Source: Marivirga aurantiaca (GTDB lineage: Bacteria > Bacteroidota > Bacteroidia > Cytophagales > Cyclobacteriaceae). Taken from it: DNA of 64,000 nucleotides. Position 1 is the stretch's first letter, and the number at the start of each line of letters is the position of its first letter. The DNA lies in the NCBI RefSeq assembly GCF_016679925.1, contig NZ_JAEQBW010000005.1:1-64000 (forward strand). Direction: 5' to 3'. The position numbers were made by a program, and so were the translations under genes. Positions 1 through 64,000 of the stretch are shown piece after piece. The notes beneath the pieces are model-generated. The model searched no databases. It had not been told where the DNA came from and saw only the letters and a program-made list of their open reading frames with translations.

Positions 1-40
1 TGTCAACCGGCTTTTTGATATATAAATTTTAACTTACCTG

Positions 41-286
41 CTATTCAATCACTTTTTCTGCCAATACCACAATATTGTTATTGAGCACTTCAACCACACC
101 GCCATCTACAATGATGGTTTTTTCCTCTTTACCTGTAGTATAGGTTAAGTTACCTTTTGCCAATGAACTGATCATTGGGGCGTGGTTATTTAATACCTGA
201 AAAGAACCATCGCTTCCCGGGAAGGTGGCTGAATCCACAATTCCTTTGAAAACATTTCTTTCCGGAGTGATTATTTCTAAATACAT
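41..286 (-). CDS. atpC: F1Fo ATP synthase epsilon subunit, short form
   Basis: Epsilon subunit of the F1 sector, part of the central stalk that couples proton flow to ATP synthesis at the inner membrane. The 81 residues cover only the N-terminal beta-sandwich domain: the start MYLEIITPERNVF, a PGSDG loop near residue 24 and NNHAPMISSL near residues 33-42 are typical. The C-terminal two-helix domain found in the roughly 135-residue proteobacterial protein is absent, so the classical epsilon inhibition by an extended helix cannot operate. It lies 26 bp downstream of atpD on the same strand and is presumably co-transcribed. The short form is usual in Bacteroidota and does not look like a truncation. 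What follows downstream lies outside the window. Confidence 0.93.
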   Translation of the reverse strand: MYLEIITPERNVFKGIVDSATFPGSDGSFQVLNNHAPMISSLAKGNLTYTTGKEEKTIIVDGGVVEVLNNNIVVLAEKVIE

Positions 287-312
287 GTGAATCTGTTAAA
301 AAGACTGATGAA

Positions 313-1827
<1,515 letters not shown>

Positions 1828-1866
1828 TTATTTATGATAAAATGAATGCTCTGTTCTTTCAGGGTG

Positions 1867-1897
1867 CAAATCTAACCTTTAATTCATTTATAACAAA
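1867..1897 (-). promoter_or_regulatory. Bacteroidota-type promoter of atpDC
   Basis: Read on the minus strand, TTTG (1897-1894), then 19 bases, then TAGATTTG (1874-1867). This matches the Bacteroidota sigma-A pattern TTTG-N17-23-TAnnTTTG exactly. It would give a 5' leader of about 40 nt before atpD. The call rests on pattern and position only. Confidence 0.62.
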
Positions 1898-2067
1898 GCT
1901 TTTTATAATAGCATTCTTCTCCAACAATACAAAAACTTAAAAACAGCGAACCATTTTATTTAAAATACATAAGGTTATTTTTCCGTTCATGGAATTCAAT
2001 TTAAAAAAAGAACATTAACCCCCATTTGTTTGTTATTTTGGCTTGTGAATTAAATGTTTATACATAT

Positions 2068-4518
2068 ATGAAAAAACTAACATTAAGTATTGCACTGTTG
2101 TGTATTATAGGATTTTCTCCCGGAGAGTCCTCTGCACAACTGTTTAGCAAAAAGAAAGATGAAGCACCTAAGAAAGAAGGTGCATCAAAAAGCAAATCCC
2201 CTTTTAAGAAATACTCAGAAGTGATTACTAAAGAAGCAGTATCAGACGAGGGTTTGTTTACTTTTCATAAAGTAGATGAGAAATATTACTTTGAGATATC
2301 AAAAAAGCTTCTTGATAAGGAAATATTAGTTGTTTCCCGTATCTCAGGACATGTAAAAGGATTAAATTTTGGAGGTGCCGGAATGAAATCCCGCCCACAG
2401 CAGGTAATCAGGTTTCAGAAAAAAGACCATCAGCTTTTAGTACGGTCCGTCTCCTATAATTCAGTAGCCGATGAGAAAGACCCTATTTATAAATCTGTCA
2501 GGAACAATAATTTTGAACCTGTTATCCACAGTTTTAAAATTGAGGCTTTAGGCAAAGATTCAAGCACTTATGTAATCAACATTGAAGATTTCTTTACGAC
2601 TGATATTCCCATGATTGGTGCTATCTATGATTCTCAAAGGAAAGATTTCAAAATTTCCGGAGTGGATAAAAGTCGATCATTAGTTATGTGGGGCAAAGCA
2701 TTTCCTGAAAATGTGGAAGTAAGACATATATTGACCTATAAAGGAACTGAAATTCCTGACAATCAATTGACAGGTGCTTTGTCCATAGAAATGAACCAGT
2801 CATTTATTCTGTTGCCGAGCGATCCAATGGTTCCAAGAAACCATGACGATAGAGTTGGCTATTTTTCTATTCAACAAATTGACTATTCCAAAAATGAGCA
2901 AAAAGCGGCCAAAAACAGGTTCATTACAAGGTGGAGATTGGAGCCATCAGATTGGGAGGCTTTTAACAGAGGTGAGATTGTTGAACCGGTAAAACCTATT
3001 GTTTATTATATCGACCCAGCCACACCATTGCAATGGAGAAAGGCCATTAAACAAGGTATTGAAGATTGGCAGCCAGCTTTCGAAAAAGCAGGTTTGAAGA
3101 ATGCTATTATTGCAAAAGACGCTCCTACAGCTGAGGAAGACCCTGATTGGAGTCCTGAAGATGTGAGGTATTCTGTCGTGCGCTACATTGCCACAGATAT
3201 CCAAAATGCACAAGGGCCGCATGTACATGATCCTCGCACCGGAGAAATATTGGAAAGTGATATACTTTGGTACCATAATGTAATGAACTTGTTAAGAAAC
3301 TGGTATTTTATCCAGACTGCTGCAGTAAACCCGGAAGCGCAAAAAATCAAATTCGAAGAGGATTTGATGGGGGAATTAATACGATTTGTAGCCGCCCATG
3401 AAGTAGGACATACTTTAGGATTGCCTCACAATATGGGGTCAAGTGTAGCCTATCCTATTGATTCTTTACGGTCTGCGGAATTTATGAAAACACACGGTGT
3501 GGCTCCTTCCATTATGGATTACGCAAGGTTTAATTATGTAGCGCAACCAGGTGATGGTGTCACTAACTTCTTTCCTAAAGTAGGTGAGTATGATGACTGG
3601 TCTATTGAATATGGTTACCGCCCTATTGCCAACATCACTAATCCAGATCAGGAAGAAGAAACTCTTAATAACTGGATATTGGAGAAAGCAGGCAACCCAC
3701 TATATAGATATGGCAGACAAAGGGGCAATCCCACTGATCCGTCTGCTCAAACGGAAGACATTGGTGACGACTCCATGCTTGCCTCGGAATTGGGCATTGA
3801 AAATCTGAAAAGAATCAAAGATAAATTATTGGTTTGGGGTGTGGAAGACGGTAAGAATTATGATGAACTGCAAGAATTATATAATAATGTAGTCGGACAG
3901 TACAATCGCTATATGGGTCATGTGACCGCGAATGTTGGAGGTATTTATGAGTATTATAAAACTTCTGATGAAGAGGGTGTGGTTTATTCTCATGCGAGCC
4001 TTGACAAACAAAAAAGAGCCGTTGAATTTTTGAATAAGCAACTGTTTGAAACCCCGGAATGGATTATTGATCCGGCCATTTTAAATAGGATAGAAGAAGA
4101 AGGCATTGTAGATAGAATTAAAGCTTTACAGAACCGTACTTTATCAAATTTACTTTCTAAAGACCGTATGAAAAGAGTACTGGAAAATGAAGCACTTAAT
4201 GCAAATAACGCTTATGCCGCTACCGTATTAATGGGAGATTTGCGAACAGGTATTTTTAAGGAATTACGAACAGGTGCTGTTATTGATACTTACCGCAGAA
4301 ACCTTCAGAAAACTTTTGTTGAGCATCTGGGAGAATTGGCCAATTCTGATGATAAGGATGTGAGAACAACTGATATTTCTTCTTTATCAAGAGGAAATCT
4401 ATTGGATTTAAGAACAGAGATTAATAGAGGATTATCCAGACAGACAGATCAAATGTCTCGTTACCACTTACAGGATTTGGTGAATAGAATAAATCAGGTA
4501 TTGGATCCGAGGGGATAA
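2068..4518 (+). CDS. Secreted zinc-dependent metalloprotease (DUF5117/DUF4953 type)
   Basis: Predicted secreted or periplasmic zinc metalloprotease of 816 residues. The start at 2068 (MKKLTLSIALLC) is preferred over an in-frame ATG at 2026 because it opens a clean signal peptide ending near SSAQ. The zinc site HEVGHTLGLPHN puts zinc ligands at H444, H448 and H454, with Glu445 catalytic. A later IMDYARFNY (SIMDY) segment resembles a metzincin Met-turn. The N-terminal several hundred residues match the arrangement of the DUF5118/DUF5117 domains common in Bacteroidota proteins annotated as zinc-dependent metalloproteases. A lysine-rich stretch (KKKDEAPKKEG) follows the signal peptide. The natural substrate is unknown. 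It stands alone, divergent from atpDC, with a strong hairpin just after the stop. Confidence 0.85.
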   Translation: MKKLTLSIALLCIIGFSPGESSAQLFSKKKDEAPKKEGASKSKSPFKKYSEVITKEAVSDEGLFTFHKVDEKYYFEISKKLLDKEILVVSRISGHVKGLNFGGAGMKSRPQQVIRFQKKDHQLLVRSVSYNSVADEKDPIYKSVRNNNFEPVIHSFKIEALGKDSSTYVINIEDFFTTDIPMIGAIYDSQRKDFKISGVDKSRSLVMWGKAFPENVEVRHILTYKGTEIPDNQLTGALSIEMNQSFILLPSDPMVPRNHDDRVGYFSIQQIDYSKNEQKAAKNRFITRWRLEPSDWEAFNRGEIVEPVKPIVYYIDPATPLQWRKAIKQGIEDWQPAFEKAGLKNAIIAKDAPTAEEDPDWSPEDVRYSVVRYIATDIQNAQGPHVHDPRTGEILESDILWYHNVMNLLRNWYFIQTAAVNPEAQKIKFEEDLMGELIRFVAAHEVGHTLGLPHNMGSSVAYPIDSLRSAEFMKTHGVAPSIMDYARFNYVAQPGDGVTNFFPKVGEYDDWSIEYGYRPIANITNPDQEEETLNNWILEKAGNPLYRYGRQRGNPTDPSAQTEDIGDDSMLASELGIENLKRIKDKLLVWGVEDGKNYDELQELYNNVVGQYNRYMGHVTANVGGIYEYYKTSDEEGVVYSHASLDKQKRAVEFLNKQLFETPEWIIDPAILNRIEEEGIVDRIKALQNRTLSNLLSKDRMKRVLENEALNANNAYAATVLMGDLRTGIFKELRTGAVIDTYRRNLQKTFVEHLGELANSDDKDVRTTDISSLSRGNLLDLRTEINRGLSRQTDQMSRYHLQDLVNRINQVLDPRG

Positions 4519-4530
4519 TTAAATTGATTT

Positions 4531-4580
4531 TAGAATTTAAGAGGCTGCTGGAAGTAATTTCAGCAGCCTCTTAAATTCTA
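4531..4580. terminator. Long perfect hairpin after the metalloprotease gene
   Basis: A perfect 20-bp inverted repeat (arms 4531-4550 and 4561-4580, core AAGAGGCTGCTG / CAGCAGCCTCTT) around a 10-base loop, starting 12 bases after the stop codon. The AT-rich outer part of the stem could supply a weak U-tract. It probably acts as a terminator or as a 3'-end-protecting structure. There is no long T-run, so efficient intrinsic termination is uncertain. Confidence 0.55.
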
Positions 4581-4916
4581 TAAAACTATTACTGCCTATA
4601 AAGATTTCGAGTAGGTTCTTTCAATCTGAAGCTGAATATTTAAAAACACTGCCCTCATAATTAAGTTTTTAACAAAATATTTAATTAGTTAGATGTCTTA
4701 ATAAAGATTTTTGCATTTTTTTAAATAAGAAAACTAAACTGGTGCAATTCTCGCATGGATCAACATTCTGAATCTAGAATGGAATAAATAATATTCCGAT
4801 CTTAGGAAACTATCCAATTGGTAGGTTTAGAAAAAAATTTTATATTGAAGGTAAACATCTCTACAGAACACTATTCTGTTTAGTGATCATTAGTTTCTGG
4901 AAATATTAAAAACATT
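4581..4916. other. Intergenic, no gene recognised
   Basis: AT-rich gap between the hairpin and the small membrane-protein gene. No RNA gene, full promoter match or coding stretch with a recognisable product was seen. Confidence 0.4.
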
Positions 4917-5201
4917 ATGAGCGGATTTGGAATGATGGATTTTATGAATAAGTCTCTGGCCAACAACAGAGCTATTCTCAAAAGACAATCTCTGTTTGAG
5001 ATTCGGCAGGAACTAAAAGTATATAATAAAGCAGAAAGAAAATACACCTACAAATCCGCCAGCAAAGAAGACCTGAGGAAAATCAGAGAAAAAATGACGA
5101 AAGAGAGAAAGCGAAACATTGCTAAAGGAATCTTCTCACTAGTTCTTTCAATTGCTTTAATTACTATAACAATACTATTAATTCAACAACATTTAATTTA
5201 A
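4917..5201 (+). CDS. Small single-pass membrane protein, function unknown
   Basis: A 94-residue protein that I do not recognise. Residues 1-70 are hydrophilic and strongly charged (KAERKYTYKSASKED, EKMTKERKRN), predicted helical. Residues about 71-92 form one hydrophobic membrane segment (GIFSLVLSIALITITILLI), leaving a two-residue tail. The topology is therefore that of a tail-anchored protein with a basic cytoplasmic head. The composition is protein-like and the ATG is well placed, but there is no homologous family I can name. It is convergent with purM. Confidence 0.55.
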   Translation: MSGFGMMDFMNKSLANNRAILKRQSLFEIRQELKVYNKAERKYTYKSASKEDLRKIREKMTKERKRNIAKGIFSLVLSIALITITILLIQQHLI

Positions 5202-5261
5202 TACCGAATTGAGTTAGCCTTAAATACAAAACTACAAACTGCTTATTTTACTATTTCTACT

Positions 5262-6425
5262 TTAATAAACAAACTCCCCATGCTCACCTTTAACAGTTAC
5301 CTGCTTGTGGAGTGAAGCTTCCACCCTACCAATAATTTGAGCACCAATGTTAAAGGATTTTGCGATGGCAATTATTGTTTCCGCATCTTTTTCCTCTATA
5401 TAAAGCTCCATTCTGTGCCCCATATTAAAAACTTTGTACATCTCTTTCCAATCCGTGTCAGATTCTGCCTGGATCATTTTGAATAGAGGGGGCGTAGGGA
5501 AAAGATTGTCTTTAATGATATGCAAACCTTCTACAAAGTGAAGCACTTTTGTTTGGGCACCTCCACTGCAATGAACCATACCTGCTATTTTGCCAGGTAA
5601 TTCTTCCAACACTTTTTTGATTACCGGAGCATAGGTTCGTGTAGGGGAAAGCACCAACCTTCCGGCATCCAGCGGTACACTGTCTACCGGGTCTGTCAAT
5701 TTCTTGGATCCCATATAAGCAATCTCTTTGGGGATGGAGTTGTCAAAACTCTCCGGGTATTTTTGTGCCAGGGAATTCTCAAAAACATCATGTCGGGCAG
5801 AAGTCAATCCATTGCTACCCATGCCTCCGTTATAAACAGTTTCGTAAGTGGCTTTACCATGAGAGGCCAGACCAACTACTACATGTCCTGCTTTTATGTT
5901 ATCATTAGAAATTACCTCCGATCGTTTCATTCTGGCTGTCACTGTGCTATCCACAATAATGGTACGCACCAGGTCACCTACATCGGCCGTTTCCCCACCA
6001 GTGCTGATGATGTTCACACCATGTTCTCTCAACATTTGCAAAACCTCTTCTGTACCATTAATGATAGCAGAAATTACTTCTCCCGGAATCAGGTTTTTGT
6101 TTCGGCCAATGGTAGAGGAAAGCAATATTTTGTCCGTACAACCCACGCAAAGCAAATCATCAATATTCATGATAATGGCATCTTGGGCTATGCCTTTCCA
6201 AACAGAAATATCTCCCGTCTCTTTCCAATACATATAAGCCAGGGAAGATTTAGTTCCTGCCCCATCTGCATGCATAATGGTGCAATAAGCATCATCTCCA
6301 GCCAAATGATCTGGCACTATTTTGCAAAAAGCTTGAGGGAAGAGCCCCTTGTCAAGGTTTTTAATGGCATTGTGTACATCTTCTTTGGAGGCAGAAACCC
6401 CTCGCTGATTATATCTATCGGACAT
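5262..6425 (-). CDS. purM: Phosphoribosylformylglycinamidine cyclo-ligase (AIR synthase)
   Basis: PurM closes the imidazole ring in purine synthesis: FGAM plus ATP gives AIR, ADP and phosphate. At 387 residues it belongs to the AIR-synthase-related form seen in Bacteroidota, longer than E. coli PurM (about 345). Visible family features are DGAGTKSSLAY near residues 54-64, the metal- and nucleotide-binding IIMNIDDLLCVGC segment near residues 85-97, STGGETADVGD near residue 142, and VVGLASHGKATYE with a glycine-rich GGMGSNGLTS loop. MVHCSGGAQTKV lies in the C-terminal domain. A TAATTTTG box (6442-6449) sits 16 bp before the ATG and may be its -7 element. No other pur genes are adjacent. Confidence 0.88.
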   Translation of the reverse strand: MSDRYNQRGVSASKEDVHNAIKNLDKGLFPQAFCKIVPDHLAGDDAYCTIMHADGAGTKSSLAYMYWKETGDISVWKGIAQDAIIMNIDDLLCVGCTDKILLSSTIGRNKNLIPGEVISAIINGTEEVLQMLREHGVNIISTGGETADVGDLVRTIIVDSTVTARMKRSEVISNDNIKAGHVVVGLASHGKATYETVYNGGMGSNGLTSARHDVFENSLAQKYPESFDNSIPKEIAYMGSKKLTDPVDSVPLDAGRLVLSPTRTYAPVIKKVLEELPGKIAGMVHCSGGAQTKVLHFVEGLHIIKDNLFPTPPLFKMIQAESDTDWKEMYKVFNMGHRMELYIEEKDAETIIAIAKSFNIGAQIIGRVEASLHKQVTVKGEHGEFVY

Positions 6426-6940
6426 GATTATAAACTTTGCCCAAAATTAAGGGGATTCAGGAAGCTAAACTAATAGAAGGAGGAGTTTTTCAAAATAGGA
6501 AAGAAATATAAATAAACCCTTCAAATTCAATCCGACATTCAATTTAATGATCGTGACTATCCAGAATTAACTGCTGTTTATGATAAAAAAAATATAAGCA
6601 TTGATTTAAAGCTATAAAACATTAGGAATTAGTAGTTTACAGATGATTAATTTGATATCTAGAAGAATCATTTACTTTAATTGCCAGGACATACCAATGT
6701 AGTATAATAACTAATATGAAATTAAAGAGAAAATTCGTGAGGATTGAGTCTGTTTTTTTGGCAACCATCATATATAGTCTATGTAAAACTTGTTTCAGGA
6801 TTTAAATTTTATTCAGTTCTTCTATCTTAATAAGCATATTTCAAACTAAAACTTTACCTTTCCTCACATACAACTTATTGCCACTAAAAATAATCACTAT
6901 CTTAAGACCACAAACTGTTAAAACAAGTAATCATCTAATT
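6426..6940. other. Divergent intergenic region, purM / tricorn-like protease
   Basis: A 515-bp AT-rich gap between divergent genes. On the purM side the minus strand has TAATTTTG (6449-6442), matching TAnnTTTG, without a clear TTTG at the usual distance. Nothing convincing was found for the plus-strand gene. No coding or RNA gene was seen. It must hold the promoters of both genes. Confidence 0.4.
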
Positions 6941-9900
6941 ATGAAAAAAATACTCGGTTTACTTATTTTTCACATGTTGCCATTAGCCCTTTTGGCACAA
7001 AATACGCCAGAATGGATGCGTTATGCCAGCATTTCACCCAATGGAAAGGAAATAGCATTTTCTTATAAGGGCAATATTTATTCTGTAAGCAAAGATGTGC
7101 CTTTAGCCATACCCATAAGTATTAACAATAGCTATGAATACAAACCAATTTGGTCACCTGATGGAAAGCATATTGCTTTTGCTTCCGACCGGCATGGCAA
7201 TTTTGATGTGTTTTTATACAATTCTGAAAGCATGAAAGCTAAACGACTCACATTTCATTCTGCCAATGATGTGCCGGAAAGTTTTACTGCTGATGGCCAA
7301 TCTATTTTGTTCACTTCAGGAAGAAAAATGAACGTGGAGAATTCGCAGTTTCCCTATGGAATGTTTTCTCAATTGTATAGCGTAAACTTCTCCGGAGATA
7401 TGCCAAAAATGCAGATCTCCATTCCTTTACAGGCTGTTTCAGTGAATAAAGATGGTAACAAATGGCTTTATATGGATCTTAAAGGCTACGAAGATTATTT
7501 CAGAAAGCATCATACCTCCTCAATTGCAAGAGATATATGGTTATACAATGCTGATGATAAGTCTCATAAGCAATTGACAGATTTTGAAGGCGAAGATCGT
7601 GAAGCTGTTTGGGCCAACGATAAGGAACATATTTACTTCCTTAGTGAAAGAACAGGTACTTTTAATGTGTGGAAAATGAAGCCTGGCAACTCCGAATCTG
7701 CCATTCAAATCACTAAATTTGATACCCACCCTGTTCGTTCTTTAAGCCTTTCAGATGAAGGCACTTTATGTTTTACCTACCATGGTGAAATTTATACTAT
7801 AAAAGAAGGTGAAACGCCAAAAAAGGTAAGTATACAAATTCCTTATGAGCAGGAAGTAGTAACCCAGCTAGAGAAAATGAGCTCTGGCGCCACAGAGATG
7901 GCTCTCTCCCCAAATGGAAAAGAAATCGCTTTCATCATCCGAGGAGAAGTATTTGTTACCGGCACAGAAAGCGGAATGACCAAGCGTATCACCAACACTC
8001 CTGAACAGGAAAGATCTGTACATTTTCATCCGGATGGCAAAAAACTCATTTATGCAGCTGAGCGAAATGGAAGTTGGAATATTTATGAAACCAAAATAAA
8101 AAATGAGGATGAACCTTATTTTTATGCTTCCACATTACTGGAAGAAAAGGCTTTAGTGGCCAACGAAGAGGAAACTTTTCAGCCTAAATACTCCCCTAAT
8201 GGGAAAGAAGTAGCTTACCTAAGCAACAGAACTACTTTAAAAGTATTGAACTTAGCAAGTGGCCAATCACGCACTGTTTTACCGGGTGATAAAAATTACT
8301 CTTACTCTGATGGTGATCAATACTATGACTGGTCACCCGATGGCCAATGGTTTGCAGTAGAATTTTTGGATAAAAAAAGGTGGGTTTCTGAAGTAGGGTT
8401 GGTAAAAGCAGATGGAACTCAGGAAGTGAAAAATGTAACAGAAAGTGGTTATTCGGAAGGAGCCCCGCAGTGGGTAATGGAAGGCAAAGCACTTGTATAC
8501 TATTCAGATCGTGAAGGCTTTCGTTCACATGGAAGCTGGGGCTCACAGGGAGATGTATATGCCATGTATCTCACAAAAGAAGCTTACGACCGTGCACAAT
8601 TAAGCAAGGATGAATATGAGCTACTGAAAGAACAGGAAAAAGAAAAAGAAAAGGAGAAAAAAGATACTGAGGAGGATAAGAAAAAGAAATCCAAAAAAGA
8701 AGAGCAAGATAAGAATGACACCATAAAACCTGTTAAAATTGAATGGGACAATTTAGAAGACAGGGTAGAAAAACTGACAATTTCCTCTTCATTTCTGTCG
8801 GGTATGGTGGTTTCACCTGATGGTGAAAAATTATATTATCTAGCTTCAAGAGATAATAGTGTGGATTTATGGGAATTGAATATCCGTGAAAAATCTACCA
8901 AAACCATTGGCAACTTTAAAGGAGGCGGTGCTTCAATGGTAATGGATGAAAAAGGAGAATATATATATGTGATGGCAGGTGGAAGCATTTCCCAGGTGAA
9001 AACAGAAGATGGCAAAACCAAGGGGGTGAGCTATGCTGCAGAAATGTATTTGGATGCTGATGCAGAGCGCGCCTATATCTTTGAACATATGTGGAGGCAA
9101 GTAGTAAGGAAATTCTATAAGGAAGATTTACACGGTGTAGATTGGGGGGGAATGAAAGCAGCTTACCTGCCTAAATTAGCACATATCAATAACGATAGGG
9201 ACTTTGCAGAATTAATGTCAGAGCTTTTAGGCGAGTTAAATGGTTCCCATACCGGCTGCCGATATTACCATCGCGACAGCAAAGGAGATCAAACTGCCGC
9301 TTTGGGTATTTATGAAGATCTGTACTACACTGGTGCAGGAATAAAAATTGCTGAAATTATGGATAAATCTCCTTTAGCTACGTCCGGCAAGAATATCAGT
9401 GTAGGTAGTATTATCAGAAAAATAGATGGGCAAACCATAGCTGCAAAAGCTAATTATATTCCATTGCTTAATCATAAAGAAGGTAAAACAGTAGTATTGG
9501 AAATAGAAGATGCTCAAAGCAAACAGACTAAATCGGTAAAAATAAAAGCAATTAGTTTAGGTGAGGAAAATAACCTACGCTACGAAAGATGGGTAAAGTC
9601 AAGAAGGGAAGCTACAGAGAAATTATCAAATGGCCGTTTGGGTTATGTACATGTGAGGGGAATGAATTCTTCCAGCTTTAGAGAAGTGTATTCTGAATTA
9701 CTAGGCAGATATAATGACAAAGAAGCTGTGATTGTGGACACCCGATTTAATGGTGGTGGATGGCTACATGATGATTTAGCCACTTTATTATCGGGTGAGC
9801 AATACGTAAAACTGATGCCTCGCGGACAACATATTGGCTCTGAGCCTCAAGGCAAATGGCAGAAACCTTCAGCAGTAATTGTAGGCGAAGGCAATTATTC

Positions 9901-10186
9901 TGATGCACATTTCTTCCCTGTAACTTACCGCGCTTTAAATATTGGCAAAATTGTAGGTATGCCAGTGCCAGGTACTACAACGGCCGTATGGTGGGAAAGC
10001 CAGATCAATCCAAATTTAGTATTTGGTATTCCTCAGGTAGGAGTTACGGATATGGAAGGTAATTACCTGGAGAACCAGCAATTGGAGCCTGACGTGAAAG
10101 TAAAAAACATGCCGGGTGAAATGATTGAAGGAAAGGACAGCCAGCTGGCTAAAACAGTAGAATTACTGCTGAAAGATTTAGAATAA
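6941..10186 (+). CDS. Tricorn-like S41 family protease with beta-propellers and PDZ domain
   Basis: A large (1081-residue) exported serine protease of the tricorn/S41 type. The start at 6941 (MKKILGLLIFHMLP) gives a signal peptide ending at LLAQ; an in-frame ATG at 6878 would add an implausible N-terminus. Residues about 25-560 consist of TolB/WD40-like propeller repeats (recurring SPDGKHIAFASDR-type blades). Residues about 563-593 are an almost purely Lys/Glu/Asp linker, followed by more blades. The tricorn core with a PDZ domain is near residues 785-880. The S41 catalytic domain contains DTRFNGGGW and the nucleophile region GNYSDAHFFP, with Ser987 the probable nucleophile. It probably degrades peptides in the periplasm. 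It is a single gene followed by a good terminator. Confidence 0.88.
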   Translation: MKKILGLLIFHMLPLALLAQNTPEWMRYASISPNGKEIAFSYKGNIYSVSKDVPLAIPISINNSYEYKPIWSPDGKHIAFASDRHGNFDVFLYNSESMKAKRLTFHSANDVPESFTADGQSILFTSGRKMNVENSQFPYGMFSQLYSVNFSGDMPKMQISIPLQAVSVNKDGNKWLYMDLKGYEDYFRKHHTSSIARDIWLYNADDKSHKQLTDFEGEDREAVWANDKEHIYFLSERTGTFNVWKMKPGNSESAIQITKFDTHPVRSLSLSDEGTLCFTYHGEIYTIKEGETPKKVSIQIPYEQEVVTQLEKMSSGATEMALSPNGKEIAFIIRGEVFVTGTESGMTKRITNTPEQERSVHFHPDGKKLIYAAERNGSWNIYETKIKNEDEPYFYASTLLEEKALVANEEETFQPKYSPNGKEVAYLSNRTTLKVLNLASGQSRTVLPGDKNYSYSDGDQYYDWSPDGQWFAVEFLDKKRWVSEVGLVKADGTQEVKNVTESGYSEGAPQWVMEGKALVYYSDREGFRSHGSWGSQGDVYAMYLTKEAYDRAQLSKDEYELLKEQEKEKEKEKKDTEEDKKKKSKKEEQDKNDTIKPVKIEWDNLEDRVEKLTISSSFLSGMVVSPDGEKLYYLASRDNSVDLWELNIREKSTKTIGNFKGGGASMVMDEKGEYIYVMAGGSISQVKTEDGKTKGVSYAAEMYLDADAERAYIFEHMWRQVVRKFYKEDLHGVDWGGMKAAYLPKLAHINNDRDFAELMSELLGELNGSHTGCRYYHRDSKGDQTAALGIYEDLYYTGAGIKIAEIMDKSPLATSGKNISVGSIIRKIDGQTIAAKANYIPLLNHKEGKTVVLEIEDAQSKQTKSVKIKAISLGEENNLRYERWVKSRREATEKLSNGRLGYVHVRGMNSSSFREVYSELLGRYNDKEAVIVDTRFNGGGWLHDDLATLLSGEQYVKLMPRGQHIGSEPQGKWQKPSAVIVGEGNYSDAHFFPVTYRALNIGKIVGMPVPGTTTAVWWESQINPNLVFGIPQVGVTDMEGNYLENQQLEPDVKVKNMPGEMIEGKDSQLAKTVELLLKDLE

Positions 10187-10208
10187 GTCAAGTAGCTGAA
10201 TAATTATA

Positions 10209-10257
10209 AAAAAACCACCTATCAATGGAGTTGATCCGTGATAGTGTGGTTTTTTTT
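10209..10257 (+). terminator. Intrinsic terminator of the tricorn-like gene
   Basis: A hairpin with AAAAAACCAC and TATCA paired to TGATA and GTGGTTTTTT. The 3' arm runs into an eight-T tract. It starts about 23 bp after the stop codon and is a strong plus-strand terminator. Confidence 0.75.
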
Positions 10258-10366
10258 ATTGAATTGAAGACAATTTTAGCTATTAAAATCATTTTTATTC
10301 ATGATCTAAGTCATTAACATACTTATATTCAGAACGTTAATTATGTTAAGAACTAAACATAAAACC

Positions 10367-11125
10367 ATGAAAAATAAAAGAGTAGTCATTACAGGAGGAA
10401 GCGGGGCTATAGGAATGGCTTTAGCTAAGGCATTACTGGAAAAAGGTGCCAGCGTTTTAATCACTGATTTAAAAGAAGAAACGCTTAAAGCAGCTAGTAA
10501 GGAATTGGCCTCCGACAAGTTGTATATTTTTAAAGCAGATGTAAGGAAGGAAGATGAAGTCGCTAAATATGTTCAATATGCTGTGGATAAAATGGGTGGG
10601 ATTGATATTTTCTATAATAATGCGGGAGTTGAAGGTAAAGTAGCTCCTCTGGAAGATTATCCACTTGATGTATTTGATCAGGTGGTGGATGTGAATATAA
10701 AAGGGGTATTTTATGGTTTGCGGAATGTATTTCCCATTATGAAAAAAAATAAAAATGGTGGAAGTATTATTATTACCTCTTCAGTAGCCGGGCTTATGGG
10801 CACTCCTAATGTATTGCCCTATGTCACCAGCAAACATGCGGTAATTGGCATGATGAAATCGGCAGCTCTGGAAGGAGCTCCATATAAAATACGTGTCAAT
10901 ACAGTTAACCCTTCTCCTGTAGATAACCGAATGATGCGCTCTTTGGAAGAAGGTTTTGCACCGGGAGCCGGAGCTGAAGCTAAGAAAGGGTTCGAGCAAA
11001 GCATCCCCTTACAGCGCTATGCTACAAATGAAGAGGTTGCGAAACTGATGCTGTTTTTGGGTAGTGATGACAGTAGTTTTATCACTGGAACTGTTAATCC
11101 TGTTGACGGTGGAATGACGGCATAA
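10367..11125 (+). CDS. Short-chain dehydrogenase/reductase (SDR)
   Basis: NAD(P)-dependent oxidoreductase of the classical SDR family. Starting at the ATG at 10367 (MKNKRVVITGG) it is 252 residues; an upstream ATG at 10343 would add eight poorly placed residues. The cofactor motif is TGGSGAIG at the N-terminus, followed by NNAG in the middle, a serine in ITSSVAG and the catalytic YVTSK pair. The C-terminal GGMTA is family-typical. An acidic residue after beta-2 (TDLKEE) favours NAD over NADP. The substrate cannot be deduced. It is probably a single-gene unit; the next reading frame is only a gene remnant. Confidence 0.88.
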   Translation: MKNKRVVITGGSGAIGMALAKALLEKGASVLITDLKEETLKAASKELASDKLYIFKADVRKEDEVAKYVQYAVDKMGGIDIFYNNAGVEGKVAPLEDYPLDVFDQVVDVNIKGVFYGLRNVFPIMKKNKNGGSIIITSSVAGLMGTPNVLPYVTSKHAVIGMMKSAALEGAPYKIRVNTVNPSPVDNRMMRSLEEGFAPGAGAEAKKGFEQSIPLQRYATNEEVAKLMLFLGSDDSSFITGTVNPVDGGMTA

Positions 11126-11129
11126 TTGA

Positions 11130-11360
11130 AAACACGAACCTTCTTTGGGGTTTATGTCCAATGGATTCAATTTCAACCTGAGTATCCCCGCAGCTGTGTA
11201 TAGAAACCGAATCAAAAGTACGTGGGACAAAGCCAATAATAGACATGGTGATGCAGCTTTTGCAGATTACCTGATTAATTTAAGGGTTAATTACAGGATT
11301 AATACCAAAAATGGCTTTGATCAGAAAAAGGGGGAAGAATTGCATATTGGAGAAGATTAA
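11130..11360 (+). pseudogene. C-terminal remnant of an outer-membrane beta-barrel gene
   Basis: Immediately after the SDR stop there is an open frame of about 75 codons without a proper start. It encodes segments such as NLSIPAAVYRNRIKS and HGDAAFADYLINLRVNYR. The pattern of SIP-x-VYRNR, then HGDAAFADYLINL, then an alternating YRI strand near the end, resembles the last strands of Bacteroidota outer-membrane transporter-like barrels. No N-terminal part, signal peptide or barrel body precedes it. I read it as the 3' stub of a deleted gene. The alternative, a real 68-72-residue protein from the ATG at 11154, is less likely. The family assignment is from memory of the pattern. Confidence 0.42.
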
Positions 11361-11396
11361 AAAAAGGACCAGAAAGAGATACCTCCTCTGGTCCTT
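11359..11396 (-). terminator. Intrinsic terminator after the TonB receptor pair
   Basis: A ten-base-pair stem (AAGGACCAGA / TCTGGTCCTT, 11364-11373 and 11387-11396). On the minus strand it is followed by a run of about seven T. It is placed 26 bp after the stop of the downstream receptor. Confidence 0.72.
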
Positions 11397-11421
11397 GGAT
11401 ACAAGATAATTAACTTAAACC

Positions 11422-13716
11422 CTAGAAATTGTATCCTATATTAAACATAATTGTTCGCTCAGGTTGCGGGAGTCTTGAGCTGTACCAGCTTGTGTTAAAC
11501 AAAGCATGATTTACACCTTGTTCACCGGCATCTCCAGCGCGGTAGCCTGGATGAAAGTAATCTACATTCATCCAATTATAGATTTTCACACCAAAAGAAA
11601 GCCCATCAGTCAAGAGATTTTTGTATTGGATGTTGACATCGCTAACAAAATGTGCATCAATGGTTCCCAAAGGATTGGTTGAAACGGTTTTTATTTCACT
11701 GATATACCTGTTTTGAAAACTAACCACCAGGTTGTCCATTAAGTAAGAGGTTAAAATAAACCGTACTTTAACAGGAGCCATATTTCCTGTTTCAACAAAA
11801 CTTCCATCTCCAGTAAGATCCTCTTCTGATTTAATATAAGACACATAAAGGTCAGCTCTTAACCTTGATAAAAAGGAACTGTAGTTTCGAATCAAAAGTT
11901 TTCCACTCAATTCCGCTCCTGTCATTCTTCTTTCTCCTAAGTTTATAGGAACTTTCCCCGCTCCCTGCCCGATAGCATCCGGAGCAGTATTGTAGAAAGC
12001 ATTTAAGCCTCCGGAAAAATTACCTTTGGTATAAGATCCGCTCACTTCAAAGGTTCTCATTTTTTCCGGCACCAGGTTATCATTTGATAAACTACCTTGC
12101 CATCCACCATATAAAATTCTTGCTGAAGGCTCAAGAAAAGCAGTTCCCCAGAAAGCTTTCGTAACTAAACCTGGAATGGGTTGATAAACCAAACCAATTC
12201 TTGGGCTATATACTTCTTTCCATACAGAATTATGATCAAAGCGTAACCCTCCAAAGAAAGTCAGGTTGCTCATGATTTCCCAACGAGTTTGTAAGTAAGC
12301 ACCACGGTCAACCAATGTATTATGATTGTGTTGATCAATTGTGGCATCATCCGGCCTGGCCGGGAAAGGAAAAGAACCAGTAACTGCCGGGTTTAAAGGA
12401 TTATTTCTATCAATATCTTCAGCAGCAAATACATAGGTATGAGCCACTTCATTAGTATTAATTACATAATCACGGTTTAGTACCCTTCTTTCATATTTCA
12501 AACCAAAGTTAATGGTCACTTTATCGTTAGGCGTATAAGCAAAGTCCTGAAACAAAGAGTAGCTGGCATTGTTGGCTTGCCAGTAGTCTGCATACTGATA
12601 ATTAACATCAGTGGTATAATCCTGACTATTGCCTGTAGTGTTTGTTACAGTATCACTTCCGTTTACTACATATTGTTCACCCGGATTCAATGTAAAGGAA
12701 TCCACATCCTGACTCAACCACCTCCAAAGAAAAGTGGAGCTTCCGGGAATGTCACTTCTCCTGTATTTGATTAGTGTTTTGCTTGTCAGATTATCATTTC
12801 CTGTTTCATATTTTGCATAGGTAGTATTTTCCTTGAATTGCCAGGTTCCGGCATTAAGGGTGGTTCCTCCTGCAAATTCCGACCCTAGTCCTGACTCGTG
12901 AAAGAAGCCTATATTACCAACTGTAAGTCCCTTGAACGAAATAGTTGGGTGGATAAAATTACTGGCAGTAGGACTCTTGTTCCCTGTAAAGTTTGTTTGG
13001 GAAAAAGCTCCCCATAAATAAGGGTCAGTAAACAATTCCTCTTCCATCATGGATGTTCTGCCGGAAAAATCAGGCCCATCACTTTGATAGAGCCTTCCGG
13101 TAAAGTTGATCAATAAGTCTTCGGTTTTCTTTGACAAGTGCATGTCAATGATATTAGTATTATTTTGTCCCACTGAAATCCTCACATCGCTTTCTCCATC
13201 TTTTTTGGTGATCATGTTGATTACACCAGAAAAAGCATTTGGGCCATATATGGCAGAAGCAGGTCCGTAAACAACTTCAATTTGCTTGATATTTGACAAT
13301 GGGTATTGTGCATAAGCATTCATATTGTTGTTGTAGAGATGGTTCATAATGATACCGTCAATCATCAGGAGCATTTGATCACTGGTTGTTTTACGGTACC
13401 CTCTTACATAAGCATAATGATCATCATCTCCAAAGGCCCTTGACAGGTCAAACCCCGGCAGGTCATTCAGTACATCGTATAGTTCCAGATATCCTCTTTC
13501 CTGGATTTCCTCATTAGTAACAACGATAATTGTAGCAGGTGCTTTACTTAATTGTTCATCCTTATTGGAGGCAGTTACCACAGATATATCCATTAACTCT
13601 TCAAGAGAGAGGATATATGGTGGCTCTTCAACAGCTTTTTTCTCCGACTTTTCTTGCGAATAAAGAGCAATAGAGAACAAAAGCATACTTAGGGTAATAC
13701 AGTATATCTTTTTCAT
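11422..13716 (-). CDS. TonB-dependent outer-membrane receptor
   Basis: A 764-residue TonB-dependent transporter. It has a signal peptide (MKKIYCITLSMLLFSIALYSQ), then LSLEELMDISVVTAS near residues 38-52, typical of the start of the mature receptor before the plug. The plug domain spans about 50-170 with LMIDGI, IEVVYGPASAIYGPNAFSGVIN and NMITKK. The 22-strand barrel fills the remainder and ends in the aromatic terminus NIGYNF. There is no CarboxypepD-like N-terminal domain, so it is not SusC-type; it is closer to siderophore, cobalamin or metal receptors. The ligand is unknown. It lies 62 bp downstream of a paralogue with a nearly identical mature N-terminus, and both end at the terminator near 11360. 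Confidence 0.9.
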   Translation of the reverse strand: MKKIYCITLSMLLFSIALYSQEKSEKKAVEEPPYILSLEELMDISVVTASNKDEQLSKAPATIIVVTNEEIQERGYLELYDVLNDLPGFDLSRAFGDDDHYAYVRGYRKTTSDQMLLMIDGIIMNHLYNNNMNAYAQYPLSNIKQIEVVYGPASAIYGPNAFSGVINMITKKDGESDVRISVGQNNTNIIDMHLSKKTEDLLINFTGRLYQSDGPDFSGRTSMMEEELFTDPYLWGAFSQTNFTGNKSPTASNFIHPTISFKGLTVGNIGFFHESGLGSEFAGGTTLNAGTWQFKENTTYAKYETGNDNLTSKTLIKYRRSDIPGSSTFLWRWLSQDVDSFTLNPGEQYVVNGSDTVTNTTGNSQDYTTDVNYQYADYWQANNASYSLFQDFAYTPNDKVTINFGLKYERRVLNRDYVINTNEVAHTYVFAAEDIDRNNPLNPAVTGSFPFPARPDDATIDQHNHNTLVDRGAYLQTRWEIMSNLTFFGGLRFDHNSVWKEVYSPRIGLVYQPIPGLVTKAFWGTAFLEPSARILYGGWQGSLSNDNLVPEKMRTFEVSGSYTKGNFSGGLNAFYNTAPDAIGQGAGKVPINLGERRMTGAELSGKLLIRNYSSFLSRLRADLYVSYIKSEEDLTGDGSFVETGNMAPVKVRFILTSYLMDNLVVSFQNRYISEIKTVSTNPLGTIDAHFVSDVNIQYKNLLTDGLSFGVKIYNWMNVDYFHPGYRAGDAGEQGVNHALFNTSWYSSRLPQPERTIMFNIGYNF

Positions 13717-13778
13717 ATTTCTAGTAGTTTAGTTAAAAAATATTAACAGTTAATTTTACTCATTTTATGACTCATTAA

Positions 13779-15941
13779 TCAAAGCATTAATCGGATGTCC
13801 AACAGGATAAAGCGTCCTGCAATTTGGTAATCGAATGCATATAGATTGTTTTTCAAAAGTTTACCTTTTGTATTGGTAAGATTTGTACCAACAAGGCCAA
13901 TTTCAAGAAAATCAAAAGGCTGGTAAGCCGCCCGCATATCCAGGCTAGCCCAACTTCCTACACTTGCCCCTCTTTTGGAATCAGCCGATGCGTCCCTGTC
14001 TGAATCTCTTCTTTCCACGGAACCTTGACAATGCACTTGCATCGACAAAGTGAATTGAGAAAAGCTATAATTAGCTCCCAGGTTTCCTAATTGTTGTGGT
14101 ACCCACGTAAGCTTGTCTTTGCTTTCCGAAATGGTTGGATCTATTATTACCTCATCAATACGTTCAACAAAAGAATGGTTTAAGAAACCATCCAGTTTTC
14201 CCACTTTAAAATGTATTTCATTTTCTATCCCAATTGTTGTGAGAGAATATAAGTTTGTGCTGAGATTAAAATTGGAAACGCTATAAGCAATTTGATCTTC
14301 GAATTTAGTACTGAAGGCATTGAACCGCCAATTTAAATTTTGGGTCAATTGTAAATCGCTGCCAAATTCTATAGTGGTAATCACTTCAGGCCTTAGCTCC
14401 CTAATGTTAGAGCCTAAAAGGTAGGTGTTGGAGCCAAATAATTCAGATGGTGAAGGTGTTCTGAATGCCTGTCCTGCCATGGCTTTCAATGTTAGCTTCT
14501 TGTTAACAGAGTAAACCAAGCTCAACCTGGGACTCAGTTTATCAAATGACAATTGCTCATCTTCGGGTGTTCCAGGCCCATCATAATAAATATCATTAAA
14601 CATAAATGATGCAAAATCATATCTTACTCCCAGTGTAGCCTGGAATTTATCGCCAAATTTAGGAGAGGTATATTGGCCGTAGATACCAAGATTGTGCATG
14701 GGATGCCTGTTGAGAAAAGCAAAATATTCACCCACTTCTATAAACTGATTGCCTGTAGTAGGTCCGAAATCGCCATTAAGATTTGCATTGCTAAAATGAA
14801 GATCATCCCCACCATAGAAAAAATAGGAATGTTCTACTCCTCCCAATATTGAAGACTTGTTGTCTGCTCCGTAACTCCACTGAACTCTTGAAAATATATC
14901 AGAAGTATGCGTGTTAAGTAATTCCGTTAGACCATATTGATAATTAACGCCACCTGAAGTGAAATCATTTGGGAAAAGACGAACATTCCAGTCCACTCCG
15001 TGGCGTTGGTATCGCATAAGGTACTCATGATTAAATTTTTTGCTTGGGTCAGGAGTTTTGTAACGGAGGGAAATTAATCGTCTGTTTTCATTCATGTTCT
15101 CTGGCTGATCAGGAACGTGAAACAACCACCCATGACCAGTAGTATATTCCCAGGCTTGCTCATGATGCTGGAGAGAGAATCCTTCTAAATTACCTTTCCC
15201 TTCGATTTTGTTAAATAAATAGTAATTCGATCGGCTTTCATTAATTGTATGCTCTTCATCATCAGATGCATCAAGGCTTTTGTAGTTGTGTCCATTTGTT
15301 TGGTAAAAGTTAAATGCTGATACAAAAGACACATGTTCAGTCTCATGGCCTGTTAGTAAGTCAAAAACATGAGTTCCCTGATTCCCTACTCTATAACGTA
15401 TTTCAGCTTTTTTCTTTAGATCTTTTGCTGAAAGTGTATTATACGATATTACACCATTTGTAGCATTAGAGCCATACAATGCTGAGCCGGGACCTCGTAT
15501 AACTTCAACTGAACGCATGAAAACCAAAGGAGTAATTTCCCAGGTGAATGCAGTACCATACATATTATCATTCATAGGGACACCATCTATGAGCATAAGT
15601 AGGTGATTATTATTCCAGCCTTCATAAACTCCTCTGGAGCTCACTGTTTTACGATCATAATCCTGGGAAATCGAAAACCCAGGCAATCTGGACAATATTT
15701 CATTCCCACTTAACCAACCGTATTTTATTATTTTATCCCGGCTTATGAGTGAAATTGTGCTGGGGGCATCTTTAATGGGTTGCTCAAATTTGGAAGCTGT
15801 TACCACAGATATATCCATTAACTCTTCAAGAGATAGAATGTAAGGTGGCTCTTCTGTATTTTTTTCTTCCTGAACATCCTGAGCGGAAAGACTAAATGAA
15901 ATCAAAAGAACACAATGGAGAATGCAGATTAGTTTTTTCAT
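13779..15941 (-). CDS. TonB-dependent outer-membrane receptor (paralogue)
   Basis: A 720-residue TonB-dependent transporter paralogous to the gene just downstream. It has a signal peptide (MKKLICILHCVLLISFSLSAQ), a linker EEPPYILSLEELMD identical to its neighbour's, and a plug from about 48 to 165 (LMLIDGVPMNDN, VEVIRGPGSALYGSNATNGVI). A long barrel follows, with APAFRTPSP-like RTPSPSELFG near residue 490 and LRPE, typical of TonB receptors. The terminus RFILLDIRLML is less aromatic than usual. The barrels of the two receptors have diverged much more than their N-termini, so they probably share TonB partners but take different ligands. No substrate-binding protein or ABC transporter is nearby to hint at the cargo. 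Confidence 0.9.
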   Translation of the reverse strand: MKKLICILHCVLLISFSLSAQDVQEEKNTEEPPYILSLEELMDISVVTASKFEQPIKDAPSTISLISRDKIIKYGWLSGNEILSRLPGFSISQDYDRKTVSSRGVYEGWNNNHLLMLIDGVPMNDNMYGTAFTWEITPLVFMRSVEVIRGPGSALYGSNATNGVISYNTLSAKDLKKKAEIRYRVGNQGTHVFDLLTGHETEHVSFVSAFNFYQTNGHNYKSLDASDDEEHTINESRSNYYLFNKIEGKGNLEGFSLQHHEQAWEYTTGHGWLFHVPDQPENMNENRRLISLRYKTPDPSKKFNHEYLMRYQRHGVDWNVRLFPNDFTSGGVNYQYGLTELLNTHTSDIFSRVQWSYGADNKSSILGGVEHSYFFYGGDDLHFSNANLNGDFGPTTGNQFIEVGEYFAFLNRHPMHNLGIYGQYTSPKFGDKFQATLGVRYDFASFMFNDIYYDGPGTPEDEQLSFDKLSPRLSLVYSVNKKLTLKAMAGQAFRTPSPSELFGSNTYLLGSNIRELRPEVITTIEFGSDLQLTQNLNWRFNAFSTKFEDQIAYSVSNFNLSTNLYSLTTIGIENEIHFKVGKLDGFLNHSFVERIDEVIIDPTISESKDKLTWVPQQLGNLGANYSFSQFTLSMQVHCQGSVERRDSDRDASADSKRGASVGSWASLDMRAAYQPFDFLEIGLVGTNLTNTKGKLLKNNLYAFDYQIAGRFILLDIRLML

Positions 15942-16469
15942 AGCATTTATTTTTTAGTTTACGTCATATTAAAAAAATTATGAATTACATGTATATACAT
16001 ACATTTTATAATTTTCTCTTTCTACATAGGATAAACTTTGTTGTTCGTGTATAATATTCTGAGTTTAGTCGAAAAAACACACTTTCATTTTACTATATAT
16101 CCATATGCAGTGATAATATATTGTTTAGTCGTTTAATTGAATATAAATATTTTATTCCATAAATTCACGATAGAGTAAGAAAAAATCAAACATAGAAACT
16201 ACTTAAAGTACAAAAATGGATGATTTATGGATCTTTTGATTTGACCTGTAGCCTATTCGCTTATTGAAACGGTGAAAAGCTTTAAATAAGAAGATCATAT
16301 CCTGCTCAATAAACATTCAAACTGCACTAAATCAGATATTTATGATGGGTACTGCGTTTATAAATCGGGGTAATAAAATGAAAATGAAGCTAAATAGTGA
16401 AAGGAATAATTACTTAAAAAAAAGTTTCTTCCTTTAGATCAAAAATTATTATTAATTTAAATATTATTA
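15942..16469. other. Divergent intergenic region with a repeated GTTTAGTCG
   Basis: A 528-bp gap between the receptor operon and the TPR kinase. The nonamer GTTTAGTCG occurs at 16063-16071 and again at 16123-16131, exactly 60 bp apart in the same orientation. This could be a pair of regulator sites, or chance in AT-rich DNA. No full promoter pattern or RNA gene was seen. Confidence 0.3.
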
Positions 16470-18911
16470 ATGAGAGGTTGGGGAAGCAATATTGAACGTA
16501 TTATTCTATCTATGGTGGTTATATTTACCACCATGGGTTCCTTGCATGCCCAATCATTAGACTCTCTTTTATCCGCCTATGAAAAAGCCCAGAATGACAA
16601 TGAACGCTTAAGTTTATTAATCAACCTCGCTTCAATATGCCAGTCAGAACAGGCTTATTCCAAGGCTATCGAATATTATAAAGACGCTATTGAGCTGGGG
16701 AATAATGAAAACAGATTTGACGAAGTCCCCATACTTAAAAGTTTGGCATTTTGCTATAATCAACTGAAAGATTATGAACGTGAAGGAGAAGTTTATAATG
16801 AATTATTGAAAAATGAGACTTTAAAGACCGATCGAATAGAATACATAAAAATCTTGAAAAGCCTGGCCGATGTGTATGTTCATTTAAAGTCATATGAAGA
16901 AGCGATTGATACAAATTTGGAGATTATAAAAATTGCTAATGAAGAGAACAATCACCTTTGGACAACATTGGCCTATAATAATTTGGGGTTTATTTACAAT
17001 GCTATAGGAGAGACTGATACTTCTATAATATTTTTTAATAAGGGCTATGAACTTATCATGCAGGAAAATATAGCATTGAGTGACGAGAACAAAGCTGCTA
17101 TTTTGATAAATATGGGAGTTTCTAATGCAAGTATTGGCAGGATGTCATTGGCACAAAAGTTCTTAAATGAAGCATTAGAATTAAGAAAAAAAAGCAACAA
17201 CCCTTTAAAGATTGCCCAAACACTGAACTATCTGGCTGCTTATGAATTAATTAGCAATAAAACAGACAACGCATTGAAAAATGCCAAAGAAGCTATTGAT
17301 ATACTGACTAAGCTGGATTCAAATGAAGAGATTGACAATATTTTGGTTACCACCTACAAGGTAATGACTGAAGTGATGTTGAAAAAAAATGACATAGCTG
17401 GATTCAAATTGCACTATAAACTGTATAGTAATCTACAGGAAGACCTAATGGAAAGGGAAAGAAAGAGCAACAAGTTATTGCTGGATTATCAATTAAATGT
17501 AGAAAGGAAAGCCAGTGAAATCAGCTTGCTATTGACAGAAAAAGAAAAGGAAAAAGAAAGACAAGAATTTAAGCTTCGTCAAACGCAACTTGAGCAAGAT
17601 CGAAGCGAAAATGAACTCAAAATCAAACTTAACGAAATTGAAATGCTAAAGCAGCAACAAGAGATGCAAAATATTAGCTATAGAAATCAACAGTTAGAGA
17701 AAGATAAAGTGGAACATCTACTTGCCCTTACAAAGCAACAATCAGAAAAAATTGAACAGAAACAACTGATTGATATGCTGCAAAAAGACAAAGAACTTCA
17801 AGATTTACAAATCGCCAAAAGAAAAAATGAAATAGAGTTATTGGAAAAAGAAAAGGAGCTGGGAACAAAAAATATAATGCTGGCCTGGTTTATTGTCAGC
17901 CTATTAGTAATTGTACTGATTTTTGTCCTGTTTATTATTAGGTATAGAATAAGAAAGAGTCGGGAACTTACTATGCAAAACTCCATTATTAACAATATGA
18001 ATAGTGAGATAATGGCCCAGAACGATGAGCTTTCTGCCATAAATGACCAATTAAACTTTAAAACCATTGAGCTGGACAAGCATAATAAAAAACTCACTGA
18101 GGCTCAAAGTATCATAAAGAGCCAAAATGAAAAGCTCAAATCCTACAACAATGATTTGGAAAGAGAGGTTAAAAAGCAGACCAAGGAACTCAGGGATTCC
18201 AATAATCAACTGCTGCAGTATAATACTCAGTTGGAACAGTTTACATATGCCATTTCACATAATATCCGTGCACCAATAGCAAGATTGCTGGGGTTGACCC
18301 AAATTTTTGGAAAATTGAGTGATGAAAAGGAAAAATCTTATGTGCTAAGTATGGTCAAACAAAGCTCAGAAGATTTAGATGATGTGGTTAATGACCTTCA
18401 TAGTATTCTGGAAATTAAAACTTCTATTGAACACAGTTATGAGGAAGTAGACCTGAAGGAACAATTAGACAAAGTGAAAGTAGAATTAGGAAGCGAAATT
18501 TCGGAAGCCAATGCTTTAATATCCGCAGACTTCTCTCAAGCAACCTCATTTCTGGCTCAGGGAGATTACTTTGACGATATTTTCAGACAACTAATTAGTA
18601 ACTCTCTTAAGTTTAGAAACAAGAAGAAAAAATGCTTAATAGAAGTTTGCTCCACCGTAGACCAACAAAAATTAACTGTTGTTTTTAAGGATAATGGCCT
18701 TGGCATTGATCTTGAGCAATTTGGTCACCAAATCTTCGGTTTGTATAAAAAATTCACCCTTTCAGAAGAAGGAAAAGGGATTGGGTTGTATGTTGTAAAA
18801 AGCCAAATAGAAAAAATGGGAGGGGTAATAAAAGTTGAAAGCGAGCCGGGAGAGGGAGTAATCTTCTATATGATTTTTCCCTTGGAAAAACCAGCCATGG
18901 ATGTGATTTGA
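16470..18911 (+). CDS. TPR-domain membrane sensor histidine kinase
   Basis: An 813-residue Bacteroidota-type sensor kinase. A signal peptide or N-terminal anchor (about 1-28) is followed by tetratricopeptide repeats over roughly 30-330 (AYSKAIEYYKDAI, YEEAIDTNLEI, LAQKFLNEALELRK). A long Lys/Glu/Gln coiled coil spans about 330-465 and one membrane helix about 470-490 (AWFIVSLLVIVLIFVLFII). A second coiled coil leads to the DHp domain with the phospho-acceptor in FTYAISHNIRAPIARL. The ATPase domain has N-box NSLKFRNKKK, DNGLGID and GKGIGLYVVKSQ. The TPRs are probably periplasmic and sense a protein or peptide partner. No receiver gene is adjacent, so its response regulator is an orphan elsewhere. 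The IRAPIAR acceptor context also occurs in the DHp protein at 46500. Confidence 0.9.
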   Translation: MRGWGSNIERIILSMVVIFTTMGSLHAQSLDSLLSAYEKAQNDNERLSLLINLASICQSEQAYSKAIEYYKDAIELGNNENRFDEVPILKSLAFCYNQLKDYEREGEVYNELLKNETLKTDRIEYIKILKSLADVYVHLKSYEEAIDTNLEIIKIANEENNHLWTTLAYNNLGFIYNAIGETDTSIIFFNKGYELIMQENIALSDENKAAILINMGVSNASIGRMSLAQKFLNEALELRKKSNNPLKIAQTLNYLAAYELISNKTDNALKNAKEAIDILTKLDSNEEIDNILVTTYKVMTEVMLKKNDIAGFKLHYKLYSNLQEDLMERERKSNKLLLDYQLNVERKASEISLLLTEKEKEKERQEFKLRQTQLEQDRSENELKIKLNEIEMLKQQQEMQNISYRNQQLEKDKVEHLLALTKQQSEKIEQKQLIDMLQKDKELQDLQIAKRKNEIELLEKEKELGTKNIMLAWFIVSLLVIVLIFVLFIIRYRIRKSRELTMQNSIINNMNSEIMAQNDELSAINDQLNFKTIELDKHNKKLTEAQSIIKSQNEKLKSYNNDLEREVKKQTKELRDSNNQLLQYNTQLEQFTYAISHNIRAPIARLLGLTQIFGKLSDEKEKSYVLSMVKQSSEDLDDVVNDLHSILEIKTSIEHSYEEVDLKEQLDKVKVELGSEISEANALISADFSQATSFLAQGDYFDDIFRQLISNSLKFRNKKKKCLIEVCSTVDQQKLTVVFKDNGLGIDLEQFGHQIFGLYKKFTLSEEGKGIGLYVVKSQIEKMGGVIKVESEPGEGVIFYMIFPLEKPAMDVI

Positions 18912-19269
18912 AAAGAAGTATAATTACTTCCTTGTTCTCTGGTGTTATGAATACCATGAGACAACTCCATTAATACTCATCACTAAGCCATTATTTATTT
19001 AGGCTTAAGTGAAAATTTATTATACTCTTTTATTGTGAATTCCTCTCTTGCCAGTTCAGGTATTTACCATGCAACCATACTTTCCGATAAGAGTACAGTA
19101 TGATAGGAATAGCATCTATAGGATCATCAAAATTCATATTTTACTTAATAATTAGCAGGAAATAAGGTGAGGTTTATTTAATAATCCTTCCATGCAACTG
19201 CGTATAATTTTGTTTCTTAAGGTTAATTATCAATTATTATTTTCTAGTTTTAGTTTAAAGTTTAAATGA
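18912..19269. other. Intergenic region before the antiporter operon
   Basis: A 358-bp gap. Just after the kinase stop there is a short hairpin GAAGTA-TAAT-TACTTC (18915-18930) that may terminate weakly. A TAATTTTG box at 19205-19212 matches the -7 element about 57 bp before the antiporter start, but no TTTG lies at the right distance. No gene was seen. Confidence 0.35.
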
Positions 19270-21297
19270 ATGATTTTAGCAGCCAATGTAGAAATCCCAA
19301 TACTAAGTGATATTGTTGTCATTTTAGGATTGGCCATTTTCGTGATATTACTTTTCAGGAGATTAAAAGTGCCCCCTATTATTGGTTTTTTAATTACCGG
19401 TATCATTGCCGGCCCTTACGGATTCCAAATGATAGATGCTACTGAAGGAGTAAGGGTATTTGCTGAAATTGGTGTTATTCTTCTGCTATTTATTATCGGA
19501 ATTGAATTTTCCATAAAGAGTTTGGCCTCCATTAAGAAAGCTGTATTTATTGGAGGTACTATTCAGGTATTCGCTACAGTATTGGTGGTTTCTTTAGTAG
19601 CTTACAATATTGGGTTTGAATTAAATTCCGCTATATTTTTAGGATTTATCTTTTCCCTAAGTAGTACTGCTATTGTTTTGAATATTTTGAAGGACAAAGG
19701 GGAAACAGCCACGCCTCATGGGAAAACGATATTGGCGATTTTAATATTTCAGGATATCATTGTAGTGCCTATGATGCTATTTACACCTCTTTTGGCAGGA
19801 GAATCATCAAATATATGGTTAGAAATATTAAGTATGCTGGTTAAAGCAGCTTTGCTTATTGCATTTGTTCTGGTAAGTGCCAAGTATATAGTCCCCTGGT
19901 TGTTTTATCAAATTGCAAAGACCAAAAGTAAAGAGATGTTTGTTTTGGTAGTGGTTTTGGTATGTTTTTCAGTTGCATGGCTAAGCTCATTTCTAGGGCT
20001 TTCTTTGGCTTTAGGAGCATTCCTAGCCGGTATTATTATTTCAGAATCGGAATATAGCCATCAGGCCGCCAGTAATATTTTACCCTTTCATGAATTGTTC
20101 ACTTCCTTTTTCTTTGTTTCAATAGGAATGTTGTTGGATATCTTCTTTGTGGCCGACCACTTCCTGATCATAGTAGCGTTGACTATGGCTGTTATCATTG
20201 TAAAAGGAATAATTGCCACATTTGCCGGTACAATGTTGGCCTATCCTGCACGTACATCTTTACGTATAGGTTTGTCCTTGTTCCAGGTTGGAGAATTTGC
20301 CTTTATTTTAGCCACAGTGGGTCTTACCTATGGTTTAATTTCTGATAATATCAATCAATATTTTCTTTCCGTTTCCTTGTTCTCCATGGGTATTACCCCT
20401 ATCATCATTGGCTTTTCCGGAAAATGGGCTGACAAAATTGCCAGTAATAAAATTGCGACAAAGCTAGGAGAGCAAACCCAGAAAGTATTTTTCACCTTTT
20501 CCGATACCAGCGTGGAGACGAGTGTGGAAAATGAGGACCTGGACAAGCACATTGTTATCATAGGTTTTGGGCTAAACGGACGAAATGTGGCCAAAGCTGC
20601 TAAGAGTGTTGGGATTCCTTATATCATTAGTGAGTTAAACACCGAAACCATACGTAAACATAAAGCGGAGGGAGAGCCAATTATTTATGGAGATGCTATT
20701 CAGCCAGATGTTTTAAAGAGTTTGTCCGTTCACAAAGCTAAAGTGATAGTAATTGCAATTTCTGATACTATTGCCACTAGAAGGATTATCTCCAACATCA
20801 GAATGATCAGTAGCACAGTACATATTATCGTTAGAACCCGTTTTATTACGGAAGTGGAGGAGAACCTACGATTAGGGGCAGACGAAGTAATTCCTGAGGA
20901 ATTTGAAACTTCTGTGGAAATTTTTACCCGGGTGTTGAATCAATACTTAGTCCCCCAAAAGAAAATTAAAGAGTTTATAAGAGGTATCAGATCTGATAAT
21001 TACGAAATGCTTAGGGGCGTACTGAAAAGAAATCCTTTGCAAAAAATCACTGAGGAATTCCCTGACCTGACCACTGCCAGCTATGAAATAGAAAGAGATC
21101 ATTCTGAAATCACGAACAAGCCGATTTCTGAAACCAACATTCGCAAGAACTTTGGAGTTACTGTTATAGGTATAAAGAGAGGCCTGGAATTGAATACACA
21201 AATAGGACCTGAAACCACCCCTAAAAAAGGGGACATTATTATTGTATTTGGTAAACCCGAAGATTTGGAACATTTTTACGAAAAAATTAGCATTTAA
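19270..21297 (+). CDS. CPA2-family cation/proton antiporter with RCK domains (KefB/C-like)
   Basis: A 675-residue monovalent cation:proton antiporter-2 protein. Residues 1-390 form about twelve to thirteen membrane helices with family signatures (GFLITGIIAGPYGFQ, SLALGAFLAGIIISESEYSH, FVSIGMLLDI). Residues about 415-530 are an RCK/TrkA-N Rossmann domain (HIVIIGFGLNGRNVA, then a GDAIQPDVLKSL loop). Residues about 590-675 form a TrkA-C domain. It probably exports potassium or sodium against protons under control of a nucleotide bound by the RCK domain. It is the first gene of a tight run: lysA starts 17 bp after it. Glutathione-gated Kef function is not implied, since no KefF/G partner is present. 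Confidence 0.88.
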   Translation: MILAANVEIPILSDIVVILGLAIFVILLFRRLKVPPIIGFLITGIIAGPYGFQMIDATEGVRVFAEIGVILLLFIIGIEFSIKSLASIKKAVFIGGTIQVFATVLVVSLVAYNIGFELNSAIFLGFIFSLSSTAIVLNILKDKGETATPHGKTILAILIFQDIIVVPMMLFTPLLAGESSNIWLEILSMLVKAALLIAFVLVSAKYIVPWLFYQIAKTKSKEMFVLVVVLVCFSVAWLSSFLGLSLALGAFLAGIIISESEYSHQAASNILPFHELFTSFFFVSIGMLLDIFFVADHFLIIVALTMAVIIVKGIIATFAGTMLAYPARTSLRIGLSLFQVGEFAFILATVGLTYGLISDNINQYFLSVSLFSMGITPIIIGFSGKWADKIASNKIATKLGEQTQKVFFTFSDTSVETSVENEDLDKHIVIIGFGLNGRNVAKAAKSVGIPYIISELNTETIRKHKAEGEPIIYGDAIQPDVLKSLSVHKAKVIVIAISDTIATRRIISNIRMISSTVHIIVRTRFITEVEENLRLGADEVIPEEFETSVEIFTRVLNQYLVPQKKIKEFIRGIRSDNYEMLRGVLKRNPLQKITEEFPDLTTASYEIERDHSEITNKPISETNIRKNFGVTVIGIKRGLELNTQIGPETTPKKGDIIIVFGKPEDLEHFYEKISI

Positions 21298-21314
21298 TAA
21301 ATCACAAAAGTTCA

Positions 21315-22523
21315 GTGGAGAATCAATATTTAGTTGAATTAGCTCAGAAATACGGTACACCTTTATATGTGTACGATGCCGACAAGATTGCAAGTCAAAT
21401 CAAAAGGCTAAATGATGCTTTTACTGGTGTCAATCTGAAATTAAAATATGCTACTAAGGCATTAAGCAATATTTCTGTACTGAAATGGATCAAAAAACAT
21501 GGCGCAGGTCTGGATGTGGTTTCCATTCAGGAAGCCTATTTAGGTTTGAAGGCCGGATTTGATCCAAAAGATATTCTATATACACCTAATTGTGTTTCTA
21601 TTGATGAAATTATTGAAGCTGTAGATTTAGGACTTACTATCAATATTGATAACATTTCTATTTTAGAGCAATTTGGCCATAGATATAAGAACACCGTACC
21701 ATGCTGCGTAAGGCTCAATCCGCACATCATGGCAGGGGGCAATACTAAGATTTCCACCGGGCATATAGATTCTAAATTTGGCATTTCAATCCTTCAGATG
21801 CGTCATTTGCTTCGGGTGATTGAGACTTATAACATCCATGTAATAGGTTTGCACATACACACAGGTTCAGATATTCTGAATCCGGAAGCTTTTCTAAGGG
21901 GAACAGAAATTATTTTTGAAGTGGCTGAGGATTTTTCCGATTTGGAATTCATTGATTTTGGCAGTGGTTTTAAAGTGGCCTATAAAGAAGAAGATGTTAC
22001 CACTGATATTGAAATGCTTGGCAAGGAATTGAGCAAAAGCTTCAAGAATTTTTGCAAGGCACGTGGCAAGGAGCTGGAACTATGGTTTGAACCGGGGAAA
22101 TTCATTGTAAGTGAGGCAGGTTATTTTTTATCTAAGGTAAATGTAATTAAAACCACACCGGCTACAGTTTTTGTCGGTTTAGATACTGGAATGAACCATT
22201 TACTAAGACCCATGATGTATGATGCCTACCATACTATCGAAAACATATCCAATCCTTCTGCCACACAAAGAGTTTATACTGTGGTAGGCTATATTTGCGA
22301 AACGGACACCTTCGGCACAGACAGGAAACTTTCAGAAGTGAGAGAGAGAGACATAATTGCCATAAAAAATGCAGGAGCCTATGGCTTTTCCATGGCCTCT
22401 AATTATAACTCCAGGTACAGACCGGCAGAAGTATTAGTGCATGATGGCACAGACCAATTAGTCCGTAAAAGGGAGTCGTTGGATGATTTATTAAGAAACC
22501 AGATTATTGTAGATTTTGAATAA
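21315..22523 (+). CDS. lysA: Diaminopimelate decarboxylase
   Basis: PLP enzyme that decarboxylates meso-diaminopimelate to lysine, the last step of lysine synthesis. It is 402 residues of the fold-III alanine-racemase-like barrel plus a C-terminal beta domain. Lys48 in KYATKALSN is the PLP lysine. HIHTGSD, a glycine-rich FIDFGSGF, FEPGKFIVSE (EPGK where many homologues have EPGR) and GYICETDTFG follow. The start is GTG at 21315, supported by the N-terminal fit (YGTPLYVYDADKI); no ATG is available. It is in the antiporter-led run and overlaps the next gene by 8 bp. Arginine or carboxynorspermidine decarboxylases are relatives, but the size and motifs fit LysA best. Confidence 0.88.
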   Translation: MENQYLVELAQKYGTPLYVYDADKIASQIKRLNDAFTGVNLKLKYATKALSNISVLKWIKKHGAGLDVVSIQEAYLGLKAGFDPKDILYTPNCVSIDEIIEAVDLGLTINIDNISILEQFGHRYKNTVPCCVRLNPHIMAGGNTKISTGHIDSKFGISILQMRHLLRVIETYNIHVIGLHIHTGSDILNPEAFLRGTEIIFEVAEDFSDLEFIDFGSGFKVAYKEEDVTTDIEMLGKELSKSFKNFCKARGKELELWFEPGKFIVSEAGYFLSKVNVIKTTPATVFVGLDTGMNHLLRPMMYDAYHTIENISNPSATQRVYTVVGYICETDTFGTDRKLSEVRERDIIAIKNAGAYGFSMASNYNSRYRPAEVLVHDGTDQLVRKRESLDDLLRNQIIVDFE

Positions 22524-23328
22524 AAGACTTATACTTTCTGTTATTGTAAGCTTTTTGGCGAGCTCTTCTTTATTTGCACAAGTGGAGGAAACTGTGCCGC
22601 CATTAAGAAATACCCATTTCATAACGGGCTTAGGCGGGAGCTATGTAAATATAATTGATCAGGGAATTTCTCCTCTGCTGTACAAAGGTATAGGTGGAGG
22701 AGTAGTTTTGGGCCATCTTCATGAAACATCAAGAAGCATTGCTCAATCAACAGCACGATTTGATTTCAATAATCCAAATAATAGTATTAATGGCACGGAT
22801 ATGTATACTTTCAGATTAGAAGGTTTGTATCAGCATTTTTTTCAATTGAAAAATCAATCGGGTAAAAAGTTAAAGATTTTGCCTGGAATTAGTGGCTTGG
22901 GCAGATGGGTTTTGAGGGACAAATTATCCTACACCAATAATAAGCAACATGTGGAAACACGCTTCTCACTGGCTCCTGCTCTTCTCATAAAAAGGCCATT
23001 CCAGCTTTGGAAGCGGGATTTTGAAATAGGAATGTTTTCGCAACTACCACTTGTTACTTATGCCACAAGGCCATTATTTGCCTCAACGCGTTTTCCGGCT
23101 TCTGTTAACCAGGACGAAATCAAGTTTTTCGATTACTTAAAAAAGGGAGAAGTAGTAAGCCTTGGGAGTTATTTTAGATTGTCTGCCCAAACATATCTAC
23201 TTTATTCCTTTAAAAACGGGAATGCCTTAAGACTTGATTATTTTTGGATGTTTGAGTCTTATAATGCATTGAATCCAATTAGAACAGGGGAACACGGTTT
23301 GATGATTAGCACATTTTTGAAGTTATGA
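22516..23328 (+). CDS. Outer-membrane beta-barrel-like protein, function unknown
   Basis: A 270-residue exported protein that I cannot assign. It starts at TTG (22516), overlapping lysA by 8 bp. This start is chosen because it gives a good signal peptide (RLILSVIVSFLASSSLFAQ) and no ATG is nearby. The mature part shows alternating hydrophobic and polar strands, glycine-rich turns (GLGGSYVNI, GIGGGVVLGHL) and aromatic strand ends (LYQHFFQL, ALRLDYFWMF). These suggest a small outer-membrane barrel of 8-12 strands. Its stop overlaps the start of the S41 gene by 4 bp, so the two are translationally coupled and may act together in the envelope. Confidence 0.7.
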   Translation: MNKRLILSVIVSFLASSSLFAQVEETVPPLRNTHFITGLGGSYVNIIDQGISPLLYKGIGGGVVLGHLHETSRSIAQSTARFDFNNPNNSINGTDMYTFRLEGLYQHFFQLKNQSGKKLKILPGISGLGRWVLRDKLSYTNNKQHVETRFSLAPALLIKRPFQLWKRDFEIGMFSQLPLVTYATRPLFASTRFPASVNQDEIKFFDYLKKGEVVSLGSYFRLSAQTYLLYSFKNGNALRLDYFWMFESYNALNPIRTGEHGLMISTFLKL

Positions 23329-24374
23329 AAAAAGTATTTTACATAGGCTTGTTAATTTCCTCATTCAGTTTTTCGAGTTGCGAGCGCATTTTCATGAGTG
23401 AAGAGCCGGAACCATCCAACCTTGAAGTTTTTGATCATTTATGGAATACAATTGACGAAAAATATTCTTTTTTCATTGATAAGGATATAGATTGGGAAAA
23501 AGCCAGGACTGATTACAGATCAAAAGCAAAAAGCGCAAGGAACAGCATAGAACTTTTTAATGTACTAGCTGAAATGTTGTTTGTATTGGAAGATGGTCAT
23601 GTTAATCTTTCTGCAGGAATTGATCTCTCAAGAAATTGGGAGTGGTATTTGGATTACAACTCTAACTTTGACTTTGATATTATTGAAAGAAATTATTTGG
23701 TACCCAGCGAGGATTATCAGATTTCCGGCCCTATCCATAATACTATAATTGATTCAGTTGGCTATATGTATTATGAAAGCTTCAGTTCAAGTGTAAGCAC
23801 CTCCTTATTGGATTATATTCTCTTGAAATTTCTAAGGCAGGAAATCAATAGTTTGGAGGGACCTGTTGGGGGAATAATTATTGACATTAGAAATAACGGA
23901 GGCGGAAGTATTAGCAATGCTTTTACAATCGCTAACAGATTTGCAGATGAAAAAACCAAAGTGGCAGATTGGTATTATAAAAATGGGCCTGCCCATGATA
24001 ATTTTACCGGCCCCGAGGAAAAATTCATAGAATTTGAAGGAGATGAAGATTATATCTTTACAAAACCTATAGTAATATTGACCAATAGAAGTAGTTATAG
24101 CTCTGCCAACTTTTTTGCTAGCATGATGAGCTTTTTGCCAAATGTTACCATAATGGGTGACCAAACAGGTGGTGGGGGTGGCTTACCGGTAAACAATGAA
24201 TTACCTAATGGCTGGAGATTTAGATTTTCTGCAACAAGGACCATCGATGCGAGAGGGCACAACATTGAATTTGGTGTAAAACCAGATATTACAGTGGAGT
24301 TGAACCCACTGGATAAAGCTAATGGCGTGGATACAATAATTGAAGCAGCTCTTACCCACATCAAAGGGGAGTAA
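23325..24374 (+). CDS. S41 family peptidase, lipoprotein
   Basis: A 349-residue C-terminal-processing-type serine protease. Its N-terminus is a lipoprotein signal with lipobox FSSC (Cys19), so it is probably anchored in the outer or inner membrane. The N-terminal helical region contains LFNVLAEMLFVLEDGHVNL, which is characteristic of S41. No obvious PDZ domain is visible. The catalytic domain has IIIDIRNNGGGSIS, then NRSSYSSANFFASMM carrying the probable Ser nucleophile, GDQTGGGGGLPV and a C-terminal GVKPDITVELN. It is the last gene of the antiporter-lysA run, coupled to the preceding outer-membrane protein by an ATGA overlap. Its likely role is processing or turnover of envelope proteins. 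Confidence 0.85.
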   Translation: MKKVFYIGLLISSFSFSSCERIFMSEEPEPSNLEVFDHLWNTIDEKYSFFIDKDIDWEKARTDYRSKAKSARNSIELFNVLAEMLFVLEDGHVNLSAGIDLSRNWEWYLDYNSNFDFDIIERNYLVPSEDYQISGPIHNTIIDSVGYMYYESFSSSVSTSLLDYILLKFLRQEINSLEGPVGGIIIDIRNNGGGSISNAFTIANRFADEKTKVADWYYKNGPAHDNFTGPEEKFIEFEGDEDYIFTKPIVILTNRSSYSSANFFASMMSFLPNVTIMGDQTGGGGGLPVNNELPNGWRFRFSATRTIDARGHNIEFGVKPDITVELNPLDKANGVDTIIEAALTHIKGE

Positions 24375-24439
24375 ACGAAAATTGCACTATTTCAATAATC
24401 AGGAATACCTACTCTTTTCTTTTTACATTCCATTTTCAA

Positions 24440-24850
24440 AGTGATGTAGTTATGAATTGTAGTAAAACTTTGTTAACCAAAGTAAACATTTGATTAATGT
24501 TGGTTAAATTCACTTAATGTTAACTTGAGTATTACCTATTTATCGCTTTTACTTATCAATCATTTGGTTAAAATAAAAGATAATATTTTTAAAAATATAT
24601 TACATCAGCAGAATGACCAAAGGGCCTAATTTTCACAAAATAAAGAATCAACTTTTCAAAGCTTTATTTATCCACAATCTGTTAAACTTATCCACAATTA
24701 ATTATTAACAAGTCATAACAGTCAGTAATACAGCAAGTTAAACGCCTTCTATTGAAGAAAAGAATTGTGGACAAGTGTCAGTGATTCAGCTACTTAATTA
24801 AAAGAGGATAAGAAAAATCATTTTACACACTTATGTAATAAATGTTATTT
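24440..24850. other. Candidate replication origin (DnaA boxes in AT-rich gap)
   Basis: A 480-bp gene-free gap holds two perfect DnaA consensus boxes TTATCCACA on the plus strand (24668-24676, 24688-24696; 20 bp apart). There is also a one-mismatch box TTGTCCACA on the minus strand (24766-24774). Left of them lies an extremely AT-rich stretch (about 24570-24602), suitable as an unwinding element. Left of that are repeated GTTAA-type motifs (TTGTTAACC, TTGGTTAAA, ATGTTAACT, TTGGTTAAA) over 24470-24575. This combination is what oriC looks like in many bacteria. dnaA is not in the window, which is common for Bacteroidota. Strand asymmetry could not be computed here. Confidence 0.5.
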
Positions 24851-24854
24851 TGTC

Positions 24855-26633
24855 TTATTCTATTTGTTGGCGGATAAGCTTTTTACGGTAAGCATTGAAT
24901 ATTCGTGACTTGGAAACAAATCCAATATATTTACCATCATCTATTACTGGTAAATTCCACGCTCCCGTGTTTTCAAATTTAATCATTACCGATTGCATAC
25001 TCTCTTTACTTGAAACATGAGTGGGAGGGCTGTGCATTAACGTGTTAACAATTATATTTTTTCGTGATTCAGGATCGAACATAATTTCCCGAATGTCATC
25101 AAGAGTCACTATTCCTACCAATTGTTGTTCCTCATTAACTACAGGAAAGATGTTACGTTTTGAGAAACGCACCAGGTCCACAAGGGCTCCGAGTGTGGCA
25201 TTTGGATTGATGGTTAATAAATCTGTTTCTACAATCTTTTTGAGATCAATTAAGCTCAGTACCTGCCGGTCTTTGTCGTGATAAATGAGGTCTCCTTTTT
25301 CTATCAAGGGCTTAGTGTAAAGGGAATATTTCTCAAAATATGATATTGTGCTATAAGAAATAGCAGAAACAATCATAAGAGGCACAAAAAGTGTATAGCC
25401 ACTGGTTATTTCAGCTATTAGAAAAATAGCAGTAAGTGGTGCATGCAACACTCCGCTCATTACACCACTCATTCCTACTAAAGTAAAATTACTGGTACTC
25501 AAAGGTTCGGCAATTTCAAGTATATTAATTAAATAAGCGAAAAGATATCCTGTGATACCTCCTATAAACAAAGAGGGGGCAAATATTCCTCCGCTTCCAC
25601 CAGAACCTATAGTAAGGGCCGTGGCTACAGGTTTTACTAATAATATGGCAATAACAAACAATGCTATAAAGAAAACTGAATTGATTTCGCTAAAAAACAG
25701 ACTGTTGTTTAATAAATTAGTAGCATTTCCCTCTAGTAGAAAAGTAATGGTTTCATAGCCCTCTCCATATAGTGGGGGTAAAATAAAAATCAAAAAACCC
25801 AAAGATACTCCACCAACCAAAGCACGGTTCAAATCTCCTTTCACGTTTTTGATAAGACCTTCTACTTTTCCTACCACCCTGGTAAAATAAAGGGAAACCA
25901 AGCCCGTGAATACACCTAGAAACAAATAGAATGGAGTATCAGCTGCAGTAAACCCCTCTGTTAACGTAAAGGAAAATAAAACATCATCCCCTAATAAAGT
26001 GAGTGACACCAGAGTGCCAACCACAGAAGCTATCAGTAAAGGAATAAAGGAACTAATAGTAATTTCAGACAAAATGACTTCAATACTGAAAATAACGCCT
26101 GCGATAGGGGAATTAAATATAGCTGAAATAGCTCCGGCCGAACCACAACCAATTAATAGTGTTCGCTGCTTATAACTGAGGTGTACCAGACGGCCAATAT
26201 TAGAGCCGATAGCAGAGCCTGTTACTACAATTGGAGCCTCTAATCCTACCGACCCCCCGAAGCCTACCGTCAGTGCACTAGTGAGCATCCTGGAAAAAGT
26301 TTTAGTTCTCTTTACTATACTTGATTTCTTGGAAATGGTATAGAGAATATCTGTAATCCCATGTCCCAACTTTTCTTTCAGGATATATTTAGTCAATAAA
26401 ACTGTTAATATAATCCCAATTAAGGGGTAGCTTAAATAAAGGTAGTTTGCAAGATCCTGCTGAAAATCCCTGGTCAGGGCCTTTTGGATTATATGAACAC
26501 CCTCTTTTAATACAACAGCAGCCAGTCCGGCAATAAGGCCAATTACCCCGCTGGTGATTAACACAAAATTCTTTGTATTAATATGCTTTACTCGCCAAAT
26601 AAGAAACTTAAGTAGTAGGTCATTAAATTTCAT
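24855..26633 (-). CDS. ClC-family chloride channel/antiporter with CBS pair
   Basis: A 592-residue ClC protein. Residues about 1-420 are the membrane domain with GFGGSVGLEAPIVVTGSAIG (the GxEGP-like segment containing the gating glutamate), GSGGSGGIFAPSLFIGG (GxFxP) and GVLHAPLTAIFLIAEIT. Residues about 440-585 form two CBS domains (LVDLVRFSKRNIFPVVNEE, ESMQSVMIKFENTGAWNLPV), which usually bind adenine nucleotides and modulate gating. The start at 26633 (MKFNDLLLKFLI) is preferred over an upstream ATG at 26690: the extra N-terminus is not family-like, and a TAnnTTTG box lies between them. Whether it is a channel or a Cl/H exchanger cannot be told from sequence reading alone. It borders the candidate origin. 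Confidence 0.88.
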   Translation of the reverse strand: MKFNDLLLKFLIWRVKHINTKNFVLITSGVIGLIAGLAAVVLKEGVHIIQKALTRDFQQDLANYLYLSYPLIGIILTVLLTKYILKEKLGHGITDILYTISKKSSIVKRTKTFSRMLTSALTVGFGGSVGLEAPIVVTGSAIGSNIGRLVHLSYKQRTLLIGCGSAGAISAIFNSPIAGVIFSIEVILSEITISSFIPLLIASVVGTLVSLTLLGDDVLFSFTLTEGFTAADTPFYLFLGVFTGLVSLYFTRVVGKVEGLIKNVKGDLNRALVGGVSLGFLIFILPPLYGEGYETITFLLEGNATNLLNNSLFFSEINSVFFIALFVIAILLVKPVATALTIGSGGSGGIFAPSLFIGGITGYLFAYLINILEIAEPLSTSNFTLVGMSGVMSGVLHAPLTAIFLIAEITSGYTLFVPLMIVSAISYSTISYFEKYSLYTKPLIEKGDLIYHDKDRQVLSLIDLKKIVETDLLTINPNATLGALVDLVRFSKRNIFPVVNEEQQLVGIVTLDDIREIMFDPESRKNIIVNTLMHSPPTHVSSKESMQSVMIKFENTGAWNLPVIDDGKYIGFVSKSRIFNAYRKKLIRQQIE

Positions 26634-26638
26634 GCTTG

Positions 26639-26646
26639 CAAAGGTA
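26639..26646 (-). promoter_or_regulatory. Possible -7 box adjoining the ClC start codon
   Basis: TACCTTTG on the minus strand ends five bases before the ATG at 26633. With the usual spacing, transcription would begin at or near the ATG itself. No TTTG at the -33 position was found. Confidence 0.33.
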
Positions 26647-26899
26647 TATAATAAAATTTCTAAGCACCCTATAGAAATATGATTTGTCACTAATTTAACA
26701 AGAGTTAATACCTTACAAGGTGTAAAATATCAGGTTGTTTTTAAAATTAAGAAACTAACTAACTGTCTACAATTGTACCTCTCCTTATCCTTAAAAAAGA
26801 GCCACTAGTCGATTTTCCTAAGAGTTTTTCCAACCATCTGGCATGTTATTTGGTCTATAGAAGTAATTTTGTGTTAAATACTACTTAAAAAATACGGTT

Positions 26900-27127
26900 A
26901 TGGATAGGTATAGGATAAGTTTTAAGTGCAATAAAATCCCGGATCAATTGGATGGCTTAAAGGGTTTTAAAGTGACTGACTACTACGAGGGAAGAGCTTA
27001 CAATGGATTATTTGAAGTAAGTCCTAATTGGGGATATGGTCAGGAAAGTAAACTCATTTCTAAAGCTTTATTTGAAAAATATTTTGAATTAATAAGTGAA
27101 GAAAATTTAATTAAAAACTCCGCCTGA
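26900..27127 (+). CDS. Small hypothetical protein
   Basis: A 75-residue acidic-to-neutral soluble protein. I do not recognise a specific family. It reads like a compact beta-rich domain (YRISFKCNKIP, FKVTDYYEGRAYNGLFEVSPNWG) ending in a helix (KALFEKYFELISEENLI). Evidence for its reality is a TAATTTTG -7-like box at 26864-26871, which gives a leader of about 25 nt, and a strong terminator 29 bp after the stop. It is therefore probably a short monocistronic gene. Confidence 0.6.
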   Translation: MDRYRISFKCNKIPDQLDGLKGFKVTDYYEGRAYNGLFEVSPNWGYGQESKLISKALFEKYFELISEENLIKNSA

Positions 27128-27155
27128 AAAGACGGATTCATATTTATTTAAGTAC

Positions 27156-27186
27156 AAAAGGGCTGAGAAATTCAGCCCTTTTTATT
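27156..27186 (+). terminator. Intrinsic terminator of the small hypothetical gene
   Basis: A stem AAAGGGCTGA / TCAGCCCTTT with a five-base loop GAAAT, followed by a T-rich tail (TTTATTTTTATT). A clear plus-strand terminator. Confidence 0.8.
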
Positions 27187-27354
27187 TTTATTATGATACA
27201 ACCCTACACACAACCATTCTCCTCACACCAGAAGATTGATGCGGGTATTTTCCCAATTATGCAAAGGGCCACTTTAGATTGATAGGTACTACAGATTCAG
27301 TCAAACAGAATCTCGCAATTGATAATTCCTCTTTTAGAAAGGGAGTTCACCTCT

Positions 27355-27609
27355 TCAGCCTTTACTAATAACTCTTGAATAGCCGCTTTTGCTTTTAGAG
27401 TCTTTAATTTTCTTTTCAACTACCATGGCTTCTGTTTTTGAATCAAAAAGAATAGAGGTTTTCAATTTCCAGGGCTGACCTCTTTTATATTATACAAGAT
27501 TCAGTTAAGTGAAGAGTTCTGAAATCCTAACCGCTTCACCGGAGTTCAGGAATAACCAATGTAATATTGTCAATTTTAAGCGAATAGAGGATGCAGGCAT
27601 AATATTCAT
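27355..27609 (-). pseudogene. Decayed GIY-YIG nuclease gene (fourth unit)
   Basis: A degenerate copy of the nuclease gene found intact three times just to the right. On the minus strand, EYYACILYSLKIDN matches the intact KYYVYILYSVKIDK, and later QPWKLKTSILFDSKTEAMVVEKKIK matches closely. The frame is broken by a frameshift: in-frame stops occur after PELR and after LFT. It lies one repeat length (392 bp) from the first intact unit and still has the unit's terminator to its right. No tRNA-like sequence survives at its left end, so this is the oldest, most eroded end of the array. Confidence 0.75.
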
Positions 27610-27627
27610 CCTTTCTGAAAGAGTCTA

Positions 27628-27658
27628 AATAAAAAAAGCCATCTTTTCAGATGGCTTT
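27628..27658 (-). terminator. Terminator, unit A end
   Basis: A nine-bp stem AAAGCCATC / GATGGCTTT (27635-27643, 27650-27658) followed on the minus strand by a T-run. It lies between the tRNA-like sequence of unit A and the decayed nuclease gene. Confidence 0.72.
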
Positions 27659-27659
27659 G

Positions 27660-27738
27660 CTCCTCCTCTTGGGCTCGAACCAAGGACCCTTCCCGCTCAA
27701 GCGGGATCAGATGCCCTAACCAGCTGAGCTAAGGAAGC
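27660..27738 (-). pseudogene. tRNA-Asn-like sequence with replaced anticodon arm (copy A)
   Basis: 79 nt read on the minus strand. The D arm (GCTC-AGCTGGTTA-GGGC), T arm (CTTGG-TTCGAGC-CCAAG) and 3' acceptor AGGAGGA with discriminator G are those of the tRNA-Asn at 28836, apart from one D-stem base. The anticodon stem-loop is replaced by a hairpin TCCCGC-TTGA-GCGGGA, so there is no seven-base anticodon loop and it cannot decode. The 5' acceptor strand GCTTCCT pairs imperfectly with the 3' strand (one G-A mismatch, one G-T). The elbow-forming D and T arms are intact, so RNase P or RNase Z could still recognise it. Confidence 0.7.
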
Positions 27739-27741
27739 ACA

Positions 27742-28005
27742 TCATCCTTTCCAACCTTTATTAATAATACTTTCAATTGCCGTTCTACTTTTAAAGCTTT
27801 TGATTTTCCTCTCTACCACCATGGCTTCTGTTTTTGAAGCAAAGGGAATAGTGGTTTTCAACTCCCATGGCTGCCCCTTCTTAGACCATATTTTATTAAA
27901 AGAGGAGTTATGAAAGACCAACCTCTTCTCCGGAGTCCGGGAATAGCCAACGTAGTATTTGTCAATTTTAACCGAATAAAGGATATAGACGTAGTATTTA
28001 TCCAT
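27742..28005 (-). CDS. Small GIY-YIG endonuclease (copy A)
   Basis: An 87-residue stand-alone GIY-YIG nuclease domain of the UvrC-N/YhbQ-like group. YVYILYS (residues 5-11) and YYVGYS (17-22) form the GIY-YIG core strands. RTPEKRLVFHN supplies the conserved arginine on the catalytic helix, and KTEAMVVERKIK supplies the metal-binding glutamate. No DNA-binding domain is attached. It sits 15 bases after the terminator of the adjacent tRNA-like copy B, with no promoter of its own seen, and ends 3 bp before tRNA-like copy A. The protein is identical to copies B and C although the DNA differs silently. Confidence 0.85.
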   Translation of the reverse strand: MDKYYVYILYSVKIDKYYVGYSRTPEKRLVFHNSSFNKIWSKKGQPWELKTTIPFASKTEAMVVERKIKSFKSRTAIESIINKGWKG

Positions 28006-28019
28006 TCTGAAAAGACTTA

Positions 28020-28050
28020 AATAAAAAAAGCCATCTTTTCAGATGGCTTT
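28020..28050 (-). terminator. Terminator, unit B end
   Basis: Same nine-bp stem and T-run as in the other units (stem 28027-28050), between tRNA-like copy B and nuclease copy A. Confidence 0.72.
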
Positions 28051-28051
28051 G

Positions 28052-28130
28052 CTCCTCCTCTTGGGCTCGAACCAAGGACCCTTCCCGCTCAAGCGGGATC
28101 AGATGCTCTAACCAGCTGAGCTAAGGAAGC
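28052..28130 (-). pseudogene. tRNA-Asn-like sequence with replaced anticodon arm (copy B)
   Basis: 79 nt, differing from copy A only by having GAGC instead of GGGC in the D stem. The T arm and 3' acceptor strand match tRNA-Asn, and the anticodon arm is replaced by the TCCCGC-TTGA-GCGGGA hairpin. It cannot act as a decoding tRNA. Confidence 0.7.
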
Positions 28131-28133
28131 ACA

Positions 28134-28397
28134 TCATCCTTTCCAACCTTTATTAATAATACTTTCAATTGCCGTTCTACTTTTAAAGCTTTTGATTTTC
28201 CTCTCTACCACCATGGCTTCTGTTTTTGAAGCAAAGGGAATAGTGGTTTTCAACTCCCATGGCTGCCCCTTCTTAGACCATATTTTATTAAAAGAGGAGT
28301 TATGAAAGACCAACCTCTTCTCCGGAGTCCGAGAATAGCCAACGTAGTATTTGTCAATTTTAACCGAATAAAGGATATAGACGTAGTATTTATCCAT
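28134..28397 (-). CDS. Small GIY-YIG endonuclease (copy B)
   Basis: An 87-residue GIY-YIG nuclease identical in protein sequence to copies A and C. Compared with copy A it has one silent change (TCT for TCC at the serine of GYSR). It lies between tRNA-like copies C (upstream) and B (downstream) and begins 15 bases after the intervening terminator. Expression would need read-through from the tRNA-Asn promoter or a promoter I cannot see. Confidence 0.85.
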   Translation of the reverse strand: MDKYYVYILYSVKIDKYYVGYSRTPEKRLVFHNSSFNKIWSKKGQPWELKTTIPFASKTEAMVVERKIKSFKSRTAIESIINKGWKG

Positions 28398-28411
28398 TCT
28401 GAAAAGGCTTA

Positions 28412-28442
28412 AATAAAAAAAGCCATCTTTTCAGATGGCTTT
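28412..28442 (-). terminator. Terminator, unit C end
   Basis: Same nine-bp stem and T-run (stem 28419-28442), between tRNA-like copy C and nuclease copy B. Confidence 0.72.
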
Positions 28443-28443
28443 G

Positions 28444-28522
28444 CTCCTCCTCTTGGGCTCGAACCAAGGACCCTTCCCGCTCAAGCGGGATCAGATGCTC
28501 TAACCAGCTGAGCTAAGGAAGC
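28444..28522 (-). pseudogene. tRNA-Asn-like sequence with replaced anticodon arm (copy C)
   Basis: 79 nt, identical to copy B. It starts 3 bases after the stop codon of nuclease copy C, so the coding sequence abuts the tRNA-like fold. If processed like a tRNA, it would define the 3' end of the nuclease mRNA. Confidence 0.7.
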
Positions 28523-28525
28523 ACA

Positions 28526-28789
28526 TCATCCTTTCCAACCTTTATTAATAATACTTTCAATTGCCGTTCTACTTTTAAAGCTTTTAATTTTCCTCTCTAC
28601 CACCATGGCTTCTGTTTTTGAAGCAAAGGGAATAGTGGTTTTCAACTCCCATGGCTGCCCCTTCTTGGACCATATTTTATTAAAAGAGGAGTTATGAAAG
28701 ACCAACCTCTTCTCCGGAGTCCGAGAATAGCCAACGTAGTATTTGTCAATTTTAACCGAATAAAGGATATAGACGTAGTATTTATCCAT
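28526..28789 (-). CDS. Small GIY-YIG endonuclease (copy C, next to tRNA-Asn)
   Basis: An 87-residue GIY-YIG nuclease, protein identical to copies A and B. It carries two silent DNA differences from copy B (ATT for ATC in RKIKS; TCC for TCT in WSKK). It is the promoter-proximal copy: the order on the minus strand is tRNA-Asn, terminator, this gene, tRNA-like C. That three near-identical copies accumulate only silent changes suggests the protein is selected, or that the copies are kept uniform by conversion. Its target, perhaps the tRNA-Asn locus itself, is unknown. Confidence 0.86.
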   Translation of the reverse strand: MDKYYVYILYSVKIDKYYVGYSRTPEKRLVFHNSSFNKIWSKKGQPWELKTTIPFASKTEAMVVERKIKSFKSRTAIESIINKGWKG

Positions 28790-28803
28790 TCTGAAAAGGC
28801 TTA

Positions 28804-28834
28804 AATAAAAAAAGCCATCTTTTCAGATGGCTTT
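28804..28834 (-). terminator. Terminator of tRNA-Asn
   Basis: A nine-bp stem AAAGCCATC / GATGGCTTT (28811-28819, 28826-28834) followed on the minus strand by seven T. It starts one base after the tRNA 3' end and is the same structure as in the three repeat units. Confidence 0.78.
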
Positions 28835-28835
28835 G

Positions 28836-28909
28836 CTCCTCCTCTTGGGCTCGAACCAAGGACCCTCTGATTAACAGTCAGATGCTCTAACCAGCTGAGC
28901 TAAGGAGGA
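28836..28909 (-). tRNA. tRNA-Asn (anticodon GTT)
   Basis: A 74-nt canonical cloverleaf on the minus strand. The acceptor stem is TCCTCCT / AGGAGGA with discriminator G. The D arm is GCTC-AGCTGGTTA-GAGC, the anticodon arm TCTGA-CTGTTAA-TCAGA with anticodon GTT, the variable loop GGGTC, and the T arm CTTGG-TTCGAGC-CCAAG. CCA is not encoded. It has a consensus promoter 19 bp upstream and a terminator immediately downstream, and it is the intact head of the GIY-YIG array. Confidence 0.95.
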
Positions 28910-28927
28910 ATGTCCCTTTTGGGAATG

Positions 28928-28959
28928 CAAACATAGCAGTCCCTTTCATATTTTGCAAA
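28928..28959 (-). promoter_or_regulatory. Promoter of tRNA-Asn
   Basis: On the minus strand TTTG (28959-28956), 20 bases, TATGTTTG (28935-28928). This is a full match to the Bacteroidota pattern, placing the start point about 13-15 nt before the mature tRNA 5' end. It is the only good promoter found for the GIY-YIG array. Confidence 0.68.
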
Positions 28960-29048
28960 TACAATTTGAAAATATTTAAATATATTTTCGGCTAATCAAC
29001 TCATACTCTATTAATGCATTCACCTATCAAATGACCACAACTACTGAA

Positions 29049-29108
29049 TAATGACATAATGACTTGATTATAGGGAAAATCAGTCACTAAGTAGACATAA
29101 TGTCATTA
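29049..29108. repeat. Inverted repeat upstream of hsp20
   Basis: TAATGACAT (29049-29057) and its complement ATGTCATTA (29100-29108), 42 bp apart, with partly complementary sequence between (TGACTTGATT / AAATCAGTCA). It could be an operator or a fold in an upstream transcript. It ends about 85 bp before the heat-shock gene. Confidence 0.35.
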
Positions 29109-29194
29109 ATCGAGGGTGATTTTGAGCCATTTTCAAGAATGGTACAAAATTTACTATCCCTTTATAAAAATGTTAAACCTTAAATTTATCAGTT

Positions 29195-29635
29195 ATGACA
29201 CTTATAAAATATGATCAGGGATTACCCAATGTAGCAAACAGAAGCTTTTCTAATTTTTTAGATCGCTTTTTTAACGAATCCTTTGTTAATGCTAACAAAG
29301 AAATGGAAAGCTTCAATCCGCAAGTAGATGTTGCGGAGGGAAAAAAAGAATTCGAGCTTTCAGTTGCAGTGCCGGGAATGAAGAAGTCTGATTTCAACAT
29401 TGACATGTCAGATGGAAAAATAACTATTTCCGGAGAGAGAAAATTTGAGAATGAAAAGGATGGAAAGAACTATCACTCTGTAGAAACAAAATACGGAGCT
29501 TTCAGCAGAACATTCTACTTGCCGGATAACATTCTAGAGGATAAAGTTGAGGCAAGTTATCAGGATGGGATATTGAAAGTAATCATTCCAAAAGATGAGA
29601 AAAAAGAGCTCAAAAAAACCATCCAAATCAAATAA
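29195..29635 (+). CDS. Small heat-shock protein, Hsp20/alpha-crystallin family
   Basis: A 146-residue ATP-independent holdase chaperone of the cytoplasm. A short N-terminal arm (SNFLDRFFNESF) is followed by the alpha-crystallin domain, about 43-135. That domain contains PQVDVAEGKKEFELSVAVPGMKKSDFNID, ISGERKF, GAFSRTFYLPDNI and the signature ASYQDGILKVIIPK. The C-terminal tail KKTIQIK carries the I-x-I motif used for oligomer assembly. It is monocistronic with its own terminator and has an inverted repeat upstream that may be regulatory. Length and motifs are typical. Confidence 0.93.
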   Translation: MTLIKYDQGLPNVANRSFSNFLDRFFNESFVNANKEMESFNPQVDVAEGKKEFELSVAVPGMKKSDFNIDMSDGKITISGERKFENEKDGKNYHSVETKYGAFSRTFYLPDNILEDKVEASYQDGILKVIIPKDEKKELKKTIQIK

Positions 29636-29649
29636 TTATCGTTTCAAAT

Positions 29650-29674
29650 AAAAGGGGCTTTCCATGAGCCCCTT
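29650..29674 (+). terminator. Terminator of hsp20
   Basis: Stem AAGGGGCT / AGCCCCTT around loop TTCCATG, followed by ATTCTTT, 15 bp after the stop codon. Confidence 0.68.
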
Positions 29675-29900
29675 ATTCTTTAAAAAAGAAATAACTGAAC
29701 AAACCAAAGCGTTGATAGATGTGTTAACCATATATCCGCCAACTTCATATAGACTTAAAGTAACATTCGGGGTTCAAGTTTAATCTTTCTCCTACTTTAT
29801 TTTTCAGAGGGAGAAAAGAGATTTACTATACAAGTCTGAAAGTTATTTTTAATTTTAGTATGGCAGATTATTAAATGAATAGGGATCAAAAACAAATAAC

Positions 29901-31379
29901 ATGTTAAGCAAGAAACAATTTTTTTTAGGTGTATTGATTGCATCATTTTTAAGTGCTTTGATTGCAATAGGTGGGTTTATGTATTTAAACTCTTCATCAC
30001 AAGAAAATCAAACCTTTGAAGAAATCCAGGAAAGCAATGCAAAGCTATCCAGTTTCCTCGATGAAACAGAATATTCTGTTCCAGAGGGCATTAATTTTAT
30101 TTATGCAGCAGAACAAGTAACAAAAGGAGTAGTCCATATAAGAGCGGAGATTACCCGCAGTCAGCCCAGATCAAGATCTCCTTTTGAAGAGTACTTCCGT
30201 GATTTTTATGGAGATCAGGGAGGCAGACAATTCGAAAGAAAAGCGCAATCTTCCGGTTCAGGGGTTATTATTTCACCTGATGGATATATTGTTACCAATA
30301 ACCATGTAGTTGAAAATGCCAGTAAGCTGGAAGTCATTCTTTATGATAATAGGAGTTATACCGCAGATGTAATAGGCATTGACCCAAACACAGACTTGGC
30401 ATTATTGAAAATTGATGCCCGGGATCTGCAATTCGTAGAGTTTGGAAATTCTGACCACACGAAAGTAGGAGAATGGGTATTGGCGGTAGGCAATCCTTTT
30501 AATCTTACTTCAACTGTAACTGCTGGCATAGTAAGTGCAAAATCAAGAAACATCAATATTCTGAATGCGCAAAATCAATACGGAATTGAATCCTTTATAC
30601 AAACAGATGCTGCCGTGAATCCTGGAAACAGCGGAGGAGCTTTGGTTAATCTCAAAGGTAAGTTGATTGGCATAAATACAGCTATTGCCACTCCAACCGG
30701 GAGCTATGCAGGTTACTCTTTCGCGGTTCCAGCTACCTTGGTTAGTAAAGTAGTAAATGATCTGAAAGAATATGGAGTGGTTCAAAGAGCTATGTTGGGA
30801 GTAAGCATTCTTAATTTAAATGACCCAAGACTTGAAAGCGAAGATATCGATTTAACTGCTGGTGTTTACATTGCTCAGGTGGGACCTGAAAGCGCTGCAG
30901 ACAAGGCAGGCTTAAAGCAAGGGGACATCATTACCAGCATTGGAGAATACAATATTAGCACTGTTTCGGAGCTTCAGGAATATGTGGCTCGGAATAGCCC
31001 TGGTGATAAGATAGAAGTTACCTATGTCAGGAATGGTAAAAAGAACAATGTAGAGGTAACTTTACAAAATGTAGAGAATACATTGGCTGAAATAAAACCT
31101 GATGTAACAACAAAAATCGAGGGCGCTGTGATAGAAGATATTAGTGAGGAAGAAAAAGATCAATTAAACATTGACGGGGGAGTTAAAATTACAGAAGTAG
31201 GCGATGGCAAGTGGAAAGAGATTGGGGTAAAAGAAGGTTTTGTCATTACAGCAATTGATAAAGTTACGGTTCAAAATACGGAAGAACTTAGCAGAATTCT
31301 GCAAAGCAAAAGAGGGGGAATATTGATTGAAGGCGTATATCCTGATGGAACCAAAGCTTACTATGGTATGGGTTGGTAA
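29901..31379 (+). CDS. Deg/HtrA-family periplasmic serine protease with two PDZ domains
   Basis: A 492-residue trypsin-like protease-chaperone for envelope quality control. An N-terminal membrane anchor or signal (about 10-30) precedes the protease domain (about 70-280). The catalytic triad is His135 in TNNHVV, Asp165 in NTDLALLK and Ser244 in NPGNSGGALVN. PDZ1 spans about 285-385 (GVYIAQVGPESAADKAGLKQGDII) and PDZ2 about 400-485 (GVKITEVGDGKWKEIGVKEGFVITAID). The architecture matches the Bacteroidota Do-like protease. It is monocistronic, follows hsp20 on the same strand as a separate unit, and ends in a good terminator. Both may be stress-induced, but no shared operator was identified. Confidence 0.93.
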   Translation: MLSKKQFFLGVLIASFLSALIAIGGFMYLNSSSQENQTFEEIQESNAKLSSFLDETEYSVPEGINFIYAAEQVTKGVVHIRAEITRSQPRSRSPFEEYFRDFYGDQGGRQFERKAQSSGSGVIISPDGYIVTNNHVVENASKLEVILYDNRSYTADVIGIDPNTDLALLKIDARDLQFVEFGNSDHTKVGEWVLAVGNPFNLTSTVTAGIVSAKSRNINILNAQNQYGIESFIQTDAAVNPGNSGGALVNLKGKLIGINTAIATPTGSYAGYSFAVPATLVSKVVNDLKEYGVVQRAMLGVSILNLNDPRLESEDIDLTAGVYIAQVGPESAADKAGLKQGDIITSIGEYNISTVSELQEYVARNSPGDKIEVTYVRNGKKNNVEVTLQNVENTLAEIKPDVTTKIEGAVIEDISEEEKDQLNIDGGVKITEVGDGKWKEIGVKEGFVITAIDKVTVQNTEELSRILQSKRGGILIEGVYPDGTKAYYGMGW

Positions 31380-31420
31380 TAAATAATTACCCATCGCAAT
31401 GGGTTTTGAAAAGAGATTCA

Positions 31421-31449
31421 AAAAGGCATCAGTATCAGATGCCTTTTTT
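31421..31449 (+). terminator. Terminator of the Deg-like protease gene
   Basis: Stem AAAAGGCATC / GATGCCTTTT with loop AGTATCA, running into a T-tract. A strong plus-strand terminator. Confidence 0.8.
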
Positions 31450-31550
31450 CTTTTTATATCATTCAAAAAACCTCATTTTTGTGGCTATTAATAATCTCAC
31501 TAAAAAAGTAATTATTAATCAAACAGTTTTTTTTAAGAAATACATAATTT

Positions 31551-33101
31551 ATGAACATTCAGAAAGAGTACGGCATCGCTAAGGCGTTAGAACAATTAGG
31601 TGTCAAAAAGAACAACAAAGGAACTTCAACCGGAAACCTATGGATGGAATCATCGGAGTCAATATCCTCTATCTCCCCGGTAGATGGAGCCGAAATAGGT
31701 TCTGTAGGTATTACTAAAAGAGAAGATTACGATAAAGTTATTGAGAAAGCCCAATCAGCTTTTCAAACATGGAGCGCAACACCTGCCCCTATGAGAGGTG
31801 AAATTGTGAGACAATTTGGCCAGAAATTAAGAGAGCTAAAAGATCCATTAGGCAGATTGGTTTCTTACGAAATGGGTAAATCCTTTCAAGAAGGCTTAGG
31901 TGAAGTGCAGGAAATGATTGATATCTGTGACTTTGCTGTAGGGCTTTCCCGTCAATTACATGGTTTAACTATTAAATCGGAAAGGCCGGAACACCACATG
32001 CAGGAACAATGGCATCCTTTAGGGATAGTAGGCATTATTTCTGCTTTCAACTTTCCTGTAGCTGTCTGGAGTTGGAATACTGCCCTTGCTTGGGTAGCAG
32101 GCGATGTATGTGTTTGGAAACCATCAGAAAAAACTCCACTTACAGGTATTGCCTGTCAAAACATTATTGCTGGGGTTTTAAAAGACAATGATTTACCGGA
32201 AGGAATTTCATGTTTGATCAATGGCGATTACAAAGTAGGTGAATGGATGACTAATGACGAAAGAGTTCCATTAATATCAGCGACAGGCTCTATAAGAATG
32301 GGAAGAATAGTGGGACAAGCTGTTGCCGCCCGTTTAGGAAAATCTATTTTAGAATTAGGTGGGAATAACGCTATGATTATTACGCCTGATGCAGATTTGA
32401 AAATTTCATTAATTGGCGGTGTATTTGGTGCCGTGGGTACTGCCGGTCAAAGATGTACTTCTACAAGAAGATTAATTGTTCATGAAGATATTTATGATGA
32501 GTTAATCACTAAAATGAAAGGTGCTTATCAGCAGTTAAAAATTGGTAATCCATTAGATGAAAAAAATCATGTGGGGCCATTAATTGACAAACAAGCTGTA
32601 GAAGCTTATGAAAAAGCAATTGAGAAAGCTAAAGAAGAAGGGGGTAAAGTAATTATTGAAGGAGGAGTACTTTCAGGTGAAGCTTATGAAAGCGGATGTT
32701 ATGTGAAGCCCGCTGTTATTGAGGCTGACAATAGTTATTCAATTGTGCAGGAAGAAACTTTTGCCCCTATTTTATACGTAATGAAATATAGCGGTGGAGT
32801 TGATAATGCGATCAAACTTCAAAATGGAGTAAGGCAAGGGCTTTCTTCTGCTATTATGACTAACAATATGCGCGAGGCACATCAATTTTTATCAGGTTCT
32901 GGTTCCGACTGTGGAATTGCCAATGTAAATATTGGTACGTCCGGTGCGGAAATTGGTGGAGCCTTTGGTGGTGAAAAAGAGACTGGTGGAGGAAGAGAAT
33001 CAGGTTCTGATGCCTGGAAAGCTTATATGAGGCGTCAAACCAACACATTGAACTATGGGGATTCATTACCTTTGGCACAAGGCATAAAATTTGATTTATA
33101 A
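31551..33101 (+). CDS. ALDH7-type aldehyde dehydrogenase (alpha-aminoadipic semialdehyde dehydrogenase-like)
   Basis: A 516-residue NAD-dependent aldehyde dehydrogenase of the ALDH7/AmaB group, which oxidises L-2-aminoadipate-6-semialdehyde in lysine breakdown. The general base is Glu268 in LELGGNNA and the catalytic thiol Cys302 in GTAGQRCTSTRR. The cofactor region includes SAFNFPVAVWSWNTALAW and WKPSEKTPLT. The C-terminus has NIGTSGAEIGGAFGGEKETGGGRESGSDAWKAYMRRQT, characteristic of ALDH7. The start MNIQKEYGIAKALEQLG fits the family. No other lysine-degradation gene is adjacent, so the exact substrate is inferred from the family. Confidence 0.87.
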   Translation: MNIQKEYGIAKALEQLGVKKNNKGTSTGNLWMESSESISSISPVDGAEIGSVGITKREDYDKVIEKAQSAFQTWSATPAPMRGEIVRQFGQKLRELKDPLGRLVSYEMGKSFQEGLGEVQEMIDICDFAVGLSRQLHGLTIKSERPEHHMQEQWHPLGIVGIISAFNFPVAVWSWNTALAWVAGDVCVWKPSEKTPLTGIACQNIIAGVLKDNDLPEGISCLINGDYKVGEWMTNDERVPLISATGSIRMGRIVGQAVAARLGKSILELGGNNAMIITPDADLKISLIGGVFGAVGTAGQRCTSTRRLIVHEDIYDELITKMKGAYQQLKIGNPLDEKNHVGPLIDKQAVEAYEKAIEKAKEEGGKVIIEGGVLSGEAYESGCYVKPAVIEADNSYSIVQEETFAPILYVMKYSGGVDNAIKLQNGVRQGLSSAIMTNNMREAHQFLSGSGSDCGIANVNIGTSGAEIGGAFGGEKETGGGRESGSDAWKAYMRRQTNTLNYGDSLPLAQGIKFDL

Positions 33102-33112
33102 TTTTTTTTTGA

Positions 33113-33140
33113 AAATGCACCTGAATATTCAGGTGCATTT
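33113..33140. terminator. Palindromic terminator after the ALDH gene
   Basis: A perfect palindrome with arms AAATGCACCTGAAT / ATTCAGGTGCATTT, 12 bp after the stop. A T-run precedes it, so it could work on both strands. Confidence 0.6.
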
Positions 33141-33212
33141 CATATATTGAAATGTTTTTATCCTTTGTTGTTTTTTTACTAAATTAAAGCATCTAAATAA
33201 AACCTCTTAATT

Positions 33213-33620
33213 ATGAGTAAATATCACTCCGTCATGCTGATTGATGACAATGAAATTGATAATCTGATAAATCAAAAAATGGTTGAAGCAGCTCGACTAT
33301 CTGATTATATCTACACCCATACAGGTGCAAAAAGTGCTATTGAGTTTTTGAAAAATATTGAGCAGTTGGAAAAGGATGTTGTAGAGAGTGTTCTTCCTGA
33401 TGTGATATTTTTAGATATTGATATGCCATTAATGGATGGGTTCCAGTTTCTGGAAGAGTTCAACAAATTAAAAGATACCACCATCAATAAGTGTAAGATC
33501 ATTATGCTTACTTCTTCTATCAACCCTCAGGATGTAAGCAAATCTAAAAAATACGAAGCTGTTAAAAAATATTTAAACAAACCACTTTCACAGGAAAGCT
33601 TAACGGACTTATCAATATAA
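33213..33620 (+). CDS. Single-domain response regulator (CheY-like)
   Basis: A 135-residue lone receiver domain. The acidic pair is D11/D12 in LIDDNEIDN, the phospho-acceptor Asp68 is in IFLDIDMPLMDG, the switch residue is in MLTSS and the conserved Lys123 is in LNKPLS. There is no output domain, so it works by phosphotransfer or protein contact. The family is frequent in Bacteroidota beside PAS kinases. The closest kinase gene is at 35784, on the other strand and 2 kb away. A hairpin overlaps its 3' end. Confidence 0.9.
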   Translation: MSKYHSVMLIDDNEIDNLINQKMVEAARLSDYIYTHTGAKSAIEFLKNIEQLEKDVVESVLPDVIFLDIDMPLMDGFQFLEEFNKLKDTTINKCKIIMLTSSINPQDVSKSKKYEAVKKYLNKPLSQESLTDLSI

Positions 33621-33631
33621 AAATAAGTCCG
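33604..33631. terminator. Hairpin between convergent genes
   Basis: A nine-bp stem CGGACTTAT / ATAAGTCCG (33604-33612, 33623-33631) overlapping the last codons of the receiver gene and ending 7 bp before the convergent gene. It is a likely bidirectional terminator without a long T-tract. Confidence 0.5.
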
Positions 33632-33637
33632 CTTTCA

Positions 33638-35077
33638 CTATACTAATTTATTAATTAGTTCATCATTAATATTTATTAACAAAGTTGGAGAGAAATGTTG
33701 CTCGGGTTTCAAAGAATTGAAAACCTTTGCCATTTCTCCAATTTTCTCCCGCTTATTTCGCTTTGACTCACTGAGTGATATTTTCATGATTTTATTCAAT
33801 AACTGGATATTCACGCAATTATCTTTTCCTAAAATCCTGATTTGACGCTGTATGCTGTTGATGAGTTGATTGAATAATTCATAATCTTTTACCAGGCAAT
33901 ACTGCAGTGCCAAAAGTGTCTTAATCTCCAATTGTGAGTTCTGGTATTTTTTCAGGCTCACATCATTGAGCAGGTTATTAAACCATTTGGCCGCCTCGTC
34001 AAATTTATTATCGAAATAACAACTTAAAGCACGATAGGTGACATAAGTGATATACTGTGGTAAATTATCTCTGTCAGGTTCAAAATCCTGGAAAATAGCT
34101 TGATTCTCTTCTGATAATGGCAATCCTTCTGGCTGTCTTTTCTTTCTTTCTATTTTGGTAATTAAAAATTGGGCAGGGTAGGTATAAAGTGTAAAATTGG
34201 ACAGGAAAGTATCACAAGATTCATTTACTTCTTCATAATAATTGTCTGCCTTTCTATATAATGTGTAATGGTTATAATATTCCAGCTTGAGAAACTCATA
34301 TACCAATTTTAGGTGGAAGTAGATAGAGTCAAGGCTATACAATGCAAATATTTCCTCTGCCTTGTTTAGTATGTCTTCTATCGGTTCGAGATCAGCATTT
34401 GATTCATCCTCTTCAACAAATAACCTGTGGTATACATTCATACAGTTTTTATAAATGTAAAGCCTGTGAGAGTCATATAAACGGCAAATATTTGCCATTT
34501 CTTTGTTAAGAAGTTCGAGCTCAAGCTTATTTACGCTGTCACCTGTGAGCGAGTAATTTCCAAATTTTATAAAATAGCTACTAAGCAAATCCTCTGCTTT
34601 GTCAACAGCCAACATATAAGCCACATGCTTATTGTACAATTGACTATATTGGAAGTACTCTTCTGTATTATGATGTAGCTTTTTTAAGGCCTTGTATACT
34701 ACTGTCAGTTCATTGGACAAATCATAATCTATTAACTCCTTTTCCAATTTTTTAAGAGTGGCAATAGCAATAGCTTTCTTTTTGGTAAACAATATTTCAT
34801 TGATATTAGCTACTTTTTTAAGAATATCAGTACGTGGGTTCTCCATTTGTTGGAGTAAGTACTCTTCAATTTTTTGATTTAGGCGGGAGCGCAAAGTATA
34901 ATAGGCATTTGTATTCACCTCAAGCTCATTCATTAGTGTATGATCACCGGAATAGCTTTCACGCATTGATTTTAATAAATAGGCGGATTTATCAGCACCT
35001 CCTGTGGAAAGAGAATCATAAATTGCTTGATAATCAGCATCAGAAAGTTGCATGATAATATTCTTGAGTTTAGCCAT
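33638..35077 (-). CDS. Alpha-helical protein of unknown function
   Basis: A 479-residue protein that I do not recognise. It is almost entirely helical by composition, rich in Leu, Lys, Glu and Tyr, with no signal peptide and no membrane segment, so it should be cytoplasmic. The arrangement of paired helices (for example KKAIAIATLKKLEKEL, DEAAKWFNNLLND) resembles degenerate TPR or other helical-hairpin repeats, suggesting a scaffold or protein-interaction role. The N-terminus (LKNIIMQLSDADYQAIYDSL) and the AYLLKSMRESY segment recall a conserved Cytophagales hypothetical family. It is single, convergent with the receiver gene, and probably has its own promoter. Confidence 0.7.
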   Translation of the reverse strand: MAKLKNIIMQLSDADYQAIYDSLSTGGADKSAYLLKSMRESYSGDHTLMNELEVNTNAYYTLRSRLNQKIEEYLLQQMENPRTDILKKVANINEILFTKKKAIAIATLKKLEKELIDYDLSNELTVVYKALKKLHHNTEEYFQYSQLYNKHVAYMLAVDKAEDLLSSYFIKFGNYSLTGDSVNKLELELLNKEMANICRLYDSHRLYIYKNCMNVYHRLFVEEDESNADLEPIEDILNKAEEIFALYSLDSIYFHLKLVYEFLKLEYYNHYTLYRKADNYYEEVNESCDTFLSNFTLYTYPAQFLITKIERKKRQPEGLPLSEENQAIFQDFEPDRDNLPQYITYVTYRALSCYFDNKFDEAAKWFNNLLNDVSLKKYQNSQLEIKTLLALQYCLVKDYELFNQLINSIQRQIRILGKDNCVNIQLLNKIMKISLSESKRNKREKIGEMAKVFNSLKPEQHFSPTLLININDELINKLV

Positions 35078-35358
35078 TTTATCAGTTTTTACTTATTGTT
35101 TGTATTAAATTCTAGGGAAGTTAATTATTTCGATGAAAAACACACAAAATAAGCGAAAATATTAATGAAAACCTTACATGAGAAAAGGTCTTTTTTCGAT
35201 TAAACAGCTTTTTTAACAAACCAGGGGTAATAAAATCTGAAGAAAGATAAATTCCTTAAAACTGTTTTACGACAGATATTACTCTTAATTTAATAAAAAG
35301 AAAGCTTTATCCCCTCCTGGAAATCAGGGATTACCTCTGACGGGAAACACCATTTATA

Positions 35359-35787
35359 CTATTTAGGAGGAAGTGTACCAATGTTATTCCAAAATTGCTC
35401 TATTTTGTTAACAGCCATGATGAACTCTTCAGCGTTTACAGGTTTGGTAATATAGCAATTGGCATGGTATTGATAAGCCAGATCTATGTCTCTTTGTGCG
35501 GAAGAGGTAGTGAGGATAATAACAGGGATGTGATTTTTGGTAGAACTTGTTTTTACCTCCTTTAAAACTTCGTGCCCACTTTTAATGGGTAAATTGATAT
35601 CCAACAGGATCAAATCAGGCACCGGACTGTTTTCAAATAAACTTCTTTGAAATACAAAATCCAGTGCTTCCTGTCCATTTTCAACCACGTATAGCACATT
35701 GGGGATTTTGCTGTCTTCCATTGCTTCCTTAGCAAGGAAAGCATCTCCTTCATTATCTTCTACTAGCAATATTTGTATAGTTTTCAT
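35359..35787 (-). CDS. Response regulator, Rcp1-like receiver
   Basis: A 142-residue receiver of the type that accompanies phytochrome-like kinases. It has Glu10/Asp11 in VEDNEGD, phospho-acceptor Asp63 in LLDINLPIKSG, TTSS and Lys115 in ITKPVNAEEF. The C-terminal extension KIEQFWNNIGTLPPK is typical of this group. The start overlaps the 3' end of the giant kinase gene by 4 bp, so the pair is translationally coupled. It is almost certainly the direct phosphotransfer partner. A close paralogue lies at 47616. Confidence 0.92.
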   Translation of the reverse strand: MKTIQILLVEDNEGDAFLAKEAMEDSKIPNVLYVVENGQEALDFVFQRSLFENSPVPDLILLDINLPIKSGHEVLKEVKTSSTKNHIPVIILTTSSAQRDIDLAYQYHANCYITKPVNAEEFIMAVNKIEQFWNNIGTLPPK

Positions 35788-38700
35788 GGTTGAATTAATT
35801 TAGGTACAGTAAAATAAAATGTACTTCCTTTCCCCCGTCTGGATTCCACCCATATTTTACCTCCCATGTTTTCAATGATTTTCTTAACGATTGATAACCC
35901 CATGCCCGTGCCACCATATTCGTTTTTATTATGCAATCGTTGAAATATGACAAATATTTTATCATAATATTCCGGATCAATCCCTATTCCATTGTCTGCT
36001 ACTGAAAATTGCCAGTAAGCTGGTAGTTTTTTTGCCTTAATATTAATTTCAGGAGCTACAGTCGCTTCAGAATATTTTAAAGCATTGCCTATCAAATTAT
36101 GAAATACCTGCAATAAAGGGGGACGATGTCCATCAATAGTAGGTAGTTTATCGAAATATATTGTGGCCTTCTTCTCCTCAATTACTTTACGTTGTAATTG
36201 ATTCACCTCTTCAATAATTTCTTTTATATTAACGGATTCCAATTTTCCCTCATAACGACCTGCCCTTGAGAAATCTAGCAAATCCAAAATAATCTGCCTC
36301 ATTCTTTTAGCTCCATCCACAGCAAAATCAATATACTGAAGTGCTTTGTCATCTAGTTGGTCGCCATATTTTTTCTCAAGTTGTGTCAAAAAGCCTGTGA
36401 CCATTCTTAGAGGCTCTTGCAGATCATGAGAAGCTACATAGGCAAATTGTTCCAGTTCAGCATTGGAATGGGCTAATTCTTTGGCATGTTTCTCAAGTAC
36501 TAAATTAGATTTTAGAATTTGCTCTTCCGCAGATTTTTGTAAATGTATATCCTGAATACTTCCGAATATCTTTGTACACTTGCCTCCCACTCTTTCGGAG
36601 TTTCCTATACAACGAACCCATCTACTATTGCCACCAGCTGTTTTGGTCAATAGTTCCAAATCAAACTCTTCTCCTGTGGCAATTATTTTATCAACTGCTT
36701 TCCGTAGTATTTTCCTGCTTTTTGAAGTGCAAAACTCGAGTCCACCGGTGTAAGAAGGATTATATTTTTCATCTACATCAAGTATTTGCCTGGTCATTAA
36801 GGACCAGTACATTTCCTGCTGGTCTTTTTGTTTTAAATCCAGTTCCCAGCTTCCAATTCGGGCTATTTTTGAAGTTCTTTCGGCCAACCTTTCCAATTCA
36901 TGCAAGTCAGTAATATCTGTAATAATAGAATCCCAGACTATAGTATCATCGGCCATTTTATAAGGATTACCAAACCCCTCATGGAAACAGATAGCTCCAT
37001 CTGGCTTCACATACCGCCATCTTGCACGCCATCTAGTAAGGTTTTTGGCAGATTCCATAATAGATTGTCTTACCATCTCAACCTCTCCGCCTTGTTTAAT
37101 CCCTCCCCAAACATTATCAATATCAGCAATACACTCTTCAGGAGTAAAGCCCCACACCTCTTTAGAACCTTCACTTACAAAATTCAATTCATCACTTCCA
37201 TCCGGGCGTAAATGGTATTGAAACAATACGCCCGGAACATTGTTAGAGATATTTTTTAGCCGTAGTTCTATTACTTTCCGTTCATGAATGTCCTGAAAAC
37301 TACCAAATATTCTCACACACTTTCCCTCTACAAGTTCAACATTACCTATTGACCTAATCCAGCGTTCACGTCCTTTAGCTGTAATAATTGGCATCTCAAA
37401 ATCGAACGATTTACCACTTTCCATGGCCTCTGATACTATACTGTTCACTTGATCCCGAATGTCAGCTCTATAGAAATTCATAGCCAATTCCATATTGATT
37501 TTGAAATCTTCCGGCACCTCATGGATTTTCCTGGTCATGGATGACCAGAATGTCACGTCATTTATTAAATCCACCTCCCAGCTCCCCACCCGTGCCAGCT
37601 TGGTGGCATTTTCCAACGATTCCTGTATTTCCAACAAGGCTGTCACATCTCTTCCATAAGCAAAAACATAGTTGTCCTCACCAAAGGCAGAAGATGAATT
37701 CCAGGAAATCCATACATAAGCTCCTGATTTTGTGCTGTATCTATTAATAAAATTATTAACCCTCCGTGCACCGGTGATTGTCTCAATATATTCGTTAATG
37801 GTACCATCCAAGTCATTTGGGTGTAGGAAATTAGAAAAAGGTTGTGAAGTAAGTTCTTCTGCGGAATAGCCCAACAATTTGCAGAAAGCAGGGTTTACCT
37901 TAGCAAAATATCCATCAGTTGTAGCAATAGCTATTATATCAGGGGCATACTCAAAAAAAGCATGAAGCTCTTCTTCTTGTTGCTTTCTTTTAATTTCGGC
38001 TCCTAAATTATTTTCCAGTGATGAGAACACACGTCTAAAAATTTCCAGTTTTTTGGCACTGAGCTCACTTGCAAGAACTAATGTTCCAATAATGTCATTG
38101 TTATGGAATAGAGGTACCCCAATAGCAGAATTTAAGCCGGTATTTTTCACTGCTATCTTTCTTGCGAAAGTCTTGTTGCTTTCTAGTTGATCTAAGATTG
38201 TAGTGGCTTTATTATTGAACACATGGCCTGGCAAGCCCTCATTAACATCAAGGCTAACTAAATCTTTCACATTCCGGTAAAACATTTCCGCTTTTTTGTT
38301 GGCTGCATATTTTGCATATAATTTGAGCTCATTATCTATCTGGCTTTTAAGCCAAATTTCAGCCATACTAAACTCGCCAATTCTGGCCAGGTAACTTAAA
38401 ACTTTTGGTAAGATGGTATCCAAAGCTCCTTCTAATTTAAAAAGAAGGGCAACATCTGCATTAATTTGTTTTTGCAATGTATCCAGTTTTTCTTTGCTCC
38501 TGTCCCGTAAAGCCCCTATCATTCTTTTTGGCTTTCCTGCCTTATCTCTTACTAAATATCCGATTTCTTCAACATAGGCATAAGAACCATCATTGCGCCT
38601 GAACTGAAATTCTTTTTGCCATTTGTTTCTATCCGGATCTGCCAAAAAGGTTTCCCATTTAATTTTATTTCTTTCCCTGTCAATAGGATGGGTTAGCTCT

Positions 38701-40844
38701 ACCCAATCTTTTATTTTAAAGTTTTCTTTGTGCGGCTGAAAACCAAGGATTTTTTGGAATCCATCTCCCCAGTAGAAGATATCTTTTTTTACATCCCAAT
38801 CATAAATGGCATCATTTGTGGCTTTGTTGATGATGTCATTCCGTTCATTGCTTTGCTGTATTTTTTCGAGGTAAGAAAACTTTTGGAAAATAATGGAGAT
38901 CAATCTCTGAGCACGTTCTATACAATGTTCTTCTTTTTCGGTAGGGGTACGTGGCTCGCTGTAATAATTGGCAATAGTGGCAATTACCTCTCCTTCTATA
39001 TTGAAAATTGGTTGGGACCAACAAGCACCTAATTGATATTTTAATGCCAACTCCTTATAATTGCTCCATCTTTCATCATTTTGAATATCTACTACTATCA
39101 CTTTCTGTTTTAAAAATGCTGCGGTCCCGCAAGATCCTCCATTTGGCCCTATTTCCTCTCCACTAATCGCTTCAATATAGGCCTTTGGCAAAGAAGGGGA
39201 TATCAGGTTCTGCAATTTACTTTCGCGGATTTCCATAATGGAAGCTTTCATTCCGGGAAATAGCAGTTGGAGACCATGTATATAAGTTTCAAGCACCTCC
39301 CTTATTTCAATATTGGTAGCCATGCTTTGTTCCATGACTATTTTTTCCAACTCCTCTAACTGAGTATGGAAATATTGGGTGCTTATGTCTTGCATAGCAC
39401 CAAGCATTCGGGTCGGGTTCCCTTTTTTATCACGAAGGATAATCGCCTTGTCTTTCACATGGGCATAGGCGCCATCTTTCTTACGGAAACGATAAGTGCC
39501 CTCCCAACTATTGATTTGTGGATTATTTAATACATTGTCTAAACTTTGGATAAAAGCATCCCGATCGTCAGGATGAATAAAACTATCGTTCAAGCTTTTA
39601 TTTTCCTGCAAAGTTTGAGGCTCCAGACCAAACATCCTTCGGTACCCATCCCCTAAGAAAAGTTCATTAGTCAAGGGGTTGAAATCCCAAATACATTCTG
39701 AACCTGCTTGCATAATCAACTCAAAACGTTCATTGCTGTCCTTCAAAGCTTTTTCGCTTTCCTTCAGGGCTTTATTAGCCTGATGTTCAGCAGTAATATC
39801 CGTTGTGGTTAAAAATATACCATTTATAGCATCTGACTTAATGGGTTTAAAGCGAAGCTCAAATATCTTTTCCCCTCCCTCATTTTCAGGAATTGCAAAT
39901 CGGGCAATTTGTGGTTTGCCTTTAAATACATTTTCAACAATTTTCTTTAGAGCTTCAGAATGACCAGGTAAAGGAAGGCTTCTAAAGGTGGCTCCTTTTT
40001 CTATGGGACTACCATATAATTGATGATAGTGAAATTCCATTCGGTGATTGTAAGTAACAATTTTCAATTGGTCATCAATGAGTAAAAACGCTTCATCTGT
40101 ATTGTTAATTAACAAACTTCTCTCCTGTAAGAGGTTATGATGCTCACTTATATCTAAACCTGTACCAAATACACAGGCTTCTCCATAATAATGGATGCTG
40201 GCAGCTGTAAAAGAATAAGGGATTTTCTCACCTTTCTTTGATAAAACCGGAGCATTTAAAGTGGTTTCCCCTTTCTCAAGGGCTATTTGTATATGTTCCT
40301 GAATGAGTAGTTGGTATGAAGGTGGAAAAAGGTTTAATAGAGGTAAGCTATTTATTTCCTCAGGGGTATAGCCAGTTACTTTTTCAAAGGCTTCATTCCA
40401 TAACAGGAATTTACCTGATTGATTAAATAGAAAAAATGGATTGGGCAATTGCCGAATAAGTTCTTCACTAAATGCACCAATAGGATAAGAAGTTTGTGGT
40501 AAATGTGTCTTTTTAAGGAGAAAGTAAAATTCCTTGTCTATTCTATTGAAAAATGCACATCCCTTTAATTCATATCGATCGTGTCCTTGTACTATAAATT
40601 CAAGAGTAAGTTCATTGATTTCGTCATTTCGCAATAATTCCTGAAAAATTTCATTGAGTGATTCTGTCTTGTTCTGAGGGATAAAATCTGACAAATAATG
40701 ATTAAGAACAGCCTTTTTTTGACAGCCTAAGATGTTTTCAAATACTGGATTGACAGCCTTAAACTTATGATCTGCTGAGAGAGCAAATATAATATCCGAA
40801 CTATGATTAAATAGTGCCCAAAAATTGTTGCTATTCATAAACAA
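35784..40844 (-). CDS. Giant soluble PAS/GAF sensor histidine kinase
   Basis: A 1686-residue cytoplasmic hybrid of sensory domains with no membrane segment. Approximate order: PAS (10-120), PAS (125-235), PAS (245-360), PAS_3 (370-495), GAF (500-660, with SCGTAAFLK and CWSQPI), PAS_3 (680-790), GAF (795-960), PAS (965-1080), PAS (1085-1200), PAS (1205-1315) and PAS (1320-1440). The DHp domain has acceptor His in FAYVASHDLQEPLRMV. The ATPase domain has NLIGNALKY, DNGIGID and GGTGMGLSIV. The DHp belongs to the phytochrome-like HWE-free type. No chromophore cysteine was recognised. Nine PAS plus two GAF domains suggest integration of many small-molecule or redox signals. It is coupled to the receiver gene downstream. 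Confidence 0.92.
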   Translation of the reverse strand: MFMNSNNFWALFNHSSDIIFALSADHKFKAVNPVFENILGCQKKAVLNHYLSDFIPQNKTESLNEIFQELLRNDEINELTLEFIVQGHDRYELKGCAFFNRIDKEFYFLLKKTHLPQTSYPIGAFSEELIRQLPNPFFLFNQSGKFLLWNEAFEKVTGYTPEEINSLPLLNLFPPSYQLLIQEHIQIALEKGETTLNAPVLSKKGEKIPYSFTAASIHYYGEACVFGTGLDISEHHNLLQERSLLINNTDEAFLLIDDQLKIVTYNHRMEFHYHQLYGSPIEKGATFRSLPLPGHSEALKKIVENVFKGKPQIARFAIPENEGGEKIFELRFKPIKSDAINGIFLTTTDITAEHQANKALKESEKALKDSNERFELIMQAGSECIWDFNPLTNELFLGDGYRRMFGLEPQTLQENKSLNDSFIHPDDRDAFIQSLDNVLNNPQINSWEGTYRFRKKDGAYAHVKDKAIILRDKKGNPTRMLGAMQDISTQYFHTQLEELEKIVMEQSMATNIEIREVLETYIHGLQLLFPGMKASIMEIRESKLQNLISPSLPKAYIEAISGEEIGPNGGSCGTAAFLKQKVIVVDIQNDERWSNYKELALKYQLGACWSQPIFNIEGEVIATIANYYSEPRTPTEKEEHCIERAQRLISIIFQKFSYLEKIQQSNERNDIINKATNDAIYDWDVKKDIFYWGDGFQKILGFQPHKENFKIKDWVELTHPIDRERNKIKWETFLADPDRNKWQKEFQFRRNDGSYAYVEEIGYLVRDKAGKPKRMIGALRDRSKEKLDTLQKQINADVALLFKLEGALDTILPKVLSYLARIGEFSMAEIWLKSQIDNELKLYAKYAANKKAEMFYRNVKDLVSLDVNEGLPGHVFNNKATTILDQLESNKTFARKIAVKNTGLNSAIGVPLFHNNDIIGTLVLASELSAKKLEIFRRVFSSLENNLGAEIKRKQQEEELHAFFEYAPDIIAIATTDGYFAKVNPAFCKLLGYSAEELTSQPFSNFLHPNDLDGTINEYIETITGARRVNNFINRYSTKSGAYVWISWNSSSAFGEDNYVFAYGRDVTALLEIQESLENATKLARVGSWEVDLINDVTFWSSMTRKIHEVPEDFKINMELAMNFYRADIRDQVNSIVSEAMESGKSFDFEMPIITAKGRERWIRSIGNVELVEGKCVRIFGSFQDIHERKVIELRLKNISNNVPGVLFQYHLRPDGSDELNFVSEGSKEVWGFTPEECIADIDNVWGGIKQGGEVEMVRQSIMESAKNLTRWRARWRYVKPDGAICFHEGFGNPYKMADDTIVWDSIITDITDLHELERLAERTSKIARIGSWELDLKQKDQQEMYWSLMTRQILDVDEKYNPSYTGGLEFCTSKSRKILRKAVDKIIATGEEFDLELLTKTAGGNSRWVRCIGNSERVGGKCTKIFGSIQDIHLQKSAEEQILKSNLVLEKHAKELAHSNAELEQFAYVASHDLQEPLRMVTGFLTQLEKKYGDQLDDKALQYIDFAVDGAKRMRQIILDLLDFSRAGRYEGKLESVNIKEIIEEVNQLQRKVIEEKKATIYFDKLPTIDGHRPPLLQVFHNLIGNALKYSEATVAPEINIKAKKLPAYWQFSVADNGIGIDPEYYDKIFVIFQRLHNKNEYGGTGMGLSIVKKIIENMGGKIWVESRRGKGSTFYFTVPKLIQP

Positions 40845-41088
40845 AAAATATTGTTTGCCCGATCAATTAATGAAGATAGGAAAAAAATACCAACAAAATG
40901 GTCGGATGTAAGTATTAGAAGATGGATACAAGTATGCTGAATTAACTAAAGAGCATGTGGGAATGGTCTGCCAAAGAATCAGGCTCAAAACCAAAGAAGG
41001 TTCAGGGGAGATTTATGCTGCATGGCTCACCCGTATATATTACTCTTTCAACTTCCCCTTAAACTATATATTCACTAAATTTACCCAC

Positions 41089-42066
41089 ATGCAAGCAGTC
41101 ATCATTACCAAACCAGGAGCACCCGAAGTATTAAAATTACAGGAACGGCCCAGCCCTGTTTTGGGTAAATCAGAAGTATTAATTGAGGTAAAAGCTGCCG
41201 GAGTTAACCGTCCGGACATTATTCAGCGAGAAGGCAAATATCCTGCTCCTGAAGGTGTGGATCCTGACATTCCCGGCCTTGAGGTAGCTGGCATCATCAC
41301 CAAGATCGGAGACAAAGTAAGCAGATGGAAAGTGGGTGACAAGGTTTGCGCATTATTGGCAGGAGGAGGTTATGCCTCTGAGGTGGCAGCGCCCGAACAA
41401 CAGTGCTTGCCTATTCCTGCCGGACTTGGCTTTGAAGAAGCAGCAGCCCTACCAGAAACTTTCTTTACAGTATGGACGAATGTGTTCGACAGAGCTGCTT
41501 TCCGAAAAGGTGAGCATTTTTTAGTACATGGAGGAACCTCCGGCATTGGAGTGGCTGCCATTCAAATGGTGAAAGCTATGGGCGGAAAAGTGTATACTAC
41601 AGCCGGGACAGATGAAAAGTGTGCATTTACGGAGAAAATCGGAGCCACAAGAGCTATCAACTACAAAAAGTATGATTTTCTTAAAGAAATCAGGGCCATT
41701 GAACCAGGGGGCATAGATGTTATCCTTGATATGATAGGTGGAGATTATACTGCCAAAAATATTGACTTATTAAATCCGGAAGGAAGGTTGGTGATTATTA
41801 ATGCTATGCAGAATGCCTCATCTGAAATTAATATGAAAAAGGTGATGGTGAAAAGGCTCACAATTACCGGCTCTACCTTAAGGGCAAGATCTGCAGATTT
41901 TAAAGGAGAAATTGCCGAAAAGCTTGAAAAACATATATGGCCGCACATTGAGAGCGGTGCAATTAAACCTGTTATTTATAAAACTTTCCCATTGAAAGAA
42001 GCTAGCCAGGCCCATGCGTTAATGGAAAGCAGTGAACATATTGGGAAAATAGTGCTATCTATTTAA
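41089..42066 (+). CDS. NAD(P)H quinone oxidoreductase-like MDR protein
   Basis: A 325-residue medium-chain dehydrogenase/reductase of the zeta-crystallin/quinone oxidoreductase (PIG3-like) group. The start at 41089 (MQAVIITKPGAPEVL) is family-typical; a longer frame upstream adds 44 unrelated residues. It has the GroES-like domain with AAGVNRPDIIQREGKYP and GLEVAGII, and the Rossmann domain with VHGGTSGIGVAAIQMVKAMGG (cofactor loop). KYDF and HIGKIVL appear at the end. The catalytic zinc ligands of alcohol dehydrogenases are absent, consistent with NADPH-dependent reduction of quinones or enones. MscS follows 28 bp later, perhaps in the same unit. Confidence 0.87.
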   Translation: MQAVIITKPGAPEVLKLQERPSPVLGKSEVLIEVKAAGVNRPDIIQREGKYPAPEGVDPDIPGLEVAGIITKIGDKVSRWKVGDKVCALLAGGGYASEVAAPEQQCLPIPAGLGFEEAAALPETFFTVWTNVFDRAAFRKGEHFLVHGGTSGIGVAAIQMVKAMGGKVYTTAGTDEKCAFTEKIGATRAINYKKYDFLKEIRAIEPGGIDVILDMIGGDYTAKNIDLLNPEGRLVIINAMQNASSEINMKKVMVKRLTITGSTLRARSADFKGEIAEKLEKHIWPHIESGAIKPVIYKTFPLKEASQAHALMESSEHIGKIVLSI

Positions 42067-42094
42067 TTTCTATCTCGTAAAAGTATAGTTATAT

Positions 42095-42973
42095 ATGAGA
42101 GAAACAATTTTAGATTCTTTTGAACGCTATTGGGCTAATATTCTTGACCGACTTCCTGAAGTTACTGTAGGCGTAATTTTGCTCTTAATCTTTATTGCCG
42201 TTGGTATAGCCATTCGAAAAGTGGTGGTGAACAGGTTAAAAAAGAAATCAAAGGATTTGCTGCTCATTAATTACATTGGCCGGGTCATTTTCCTTTTTTT
42301 TCTGATCATTGGAATAGTTATTTTCTTCAATCAGGTGGGGTTGGGAAGAGCTGCGGGCGGATTACTGGCAGGAGCAGGAGTTTCAGCTTTAATTTTAGGT
42401 TTCGCTTTTAAAGATATTGGCGAGAATTTTATAGCAGGATTTTTCCTGGCTTTCAGCAGGCCATTCAATACCGGGGATATTATTGAAGTCAACAGCATGA
42501 TGGGAAGAGTAAGAAGCATGAGCTTCAGGAACACCCATATTAAAGCTATTGATGGCCGCGACATTTACATCCCCAATTCTATTATGATTAAAAACCCTCT
42601 TACTAATTATACTAAGGACGGATATATGCGCCATGAATTTGTAATAGGGATGGATTATGGCGTGGACATATCAGAAGCAACTGATGTCATCCTGGAAACC
42701 ATTAAATCACTAGATAACATAGTACAATTAAAAAATTTTACTCCTTTTGTTACAATAGACAAATTCGGATCAAGCACAATCAGTTTGAAAATCTTCTTCT
42801 GGATTAACACCTATGATTTTGTGGGGTCAATCACCGTTCTGAAAAGCAATGTGATGAAAGCCATTATTAATAAGCTCATGAAAGAAGGCTTTAATATGCC
42901 AGCTGACATTCTGGAACTAAAAATTTATCAGGAAGAAAGCCCTATACCTATATCTTTGAGAAAAAATGAATAA
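42095..42973 (+). CDS. Small-conductance mechanosensitive channel (MscS family)
   Basis: A 292-residue inner-membrane tension-gated channel that releases solutes on osmotic down-shock. Three membrane helices lie within residues 20-120. The pore-lining TM3 has the glycine/alanine-rich GRAAGGLLAGAGVSALILGFAFKD. The beta domain follows (RPFNTGDIIEV, then RNTHIKAIDGRDIYIPNSIM, the MscS signature), and then the C-terminal alpha/beta domain. Length is close to E. coli MscS (286). It lies between the quinone oxidoreductase-like gene and a DUF2254 membrane protein on the same strand. Confidence 0.93.
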   Translation: MRETILDSFERYWANILDRLPEVTVGVILLLIFIAVGIAIRKVVVNRLKKKSKDLLLINYIGRVIFLFFLIIGIVIFFNQVGLGRAAGGLLAGAGVSALILGFAFKDIGENFIAGFFLAFSRPFNTGDIIEVNSMMGRVRSMSFRNTHIKAIDGRDIYIPNSIMIKNPLTNYTKDGYMRHEFVIGMDYGVDISEATDVILETIKSLDNIVQLKNFTPFVTIDKFGSSTISLKIFFWINTYDFVGSITVLKSNVMKAIINKLMKEGFNMPADILELKIYQEESPIPISLRKNE

Positions 42974-43004
42974 AACTAAAGTGATGGAATTAATATGAAA
43001 TGAG

Positions 43005-43036
43005 CATCCGAGTGCTCGGAACCAAACCGAGGGATG
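43005..43036. repeat. Short REP-like hairpin before the DUF2254 gene
   Basis: CATCC at 43005 pairs with GGATG at 43032, and inside it CTCGG-AACCAAA-CCGAG forms a stem-loop. The GC-rich tail (GGCCTGCCC) stands out from the AT-rich surroundings. It resembles dispersed palindromes of Bacteroidota intergenic regions and argues that the coding start lies after it. Confidence 0.4.
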
Positions 43037-43077
43037 GCCTGCCCTTACCATATCGGGGTGAAACTAAACTTATCCAA

Positions 43078-44421
43078 ATGAAAAGATGGACTAATTATTT
43101 CGTGCTTTTTTATAAAAAAATATTTAATAGCATCGCATTTTATCCTGCTATGCTTGCCATTGTTTTTTTACTTTTCTCTATCCTGATTATTCAAATAGAA
43201 TATTCACCATTCTTAATGGATATAAAAGAAGAATTATCAATTTCACTGGTGCATGATGCCGAAAATGGACGCTTAGTATTGGGCACAATAGTAGCGAGTA
43301 TTATATCTTTAATGGTATTTAGTTTCTCTATGGTAATGGTAGTATTAAACCGAGCCACAGCCACCTTATCTCCTCGGGTTTTACCCGGCTTAATATCAAA
43401 TCGTTTTCATCAAATAGTACTGGGCTTCTTTTTGGGAACTGTTATTTATAGTTTACTAATGATAGTGAATATTAACTCTCCTCAGCAAAATTTTCATGTT
43501 CCTTCCTTTGGTATTCTCATTAGCATGATTTTAGCCATAATTTGCCTCGTATTTTTTGTTTCATTTATTCATTCTATTTCTCAAAAAATACAGGTGGACA
43601 ATATAATGAATGATATTAAGGAGAGTACTCGTAAAGCACTTAAAAAAGCTAATATTGAGGAGGGAAATCAAAGTGAGAAAAAAGAGGAAACAGAACCTAT
43701 AAGTCCACCTAAAGATGAAGGTTGGTATAGTCAGAAAGCTTACGCATCAGGTTTCTTAAAACATATAAAGCTTAACAGTTTAAAGGATTTTTGCAATAAA
43801 AACAAGATCATAGTTAAACTAGAGATCAGCGTAGGTACTTATTTAGTAAAGCATTATCCGTATGTTAAAACCAACAAAAGATTGAACGATGAACAAAAGA
43901 AGGAGTTGGCATCCTATTTTATTTTGTATACTGAAGAGCATATTACCGATCATTACTCTTTTGGATTTCAACAAATTTCAGAAATTGCTATTAAAGCATT
44001 AAGCCCCGGAATTAATGATCCCGGAACCGCCATCAGGGCTATAGATTTACTTTCTGATTTGTTTATTCAATTGATGATGGTGAAACAGCAACTCGTATTA
44101 AGGGATGAAAATGCCAATATATGCGTTTACCTAAAACCTATAACTTTCAAAGCCACCTTATATCAAACGTTTGTTCCTATTAGAAAATATGGACAGCAGG
44201 ATGTTTTGGTTTTAATGCATTTATTGTCAAGCCTGGAAAAAATGCTGTATGTGGATGATGAAAAGAAATTGTATTATGACGAAATCCACGAATTTGCCCA
44301 AAATGTAATTGAATGCTCTGCAGAATTTTATGACAACAAATTAGATAAAGAACAACTCAATAAAATAATCCTTAAGATCAATCAACAGTTTTCAGGAAAA
44401 CAAAAACTGAAATTCATATAA
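43078..44421 (+). CDS. DUF2254 family membrane protein
   Basis: A 447-residue predicted inner-membrane protein. The start at 43078 (MKRWTNYFVLFYKKIFNSIAFYP) is preferred to the ATG at 43000, because the 26 extra residues would be encoded by a REP-like palindrome. Four membrane helices lie within about residues 15-195 (AMLAIVFLLFSILII, IVASIISLMVFSFSMVMVVL, IVLGFFLGTVIYSLLMI, FGILISMILAIICLVFFVSFIHSI). A hydrophilic C-terminal half contains EIAIKALSPGINDPGTAIRAIDLL, the conserved core of the family. The function is unknown. Location beside MscS suggests an envelope or osmotic role, but that is inference. Confidence 0.82.
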   Translation: MKRWTNYFVLFYKKIFNSIAFYPAMLAIVFLLFSILIIQIEYSPFLMDIKEELSISLVHDAENGRLVLGTIVASIISLMVFSFSMVMVVLNRATATLSPRVLPGLISNRFHQIVLGFFLGTVIYSLLMIVNINSPQQNFHVPSFGILISMILAIICLVFFVSFIHSISQKIQVDNIMNDIKESTRKALKKANIEEGNQSEKKEETEPISPPKDEGWYSQKAYASGFLKHIKLNSLKDFCNKNKIIVKLEISVGTYLVKHYPYVKTNKRLNDEQKKELASYFILYTEEHITDHYSFGFQQISEIAIKALSPGINDPGTAIRAIDLLSDLFIQLMMVKQQLVLRDENANICVYLKPITFKATLYQTFVPIRKYGQQDVLVLMHLLSSLEKMLYVDDEKKLYYDEIHEFAQNVIECSAEFYDNKLDKEQLNKIILKINQQFSGKQKLKFI

Positions 44422-44422
44422 C

Positions 44423-45484
44423 TTAAAACAACTTATAGTTACCTCCCTTTCTGAATTTTGTCGTGTCCAGCCTGATCTCCTTTCCTCCATCCATATATTT
44501 TTTCTTCGCTGCTTCAAATAATTGTTTAATAATATCTGCTTCAGGACCGGCTCCCCTCATTCTACTTTTCCAAACAGAATCATTCACCTCGCCTCCATGC
44601 AAGGAGGCAATCCCTGCCCAAACTTTATGATAACGATCGGGGAAATGGGTTTGTAACCATTTGGAAAACACATCTTTGATAGCACCATTTAATCTGACTA
44701 CCGTATAACCGGCATTTATGGCTCCTCTTTGAGTAGCCGCTTCAATTATGGAGGGTATTTCATGATGATTTAAACCAGGTATAATGGGAGCGGTCATCAC
44801 ACTTACCGGGATATTGTTTTGACTCAGTATCTCAATTGCTTCAAGTTTCTTTTTGGCTGAGGCTGTTCTTGGCTCCAGTTTTGCCCTTAAGTTTTCATCC
44901 AAGCTGGTGATGGAAAATATCACCCGTACCAGATTATCTGCTGCCAAATCTTTAAGCACATCCAAATCATTTAAACACGCAACATTTTTGGTGATGATAC
45001 CTACGGGATGCCGGTATTTGGCAAACACTTCCAAAAGACTTCGTGTGATTCTTAACTTTTGCTCTAATGGCTGGTAGCAATCAGTATTGCCCGATAATAC
45101 GATTGGCTTCACCTTCCAACCGGGCTTCAATAACTCTTTTTCAAGTAAAGATGCCGCATTCTTCTTTACAATGATTTTTGATTCAAAGTCCAGTCCTGCA
45201 TCGTAACCCCAAAACTCATGGGTGGTCCTGGCATAGCAGTAGACACAACCATGTTCACATCCTTGATAAGGGTTGAGGGAGTAGTCCATCCCCACATCAG
45301 GACTGGTCACCTTGTTGACAATTTTTCTGGGTGATTCATAAAAGATTTGGGTGGCCGGTTTGTCCAAATGAGTATATTCATCGATCGCAGTATCTTCTTC
45401 AAGGCTTATGGCTTGTTTTAAGAACTGGTTAGACGGATGATGTTGTGCTCCTCTCCCTCTGATATGTTGTTGTGAATCCATCAT
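44423..45484 (-). CDS. Radical SAM protein, SplB-related (PA0069 type)
   Basis: A 353-residue radical SAM protein. The iron-sulfur cysteines C76, C80 and C83 are in GCEHGCVYCYAR (CX3CX2C). It then has LSGNTDCYQPLE, characteristic of the spore-photoproduct-lyase-like COG1533 group, MTAPIIPGLN and a C-terminal RMRGAGPEADIIKQ. The N-terminal RGRGAQHHPSN and YESPRKIVNKVTSPDVGMDYSLNPYQG is typical of the PA0069 family. The biochemical function of that family is not established; spore photoproduct repair is unlikely in a non-sporeformer. It is convergent with the DUF2254 gene with one base between the stops. Confidence 0.85.
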   Translation of the reverse strand: MMDSQQHIRGRGAQHHPSNQFLKQAISLEEDTAIDEYTHLDKPATQIFYESPRKIVNKVTSPDVGMDYSLNPYQGCEHGCVYCYARTTHEFWGYDAGLDFESKIIVKKNAASLLEKELLKPGWKVKPIVLSGNTDCYQPLEQKLRITRSLLEVFAKYRHPVGIITKNVACLNDLDVLKDLAADNLVRVIFSITSLDENLRAKLEPRTASAKKKLEAIEILSQNNIPVSVMTAPIIPGLNHHEIPSIIEAATQRGAINAGYTVVRLNGAIKDVFSKWLQTHFPDRYHKVWAGIASLHGGEVNDSVWKSRMRGAGPEADIIKQLFEAAKKKYMDGGKEIRLDTTKFRKGGNYKLF

Positions 45485-45595
45485 TAAAATTACTACTATT
45501 TTTAGTAAAAACTAAAATATATAGTAATTTATTGTGCGCAAAGAGGGAATTATTTATTAACCGGCATAGATTTACTGCCTTGATGGAATTTTGAG

Positions 45596-45631
45596 GAAGA
45601 AAAAAAGCTGCCGAATAAACATCGACAGCTT
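45596..45631 (-). terminator. Minus-strand terminator in the gap
   Basis: Stem AAGCTG-C-CGA / TCG-A-CAGCTT (45605-45614, 45622-45631) followed on the minus strand by seven T and more pyrimidines. It lies about 235 bp after the stop of the small basic protein at 45867, so it implies a long 3' UTR or a separate small RNA. Confidence 0.62.
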
Positions 45632-45662
45632 AATAATGAGTTGGATCCCTAATTTAAACCTT

Positions 45663-45747
45663 AAACTTTCCAAATTTGGTGTTTGCCTATTGATGATGAA
45701 ATACACCAACAATCGAATAGTCTAATCTCCTGAAATTTGGAAAGTTT
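45663..45747. repeat. Nested inverted repeats in a gene-free gap
   Basis: Perfect 15-bp arms AAACTTTCCAAATTT (45663-45677) and AAATTTGGAAAGTTT (45733-45747), with an inner pair TTGGTGT / ACACCAA (45676-45682, 45703-45709). The RNA on either strand would fold strongly. The gap 45485-45866 holds no gene, so a small RNA, a 3' UTR structure or a tiny non-autonomous repeat are the options. Confidence 0.5.
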
Positions 45748-45866
45748 TGCATCATCTCTGTGGAAAATAGTGCTTTCCTTTTATTAAGCTGGCTTAATAA
45801 CCGAACTCAACTTAATAAAATTATACGGGCACTTTTTGGGCCACTGTTAATGAAGGAGATCAATTC

Positions 45867-45980
45867 TTAAAAATTGCTTTTCTTACTATCTTTTTTAGCT
45901 TTTTTATCAGCCCTTTTTTCCTTTAAATTCTTGGTGGGCTCTTTCTTCACGGCTTTCTTTACTGACTTTTCCTTTGACAT
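45867..45980 (-). CDS. Very small basic lysine-rich protein
   Basis: A 37-residue protein starting MSKEKSVKKAVKKEP and ending DSKKSNF, with 16 lysines. It resembles short lysine-rich proteins that I recall next to other genes in Bacteroidota genomes (LKEKRADKKAKK-type segment), but I know no function. High charge and lack of hydrophobic core suggest an unstructured nucleic-acid or ribosome binder. It is transcribed toward the terminator at 45600. It is short enough that it could be chance, but the regular codon pattern and proper ATG favour a real gene. Confidence 0.55.
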   Translation of the reverse strand: MSKEKSVKKAVKKEPTKNLKEKRADKKAKKDSKKSNF

Positions 45981-46078
45981 GGTTTCTAAATTTGATAAAA
46001 GATAGTATTAATAAATAATAACTCAAAGGAGCAATGGATATCTAATTTGAAATTAGTGCTTACCTATTTCAATAGCAA

Positions 46079-46111
46079 TTTCCCATCTTATTTCCCATCT
46101 TATTTCCCATC
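46079..46111 (-). repeat. 12-bp tandem repeat spanning a stop codon
   Basis: GATGGGAAATAA, read on the minus strand, occurs twice in full and once in part. The first copy contains the last codons (DGK) and stop of the receiver gene at 46100. Slippage here would only add residues if the stop were lost, so it acts as a spare run of in-frame stop codons. Confidence 0.6.
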
Positions 46112-46510
46112 TTTAAATAACTGCTTTAGTTCCGGCATTTCCTTAAGTTGGATCAAAGTGTCGGTCAAGATGGGTTTCGACATGAACTTTAGCACAAATT
46201 GATTTTTACAAGCCTTGGCTACATCTTCATCATCAGTGGAGGAAGAAACCATAAAAACAAAAGTGTTAGACGGATTGGCAAATTCCTTTATGGATTCTAA
46301 AAATTCCCATCCATCCATTTTTGGCATATTAATGTCCAAAAATATCACATATCTATCATTCGGTTGGTAATTATTCTTCAGGAAGTCCGCGGCTGCAAGG
46401 CCATCTTCAAATGACAATGGGGAAGGATGAAAATCACTCTCCTTAATCATGAATTTGGACATCATGATAAAGATTTCATCATCATCAATCAATAACAATC
46501 TAAAGCTCAT
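46100..46510 (-). CDS. Single-domain response regulator
   Basis: A 136-residue lone receiver: acidic pair D9/D10/D11 in LLIDDDEIF, phospho-acceptor Asp59 in IFLDINMPKMDGWEF, VSSS switch, Lys112 in FMSKPI. It overlaps the upstream receiver-PAS-DHp gene by 11 bp and so is translationally coupled to it. It probably receives phosphate from that DHp protein or from the 1269-residue kinase in the same cluster. It resembles the receiver at 33213 in type (LIDD, MDG-F/W-EFL). Confidence 0.9.
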   Translation of the reverse strand: MSFRLLLIDDDEIFIMMSKFMIKESDFHPSPLSFEDGLAAADFLKNNYQPNDRYVIFLDINMPKMDGWEFLESIKEFANPSNTFVFMVSSSTDDEDVAKACKNQFVLKFMSKPILTDTLIQLKEMPELKQLFKDGK

Positions 46511-47531
46511 TTTTCTTTGGGTCTAAGTGGATTTGCTGCGATTTGCTTACGACATCCCTCACAATACTGTCAAGCTCATTGGCTGAATCTATAGCATATC
46601 CAAGGTATTGTTTTTTTTCAATTTCATTTAACTTACCGGAAGACAAAACATTCAGCAGGCCCATAATCCTTGATAAAGGTGCCCTTACTATATGCGACTG
46701 GAGCCAGGCTACTTCCTTTAATTTCTCATTCTGCACCTCTATGGTCTTTGTATGAATTATCCGGTCTGTGATATCATTGGCTAAAACTATTTTGGCATCT
46801 CTTTCATTGAATTTGATGACATTGCTTTGTATGTCCACATATATAATTTCACCATTCTTTAACACATGACGGAATACTCCCTGATAATAAAAGCCTGTTT
46901 TTTTTCCTCTTGAAATTTCCAGTGCCTTTTCCAAATCAGGCATATCTTCTTTAGGCCTGATATCCTTTATTGACATGGAAGTGAATTCTTCTACCGAATA
47001 GCCATAATGCCGGACAGCCGATTCATTTACGTCCAAAAATTTTAAAGTCTCGGAATCATACACCCACATGGGCAAAGGACTCATCTGAAACAAGTCCATA
47101 TACTTCTTTTCCGAAGATCTAATTTTCTTGATGTAGCGGTTCCGCTCAATATTGTACACTATACTTTTATAAAGTATAATGGGGCTGAGTTCTTCTTTTA
47201 CCAGATAATCGGACAGGCCCAGGGAAAGGGATTTTACTGCAAAGGCCAATTCGCTATATCCTGTAAGGGCTATAATGGGAACTTTTTTGGAAATTTTTAC
47301 AATTTCGTTAATCAACTCTTCACTGCTCTTATCAGGCAATGACAAATCCAGTAAAATAATATCGAAGGTGGCTTCAGGGTCTGACAGTAGCATCAAAGCA
47401 TCTCTGAAAGTACCCACATTCTTTATCTTAGGGGAAAGGATGTGTTCATCCAAATAATCCTGTATCAGTAGATAATCCCCGGGATTATCCTCAATAACAA
47501 GAATTCTGTATGGATATGGATCCTTCCCCAT
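46500..47531 (-). CDS. Receiver-PAS-DHp protein lacking an ATPase domain
   Basis: A 343-residue signalling protein. Residues 5-125 are a receiver (VIEDNPGDY, phospho-acceptor Asp62 in LLDLSLPDKSS, Lys112 in YLVKEELS). Residues about 140-255 are a PAS domain (MDLFQMSPLPMWVYDSETLKFLDVN, HYGYSVEEF). Residues about 265-335 resemble a histidine-kinase DHp helix pair with a potential acceptor His in WLQSHIVRAPLSRIMGLL. The protein then stops: no N, G1 or G2 box is present, and the next gene begins inside the stop region. It is therefore not a kinase by itself but could be a phosphotransfer dimer or a scaffold. Related Bacteroidota proteins usually continue into HATPase_c. Confidence 0.87.
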   Translation of the reverse strand: MGKDPYPYRILVIEDNPGDYLLIQDYLDEHILSPKIKNVGTFRDALMLLSDPEATFDIILLDLSLPDKSSEELINEIVKISKKVPIIALTGYSELAFAVKSLSLGLSDYLVKEELSPIILYKSIVYNIERNRYIKKIRSSEKKYMDLFQMSPLPMWVYDSETLKFLDVNESAVRHYGYSVEEFTSMSIKDIRPKEDMPDLEKALEISRGKKTGFYYQGVFRHVLKNGEIIYVDIQSNVIKFNERDAKIVLANDITDRIIHTKTIEVQNEKLKEVAWLQSHIVRAPLSRIMGLLNVLSSGKLNEIEKKQYLGYAIDSANELDSIVRDVVSKSQQIHLDPKKNEL

Positions 47532-47615
47532 TAGATGATGGTCAGATAAATTATTAAAAAATATAAACTATTGCTTATATGGGGCATTGTTCTTTGGCAT
47601 GAATGGTTATAGTCA

Positions 47616-48047
47616 CTATTCCGACCTTGGCAAAGTAACTAAATTAAGCCAAAAATCTTCAATGGATAGAATAGCATGTAAGAAATCTTCTACATCTACT
47701 GGTTTTGTAATATAGCAATTTGCCTGGTGTTTATAGGAAAGCTGAATATCATTCTCAGATGAGGAAGTAGTTAGCATTACTATAGGAAGATGTTGAGTAG
47801 ATTTATCTTCTTTTACTGCCTGAAGCACTTCATGTCCGTTTTTTAAAGGCAAATTTACATCAAGCAGCACCAGGTCAGGGGTATCGGCATTTTCAAAATC
47901 CCCTTTTTTAAAGATGAAATCCAGTGCTGCCTTTCCATTTCTCACCACACTTATCTTATTAATGATCTTGCTTCCTTCAAGTGCTTCTCTGGTCAAAAGG
48001 ATATCGCCTTCATTATCTTCAACTAATAAAAGATGTACATTTTTCAT
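47616..48047 (-). CDS. Response regulator, Rcp1-like receiver (paralogue)
   Basis: A 143-residue receiver paralogous to that at 35359. It has Glu10/Asp11 in VEDNEGD, Asp63 in LLDVNLPLKNG, TTSSSEND and Lys115 in YITKPVDVEDF. The C-terminal extension SIEDFWLNLVTLPRSE parallels the other copy. It is separated from the stop of the 1269-residue kinase by one base, so the two are co-expressed. It is the likely direct phosphotransfer partner of that kinase. Confidence 0.92.
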   Translation of the reverse strand: MKNVHLLLVEDNEGDILLTREALEGSKIINKISVVRNGKAALDFIFKKGDFENADTPDLVLLDVNLPLKNGHEVLQAVKEDKSTQHLPIVMLTTSSSENDIQLSYKHQANCYITKPVDVEDFLHAILSIEDFWLNLVTLPRSE

Positions 48048-48048
48048 A

Positions 48049-51000
48049 TCATTTTTTGCTTATTGTAAAATAAAACACACTACCCTTACCTACAATTGAT
48101 TCCAACCAAATCTCCCCGCCATTTTGTTCAATAATTTTCTTGACAATAGCAAGCCCCATTCCTGTTCCGTTGTACTCCTCACTTGCATGTAACCTTTGGA
48201 AAATAACAAATATTTTATCGAAATATTCAGTTTCAATACCTATTCCGTTATCTTTAATGGAAAAGGTGTATTGGTTTTTTGATTCTTTCGCAGAAATAAC
48301 AATTTCCGGGGCTATTTCGGGATGACAATATTTTAGTGCATTGCCAATCAGATTCTGAAACACCTGTAAAAAGGGAGCTTTATTAAGCAAAACATTGGGT
48401 AATTTATGTGAGATTATCTTGGCAGATTTCTCTTCTATAGATTTACGTTGCAATTGGCAAACTTCTTCAATTAATTCTTTTACATCAACCTTCTCACTGT
48501 TTTCAGCTTTCTTGCCTGCTCTGGAAAACTCCAGGAGATCTAATATAATCTGCCGCATTCTTTTAGCCCCATCCACAGCAAAGTAAATATACTGCTTCCC
48601 CTTCTCGTCCAATACTTCTGTGTATTTTTTCTCCAATTGTGTTAAAAAACTAGTCACCATCCTAAGTGGTTCTTGCAAATCATGAGAAGCTACAAATGCA
48701 AACTGTTCAAGCTCAATATTTGATAAGGCAAGTTCTTTTGCCCTCATGGAAAGTTTTTCATTAAGTTGCTTAAGTGATTTTTCATACTCCTTTCTGTGGG
48801 TAACATCAGTGATAGCACCTACCATTCTGATGGCCTTTCCTGTAGAGTTACGAATAATAACCCCTCTGTCAATCACAAAGGCGGTCTGTCCGTCATCTCT
48901 AATAATCCTATATTCCTGAGTCCAGTTTTTAGTATTTTCATCTGCAATTGCTTCTTCAATACTGCTACTAATTTTAATCATGTCCTCAGGATGAAATTTA
49001 TCGGTCCAAAAATCCTTTGAGTGTAGTTTTTTACTGACATCATAACCAAAAATCTTGTTAAATCCTGAACCTCTATACAAGGAGTCATTTTCAATGTCCC
49101 AATCCCAAATGGCATCATTGGTGGCTTCGGTTACTTTCTCAAAGCGTTCGTTGGATTGTTTAAGAAGTGCTTCAGACTGTTTTCTTTCAGTAATGTCTTT
49201 AAAATAAACCGACAATCCTTTCCCTGAAGGGTAGGCGCTAATTTCAAACCATTTATTAATTGGGTCATAATAATCCTCAAACTCCACAGAAACATGCTCT
49301 TGCATGGCTTTGTGGTAGTAATTGTAAGAGGGGAGGTCAACTGCATCATTAAACACATCCCACAGGTTTTTATTGATGATGGATTTCTTAGGAGTTTGCA
49401 GTAACTTTTCTGCTTCTTTGTTCCAGTAGGTGACTATCCATTTATTATCCACTAAAAAGAAGCCATCACTTATACTTTCCAGTATGGCCTTTTTATCATC
49501 AAAAGCTTTATGCAGTTCCAATTCAGCCATTTTCCGTTGGTGGATATCCTGAAAACTACCGAATATTTTGATGCACTCTCCATTCTTGAATTCCGGCTTT
49601 CCAATACTTCTAATCCATCTTTCATTTCCCTTAGCAGTAATAATGGGTAGTTCATAATCCCAGGACAACTTATTTTTAATAGCATCATCAGTGTGGGCTT
49701 TTACAATTCCCCTTACATCTTCTCTATAAAACCCGATTCCGGAATTGTAAGGAGGTTGAAAATCCCGGGCTACTTCATGAATTTCCTTCGTCATATCTGA
49801 GAAATACAACTTCTTAGCTTTTACATCTATCTCCCAGCTGCCTATTCTGGCCATACTTGTAGCATTTTCCAATAGATCACGAAGTTTTTTCTCTTCTGTC
49901 ACATCACGCTGTATAGCAATCCAATGTGTAAACGCTCCTGATTCATCAGCTACCGGACTCACGGAAAAATCAATCCAGAATTCCTCTCCACTTTTTTTGT
50001 AATTAATAGTGGTAATTTGGAATGATTGCCAATTCCGGATTGCCTCTCCTAACTCCTTTAATTTGGCTTTGTCTGTATTGGGACCCTGTAGTATTCTCGG
50101 GGATTTCCCAATTACTTCCTCGGCTTTATAACCTGTCATTTTAGAGAAGGCTTCATTCACAAATATAATTTTGGGACCCGGCTCATCAAAAGACTCCGCC
50201 TCTGTAATCAGAATTGCATCATTGGTGTTGGTGATAACACTTTCCATTAATTTAAGCCTGTGTTCTTCCAATTTTTGCTGGGACCTGTCTCTCAGCACTC
50301 CTATCATCCGTTTGGGTTTCCCATGCTTATCACGAATGAGATGCCCTATTTCATCCACATAAGCATAACTACCGTCAGCCCTTTTCAAACGGAATTCCCT
50401 GGCCCATTTGGTTTGCTCAGGATCCGCAATAAATGCATCCCACTTTGGCTGCGCTTCCTCATGTTCATTAGGGTACATTAATGCTACCCAATCCTTTAAT
50501 TCCAGGATTGTATCCATCTGATGGCCAAATATTCTTTGAAAGCTTTCTCCCCAGTAGAAGCAATCGTTCTCCACGTCCCAATCGTAAATAGCATCATTTG
50601 TGGCTCTGTGCACATAATTAAAACGCTCATTACTGGCAAGGAGGGCTTTGCTCTTTTGATGGTTTTCAAGAATCAAACTCAAAAGAGTTGCCGACCTGTT
50701 AAAAACCTCCAACTCCAATTTTCCGGGTTTTTTAACAGAATCATAATAAATACCAAAAGTAGCAATCACTTCTTTTTGGTAGTTAAATATTGGCTGGGAC
50801 CAACAACTTTTCAAATCGTGAGCGAGTGCCACTGCTTTGTAATCCTTCCATAAAGGATGAGTGGAAATATCAGTTACAATTACTCTTTCTTTTGTAAATG
50901 CAGCAGTTCCACAAGAACCAACAGCCGGGCCAATTGTTAACCCCTGAATAGATGCTACATATTCCTGAGGCAATGTGGGAGATGCAAGATTCCATATTTT

Positions 51001-51858
51001 ATTGTCTTCTACTTTCAATACAGAAACCTTCATCTCAACAAAAAGCTCTTCAAGTCCCTTTACATAGGTTTTCAACAACAATTCCAGGTTGAAATCAATA
51101 TGAATGGAATCTTCCATGATTTTCCTTTCCAGCACTTCAAGATCGCGGATCAGTTGCTTTTCTGTGGCATCTTTACAAATCAACATCCGGCATTCTTCTC
51201 CATTGTACCAAACAATCTGCTCAGAGACATCCATTCGCATAGCCGTGCCATTCTTTTTATGATGTGTGAAGACTCCAAGTGAAATAGAAGCTTTGTTATT
51301 TATTCTTCTATAGGCTTTTCTTGCTTTGGTAATCTCAGAAATTGATCGGAAATCTGTGATTGACATTTGGAGAAATTCTTCTCTGGTGTAACCATAGCTT
51401 TCAATAGCTGTTTCATTTACATCATATATTTTATTGGAAATGAGACTAAATATCCACTTAGCATTGGGGCTTGAATTAAATAAATTATTGAAATTAGCTT
51501 GTGAGGATGCAAGATTCGTATCTGTGACATCTTTAGCTACACAATACATTATCTGCTCATGCTGATCCCATTGAGCTGACAACAAAAGTGAAATATGTGA
51601 GCCATTTTTATGTAAAAACCGGTTTTTGGAATTTGCTTCCTGAACCCCCTTCTTAAGATTATTAAATACAGCCTGAATTTTTACTATATCCTCTTCAAAA
51701 ACAAAGTTTTCAAAAAGATTCCCAATCATTTCTTCTATTTGATAGCCCAGCACCCTTCGTGCCACTTTATTTACATAAATGAACTTTCCTTCTTCATCTA
51801 AACTGCATATGATATCAGGAGATTGATCCAATATTTTTTTGTACTCATTGTCCTTCAT
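48049..51858 (-). CDS. Soluble multi-PAS/GAF sensor histidine kinase
   Basis: A 1269-residue cytoplasmic kinase. Approximate order: PAS (1-115), PAS (125-235), GAF (245-400, with SCGTAAFTK and CWSQPI), PAS_3 (410-530), LOV-like PAS (535-650), PAS (655-765), PAS (775-885) and PAS_3 (890-1010). DHp follows with His in FAFVASHDLQEPLRMV, then an ATPase domain with NLIGNALKY, DNGIGIE and GTGMGLAIV. The fourth PAS has GKSPRILQGPNTD where photoactive LOV domains have GRNCRFLQG; the flavin-bonding Cys is missing. The GAF-PAS_3 block and the kinase core are closely similar to the 1686-residue kinase at 35784, so the two are paralogues. It is the first gene of a four-gene signalling cluster. Confidence 0.92.
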   Translation of the reverse strand: MKDNEYKKILDQSPDIICSLDEEGKFIYVNKVARRVLGYQIEEMIGNLFENFVFEEDIVKIQAVFNNLKKGVQEANSKNRFLHKNGSHISLLLSAQWDQHEQIMYCVAKDVTDTNLASSQANFNNLFNSSPNAKWIFSLISNKIYDVNETAIESYGYTREEFLQMSITDFRSISEITKARKAYRRINNKASISLGVFTHHKKNGTAMRMDVSEQIVWYNGEECRMLICKDATEKQLIRDLEVLERKIMEDSIHIDFNLELLLKTYVKGLEELFVEMKVSVLKVEDNKIWNLASPTLPQEYVASIQGLTIGPAVGSCGTAAFTKERVIVTDISTHPLWKDYKAVALAHDLKSCWSQPIFNYQKEVIATFGIYYDSVKKPGKLELEVFNRSATLLSLILENHQKSKALLASNERFNYVHRATNDAIYDWDVENDCFYWGESFQRIFGHQMDTILELKDWVALMYPNEHEEAQPKWDAFIADPEQTKWAREFRLKRADGSYAYVDEIGHLIRDKHGKPKRMIGVLRDRSQQKLEEHRLKLMESVITNTNDAILITEAESFDEPGPKIIFVNEAFSKMTGYKAEEVIGKSPRILQGPNTDKAKLKELGEAIRNWQSFQITTINYKKSGEEFWIDFSVSPVADESGAFTHWIAIQRDVTEEKKLRDLLENATSMARIGSWEIDVKAKKLYFSDMTKEIHEVARDFQPPYNSGIGFYREDVRGIVKAHTDDAIKNKLSWDYELPIITAKGNERWIRSIGKPEFKNGECIKIFGSFQDIHQRKMAELELHKAFDDKKAILESISDGFFLVDNKWIVTYWNKEAEKLLQTPKKSIINKNLWDVFNDAVDLPSYNYYHKAMQEHVSVEFEDYYDPINKWFEISAYPSGKGLSVYFKDITERKQSEALLKQSNERFEKVTEATNDAIWDWDIENDSLYRGSGFNKIFGYDVSKKLHSKDFWTDKFHPEDMIKISSSIEEAIADENTKNWTQEYRIIRDDGQTAFVIDRGVIIRNSTGKAIRMVGAITDVTHRKEYEKSLKQLNEKLSMRAKELALSNIELEQFAFVASHDLQEPLRMVTSFLTQLEKKYTEVLDEKGKQYIYFAVDGAKRMRQIILDLLEFSRAGKKAENSEKVDVKELIEEVCQLQRKSIEEKSAKIISHKLPNVLLNKAPFLQVFQNLIGNALKYCHPEIAPEIVISAKESKNQYTFSIKDNGIGIETEYFDKIFVIFQRLHASEEYNGTGMGLAIVKKIIEQNGGEIWLESIVGKGSVFYFTISKK

Positions 51859-52150
51859 CCTTCTATAACTTTGGCCAACTCTTTCAAACCGCTTTTTAGT
51901 ATCTCTCTAGCCACCTTTTAACTCCTCTTCCTTGACAGTAAATTTACTTAGTTTCTGACCCAAGCAGATTATAATAATACTCATTTCTTTTGACTTTACT
52001 CTCTAAAAACCCACTTCATTTCTTTAGGCTTCATAATCAGACGGTTGTACTTATATCCCTTTTAGCTGTAAAACATTTTCCATTTGTTACGTTTTAAAAA
52101 AGAAAATCCAGGTGAAAGCCTTATTTATTTCTTATCAAAAATTAAATACC

Positions 52151-52819
52151 ATGGCAAATACAGTTAAAATCACAAACATTAGGTCTTTGACTCATAATGT
52201 GACAGAAATCACTACTCAAAAGCCTAAAGAATATGCATTTGAACCGGGGCAATCTACCGAAGTAGCTATCAATAAAGAAGGTTGGAAAGAAGAGAAAAGG
52301 CCTTTTAGCTTTACTTCGCTGCCAGAAGACGACTTTTTACAGTTTTCCATCAAATCATACCGCGACCACAATGGTGTAACCGATAAGGTGAATGGGCTAA
52401 TAGCTGGTGATGAACTTAAGATAGGCGATCCGGTGGGTACTATTCAATATAAAGGAAATGGTACTTTTATAGCAGGTGGAGCAGGCATCACGCCATTCAT
52501 TTCCATTTTTAAGGATCTGGAAAAAAAGAACAAGCTTAACGGAAATAGCCTTATTTTCTCTAATAAAACTTCTAAAGATGTTATATTGGAGTCTTATTGG
52601 CAGGATATTTTTGACGATAATTTCATTTCAACTTTAACTCAAGAAAATGTGGAAGGACATGAAAATGATAAAATTGGAATGGAGTTTTTAAAAAAACATA
52701 TTGAGGATTTTTCGCAAAATTTCTATTTATGTGGACCAGAGGAGATGGTAAAGGATATCAGTGAATTATTGAAAATTTTAGGAGCTCGTGCGGATGCAAT
52801 TGTGTTTGAAAAATATTAA
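52151..52819 (+). CDS. Ferredoxin-reductase-type flavoprotein (FAD/NAD(P)-binding)
   Basis: A 222-residue flavin oxidoreductase of the ferredoxin-NADP reductase fold. The start at ATG 52151 (MANTVKITNIRSLT) is preferred to an in-frame GTG at 52112. The FAD-binding beta-barrel contains FEPGQSTEVAI and RPFSFTS (the RxxS motif that contacts FAD). The NAD(P)-binding half has FIAGGAGITPFISIF and YLCGPEEMV, both typical. There is no ferredoxin domain or terminal iron-sulfur site. It probably passes electrons between NAD(P)H and an unknown acceptor such as a flavodoxin or heme protein. It is followed by a small SDR gene on the same strand 91 bp away. Confidence 0.86.
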   Translation: MANTVKITNIRSLTHNVTEITTQKPKEYAFEPGQSTEVAINKEGWKEEKRPFSFTSLPEDDFLQFSIKSYRDHNGVTDKVNGLIAGDELKIGDPVGTIQYKGNGTFIAGGAGITPFISIFKDLEKKNKLNGNSLIFSNKTSKDVILESYWQDIFDDNFISTLTQENVEGHENDKIGMEFLKKHIEDFSQNFYLCGPEEMVKDISELLKILGARADAIVFEKY

Positions 52820-52910
52820 ATAGAGCCTACTATGTAAATTCATTAGAGCCTGTATTTAGCTAATAGTCAATGTAAATTTTATATAGTTTTTTTTCAATGA
52901 TAAGTAAACC

Positions 52911-53582
52911 ATGAATATACTAGTAAGTGGAGCAAATGGGAATCTCGGAACTGCCGTAGTTGACACCTTGCTTAATTCCGGCAAACAAATATTTGGTCTA
53001 TATGCCAATGAAGATCAACTCAGGAAGGATAAGCGCCCCATTCAGAAAGAGTCCATCGATTTGACAAAACCAGACAAAGCAAAGGATGTAGTAGAAAAAA
53101 TGTATTCAAAAATGGGGGCTATACAAGGGGCTGTATTGACTGTAGGTGGGTTTGCCATGGGCAAGTTGCAGGAAACGTCCTCCGATGAAATTCATTCCCA
53201 AATTAAACTCAACTTTGATACGGCTTATCATTTGGTGCAACCTCTTTTAACGAAAATGAAAAAAGGTGGTCAGATCTTTTTGATTGGTGCAAAACCTGTT
53301 CTTAATATTGATGAACTAAAAGGCAAGTTGGCTTATGGGCTTTCCAAGCAATTAATATTCACACTGGCTGAAGTAATTAATGCTGATAGTAAAAATCACG
53401 GTATCAATTGTTCGGTAATTGTCCCCAGTATAATTGATACCCCTTCTAATAGGAAGAGCATGCCTGACATGGATTTTTCTGCCTGGGTAAAGCCGGAAGA
53501 AATTGCCAAAACCATCAATTTTTATCTGGATAATCCTTATTTAAAACAAGCTATAATCAAAGCTTATGGAAATGTAGAATAG
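52911..53582 (+). CDS. Short-chain dehydrogenase/reductase (SDR)
   Basis: A 223-residue SDR-family protein. It has the cofactor loop SGANGNLGTAVVDTLL at the N-terminus, a VLTVGGFAMGKL segment where classical members have NNAG (so the NNAG motif is altered), and YGLSKQLIF carrying the catalytic Tyr-Lys pair. The C-terminal half (IVPSIIDTPSNRKSMPDMDF) is typical of small SDRs. It resembles the quinoid dihydropteridine reductase-like group in size and motif pattern. The substrate is unknown. The neighbouring flavoprotein suggests a redox role. Confidence 0.82.
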   Translation: MNILVSGANGNLGTAVVDTLLNSGKQIFGLYANEDQLRKDKRPIQKESIDLTKPDKAKDVVEKMYSKMGAIQGAVLTVGGFAMGKLQETSSDEIHSQIKLNFDTAYHLVQPLLTKMKKGGQIFLIGAKPVLNIDELKGKLAYGLSKQLIFTLAEVINADSKNHGINCSVIVPSIIDTPSNRKSMPDMDFSAWVKPEEIAKTINFYLDNPYLKQAIIKAYGNVE

Positions 53583-53716
53583 CACCACAATAAGATAACC
53601 CATTAATAATAAAACACTAACTCTCTTCAATTAGCTGCTTTAGAATATACAACATAAGGGGAAATCTCCTGGTTTAACCATGAGAGACTGTTTTACTATT
53701 GAGGCATTCATAAGAA

Positions 53717-53935
53717 TTACTTTCTCAATATATTTCTCAAACCAAGTAAGGCTATGATAGTGCCCACTACTAAAGAAGTATAGTACCAGAATTCGCTCAT
53801 TCTATAGGAATTAGAGTCAAATACATCCTTTACTTGCTCGCCTAAAGGTGCATAGGGACTATGGTCTACACTCCAGTAAACAACAAAAGTGCCGATTGCC
53901 ACTAATAATATTCCTGAAATCAATCCTTTTTTCAT
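53717..53935 (-). CDS. Small two-helix membrane protein
   Basis: A 72-residue protein with two membrane helices (about 5-21, GLISGILLVAIGTFVVYW; about 50-67, WYYTSLVVGTIIALLGL) and a hydrophilic loop of about 28 residues between them. Basic residues at both ends suggest both termini are cytoplasmic and the loop is periplasmic. The layout resembles small DUF3185-like proteins, but I cannot make a firm assignment. It is a single gene on the minus strand between plus-strand genes. Confidence 0.68.
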   Translation of the reverse strand: MKKGLISGILLVAIGTFVVYWSVDHSPYAPLGEQVKDVFDSNSYRMSEFWYYTSLVVGTIIALLGLRNILRK

Positions 53936-54135
53936 AATTACTTTATTGATGCCTTATAAGATAGTTGTTTTCCATGGAAGCCTGATATAACCTGTTTAGT
54001 TCCCCTTTTGAAATAAACACACTCATAAATTCTTTAAGAAGAGAATGTTTTCACCCTTTTATATGTTTAAAAATATGGCTACATTTATGTAATAAGATAA
54101 ACTTGTCTTATTTAGAAAAAAAAAGCTTTCTCGAC

Positions 54136-54849
54136 ATGTCAAAAAAAGTTAAAAACATTCCCTGTGATTTATGCCTGAGCAGACGTAAATCAATGTTTAA
54201 TGAACTCCCCCAGGAAGCACTTTGCGCATTATCAGAGCGTAAAAGTACCATCTCCCATAATAAAGGCCAGATATTATTTTTAGAAGGCACCTTACCCATG
54301 GGGCTTTTTTGCATAAGTGAAGGCAAGGTGAAGGTATTTAAAACGGATGATTCCGGACGTGAACAAATTGTAAGGTTAGCCCAGGCAGGTGACTTCTTAG
54401 GTTACAGAGCACTATTATCAGGAGAAAATTACAACTCTTCTGCCACCATTCTGGAAGAAGCAAAAGTGTGTTTTATCCCAAAAAGTAGTTTTACAGAACT
54501 TGTTGTGAAGGATATTTCCTTTCAAAATAAATTAATGCAGGCCGTATGCCATGATTTAGGAGTTATGGAACAAAAAATGGCTGATATGGCCAGTAAAAAT
54601 GTGCGTCAAAGGTTGGCCACTACTTTACTGATGCTAAAAAACACATATGGAATTGATGGTGAAAAACATACTGAAATAGACATAGCTCTTACACGTGAAG
54701 ATCTGGCTCAAATGGTGGGCACTGCAACTGAAACAGTCATCAGGTTACTTTCAGAATTTAAAAAAGACAATTTAATTGAGATAAAGGGTAAAAAAATAAG
54801 CATTGTTGATAAAGAGGGTTTAGCCAAAGAAATCAACCTGTTTGCCTAA
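54136..54849 (+). CDS. Crp/Fnr-family transcription regulator
   Basis: A 237-residue regulator. The start at ATG 54136 (MSKKVKNIPCDLC) is preferred over a TTG at 54103. An N-terminal CxxC (IPCDLCLSRR) precedes the cyclic-nucleotide-binding-like beta-roll, about residues 30-140 (GQILFLEGTLPMGLFCISEGKVKVFKTDDSGREQIVRLAQAGDFLGYRALLSG). A dimer helix follows, then a winged helix-turn-helix at about 165-230 (TREDLAQMVGTATETVIRLLSEFKKDNLIEI). The CxxC could bind a metal or respond to redox state, but the four-cysteine Fnr cluster motif is not clearly present. Its targets are unknown. Confidence 0.88.
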   Translation: MSKKVKNIPCDLCLSRRKSMFNELPQEALCALSERKSTISHNKGQILFLEGTLPMGLFCISEGKVKVFKTDDSGREQIVRLAQAGDFLGYRALLSGENYNSSATILEEAKVCFIPKSSFTELVVKDISFQNKLMQAVCHDLGVMEQKMADMASKNVRQRLATTLLMLKNTYGIDGEKHTEIDIALTREDLAQMVGTATETVIRLLSEFKKDNLIEIKGKKISIVDKEGLAKEINLFA

Positions 54850-54916
54850 TTTTGATCTTTCCTTACTTCCTTGCGAACTATTTATTCTCTCTTCTGCTTA
54901 TGTGAGCTTAATAATG

Positions 54917-54924
54917 TAAATTTG
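54917..54924 (+). promoter_or_regulatory. Possible -7 box adjoining the rlmN start codon
   Basis: TAAATTTG ends four bases before the ATG at 54929, so transcription would begin at or next to the start codon. No TTTG lies at the -33 distance. Confidence 0.33.
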
Positions 54925-54928
54925 CAAA

Positions 54929-56017
54929 ATGCATATGCAGGATAAAGCACAACATCTACCTAAAGAAATTATAGAGGTTAACCTTTCAAAGAAGGACATC
55001 AGAAAGATGTCTGTGGAAGAAATTGCCCTTGATTTGACACAAAAAGGAGAAAAAGCCTTTCGTGCCAAACAAATATATGAATGGCTATGGGTGAAATCCG
55101 CAGCTACTTTTGAGGACATGACTAATCTTTCAAAAGATTTAAGGGAATGGATGGAGGCTAATTATTGCATTAACAGAATCACGATTGCATCAAAACAAAT
55201 AAGTGGAGACCGTACGATAAAAGTTGCTTTCCGATTGCATGATGGCAATGAAGTAGAGGGCGTGCTTATTCCTACCGAAAACCGAATGACGGCTTGCGTA
55301 TCTTCACAGGTAGGTTGCTCGTTAAGCTGCAAATTTTGTGCTACAGGCTATCTTAAGCGAATGCGTAATTTGGAGGCTGCCGAAATTTATGATCAGGTAG
55401 TGATGATTAAAGAACTGGCCGAAGAACACTATCAAATGCCATTAACCAATATTGTATATATGGGAATGGGAGAACCCCTTTTGAATTACAAAAATGTGCT
55501 GGAATCCATTGAGCATATTACTTCTGAAAAAGGTCTTCATATGTCTCCTAAGCGAATTACTGTTTCAACTGCCGGCATTTCAAAAATGATTAAAAAGCTG
55601 GCTGATGATGATGTAAAGTTTAATTTAGCTTTATCATTACATGCCGCCAATGACGAAAAAAGAAGTACCATCATGTCCATTAATGACAGTAATAACCTGC
55701 CGGTACTGAGAGAAGCTTTGCAGTACTACTACCAGAAAACGAAGAACAGAGTTACTTTTGAATATTGTGTATTTAACAATTTCAACGACTCACTAGAGGA
55801 CGCCCGTGAATTGTGGCAGTTCACTAAATATGTTCCGGCCAAGGTCAACCTCATTGAATATAACCCGATTGATCAGGCAGACTTTGTAAATACTGAAGCC
55901 GATAAATTAGATGCATTTGCCTCTTACCTGGAAAATAAGGATGTAACTGTGAATGTAAGGAGAAGCCGTGGTAAGGATATTGATGCAGCCTGTGGGCAAT
56001 TGGCGAATAAGCATTGA
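54929..56017 (+). CDS. rlmN: 23S rRNA A2503 / tRNA C2 methyltransferase RlmN
   Basis: A 362-residue radical SAM methyltransferase that methylates C2 of adenosine 2503 in 23S rRNA and of A37 in some tRNAs. The cluster cysteines are C130, C134 and C137 in GCSLSCKFCATGY. The two catalytic cysteines are C123 (TACVSSQ) and C355 (ACGQLANKH), spaced as in the E. coli enzyme. Also visible are GEKAFRAKQIYEWLW, MGMGEPLLNY and SLHAANDEKR. The start is taken at 54929; a later ATG at residue 3 is possible. It is a single gene following the Crp/Fnr gene with 79 bp between. Confidence 0.94.
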   Translation: MHMQDKAQHLPKEIIEVNLSKKDIRKMSVEEIALDLTQKGEKAFRAKQIYEWLWVKSAATFEDMTNLSKDLREWMEANYCINRITIASKQISGDRTIKVAFRLHDGNEVEGVLIPTENRMTACVSSQVGCSLSCKFCATGYLKRMRNLEAAEIYDQVVMIKELAEEHYQMPLTNIVYMGMGEPLLNYKNVLESIEHITSEKGLHMSPKRITVSTAGISKMIKKLADDDVKFNLALSLHAANDEKRSTIMSINDSNNLPVLREALQYYYQKTKNRVTFEYCVFNNFNDSLEDARELWQFTKYVPAKVNLIEYNPIDQADFVNTEADKLDAFASYLENKDVTVNVRRSRGKDIDAACGQLANKH

Positions 56018-56031
56018 TTTAAAAATGTAAG

Positions 56032-56832
56032 TTAGGGAATTCGATTTTCAATATCTTTCCCGCAATGTGGGCATTCGTTCGATTGTTTGGTTTTTCCTAT
56101 CTTATCCATAAAACCCGCACTTATTAATCCTGTTGGTAAAGCAACTATTCCAATTCCTAAAATTGCAATTATTCCACTTATAAATTTCCCCCAGCCGGTA
56201 ACAGGATATACATCCCCATATCCCACAGTTGTCAAGGTGGCTATTGCCCACCAAAAGGTTGCCAAAATATTCGGGAATGCTTCAGGCTGTTTCTCTCCTT
56301 CAACATAATACATGATAAAAGAAGCAAATAAGAGTACCAGAAATGTGACAAAACCAGTAACAAGTAGTTCCGGCTTTTTTTCTTTGATGACCGCCCCTAT
56401 TAAATTTAAAGAATTATTATACCTGTTGACTTTAAGAACACGCAAGAACCTTGTCAATCTTAGAACCCTCAAAAATCTCAAATCTATTTTAATTAACATT
56501 GGAAGGTAAAAAGGTATAAGGGCCATTAAATCGATTAAACCTTGCAAAGAAAACATGAATTTCAAATACGATTTGAATCTTGTAGTGGAAGGATGAGTTA
56601 AATCCGAAACATACAATCTCATTAAGTATTCAATTGAGAAAACTACAATTGAAAAAATATTAAATATTCTTAATTGATATCCAAACTTGCTATTGATTTC
56701 AGGAACAGATTCAAGAATAATAGAAATAACGCTTAGGAGAATCAATGACATGATTATATAATCAAAAACCACATTCATTCTTCTTCCGTGTGAGCCCTTT
56801 TCAACTGCTCGATATATTTTAGTTTTTATCAT
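56032..56832 (-). CDS. Voltage-gated-type potassium channel
   Basis: A 266-residue six-helix ion channel. The start at 56832 (MIKTKIYRAVEKG) is preferred; an upstream ATG at 56868 would add 12 residues. S1-S3 are within about 20-115. S4 has regularly spaced arginines (RFLRVLRLTRFLRVLKVNRY), the voltage sensor. The pore helix precedes the selectivity filter TTVGYGDVYP, and S6 is GIIAILGIGIVALPTGLISAGF. The C-terminus has CPHCGKDI, a zinc-ribbon-like pair. It probably sets membrane potential or potassium flux. It is convergent with rlmN, 14 bp between stops. Confidence 0.88.
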   Translation of the reverse strand: MIKTKIYRAVEKGSHGRRMNVVFDYIIMSLILLSVISIILESVPEINSKFGYQLRIFNIFSIVVFSIEYLMRLYVSDLTHPSTTRFKSYLKFMFSLQGLIDLMALIPFYLPMLIKIDLRFLRVLRLTRFLRVLKVNRYNNSLNLIGAVIKEKKPELLVTGFVTFLVLLFASFIMYYVEGEKQPEAFPNILATFWWAIATLTTVGYGDVYPVTGWGKFISGIIAILGIGIVALPTGLISAGFMDKIGKTKQSNECPHCGKDIENRIP

Positions 56833-57022
56833 GGGGACAAATTGACTTAAATAGAAATCAGGCATCAATCTAAAGGCTTTTTCAAATAATTTAGACTTGA
56901 CACTCCTTTATTAAAATAATTTTCGATCAAACAAGCCTATCAACTTATAAACATGGATAGTTATAGATAGGTGATTTAAACCATTGCTACCATATTTATA
57001 ATAACTATTCCCCAATTTAGCC

Positions 57023-57030
57023 TAGCTTTG
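57023..57030 (+). promoter_or_regulatory. Possible -7 box adjoining the helicase start codon
   Basis: TAGCTTTG ends four bases before the ATG at 57035, another case of a box almost touching the start codon. No TTTG lies at the -33 distance. Confidence 0.33.
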
Positions 57031-57034
57031 CATT

Positions 57035-58354
57035 ATGGTACAATCGGTAAAAAATCAGCAGGAAATATTAACCAAAATGGGTATTGCCCAGCTAAACCCC
57101 ATGCAGGAGGAAGCCCTGAAGGTAATAGCTAATGCTGAAGAAACTATTCTACTTTCACCTACAGGCACCGGTAAAACCATTGCTTTTTTATTACCTATTA
57201 TAAAAAAGCTCAATCCGCAAAATCCTGAGGTGCAAGCTCTAATTTTAGTACCTTCCAGGGAATTGGCCATCCAAATTGAGCAGGTAATTCGTGAAATGGG
57301 TACAGGCTATAAAGCCAATGCCATTTACGGTGGCAGAGCCGGTGCTAAAGATAAAGAAGATTTAAAACACAGACCGGCCATCTTAATCGGTACGCCCGGA
57401 CGGATTGCAGATCACCTGAGACGAGAGACTTTTCCGGTTACAGATATACTTACGCTTGTGCTGGATGAGTTCGATAAATCTCTGGAAGTAGGCTTTGAAG
57501 GCGAGATGAAAGAGATTATCTGGAACTTGCCTAATGTCCATAAAAAGATTCTAACTTCTGCCACTGAGCCGAAGAACCTCCCCTCTTTTATAGGATTAAG
57601 AGAGCCAATTTATATCAATTATTTGAATGAAGGCGTTGCTGAATTAGCCATAAAAGTGGTGCAATCTCCTAAAAAGGATAAACTGGAAACATTGGGGCAA
57701 CTTCTCCAGAAATTAGGATCTCAGCCAGGAATCATATTCTGCAATTTTAAAGAAAGCATAGAAAGGGTAAGTGATTACCTCAATGAGCTGGGGATTCAAC
57801 ATGGCAGTTTCCATGGTGGATTGGAGCAAAGAGACAGAGAGCGTGCATTAATTATGTTCCGTAATGGCACTTATAATGTTTTGTTAGCTACCGATTTGGC
57901 TGCAAGAGGAATTGATGTGCCTGAAATAAAATTTATTATCCATTACCATTTACCTGTAAAAGCGGAGGAGTTTACCCACCGAAATGGACGTACAGCAAGA
58001 ATGCACCAGTTCGGTACTGCTTATATATTACAGGGAGGGGATGAAAAATTACCTCCCTTTATTACGGCAGAATCTATGTCCATAGAGGAATTAGGAACTG
58101 AGGGAACAAAAAAAGAAGCCGAATGGCAGACATTATTTATCTCCGGAGGCAGGAAAGATAAAATCTCCAAAGGAGACATAGCAGGCTTATTCTTTAAACA
58201 AGGTAGCCTTAAAAAGGATGATTTGGGAGTAATTGAGCTCAAGCAGGATTGTGCCTTTGTATCGGTAAAAGCCTCAAAAGTTAAGCAGTTGCTTAAAGAA
58301 GTGAATAACAGCAAATTGAAAAAGAAGAAGGTGCGGATTAGCGTGGTGGAGTAG
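57035..58354 (+). CDS. DEAD-box-like RNA helicase, DbpA/SrmB type
   Basis: A 439-residue ATP-dependent RNA helicase. A Q-motif region (LNPMQEEAL) is followed by motif I LLSPTGTGKT, PSRELAIQI, TPGRIADHL, motif II VLDEFDKS (DEFD rather than DEAD), SATEP, the C-domain motif ATDLAARGIDVP and motif VI THRNGRTARM. The C-terminal 75 residues (from LFISGGRKDKISKGDI) resemble the DbpA RNA-binding domain that targets 23S rRNA helix 92. The role is probably ribosome assembly. It is monocistronic, with a hairpin at its stop codon shared with the convergent porin. Confidence 0.87.
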   Translation: MVQSVKNQQEILTKMGIAQLNPMQEEALKVIANAEETILLSPTGTGKTIAFLLPIIKKLNPQNPEVQALILVPSRELAIQIEQVIREMGTGYKANAIYGGRAGAKDKEDLKHRPAILIGTPGRIADHLRRETFPVTDILTLVLDEFDKSLEVGFEGEMKEIIWNLPNVHKKILTSATEPKNLPSFIGLREPIYINYLNEGVAELAIKVVQSPKKDKLETLGQLLQKLGSQPGIIFCNFKESIERVSDYLNELGIQHGSFHGGLEQRDRERALIMFRNGTYNVLLATDLAARGIDVPEIKFIIHYHLPVKAEEFTHRNGRTARMHQFGTAYILQGGDEKLPPFITAESMSIEELGTEGTKKEAEWQTLFISGGRKDKISKGDIAGLFFKQGSLKKDDLGVIELKQDCAFVSVKASKVKQLLKEVNNSKLKKKKVRISVVE

Positions 58355-58385
58355 TTTAGGAGGAATTTAAATTCCTCCAAAACTA
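58352..58385. terminator. Bidirectional terminator between helicase and porin
   Basis: A 20-bp palindrome (58359-58378, arms GGAGGAATTT / AAATTCCTCC) extended by TAGTTT / AAACTA at the ends. The left arm contains the helicase stop codon and the right end stops 8 bp before the porin stop. It can serve both convergent genes. Confidence 0.6.
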
Positions 58386-58392
58386 AATGCTA

Positions 58393-59493
58393 TTATTTAA
58401 GCATCTCTGAAAACTGAATGGCAATTGAACTGCCAATCGTAAAGTTATTGTTACTAAATGAATCATCATTTGTGGCAAAAATTCTGTCTTTACTGTTTAG
58501 CCAACGCGCTTCTAATCTGCAGGCAACATTTGATGTTGGCCAATAATCCCAATTCCAGGAAAGACCAGTAATATTGAATTCATTTCCTGTTTCTGTAGGT
58601 ATAATTATTTCTGCATTATCCTGGAAATATTCAGCTCTGACAGCTGTTTTCCAGCTTTTATTAATTGTTAGCTGTCCAATTATTATTGGGGTAAACCAAG
58701 CATCATAAGAGTCGCTGCTTTTTGCTCTTTGTTGTACTCCATAGTCAATACCTGCAATCAAACTGAACTTTTCACTCAGTTGAAATTGACCAAAAAAATC
58801 ATTGAAGTAGCGCATTCTTCTTGTGCTGTCAGGTTCATCAGTTCCTATGAAAGTACTCCAATTCAAAGTGATTCTTTCATTCGGACTGTAATTTACTTGT
58901 GTACCATAAGAAGGTAAAGAATTTCCTTCCAAACGCTGAATGCGTTGCCATCCGTTACACATAAGCGCTACAAGCTCCCACTTATCATTAGGATTGTAAG
59001 TAAGTTTGGCTCCAGAAAGAAAATATGGAGAACTTTCCGCGATGAAAGAACGAGTTAGTGTCCAGTTATCTGTTGAGATGGCACTTTCAAAACCAATATG
59101 AGAAGCAAAAACTCCTGCATCTAACCAGAGGTTATTTCTTTCATTTAAAGAAATCCCAACATTGGCTTCAAATATATTTTTTAACAATCCCGGTTCTTCA
59201 GAATAATTATCATTGCCATAAGTTCCTGCATGAAAAGCAAAATTAGCTCTGTATTTGGCATGCTCTACATTCACTTTCATAAGCGCCAGATTCACATTAA
59301 ATTCATTATGCCGATTATGATTGTAAAAGAATCCTTGTCGGTAATTCGTGCCAGGTTGGTTAAAGTCATACATATAAAAGGCATCTACAAAACCCGATAA
59401 AGTTGTTACTGGCTTGCTCTCATATGTGCCACTATCCTGCGCAACTACATTAATTGACAATAAGAATGTTAATAATAGAATTGATAGCTTCAT
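58393..59493 (-). CDS. Outer-membrane porin, BBP2 (OmpL-like) family
   Basis: A 366-residue exported barrel. The signal peptide MKLSILLLTFLLSINVVAQ is followed by GFVDAFYMYDF, a typical first strand with NQPGTNYRQGFFYNHNRHNEFNVNLALMKV. Repeated aromatic-ended strands and turns (YNPNDKWELVALMCNGWQ) follow, ending in a short strand (SSIAIQFSEML). It fits the beta-barrel porin-2 family found in Bacteroidota. It is probably a general or anion-type pore; selectivity is unknown. Its promoter may be TAGATTTG at 59591-59598, giving a roughly 90-nt leader with two hairpins. Confidence 0.85.
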   Translation of the reverse strand: MKLSILLLTFLLSINVVAQDSGTYESKPVTTLSGFVDAFYMYDFNQPGTNYRQGFFYNHNRHNEFNVNLALMKVNVEHAKYRANFAFHAGTYGNDNYSEEPGLLKNIFEANVGISLNERNNLWLDAGVFASHIGFESAISTDNWTLTRSFIAESSPYFLSGAKLTYNPNDKWELVALMCNGWQRIQRLEGNSLPSYGTQVNYSPNERITLNWSTFIGTDEPDSTRRMRYFNDFFGQFQLSEKFSLIAGIDYGVQQRAKSSDSYDAWFTPIIIGQLTINKSWKTAVRAEYFQDNAEIIIPTETGNEFNITGLSWNWDYWPTSNVACRLEARWLNSKDRIFATNDDSFSNNNFTIGSSIAIQFSEMLK

Positions 59494-59531
59494 TTACTCT
59501 CGGAAATTTTATTTAAAGTATTCTCATATTT

Positions 59532-59598
59532 TTAGCTCAAAAGCTAAGACCTCTAAAGCTTGAAAATGATGATAAGTGCTTTTAGAGGCACAAATCTA
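59532..59598 (-). promoter_or_regulatory. Putative porin promoter box and leader hairpins
   Basis: A TAGATTTG box (59598-59591 on the minus strand) is followed by two inverted repeats. The first is GCTTTTAGAGG / CCTCTAAAGC (59588-59578 with 59559-59550), with one bulge. The second is TTAGCT-TTTG-AGCTAA (59547-59532 on the minus strand). The upstream TTTG is missing. The folds could regulate translation of the porin mRNA. Confidence 0.42.
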
Positions 59599-59690
59599 GT
59601 AGGTAAATTCTCAATTACTATTTTTTCTTGTGATTATTATAACCTACTGCAAAAAATAGAGGAGAGCATCTGTTCAACCAAAGAATCACA

Positions 59691-60215
59691 TTAGTCTAGT
59701 AAATGACCCATTCCCTCTTCTAACTTCCGCTTGAATGCTGCAATTAATTTCAGTACATTTTCTGTTGGAGAATCACTTTCAATCCAGGTATGTAAGTTGC
59801 CAACATAGGTCATTCCTAAGTATTCAGCACTATTCTTAAAAGGTACAAAAAAGCCTTCCGTTTCAATTCCATCAGACCCACAGGAAATTGCCGCCATGTA
59901 TTTACCTCTCAACTTTCTACCTGTTTCTTTTTCTATCTTTAAACAATCTGTTACTCTATCAAAAAAGGTTTTCATTAATCCACTCATTGAATACCAATAC
60001 ACAGGAGTAGCAAAAATAATTAGGTCATACTCCACTATTTTTCTCATCAATTTTAAAAAATCATCATTCCTGTTTTTGTGTTCATAGTTATACTGGCTTA
60101 TGAGGTAAGAATTCAAATCGATCAATTCGCATTTCATCCTTTCTCTAAGAATTCCTACAATTTTACTTGTATTGCCATTACTCCTTGAGCTTCCTTGTAT
60201 GATTATAGTTTTCAT
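59691..60215 (-). CDS. Flavodoxin-fold NAD(P)H-dependent FMN reductase
   Basis: A 174-residue flavoprotein of the NADPH-dependent FMN reductase/iron-sulfur flavoprotein-like group. The FMN phosphate loop is IIQGSSRSNGNTSKI at residues 4-18. ATPVYWYSMSGLMKTFFDRVTD provides the isoalloxazine-binding loop and helix, and KYMAAISCGSDG binds the far side. No cluster cysteines are seen, so it is a simple FMN reductase or NAD(P)H:quinone reductase. Its start is 52 bp from the end of the transporter gene on the same strand, so the two may be co-transcribed. Confidence 0.85.
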   Translation of the reverse strand: MKTIIIQGSSRSNGNTSKIVGILRERMKCELIDLNSYLISQYNYEHKNRNDDFLKLMRKIVEYDLIIFATPVYWYSMSGLMKTFFDRVTDCLKIEKETGRKLRGKYMAAISCGSDGIETEGFFVPFKNSAEYLGMTYVGNLHTWIESDSPTENVLKLIAAFKRKLEEGMGHLLD

Positions 60216-60267
60216 TTAGTTTTAGTAAACTCTATTGAACCCGTTAAACCTTAAAGATAATTTCCTT

Positions 60268-61716
60268 TTAAAAAACCAAAGGCGCCAGATACATTCCTGC
60301 CAAAAACAGCACCACAATGGCGATCAAATTCAGTAGAAATCCGGCACGTACCATTTGTTTGATATTGATATAACCACTGGCAAAAACAATGGCATTAGGT
60401 GGTGTGCTTATAGGCATCATAAAAGCACAGCTGGTTGCCAAAGCCACTGGTATAGCAAGCAAAAGAGGCTCCACTTCCAGACCGTTAGCAATGCTAATCA
60501 CCATAGGAATAGCAATGGTGGTAAGGGCTACATTACTCATTAACTCAGTGAGAAAAAGAGCCAGCGCAATCAAAATCAACAACAGTAGCCATAACGGAAT
60601 ATCCTGATACTGACTGATAGCCATTCCTATTTGATCTACAAAACCGGCCTCTTCCATGGCTTTGGCCAATGCCATACCTCCGCCAAATAAGATGAGAATT
60701 CCCCAGGGCAAGTCTTTCATTGATGTCCAATCCATCAACATTTTTCCTTTCTTGTTCAATGGAACCAGAAAGGTGGCCAACCCTCCAGACATAGCCGTTA
60801 TGGTATCATTCAATAAGTCGGTGCCTAATAAAAAATTTATTTGATCCTTGGCCACCCAGCATACAGCCGTAAGAGTAAAAATAATGGCAACCCATTTTTC
60901 TTCTTTCTTCCAACTTCCCAAAGCAGCCAATTCTGAGTTGATAAAATTATCTGCATGTTCTATTTTACCAATTCCATGCTTGAAAAGCACTTTGGTAAGC
61001 ATAAAATATGTAAGTATCAGCATTATTGTTACCACTGGCAGACCAATCATTAGCCATCCGGCAAAAGAAATCTCTCTGCCCAAAATATTTTTAACCAGGC
61101 CCACCAATACCACATTGGGAGGTGTTCCAATAATAGTAGCCATACCACCTACATTGGCAGCATAGGCTATACTTAAGAAAAGAGCAGTTTTAAATCGTGA
61201 AAAGCCTGAAAAAGAACTTTCATGGCTTTCTAATAATTTCACCACCGATAAAGCAATCGGCAACATCATTACAGCTGTGGCGGTATTGCTGATCCACATA
61301 CTAAGTACGGCTGTAGCCAACATAAAGCCCATAATTATACCATTGGCACGGGTACCTGTCAGCCTGATAAGGTTCAAAGCAATACGCTTGTGCAGCTGGT
61401 GTTTTTCCATGGCCAATGCCAACATAAATCCTCCCATAAAAAGGAATATGATTGGACTTGCATAGGGCGCAGTGGCTTCAGAAAGTTTAAAAACCTCTGT
61501 AGTCGGAAATAAAATCATCGGCAGGAGTGCCGTAGCAAAAATTGGAATGGCTTCAAAAATCCACCAAATCACCATCCAGATGGCAATAGAAAACACATCC
61601 CAGCCGATTTCTGAAAACCAGAATTGAGGTTCAAAATACTGGATCAGGCCAAAAAGTAAAGGCCCAGCCACTAAAGCAATTAATCTAAAGGAAAATCCAT
61701 TGGTTTTTTGTTCCAT
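60268..61716 (-). CDS. SLC13/DASS-family sodium:anion symporter
   Basis: A 482-residue inner-membrane transporter of the divalent anion:sodium symporter family, which takes up dicarboxylates, citrate or sulfate with sodium. The start at ATG 61716 (MEQKTNGFSFRLI) is preferred to TTG at 61743. About eleven membrane helices are visible. The two substrate-binding Ser-Asn-Thr-like sites are WISNTATAVMMLPIAL and FLTELMSNVALTTIAIP. The hairpin motifs GMATIIGTPPN and PISTPPNAIVFASG pair as in VcINDY. Repeat symmetry of the two halves is clear. The substrate is not determined; dicarboxylate transport is the default family role. Confidence 0.9.
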   Translation of the reverse strand: MEQKTNGFSFRLIALVAGPLLFGLIQYFEPQFWFSEIGWDVFSIAIWMVIWWIFEAIPIFATALLPMILFPTTEVFKLSEATAPYASPIIFLFMGGFMLALAMEKHQLHKRIALNLIRLTGTRANGIIMGFMLATAVLSMWISNTATAVMMLPIALSVVKLLESHESSFSGFSRFKTALFLSIAYAANVGGMATIIGTPPNVVLVGLVKNILGREISFAGWLMIGLPVVTIMLILTYFMLTKVLFKHGIGKIEHADNFINSELAALGSWKKEEKWVAIIFTLTAVCWVAKDQINFLLGTDLLNDTITAMSGGLATFLVPLNKKGKMLMDWTSMKDLPWGILILFGGGMALAKAMEEAGFVDQIGMAISQYQDIPLWLLLLILIALALFLTELMSNVALTTIAIPMVISIANGLEVEPLLLAIPVALATSCAFMMPISTPPNAIVFASGYINIKQMVRAGFLLNLIAIVVLFLAGMYLAPLVF

Positions 61717-62146
61717 TAACTCAACTTCATTAATCAAATTCAAATAAACCTAAATATTTGAAATTACATAGGATTTTCTAGGCTATTAAGAAATATAGCT
61801 AGAAACCTGAGTACGATTGCTATAGGATGTCATCCCCGCTTAGGCGGGGCAGGCTATGCAGGAAAATTAAGACTTACTTTTTCCAAAAGTCTTAATTTAT
61901 CCGGTAGCTCATGCTAAATATTAATGGGATCACGGATAATTTTCTTTTTTATGAAAAATGTAATCCTGATCCATCGGGACTGAAATGACGTTCTAACATT
62001 TAGATTCGTTTAATGTGATATAAGACCCCTTTTCTCTTTTATCGGTAGTAAGTGACAAGATTTATTTTACAAGAGCTCAAAAAGGAATTGCTTATGCATA
62101 TGAATTGTATTTTATTTACCTTCTTTTCATCAAACTTTATCTATTA
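61717..62146. other. Intergenic region with stacked hairpins, no gene
   Basis: A 430-bp gap between divergent genes. The middle (61829-61990) is a GC-rich and hairpin-rich block, listed separately. The flanks are AT-rich and hold no recognisable promoter match. No RNA gene was identified. Confidence 0.45.
61829..61990. repeat. REP-like hairpin cluster
   Basis: Three stem-loops in 160 bp. The first is CCCCGC-TTAG-GCGGGG (61834-61849). The second is a perfect 12-bp stem AAATTAAGACTT / AAGTCTTAATTT (61864-61875, 61887-61898). The third is an imperfect GGATCA-CGGAT / ATCC-TGATCC stem, about 61929-61975. The ends TGTCATCC and GAAATGACG are roughly inverted. This looks like a dispersed palindromic element of the kind common in Bacteroidota intergenic DNA. 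The first hairpin has the same form as the one in the tRNA-like sequences at 27660-28522. Confidence 0.5.
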
Positions 62147-63691
62147 ATGTATCTACTTTTTCCTGGCCGACATCATTTACTCACTCAATTTCAATTTGAT
62201 TATCTGCAAAAAATAATTCAGGAAAAAAGTGAGGATAAAATTGTTGGAATTGTATTTGCAGTTACATCGGCCAACCATAGTGGCACCAAAAGGAATCCTA
62301 TCCCATTCTATCTCCGCGCCATGATGATTCAGGAATTCTGTGAGTATTTACCAGCTAAAAGCTATGTGTTTGGAATAGATGATGTAGGCGAACTGGAGAA
62401 TTTCGCCTCCTATACTTTGAAACAGATACAGCATCAAAGTGAGCAAAAGCTGCAATTAAATGCTGAAAACACTTTGTTAATTTGCTCTACTCCTGTAATG
62501 GAAATGTATAAAAAACTTGGCTTTAAGGTGCTTACTGCTGAATTGCAGGACGAAAAATATCAAAGCTACCAAACAGCTTTGCCCTGGGAACTGGTTGAGT
62601 CTATTTCTGAACATACAGATTGGGCTCAGGCAAATGAAATTGTATCGCTCATTCATCAGGCAAGTAAAAAAATATGGCAGACTTATAGTCTGGATGAGAA
62701 GGTGAGAAACATACTTAACGACCCGATAATAGGAGAAGATGGAGATATCACCGAATCACGCGATTATAATTCTTATGTCCGCCAGATGGACGAAATAGCT
62801 GAGATAAAATATAAAGATACAGCACGTTATATTAAGCCAGGCATCATTGGAGACATTGGTTGCGCGGTAGGCTCATGGATTAAACAAGCTTCCGAAGACC
62901 CGAGATTTCGTGAATCCGATTTCTATGGAATAGAGGTGGCACGCCAGCTATATGAAATTTGCCTTCAGAGAAAGAACAACAGGGAGTTTGGAAATCCGTA
63001 TGTTTTCTTTGCTCAAAAAAATGCGGTCACGTCATTTGTATTTCAAAAAGAAAGTATGAATACTATCCACACCTCTTCCTTAACGCACGAAATTGAATCA
63101 TATGGTAACAGGCAGGATTTACTCAAGTTTATTTCCAACAGGTATGAAGAATTACAAAGTGGAGGAGTCTGGATTAACAGAGATGTGATAGGCCCTGAAA
63201 ACGGAAGTAAAACTATTCTGATGCAATTGACTACAGAAGATGGGCGAAACGATGACTTTGATCTGGTTTTTAGTGACAACACTCTGCTGGCTGAATATTT
63301 AGGAGGCTTGAGTACTTATGCCCTCTTCAAAAGATTTTGTATGGATTTCAGAAAAACAGAGAATGACCAAATCAGCTACAATGAAATACATATAGAAGGT
63401 GACACCTATTTTGAACTAGCTTTAAAAGATGCTGCAGAATTTATGCTCACAAAAGATTATCACGATAACTGGAACAGTGAAATGCATGAAAGATTCTGTT
63501 TTTGGAGCTTTTCTGAATGGAAAGCAACTTTAGAATCCTTCGGTTTTAGGGTAGAGGAAAGCTCTTCTGCTTATGCTAATCCATGGATAGTTCAGAATAG
63601 GTTTGAAAATAAAGTACAACTCTTCGATAAAAACAGGAAAGCACTTGACTATCCTCCCACGAACGTTTTACTTTTAGCATCAAAAATTTAA
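62147..63691 (+). CDS. Nucleotidyltransferase-like / SAM methyltransferase fusion
   Basis: A 514-residue two-domain protein. The start at ATG 62147 (MYLLFPGRHHLLTQFQ) is chosen over a TTG at 62105. Residues 1-170 resemble an NMN-adenylyltransferase-like (NadM) fold: FPGRHHLL corresponds to the GRFQPFHxGH loop, and VTSANHSGTKRNPIPFYLRAMMI parallels the archaeal-type segment containing NP(F)xxxER and MI. Residues about 225-460 are a class I methyltransferase, with motif I GDIGCAVGSW near 234 and YGIEVARQLYEIC after it. A helical linker joins the halves. The next gene is a Nudix hydrolase. The combination points to NAD or nucleotide metabolism or nucleotide modification, but the reaction is unknown. 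The N-terminal assignment is by motif pattern only. Confidence 0.6.
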   Translation: MYLLFPGRHHLLTQFQFDYLQKIIQEKSEDKIVGIVFAVTSANHSGTKRNPIPFYLRAMMIQEFCEYLPAKSYVFGIDDVGELENFASYTLKQIQHQSEQKLQLNAENTLLICSTPVMEMYKKLGFKVLTAELQDEKYQSYQTALPWELVESISEHTDWAQANEIVSLIHQASKKIWQTYSLDEKVRNILNDPIIGEDGDITESRDYNSYVRQMDEIAEIKYKDTARYIKPGIIGDIGCAVGSWIKQASEDPRFRESDFYGIEVARQLYEICLQRKNNREFGNPYVFFAQKNAVTSFVFQKESMNTIHTSSLTHEIESYGNRQDLLKFISNRYEELQSGGVWINRDVIGPENGSKTILMQLTTEDGRNDDFDLVFSDNTLLAEYLGGLSTYALFKRFCMDFRKTENDQISYNEIHIEGDTYFELALKDAAEFMLTKDYHDNWNSEMHERFCFWSFSEWKATLESFGFRVEESSSAYANPWIVQNRFENKVQLFDKNRKALDYPPTNVLLLASKI

Positions 63692-63713
63692 TCCTTATTA
63701 ATTAAGCTTTGAA

Positions 63714-63721
63714 TACCTTTG
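63714..63721 (+). promoter_or_regulatory. Possible -7 box adjoining the Nudix start codon
   Basis: TACCTTTG ends three bases before the ATG at 63725. No TTTG lies at the -33 distance. If used, the Nudix mRNA would be almost leaderless. Confidence 0.33.
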
Positions 63722-63724
63722 AAT

Positions 63725-64000
63725 ATGGAGCAAGTACAAGACATAAAAGTAGCTGTTGATGCTGTAGTTTTTGGCTACAAAGTGAAAGATGGTATTTCTA
63801 TACTGCTCATCAAAAGAAAAATTGATCCTTTTAAAGGTTCCTGGGCCCTGCCTGGTGGACTTGTAAAAAACGAGGAAACCCTGGAAAAGGCCATCGAAAG
63901 AGAGCTTAAGGAAGAAACAGGTGTGTCTATTAATTACCTGGAACAGCTTTATAGCTTTAGCGAAGTGGAACGAGATCCAAGAAATCGTGTGATCTCAGTA
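63725..64000 (+). CDS. Nudix hydrolase, N-terminal part (runs off the window)
   Basis: 92 codons are visible with no stop. The Nudix box is intact: [23 protein letters not shown] in the segment from [10 protein letters not shown] to EETGV, with the two catalytic glutamates. The start [18 protein letters not shown] and [19 protein letters not shown] match the ADP-ribose/NrtR-like subgroup found in Bacteroidota NAD-metabolism genes. A C-terminal winged helix (NrtR-type regulator) would lie outside the window. It is 33 bp downstream of the nucleotidyltransferase-methyltransferase fusion, so a shared pathway is likely. Confidence 0.85.

Follow-up and report, generated by a model that had tools for sequence, protein, structure and literature searches.

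The tRNA-Asn locus of Marivirga aurantiaca holds a tandem array of small GIY-YIG nuclease genes that is probably a member of a family of minimal, homing-like selfish elements living on the tRNA genes of Bacteroidota, genes that we infer the nuclease to cleave. Such an element would comprise a UPF0213/SLX1-like GIY-YIG gene encoding roughly 80–100 aa and a short palindrome proper to the nuclease lineage, and each lineage would aim mainly at one tRNA isotype. The common form would start with the intact tRNA, a terminator, the nuclease gene and a remnant of the tRNA 5′ half, and end with the palindrome, which either replaces the anticodon arm or sits within the T-arm, and another copy of the tRNA 3′ part, often followed by a terminator. 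The arrays point to a so far undescribed family of minimal selfish elements whose targets are tRNA genes and which leave the tRNA intact. A sequence-only reading of this DNA knew of no description of this arrangement, and our search of the open-access literature likewise found no description of tRNA-anchored GIY-YIG arrays.

If this is correct, the common short 'hypothetical GIY-YIG' genes of Bacteroidota drive tRNA-targeting elements of ~350 bp rather than having a housekeeping function, and elements found across the phylum target tRNA genes, sometimes single-copy, without killing the cell. They would provide a simple system for studying the recognition of a single tRNA gene by a nuclease that has no separate DNA-binding domain, a model for palindrome–nuclease coevolution and for the polar growth of tandem arrays, and a candidate for the mobiliser of CGTC REPs.

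The array at tRNA-Asn in Marivirga aurantiaca

The window, i.e. the whole 64-kb stretch of DNA analysed, has all parts of the array on the minus strand. The intact tRNA-Asn(GTT) gene (28835..28909; called by ARAGORN, with an Rfam tRNA score of 67.4 bits) is the only tRNA-Asn gene detected in the genome by a search for the anticodon-arm pattern. Behind it are three units of 392 bp, each with a terminator hairpin, an 87-aa ORF, 3 bp and a tRNA-like sequence. Unit 1 starts with a terminator-like hairpin and T-run (28811..28834), and has its nuclease gene at 28526..28789 and its tRNA-Asn-like sequence, found by ARAGORN and Rfam, at 28443..28522. The corresponding features lie at 28419..28442, 28134..28397 and 28051..28130 in unit 2, and at 28027..28050, 27742..28005 and 27659..27738 in unit 3. 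A fourth terminator and a decayed GIY-YIG gene with several stops follow (about 27350..27658); aligned with unit 1 (311 columns), this stretch is 78% identical. The three units differ from one another at 2, 3 and 5 of 392 positions, and their nuclease proteins are identical. Coordinates and identities confirm the layout given in the sequence-only reading, including the 3 bp between the nuclease stop and the tRNA-like sequence, which is the same in the window units. A gene on the plus strand (29195..29635), divergent from the tRNA-Asn and presumably Hsp20-like, serves as the marker neighbour for the orthologous locus in relatives.

The three nuclease genes are the only ORFs of at least 50 aa within the array, and there is no integrase gene. 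An Rfam search of 26800–29200 (E up to 1) gave 16 matches, with no group I or group II intron among them; the below-threshold matches at the array (Phe_leader and others) were put down to chance. The array itself is not a chance arrangement, given the near-identical units and the recurrence of the layout in 193 distinct arrays, related species included. An assembly artefact is unlikely because the fourth copy is divergent and similar arrays occur in one-contig genomes; the window's own assembly is a draft.

The tRNA-like copies are tRNA-Asn sequences with the anticodon arm exchanged for the palindrome TCCCGCTTGAGCGGGA, located at 28475..28490 in unit 1, 28083–28098 in unit 2 and 27691–27706 in unit 3. 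The tRNA-Asn-like parts that had been noticed are thus present in all three units, but none is an intact tRNA-Asn. Replacement of the arm accounts for the reading of the copies by ARAGORN as tRNA-Gly(CCC), and for their Rfam tRNA scores of 30.5, 30.5 and 26.1 bits compared with 67.4 for the intact gene. The exact palindrome is found at three places in the genome, all in the array, and at three further sites with one mismatch. Palindromes of the form TCCCGA..TCGGGA are enriched genome-wide in Marivirga (46 in this genome versus one for the reversed control), so that its occurrence is not confined to tRNA loci. Palindrome copies would account for false calls of tRNA-Gly, SeC and Cys in such genomes. 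The palindrome in the anticodon-arm position, and its tie to the nuclease clade, had been overlooked in the first reading.

The unit 3 protein has GIY-YIG as its sole Pfam match (E = 1.6e-10, 41.6 bits against a cut-off of 22.6). Residues Y7, S11, Y18, G20, R28, H32, E65 and K69 are invariant in 19 sequences, and we take the catalytic residues to be among them. The catalytic Arg and Glu of GIY-YIG nucleases are described in the excerpted text of PMC2988022. With its domain above the cut-off and the catalytic Tyr, Arg and Glu conserved, the window protein belongs to the GIY-YIG superfamily. An AlphaFold model of the 87 aa has a pLDDT of 94.1, and the top ten Foldseek matches were UPF0213 and SLX1 proteins including 1zg2 (best E = 1.1e-3, so all above 1e-3). 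Across the family the nuclease has a length of roughly 80–100 aa. The window protein itself has no family match in NCBIfam or PHROGs; among 19 members five match an NCBIfam group I intron endonuclease (best E = 7.2e-5) and one or two match PHROGs homing endonuclease families. For the first gene of each array dN/dS had a median of 0.14 and was <0.5 in all 58 pairs, with dS saturated in many of them; the nuclease is under purifying selection.

The orthologous tRNA-Asn locus is occupied in four of ten Marivirga genomes, and occupied and empty alleles coexist within the genus. The number of nuclease genes is three plus the decayed one, two, one, one, or none, and gene number therefore varies at the same locus, as the sequence-only reading had proposed to check. 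In the tree the occupants form two separate nuclease lineages. The gene of one genome (G009) begins like unit 1 of another (G005) and ends like that genome's unit 2. This one case shows that arrays also shrink by homologous recombination.

Arrays behind tRNA genes across Bacteroidota

Short GIY-YIG genes of the array kind were found in 124 of 296 Bacteroidota genomes (E 1e-18; one genome per species, with related species at full weight). Our main set comprised 193 distinct arrays, of which 174 could be evaluated (at least 250 bp upstream) and 19 were dropped as too short. A same-strand tRNA is located within 450 bp upstream in 157/174 arrays and within 100 bp in 139, with a median gap of 42 bp; these tRNAs are ARAGORN calls, and a few may be palindrome copies. 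A low-scoring array (L045, one of six scoring 40–60) likewise has an upstream tRNA. The second, phylum-wide set gave an upstream same-strand tRNA in 22 of 24 evaluable arrays (of 27), with a median gap of 49 bp. Ordinary GIY-YIG genes were used as controls, and were behind a same-strand tRNA in 0/13 and 0/30 loci, the two sets overlapping by one locus. The proposal of a tRNA-linked element is upheld by these copies beside tRNA genes in relatives. Among 55 tRNA-Val loci (1485 pairs, 22 groups) a flanking ORF is shared in just 93 pairs, and therefore the target is the tRNA and not its neighbourhood.

Tandem arrays make up 64 of the 193. One one-contig genome (G105) has 14 full units and a truncated one, and a nuclease-free array of 11 units is found at a tRNA-Arg in a one-contig genome. 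The median unit spacing outside the window is 363 bp; growth and shrinkage of tandem repeats of 300–400 bp are possible by ordinary recombination. An upstream tRNA is lacking in 17/174 arrays, and ten of these 17 have a 5′-truncated tRNA. Four arrays (L047, L086, L168 and L179) have the mirror-image layout, in which the intact tRNA lies downstream, and are thus exceptions to the polarity. A search for an upstream tRNA remnant found none at L067, L165 and L172. Most orphan loci still have the tRNA 3′ copy on their right side, and may therefore represent rearrangements and not fresh insertions. A search of viral contigs with the tRNA-Val clade found no relative of that clade. No plasmid record covered 80% of the window array in blastn, and the 20 matches listed look like tRNA matches.

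On the nuclease tree, which has few alignment columns and many open forks, the tRNA isotype requires 38 changes compared with 81.7 in shuffles (minimum 77, n = 300). The family survey without Val gives 27 changes compared with 51.6 (minimum 45). Isotype follows the nuclease clade with partial fidelity, for there are many switches (38 changes versus a minimum of 18 for 19 labels). The palindrome motif requires four changes compared with 18.6 in shuffles (minimum 16), or 12.7 (minimum 8) when shuffled within isotype, where 0/300 were as low as four; its classes were drawn post hoc, with 110 of 152 stems classed, 28 having no isotype or arm label and 14 falling in no class. If the unclassed stems are put together in a class of their own, the fifth, the count is 21 changes versus 44.7 (minimum 39). 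One clade of ten members has GSTGA in 7/7 classed stems, versus 0/18 in other clades at the same isotypes. The motif thus tracks the nuclease clade rather than the isotype. The choice between anticodon arm and T-arm is only weakly tied to the clade, with 22 changes compared with 33.2 over all arrays, and 16 compared with 21.2 in the family survey, where the lowest shuffle was also 16.

Junctions, polarity and a candidate mechanism

Among the 160 arrays that have a tRNA, part of it recurs behind the first nuclease gene in 132 (58/58 tandem, 74/102 single), using an exact seed of 13 nt as criterion. The copied part starts at tRNA position 43–53 in 81 arrays, at 54 or beyond in 43 and earlier in eight. 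The 5′-truncated tRNAs, present in 11 arrays, start at position 26–32 in the anticodon stem in nine, at 54 in one T-arm-type Pro lineage and at 8 in one array. The duplication often takes in the terminator. We rejected a fixed target-site duplication: the copied stretch behind single units ends anywhere from within the tRNA to past the terminator, so that no fixed length can be assigned.

The tRNA-proximal gene is intact and a distal gene decayed in 26/71 tandem arrays, and the reverse was seen in 0/71. Distal decay could alternatively mean that only the promoter-proximal copy is under selection. The decay polarity, the nested divergence of the window units and the junctions at the arm fit the stepwise addition of units beside an intact tRNA, as had been suggested from the sequence.

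We propose that the nuclease, as a structure-specific enzyme, would open the tRNA gene at the stem-loop whose place the palindrome takes. An element-bearing copy would then serve as the repair template, by which the tRNA 3′ half, terminator, nuclease gene and palindrome would be inserted and, judging from the junctions, the tRNA rebuilt upstream of the insert. The palindrome copies, no longer tRNA, would presumably be spared while the rebuilt tRNA is open to further attack; new units would therefore enter beside the tRNA, with older ones pushed downstream to decay, which could be the cause of the observed polarity. Homologous recombination also shortens arrays, as in the G009 case, and nuclease-free units, which do form arrays, would be amplified by a nuclease presumably acting in trans.

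The nuclease might instead act on stem-loops in the manner of REP/RAYT or IS200/IS605 enzymes, though this is unlikely. The anticodon arm would be the left-end hairpin and the palindrome the right-end hairpin, with a single-strand intermediate and no need of double-strand break repair. Such transposition is consistent with the coevolution of palindrome and nuclease clade, the left ends of the nine truncated copies at the anticodon stem, the palindrome abutting the copied tRNA 3′ part, the amplification of nuclease-free palindrome units, and a sister GIY-YIG clade among dispersed CGTC-type palindromes in Marivirga. Yet most orphan loci keep the right-hand tRNA 3′ copy, which would not come with a unit that stops at the palindrome, and no GIY-YIG enzyme is known to rejoin DNA.

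It is less likely still that a GIY-YIG gene with an unrelated housekeeping role once landed behind tRNA genes and was multiplied passively by unequal recombination between tRNA halves. The repeats do recombine, as in G009, and purifying selection would fit a housekeeping role equally. But this would not explain how isotype-biased clades came to capture many different isotypes, nor the nuclease–palindrome match, the arm-specific junctions, the presence or absence in ten congeners and the nuclease-free arrays.

The RNA fold of the tRNA-like copies is mostly not maintained. Twelve of 81 anticodon-arm-type copies can still be called as tRNA and 2/81 keep the 5′ acceptor strand on a strict count (12/67 and 8/67 on a looser one), with the window's own copies among the best preserved. 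The earlier suggestion that the tRNA-like part processes the mRNA is unsupported for this reason. A tRNA-specific ribonuclease toxin with the palindrome-bearing tRNA-like RNA as decoy or antidote would fit the match of isotype to clade and a palindrome at the anticodon arm or T-arm, possible cut points of a tRNA nuclease, but it is highly improbable and was set aside as the main reading given the loss of fold, nearest folds that are UPF0213 and DNA structure nucleases, a terminator often inside the duplication, and PADLOC matches that are marginal and to PDC-S14 only (3/19 and 1/19 members).

Relation to known systems

Tyrosine-integrase islands use tRNA genes as an address, and either bring along or duplicate part of the tRNA, which restores the gene. 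The window units differ in having no integrase, a size of ~350–400 bp, a duplication starting at an arm, and tandem growth. A group I intron with a homing endonuclease gene would interrupt the tRNA, with splicing needed to rebuild it, whereas here the intact tRNA exists as DNA.

T4 SegB is a free-standing GIY-YIG homing endonuclease encoded between tRNA-Arg and tRNA-Ile that targets the tRNA intergenic region (PMC2988022, excerpted text). The T4 Seg proteins resemble the arrays in having a stand-alone GIY-YIG gene adjoining tRNA genes. In contrast, the arrays encode an 80–100-aa catalytic domain alone, in bacterial chromosomes and in isotype-biased clades, and have a cognate palindrome, a half-tRNA duplication, tandem units and an intact tRNA left alongside. 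They share with homing endonucleases a lineage-bound site specificity, with many switches. However, the carrier is not protected by a lost or changed target: the ARAGORN-called tRNA persists in the 157/174 arrays, and the arm is lost from palindrome copies only.

The closest solved sequences and folds to the window protein are 1zg2 and 1ywl (UPF0213), and then SLX1. YhbQ and YazA belong to the Slx1 family, and Slx1–Slx4 cuts branched DNA, according to excerpts of PMC7017083. The 87-aa window protein consists of the GIY-YIG domain and lacks the zinc-finger domain that those excerpts describe for Slx1, and its gene belongs to a repeating unit anchored to a tRNA.

REP/REPIN sequences with their RAYT (TnpA-REP) likewise pair palindromes with an enzyme and include enzyme-free units (compare excerpts of PMC8266576 and PMC3116915). 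An enzyme-lineage-specific palindrome is common to both, on the post hoc classes given above. The arrays use a GIY-YIG and not an HUH enzyme, as Pfam and Foldseek gave no Y1/HUH assignment, and their units are tandem and tRNA-anchored, with the palindrome replacing a tRNA arm.

It is possible, though less likely than not, that UPF0213/SLX1-type GIY-YIG proteins are a second, so far unrecognised palindrome-mobilising class beside the HUH RAYTs, with the tRNA-array branch and a sister branch partnering CGTC REPs. A 2013 survey reportedly found no dedicated transposase for the dispersed CGTC-tagged REPs. If the two-branch reading is true, tRNA-gene stem-loops serve as both target and element end, self-extending arrays stand behind essential tRNA genes across Bacteroidota, and these REPs have their missing partner in the sister branch. 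Phylum-wide, the strict CGTC motif occurs at just 3/30 ordinary GIY-YIG loci, one of them in the window's own genome, and we therefore keep the link to CGTC REPs as a lead. Within Marivirga, CGTC-type palindromes are found at 8/8 genes of one ordinary GIY-YIG clade and at 1/5 of the other ordinary genes.

The tRNA-Asn array and its relatives

An intact tRNA-Asn gene (28909-28835, minus strand) heads the array in the window. On its 3′ side on that strand lie three units of 392 bp and then a decayed fourth, the layout described in the sequence-only reading. Each unit has, in order, a terminator hairpin, a gene for an 87-residue GIY-YIG protein that is identical in the three units (Pfam E = 1.6e-10), a 3-bp spacer and a tRNA-like sequence. 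The resemblance of the last to tRNA-Asn, also claimed in that reading, holds apart from the 5′ end region of the acceptor stem and the anticodon arm, and to it we add that this arm is replaced by the palindrome TCCCGCTTGAGCGGGA, with one extra change in unit 3. The replacement explains why ARAGORN calls the tRNA-like parts tRNA-Gly, and why the Rfam tRNA score falls from 67.4 bits in tRNA-Asn to 26-30 bits. Over the 392 positions there are 2 differences between units 1 and 2, 3 between units 2 and 3, and 5 between units 1 and 3, and the decayed unit has 78% identity to unit 1 over 311 columns; divergence therefore rises away from the tRNA. The array contains no group I intron, and no ORF of ≥50 aa beyond the nuclease genes.

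Relatives were gathered by protein score alone, ignoring the presence of tRNA. Five samples were used: 29 close and distant genomes of the order, 17 of which matched at E 1e-3; Marivirga itself, where all ten genomes matched at E 1e-6; the family, with matches in 63 of 98 genomes at E 1e-18; a tRNA-Val clade, for which 80 of 161 relatives were kept as named genome contigs, apparently all Bacteroidota; and 296 Bacteroidota genomes (matches at E 1e-18 in 124, and in 75 of 140 genera). Loci from the family and phylum surveys are the top matches among those listed. The main set consists of the distinct arrays that score at least 60 against the profile, 193 in number, of which 174 have at least 250 bp upstream and are evaluable. 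A same-strand tRNA gene lies within 450 bp upstream in 157 of these 174, which answers the question, raised in the sequence-only reading, whether copies in relatives sit beside tRNA genes; in 139 it is within 100 bp, and the median gap is 42 bp. A separate phylum set gave 22 of 24 evaluable loci (27 in total) with a median gap of 49 bp. Ordinary GIY-YIG genes, used as control, had an upstream tRNA in 0 of 13 cases in Marivirga and 0 of 30 phylum-wide, one locus being in both. Among low-scoring arrays (40-60) one of six has a tRNA, and there (L045) the reading frame is interrupted by a stop codon.

The 157 tRNAs are Val (70, inflated by the dedicated tRNA-Val clade sample), Met (21), Asp (12), Asn (11), Arg (9), Ala (8), Pro (7) and others. 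By common flanking ORFs 55 tRNA-Val loci form 22 groups, and so few pairs (93 of 1485) share an ORF that it is the tRNA, not the neighborhood, that is common to the loci. Tandem arrays make up 64 of the 193, the biggest having 14 full units plus a truncated one behind tRNA-Asp in a one-contig genome (G105).

Palindromes, partial copies and truncated tRNAs

Of 160 tRNA-bearing arrays, 132 (58/58 tandem, 74/102 single) have a partial copy of that tRNA, detected by an exact 13-nt seed, on the 3′ side of the first nuclease gene. In 81 arrays the copy starts at tRNA position 43-53, typically directly after a palindrome replacing the anticodon arm; in 43 it starts at position 54 or later and the palindrome is usually in the T-arm, and in eight it starts before position 43. 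The nuclease stop codon is often supplied by the tRNA's own T8-A9-G10. Most copies have not kept the tRNA fold. Of 81 copies of the anticodon-arm type, 12 can be called as tRNA and, on a strict count, two keep the 5′ acceptor strand; a looser count gives 12 and eight of 67. Nuclease-free units also occur behind tRNA-Arg(TCT). L336 has 11 tandem units of ~130 bp (G006:C1:2835500-2839500, a one-contig genome), each a tRNA-Arg-like sequence, palindrome and terminator, six being reported as tRNA-Cys by ARAGORN; the window's own genome has a single palindrome unit (L347, G000:C11, near 884907). At L204 T-loop and anticodon-arm palindromes are stacked within one distal tRNA-like copy, and at L225 they occupy successive copies. 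These mixtures suggest successive invasions by two element types.

Isotype follows the nuclease tree (190 sequences, 86 columns, many forks unresolved), with 38 changes compared with 81.7 in shuffles (lowest 77 of 300). The family survey alone gave 30 against 64.7 (lowest 58), and omission of Val 27 against 51.6 (lowest 45). The palindrome stem motif changes just four times, compared with 18.6 when shuffled (lowest 16) and 12.7 when shuffled within isotypes (lowest 8; 0 of 300 as low as observed). Stem classes were set after the stems had been seen and cover 110 of 152; with the rest as a fifth class there are 21 changes against 44.7 (lowest 39). At Met, Asp, His and Phe tRNAs, GSTGA stems account for 7/7 classed stems in one clade of 10 members and 0/18 in other clades. 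Given this fit, also within isotypes, nuclease and palindrome coevolve, largely independently of the target tRNA. The choice of arm is only weakly tied to nuclease clade (22 changes against 33.2 shuffled; 16 against 21.2, lowest 16, in the family survey). TCCCGA..TCGGGA palindromes occur at 46 sites in the window's genome, and exceed the reversed control in each of the ten genomes of the genus, at a distance from tRNA genes as well.

No upstream tRNA was called for 33 arrays; in 11 of them a tRNA is cut off at its 5′ side by unrelated DNA. Nine of these (6 Val, 2 Met, 1 Asp) start at positions 26-32, in the 5′ anticodon-stem strand; one, from a Pro lineage of T-arm type, starts at 54, and one at 8. 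Thus one arm marks palindrome and break alike, which is the strongest indication of the nuclease's presumed site of action. In the rest, two matches are palindrome copies, five reach contig edges and 15, many of them short of sequence, yielded no remnant. Four of the 15 show a mirror-image layout (L047 and L086 at Ser, L168 at Leu, L179 at Arg), with a palindrome-bearing 3′-truncated tRNA copy, the nuclease gene and then the intact tRNA. The two-unit array L123 is headed by a tRNA-Asn that starts at T8, and so looks non-functional.

Array dynamics and proposed mode of spread

The tRNA-proximal gene is intact in 71 of 71 tandem arrays and the distal gene decayed in 26; the reverse polarity was found in none of the 71 (p = 3e-8). 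In all 58 pairs compared, the first genes show purifying selection (median dN/dS 0.14, with dS saturated in many). Gene number varies between congeners, a variation that the sequence-only reading had proposed to look for between strains. At the hsp20/tRNA-Asn locus of ten Marivirga genomes there are three genes plus a decayed one in the window, two in G005 (the second broken), a single broken one in G009, and one from another nuclease lineage with a T-arm palindrome in G008. Six have no nuclease gene directly downstream on that strand, two of which (G002, G003) carry GIY-YIG sequence farther off on the opposite strand. The tRNA-Asn pattern has a single match per genome in all ten. The first half of the G009 gene resembles unit 1 of G005 and its second half unit 2, indicating unit loss by recombination, and array size no doubt depends in part on ordinary recombination.

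The nearest solved relatives of the nuclease profile are the UPF0213 proteins 1zg2 and 1ywl, then SLX1, and an AlphaFold model (pLDDT 94.1; best Foldseek E = 1.1e-3) agrees. A review assigns YhbQ of E. coli and YazA of B. subtilis to the Slx1 family, and describes branched DNA as the substrate that Slx1-Slx4 cuts (PMC7017083). A stem-loop target fits a structure-specific nuclease.

Anatomy, association, specificity, polarity, junctions and presence or absence are direct observations, and beside them we favor spread by cutting and repair. The nuclease would make a break in a tRNA arm, and its repair would insert the tRNA 3′ half, terminator, nuclease gene and palindrome. The rebuilt tRNA would be open to renewed attack, the palindrome may give protection, and nuclease-free units may be served in trans. 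The main rival is single-strand transposition with hairpin ends. Closest in logic to these arrays are free-standing GIY-YIG homing endonucleases, such as T4 SegB, described as lying between tRNA genes and targeting that region (PMC2988022). In homing, however, the carrier's target is lost or changed, whereas here the carrier retains an intact one. REP/RAYT systems share the pairing of palindrome and enzyme, but the enzyme differs. Searches of published open-access papers listed no account of such tRNA-anchored arrays.

CGTC-REP ends and a second GIY-YIG clade

In Marivirga, all eight genes of a GIY-YIG clade with the motif GGYVYIVSN, not linked to tRNA (L357, L359, L360, L362-L365 and L003), lie no more than 800 bp from CGTC-REP ends. 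This clade is possibly the missing partner of the CGTC REPs. The strict motif is found at only 3 of 30 ordinary GIY-YIG loci phylum-wide, one in the window's own genome, and the link is therefore a lead. Such ends lie near one of five other ordinary GIY-YIG genes, and the motif occurs once in 364 kb around tRNA-linked arrays. Among the CGTC palindromes listed for ten genomes, 15 of 82 are within ~1 kb of the eight clade genes. The tagged ends are CGTCATTCC and GGAATGACG.
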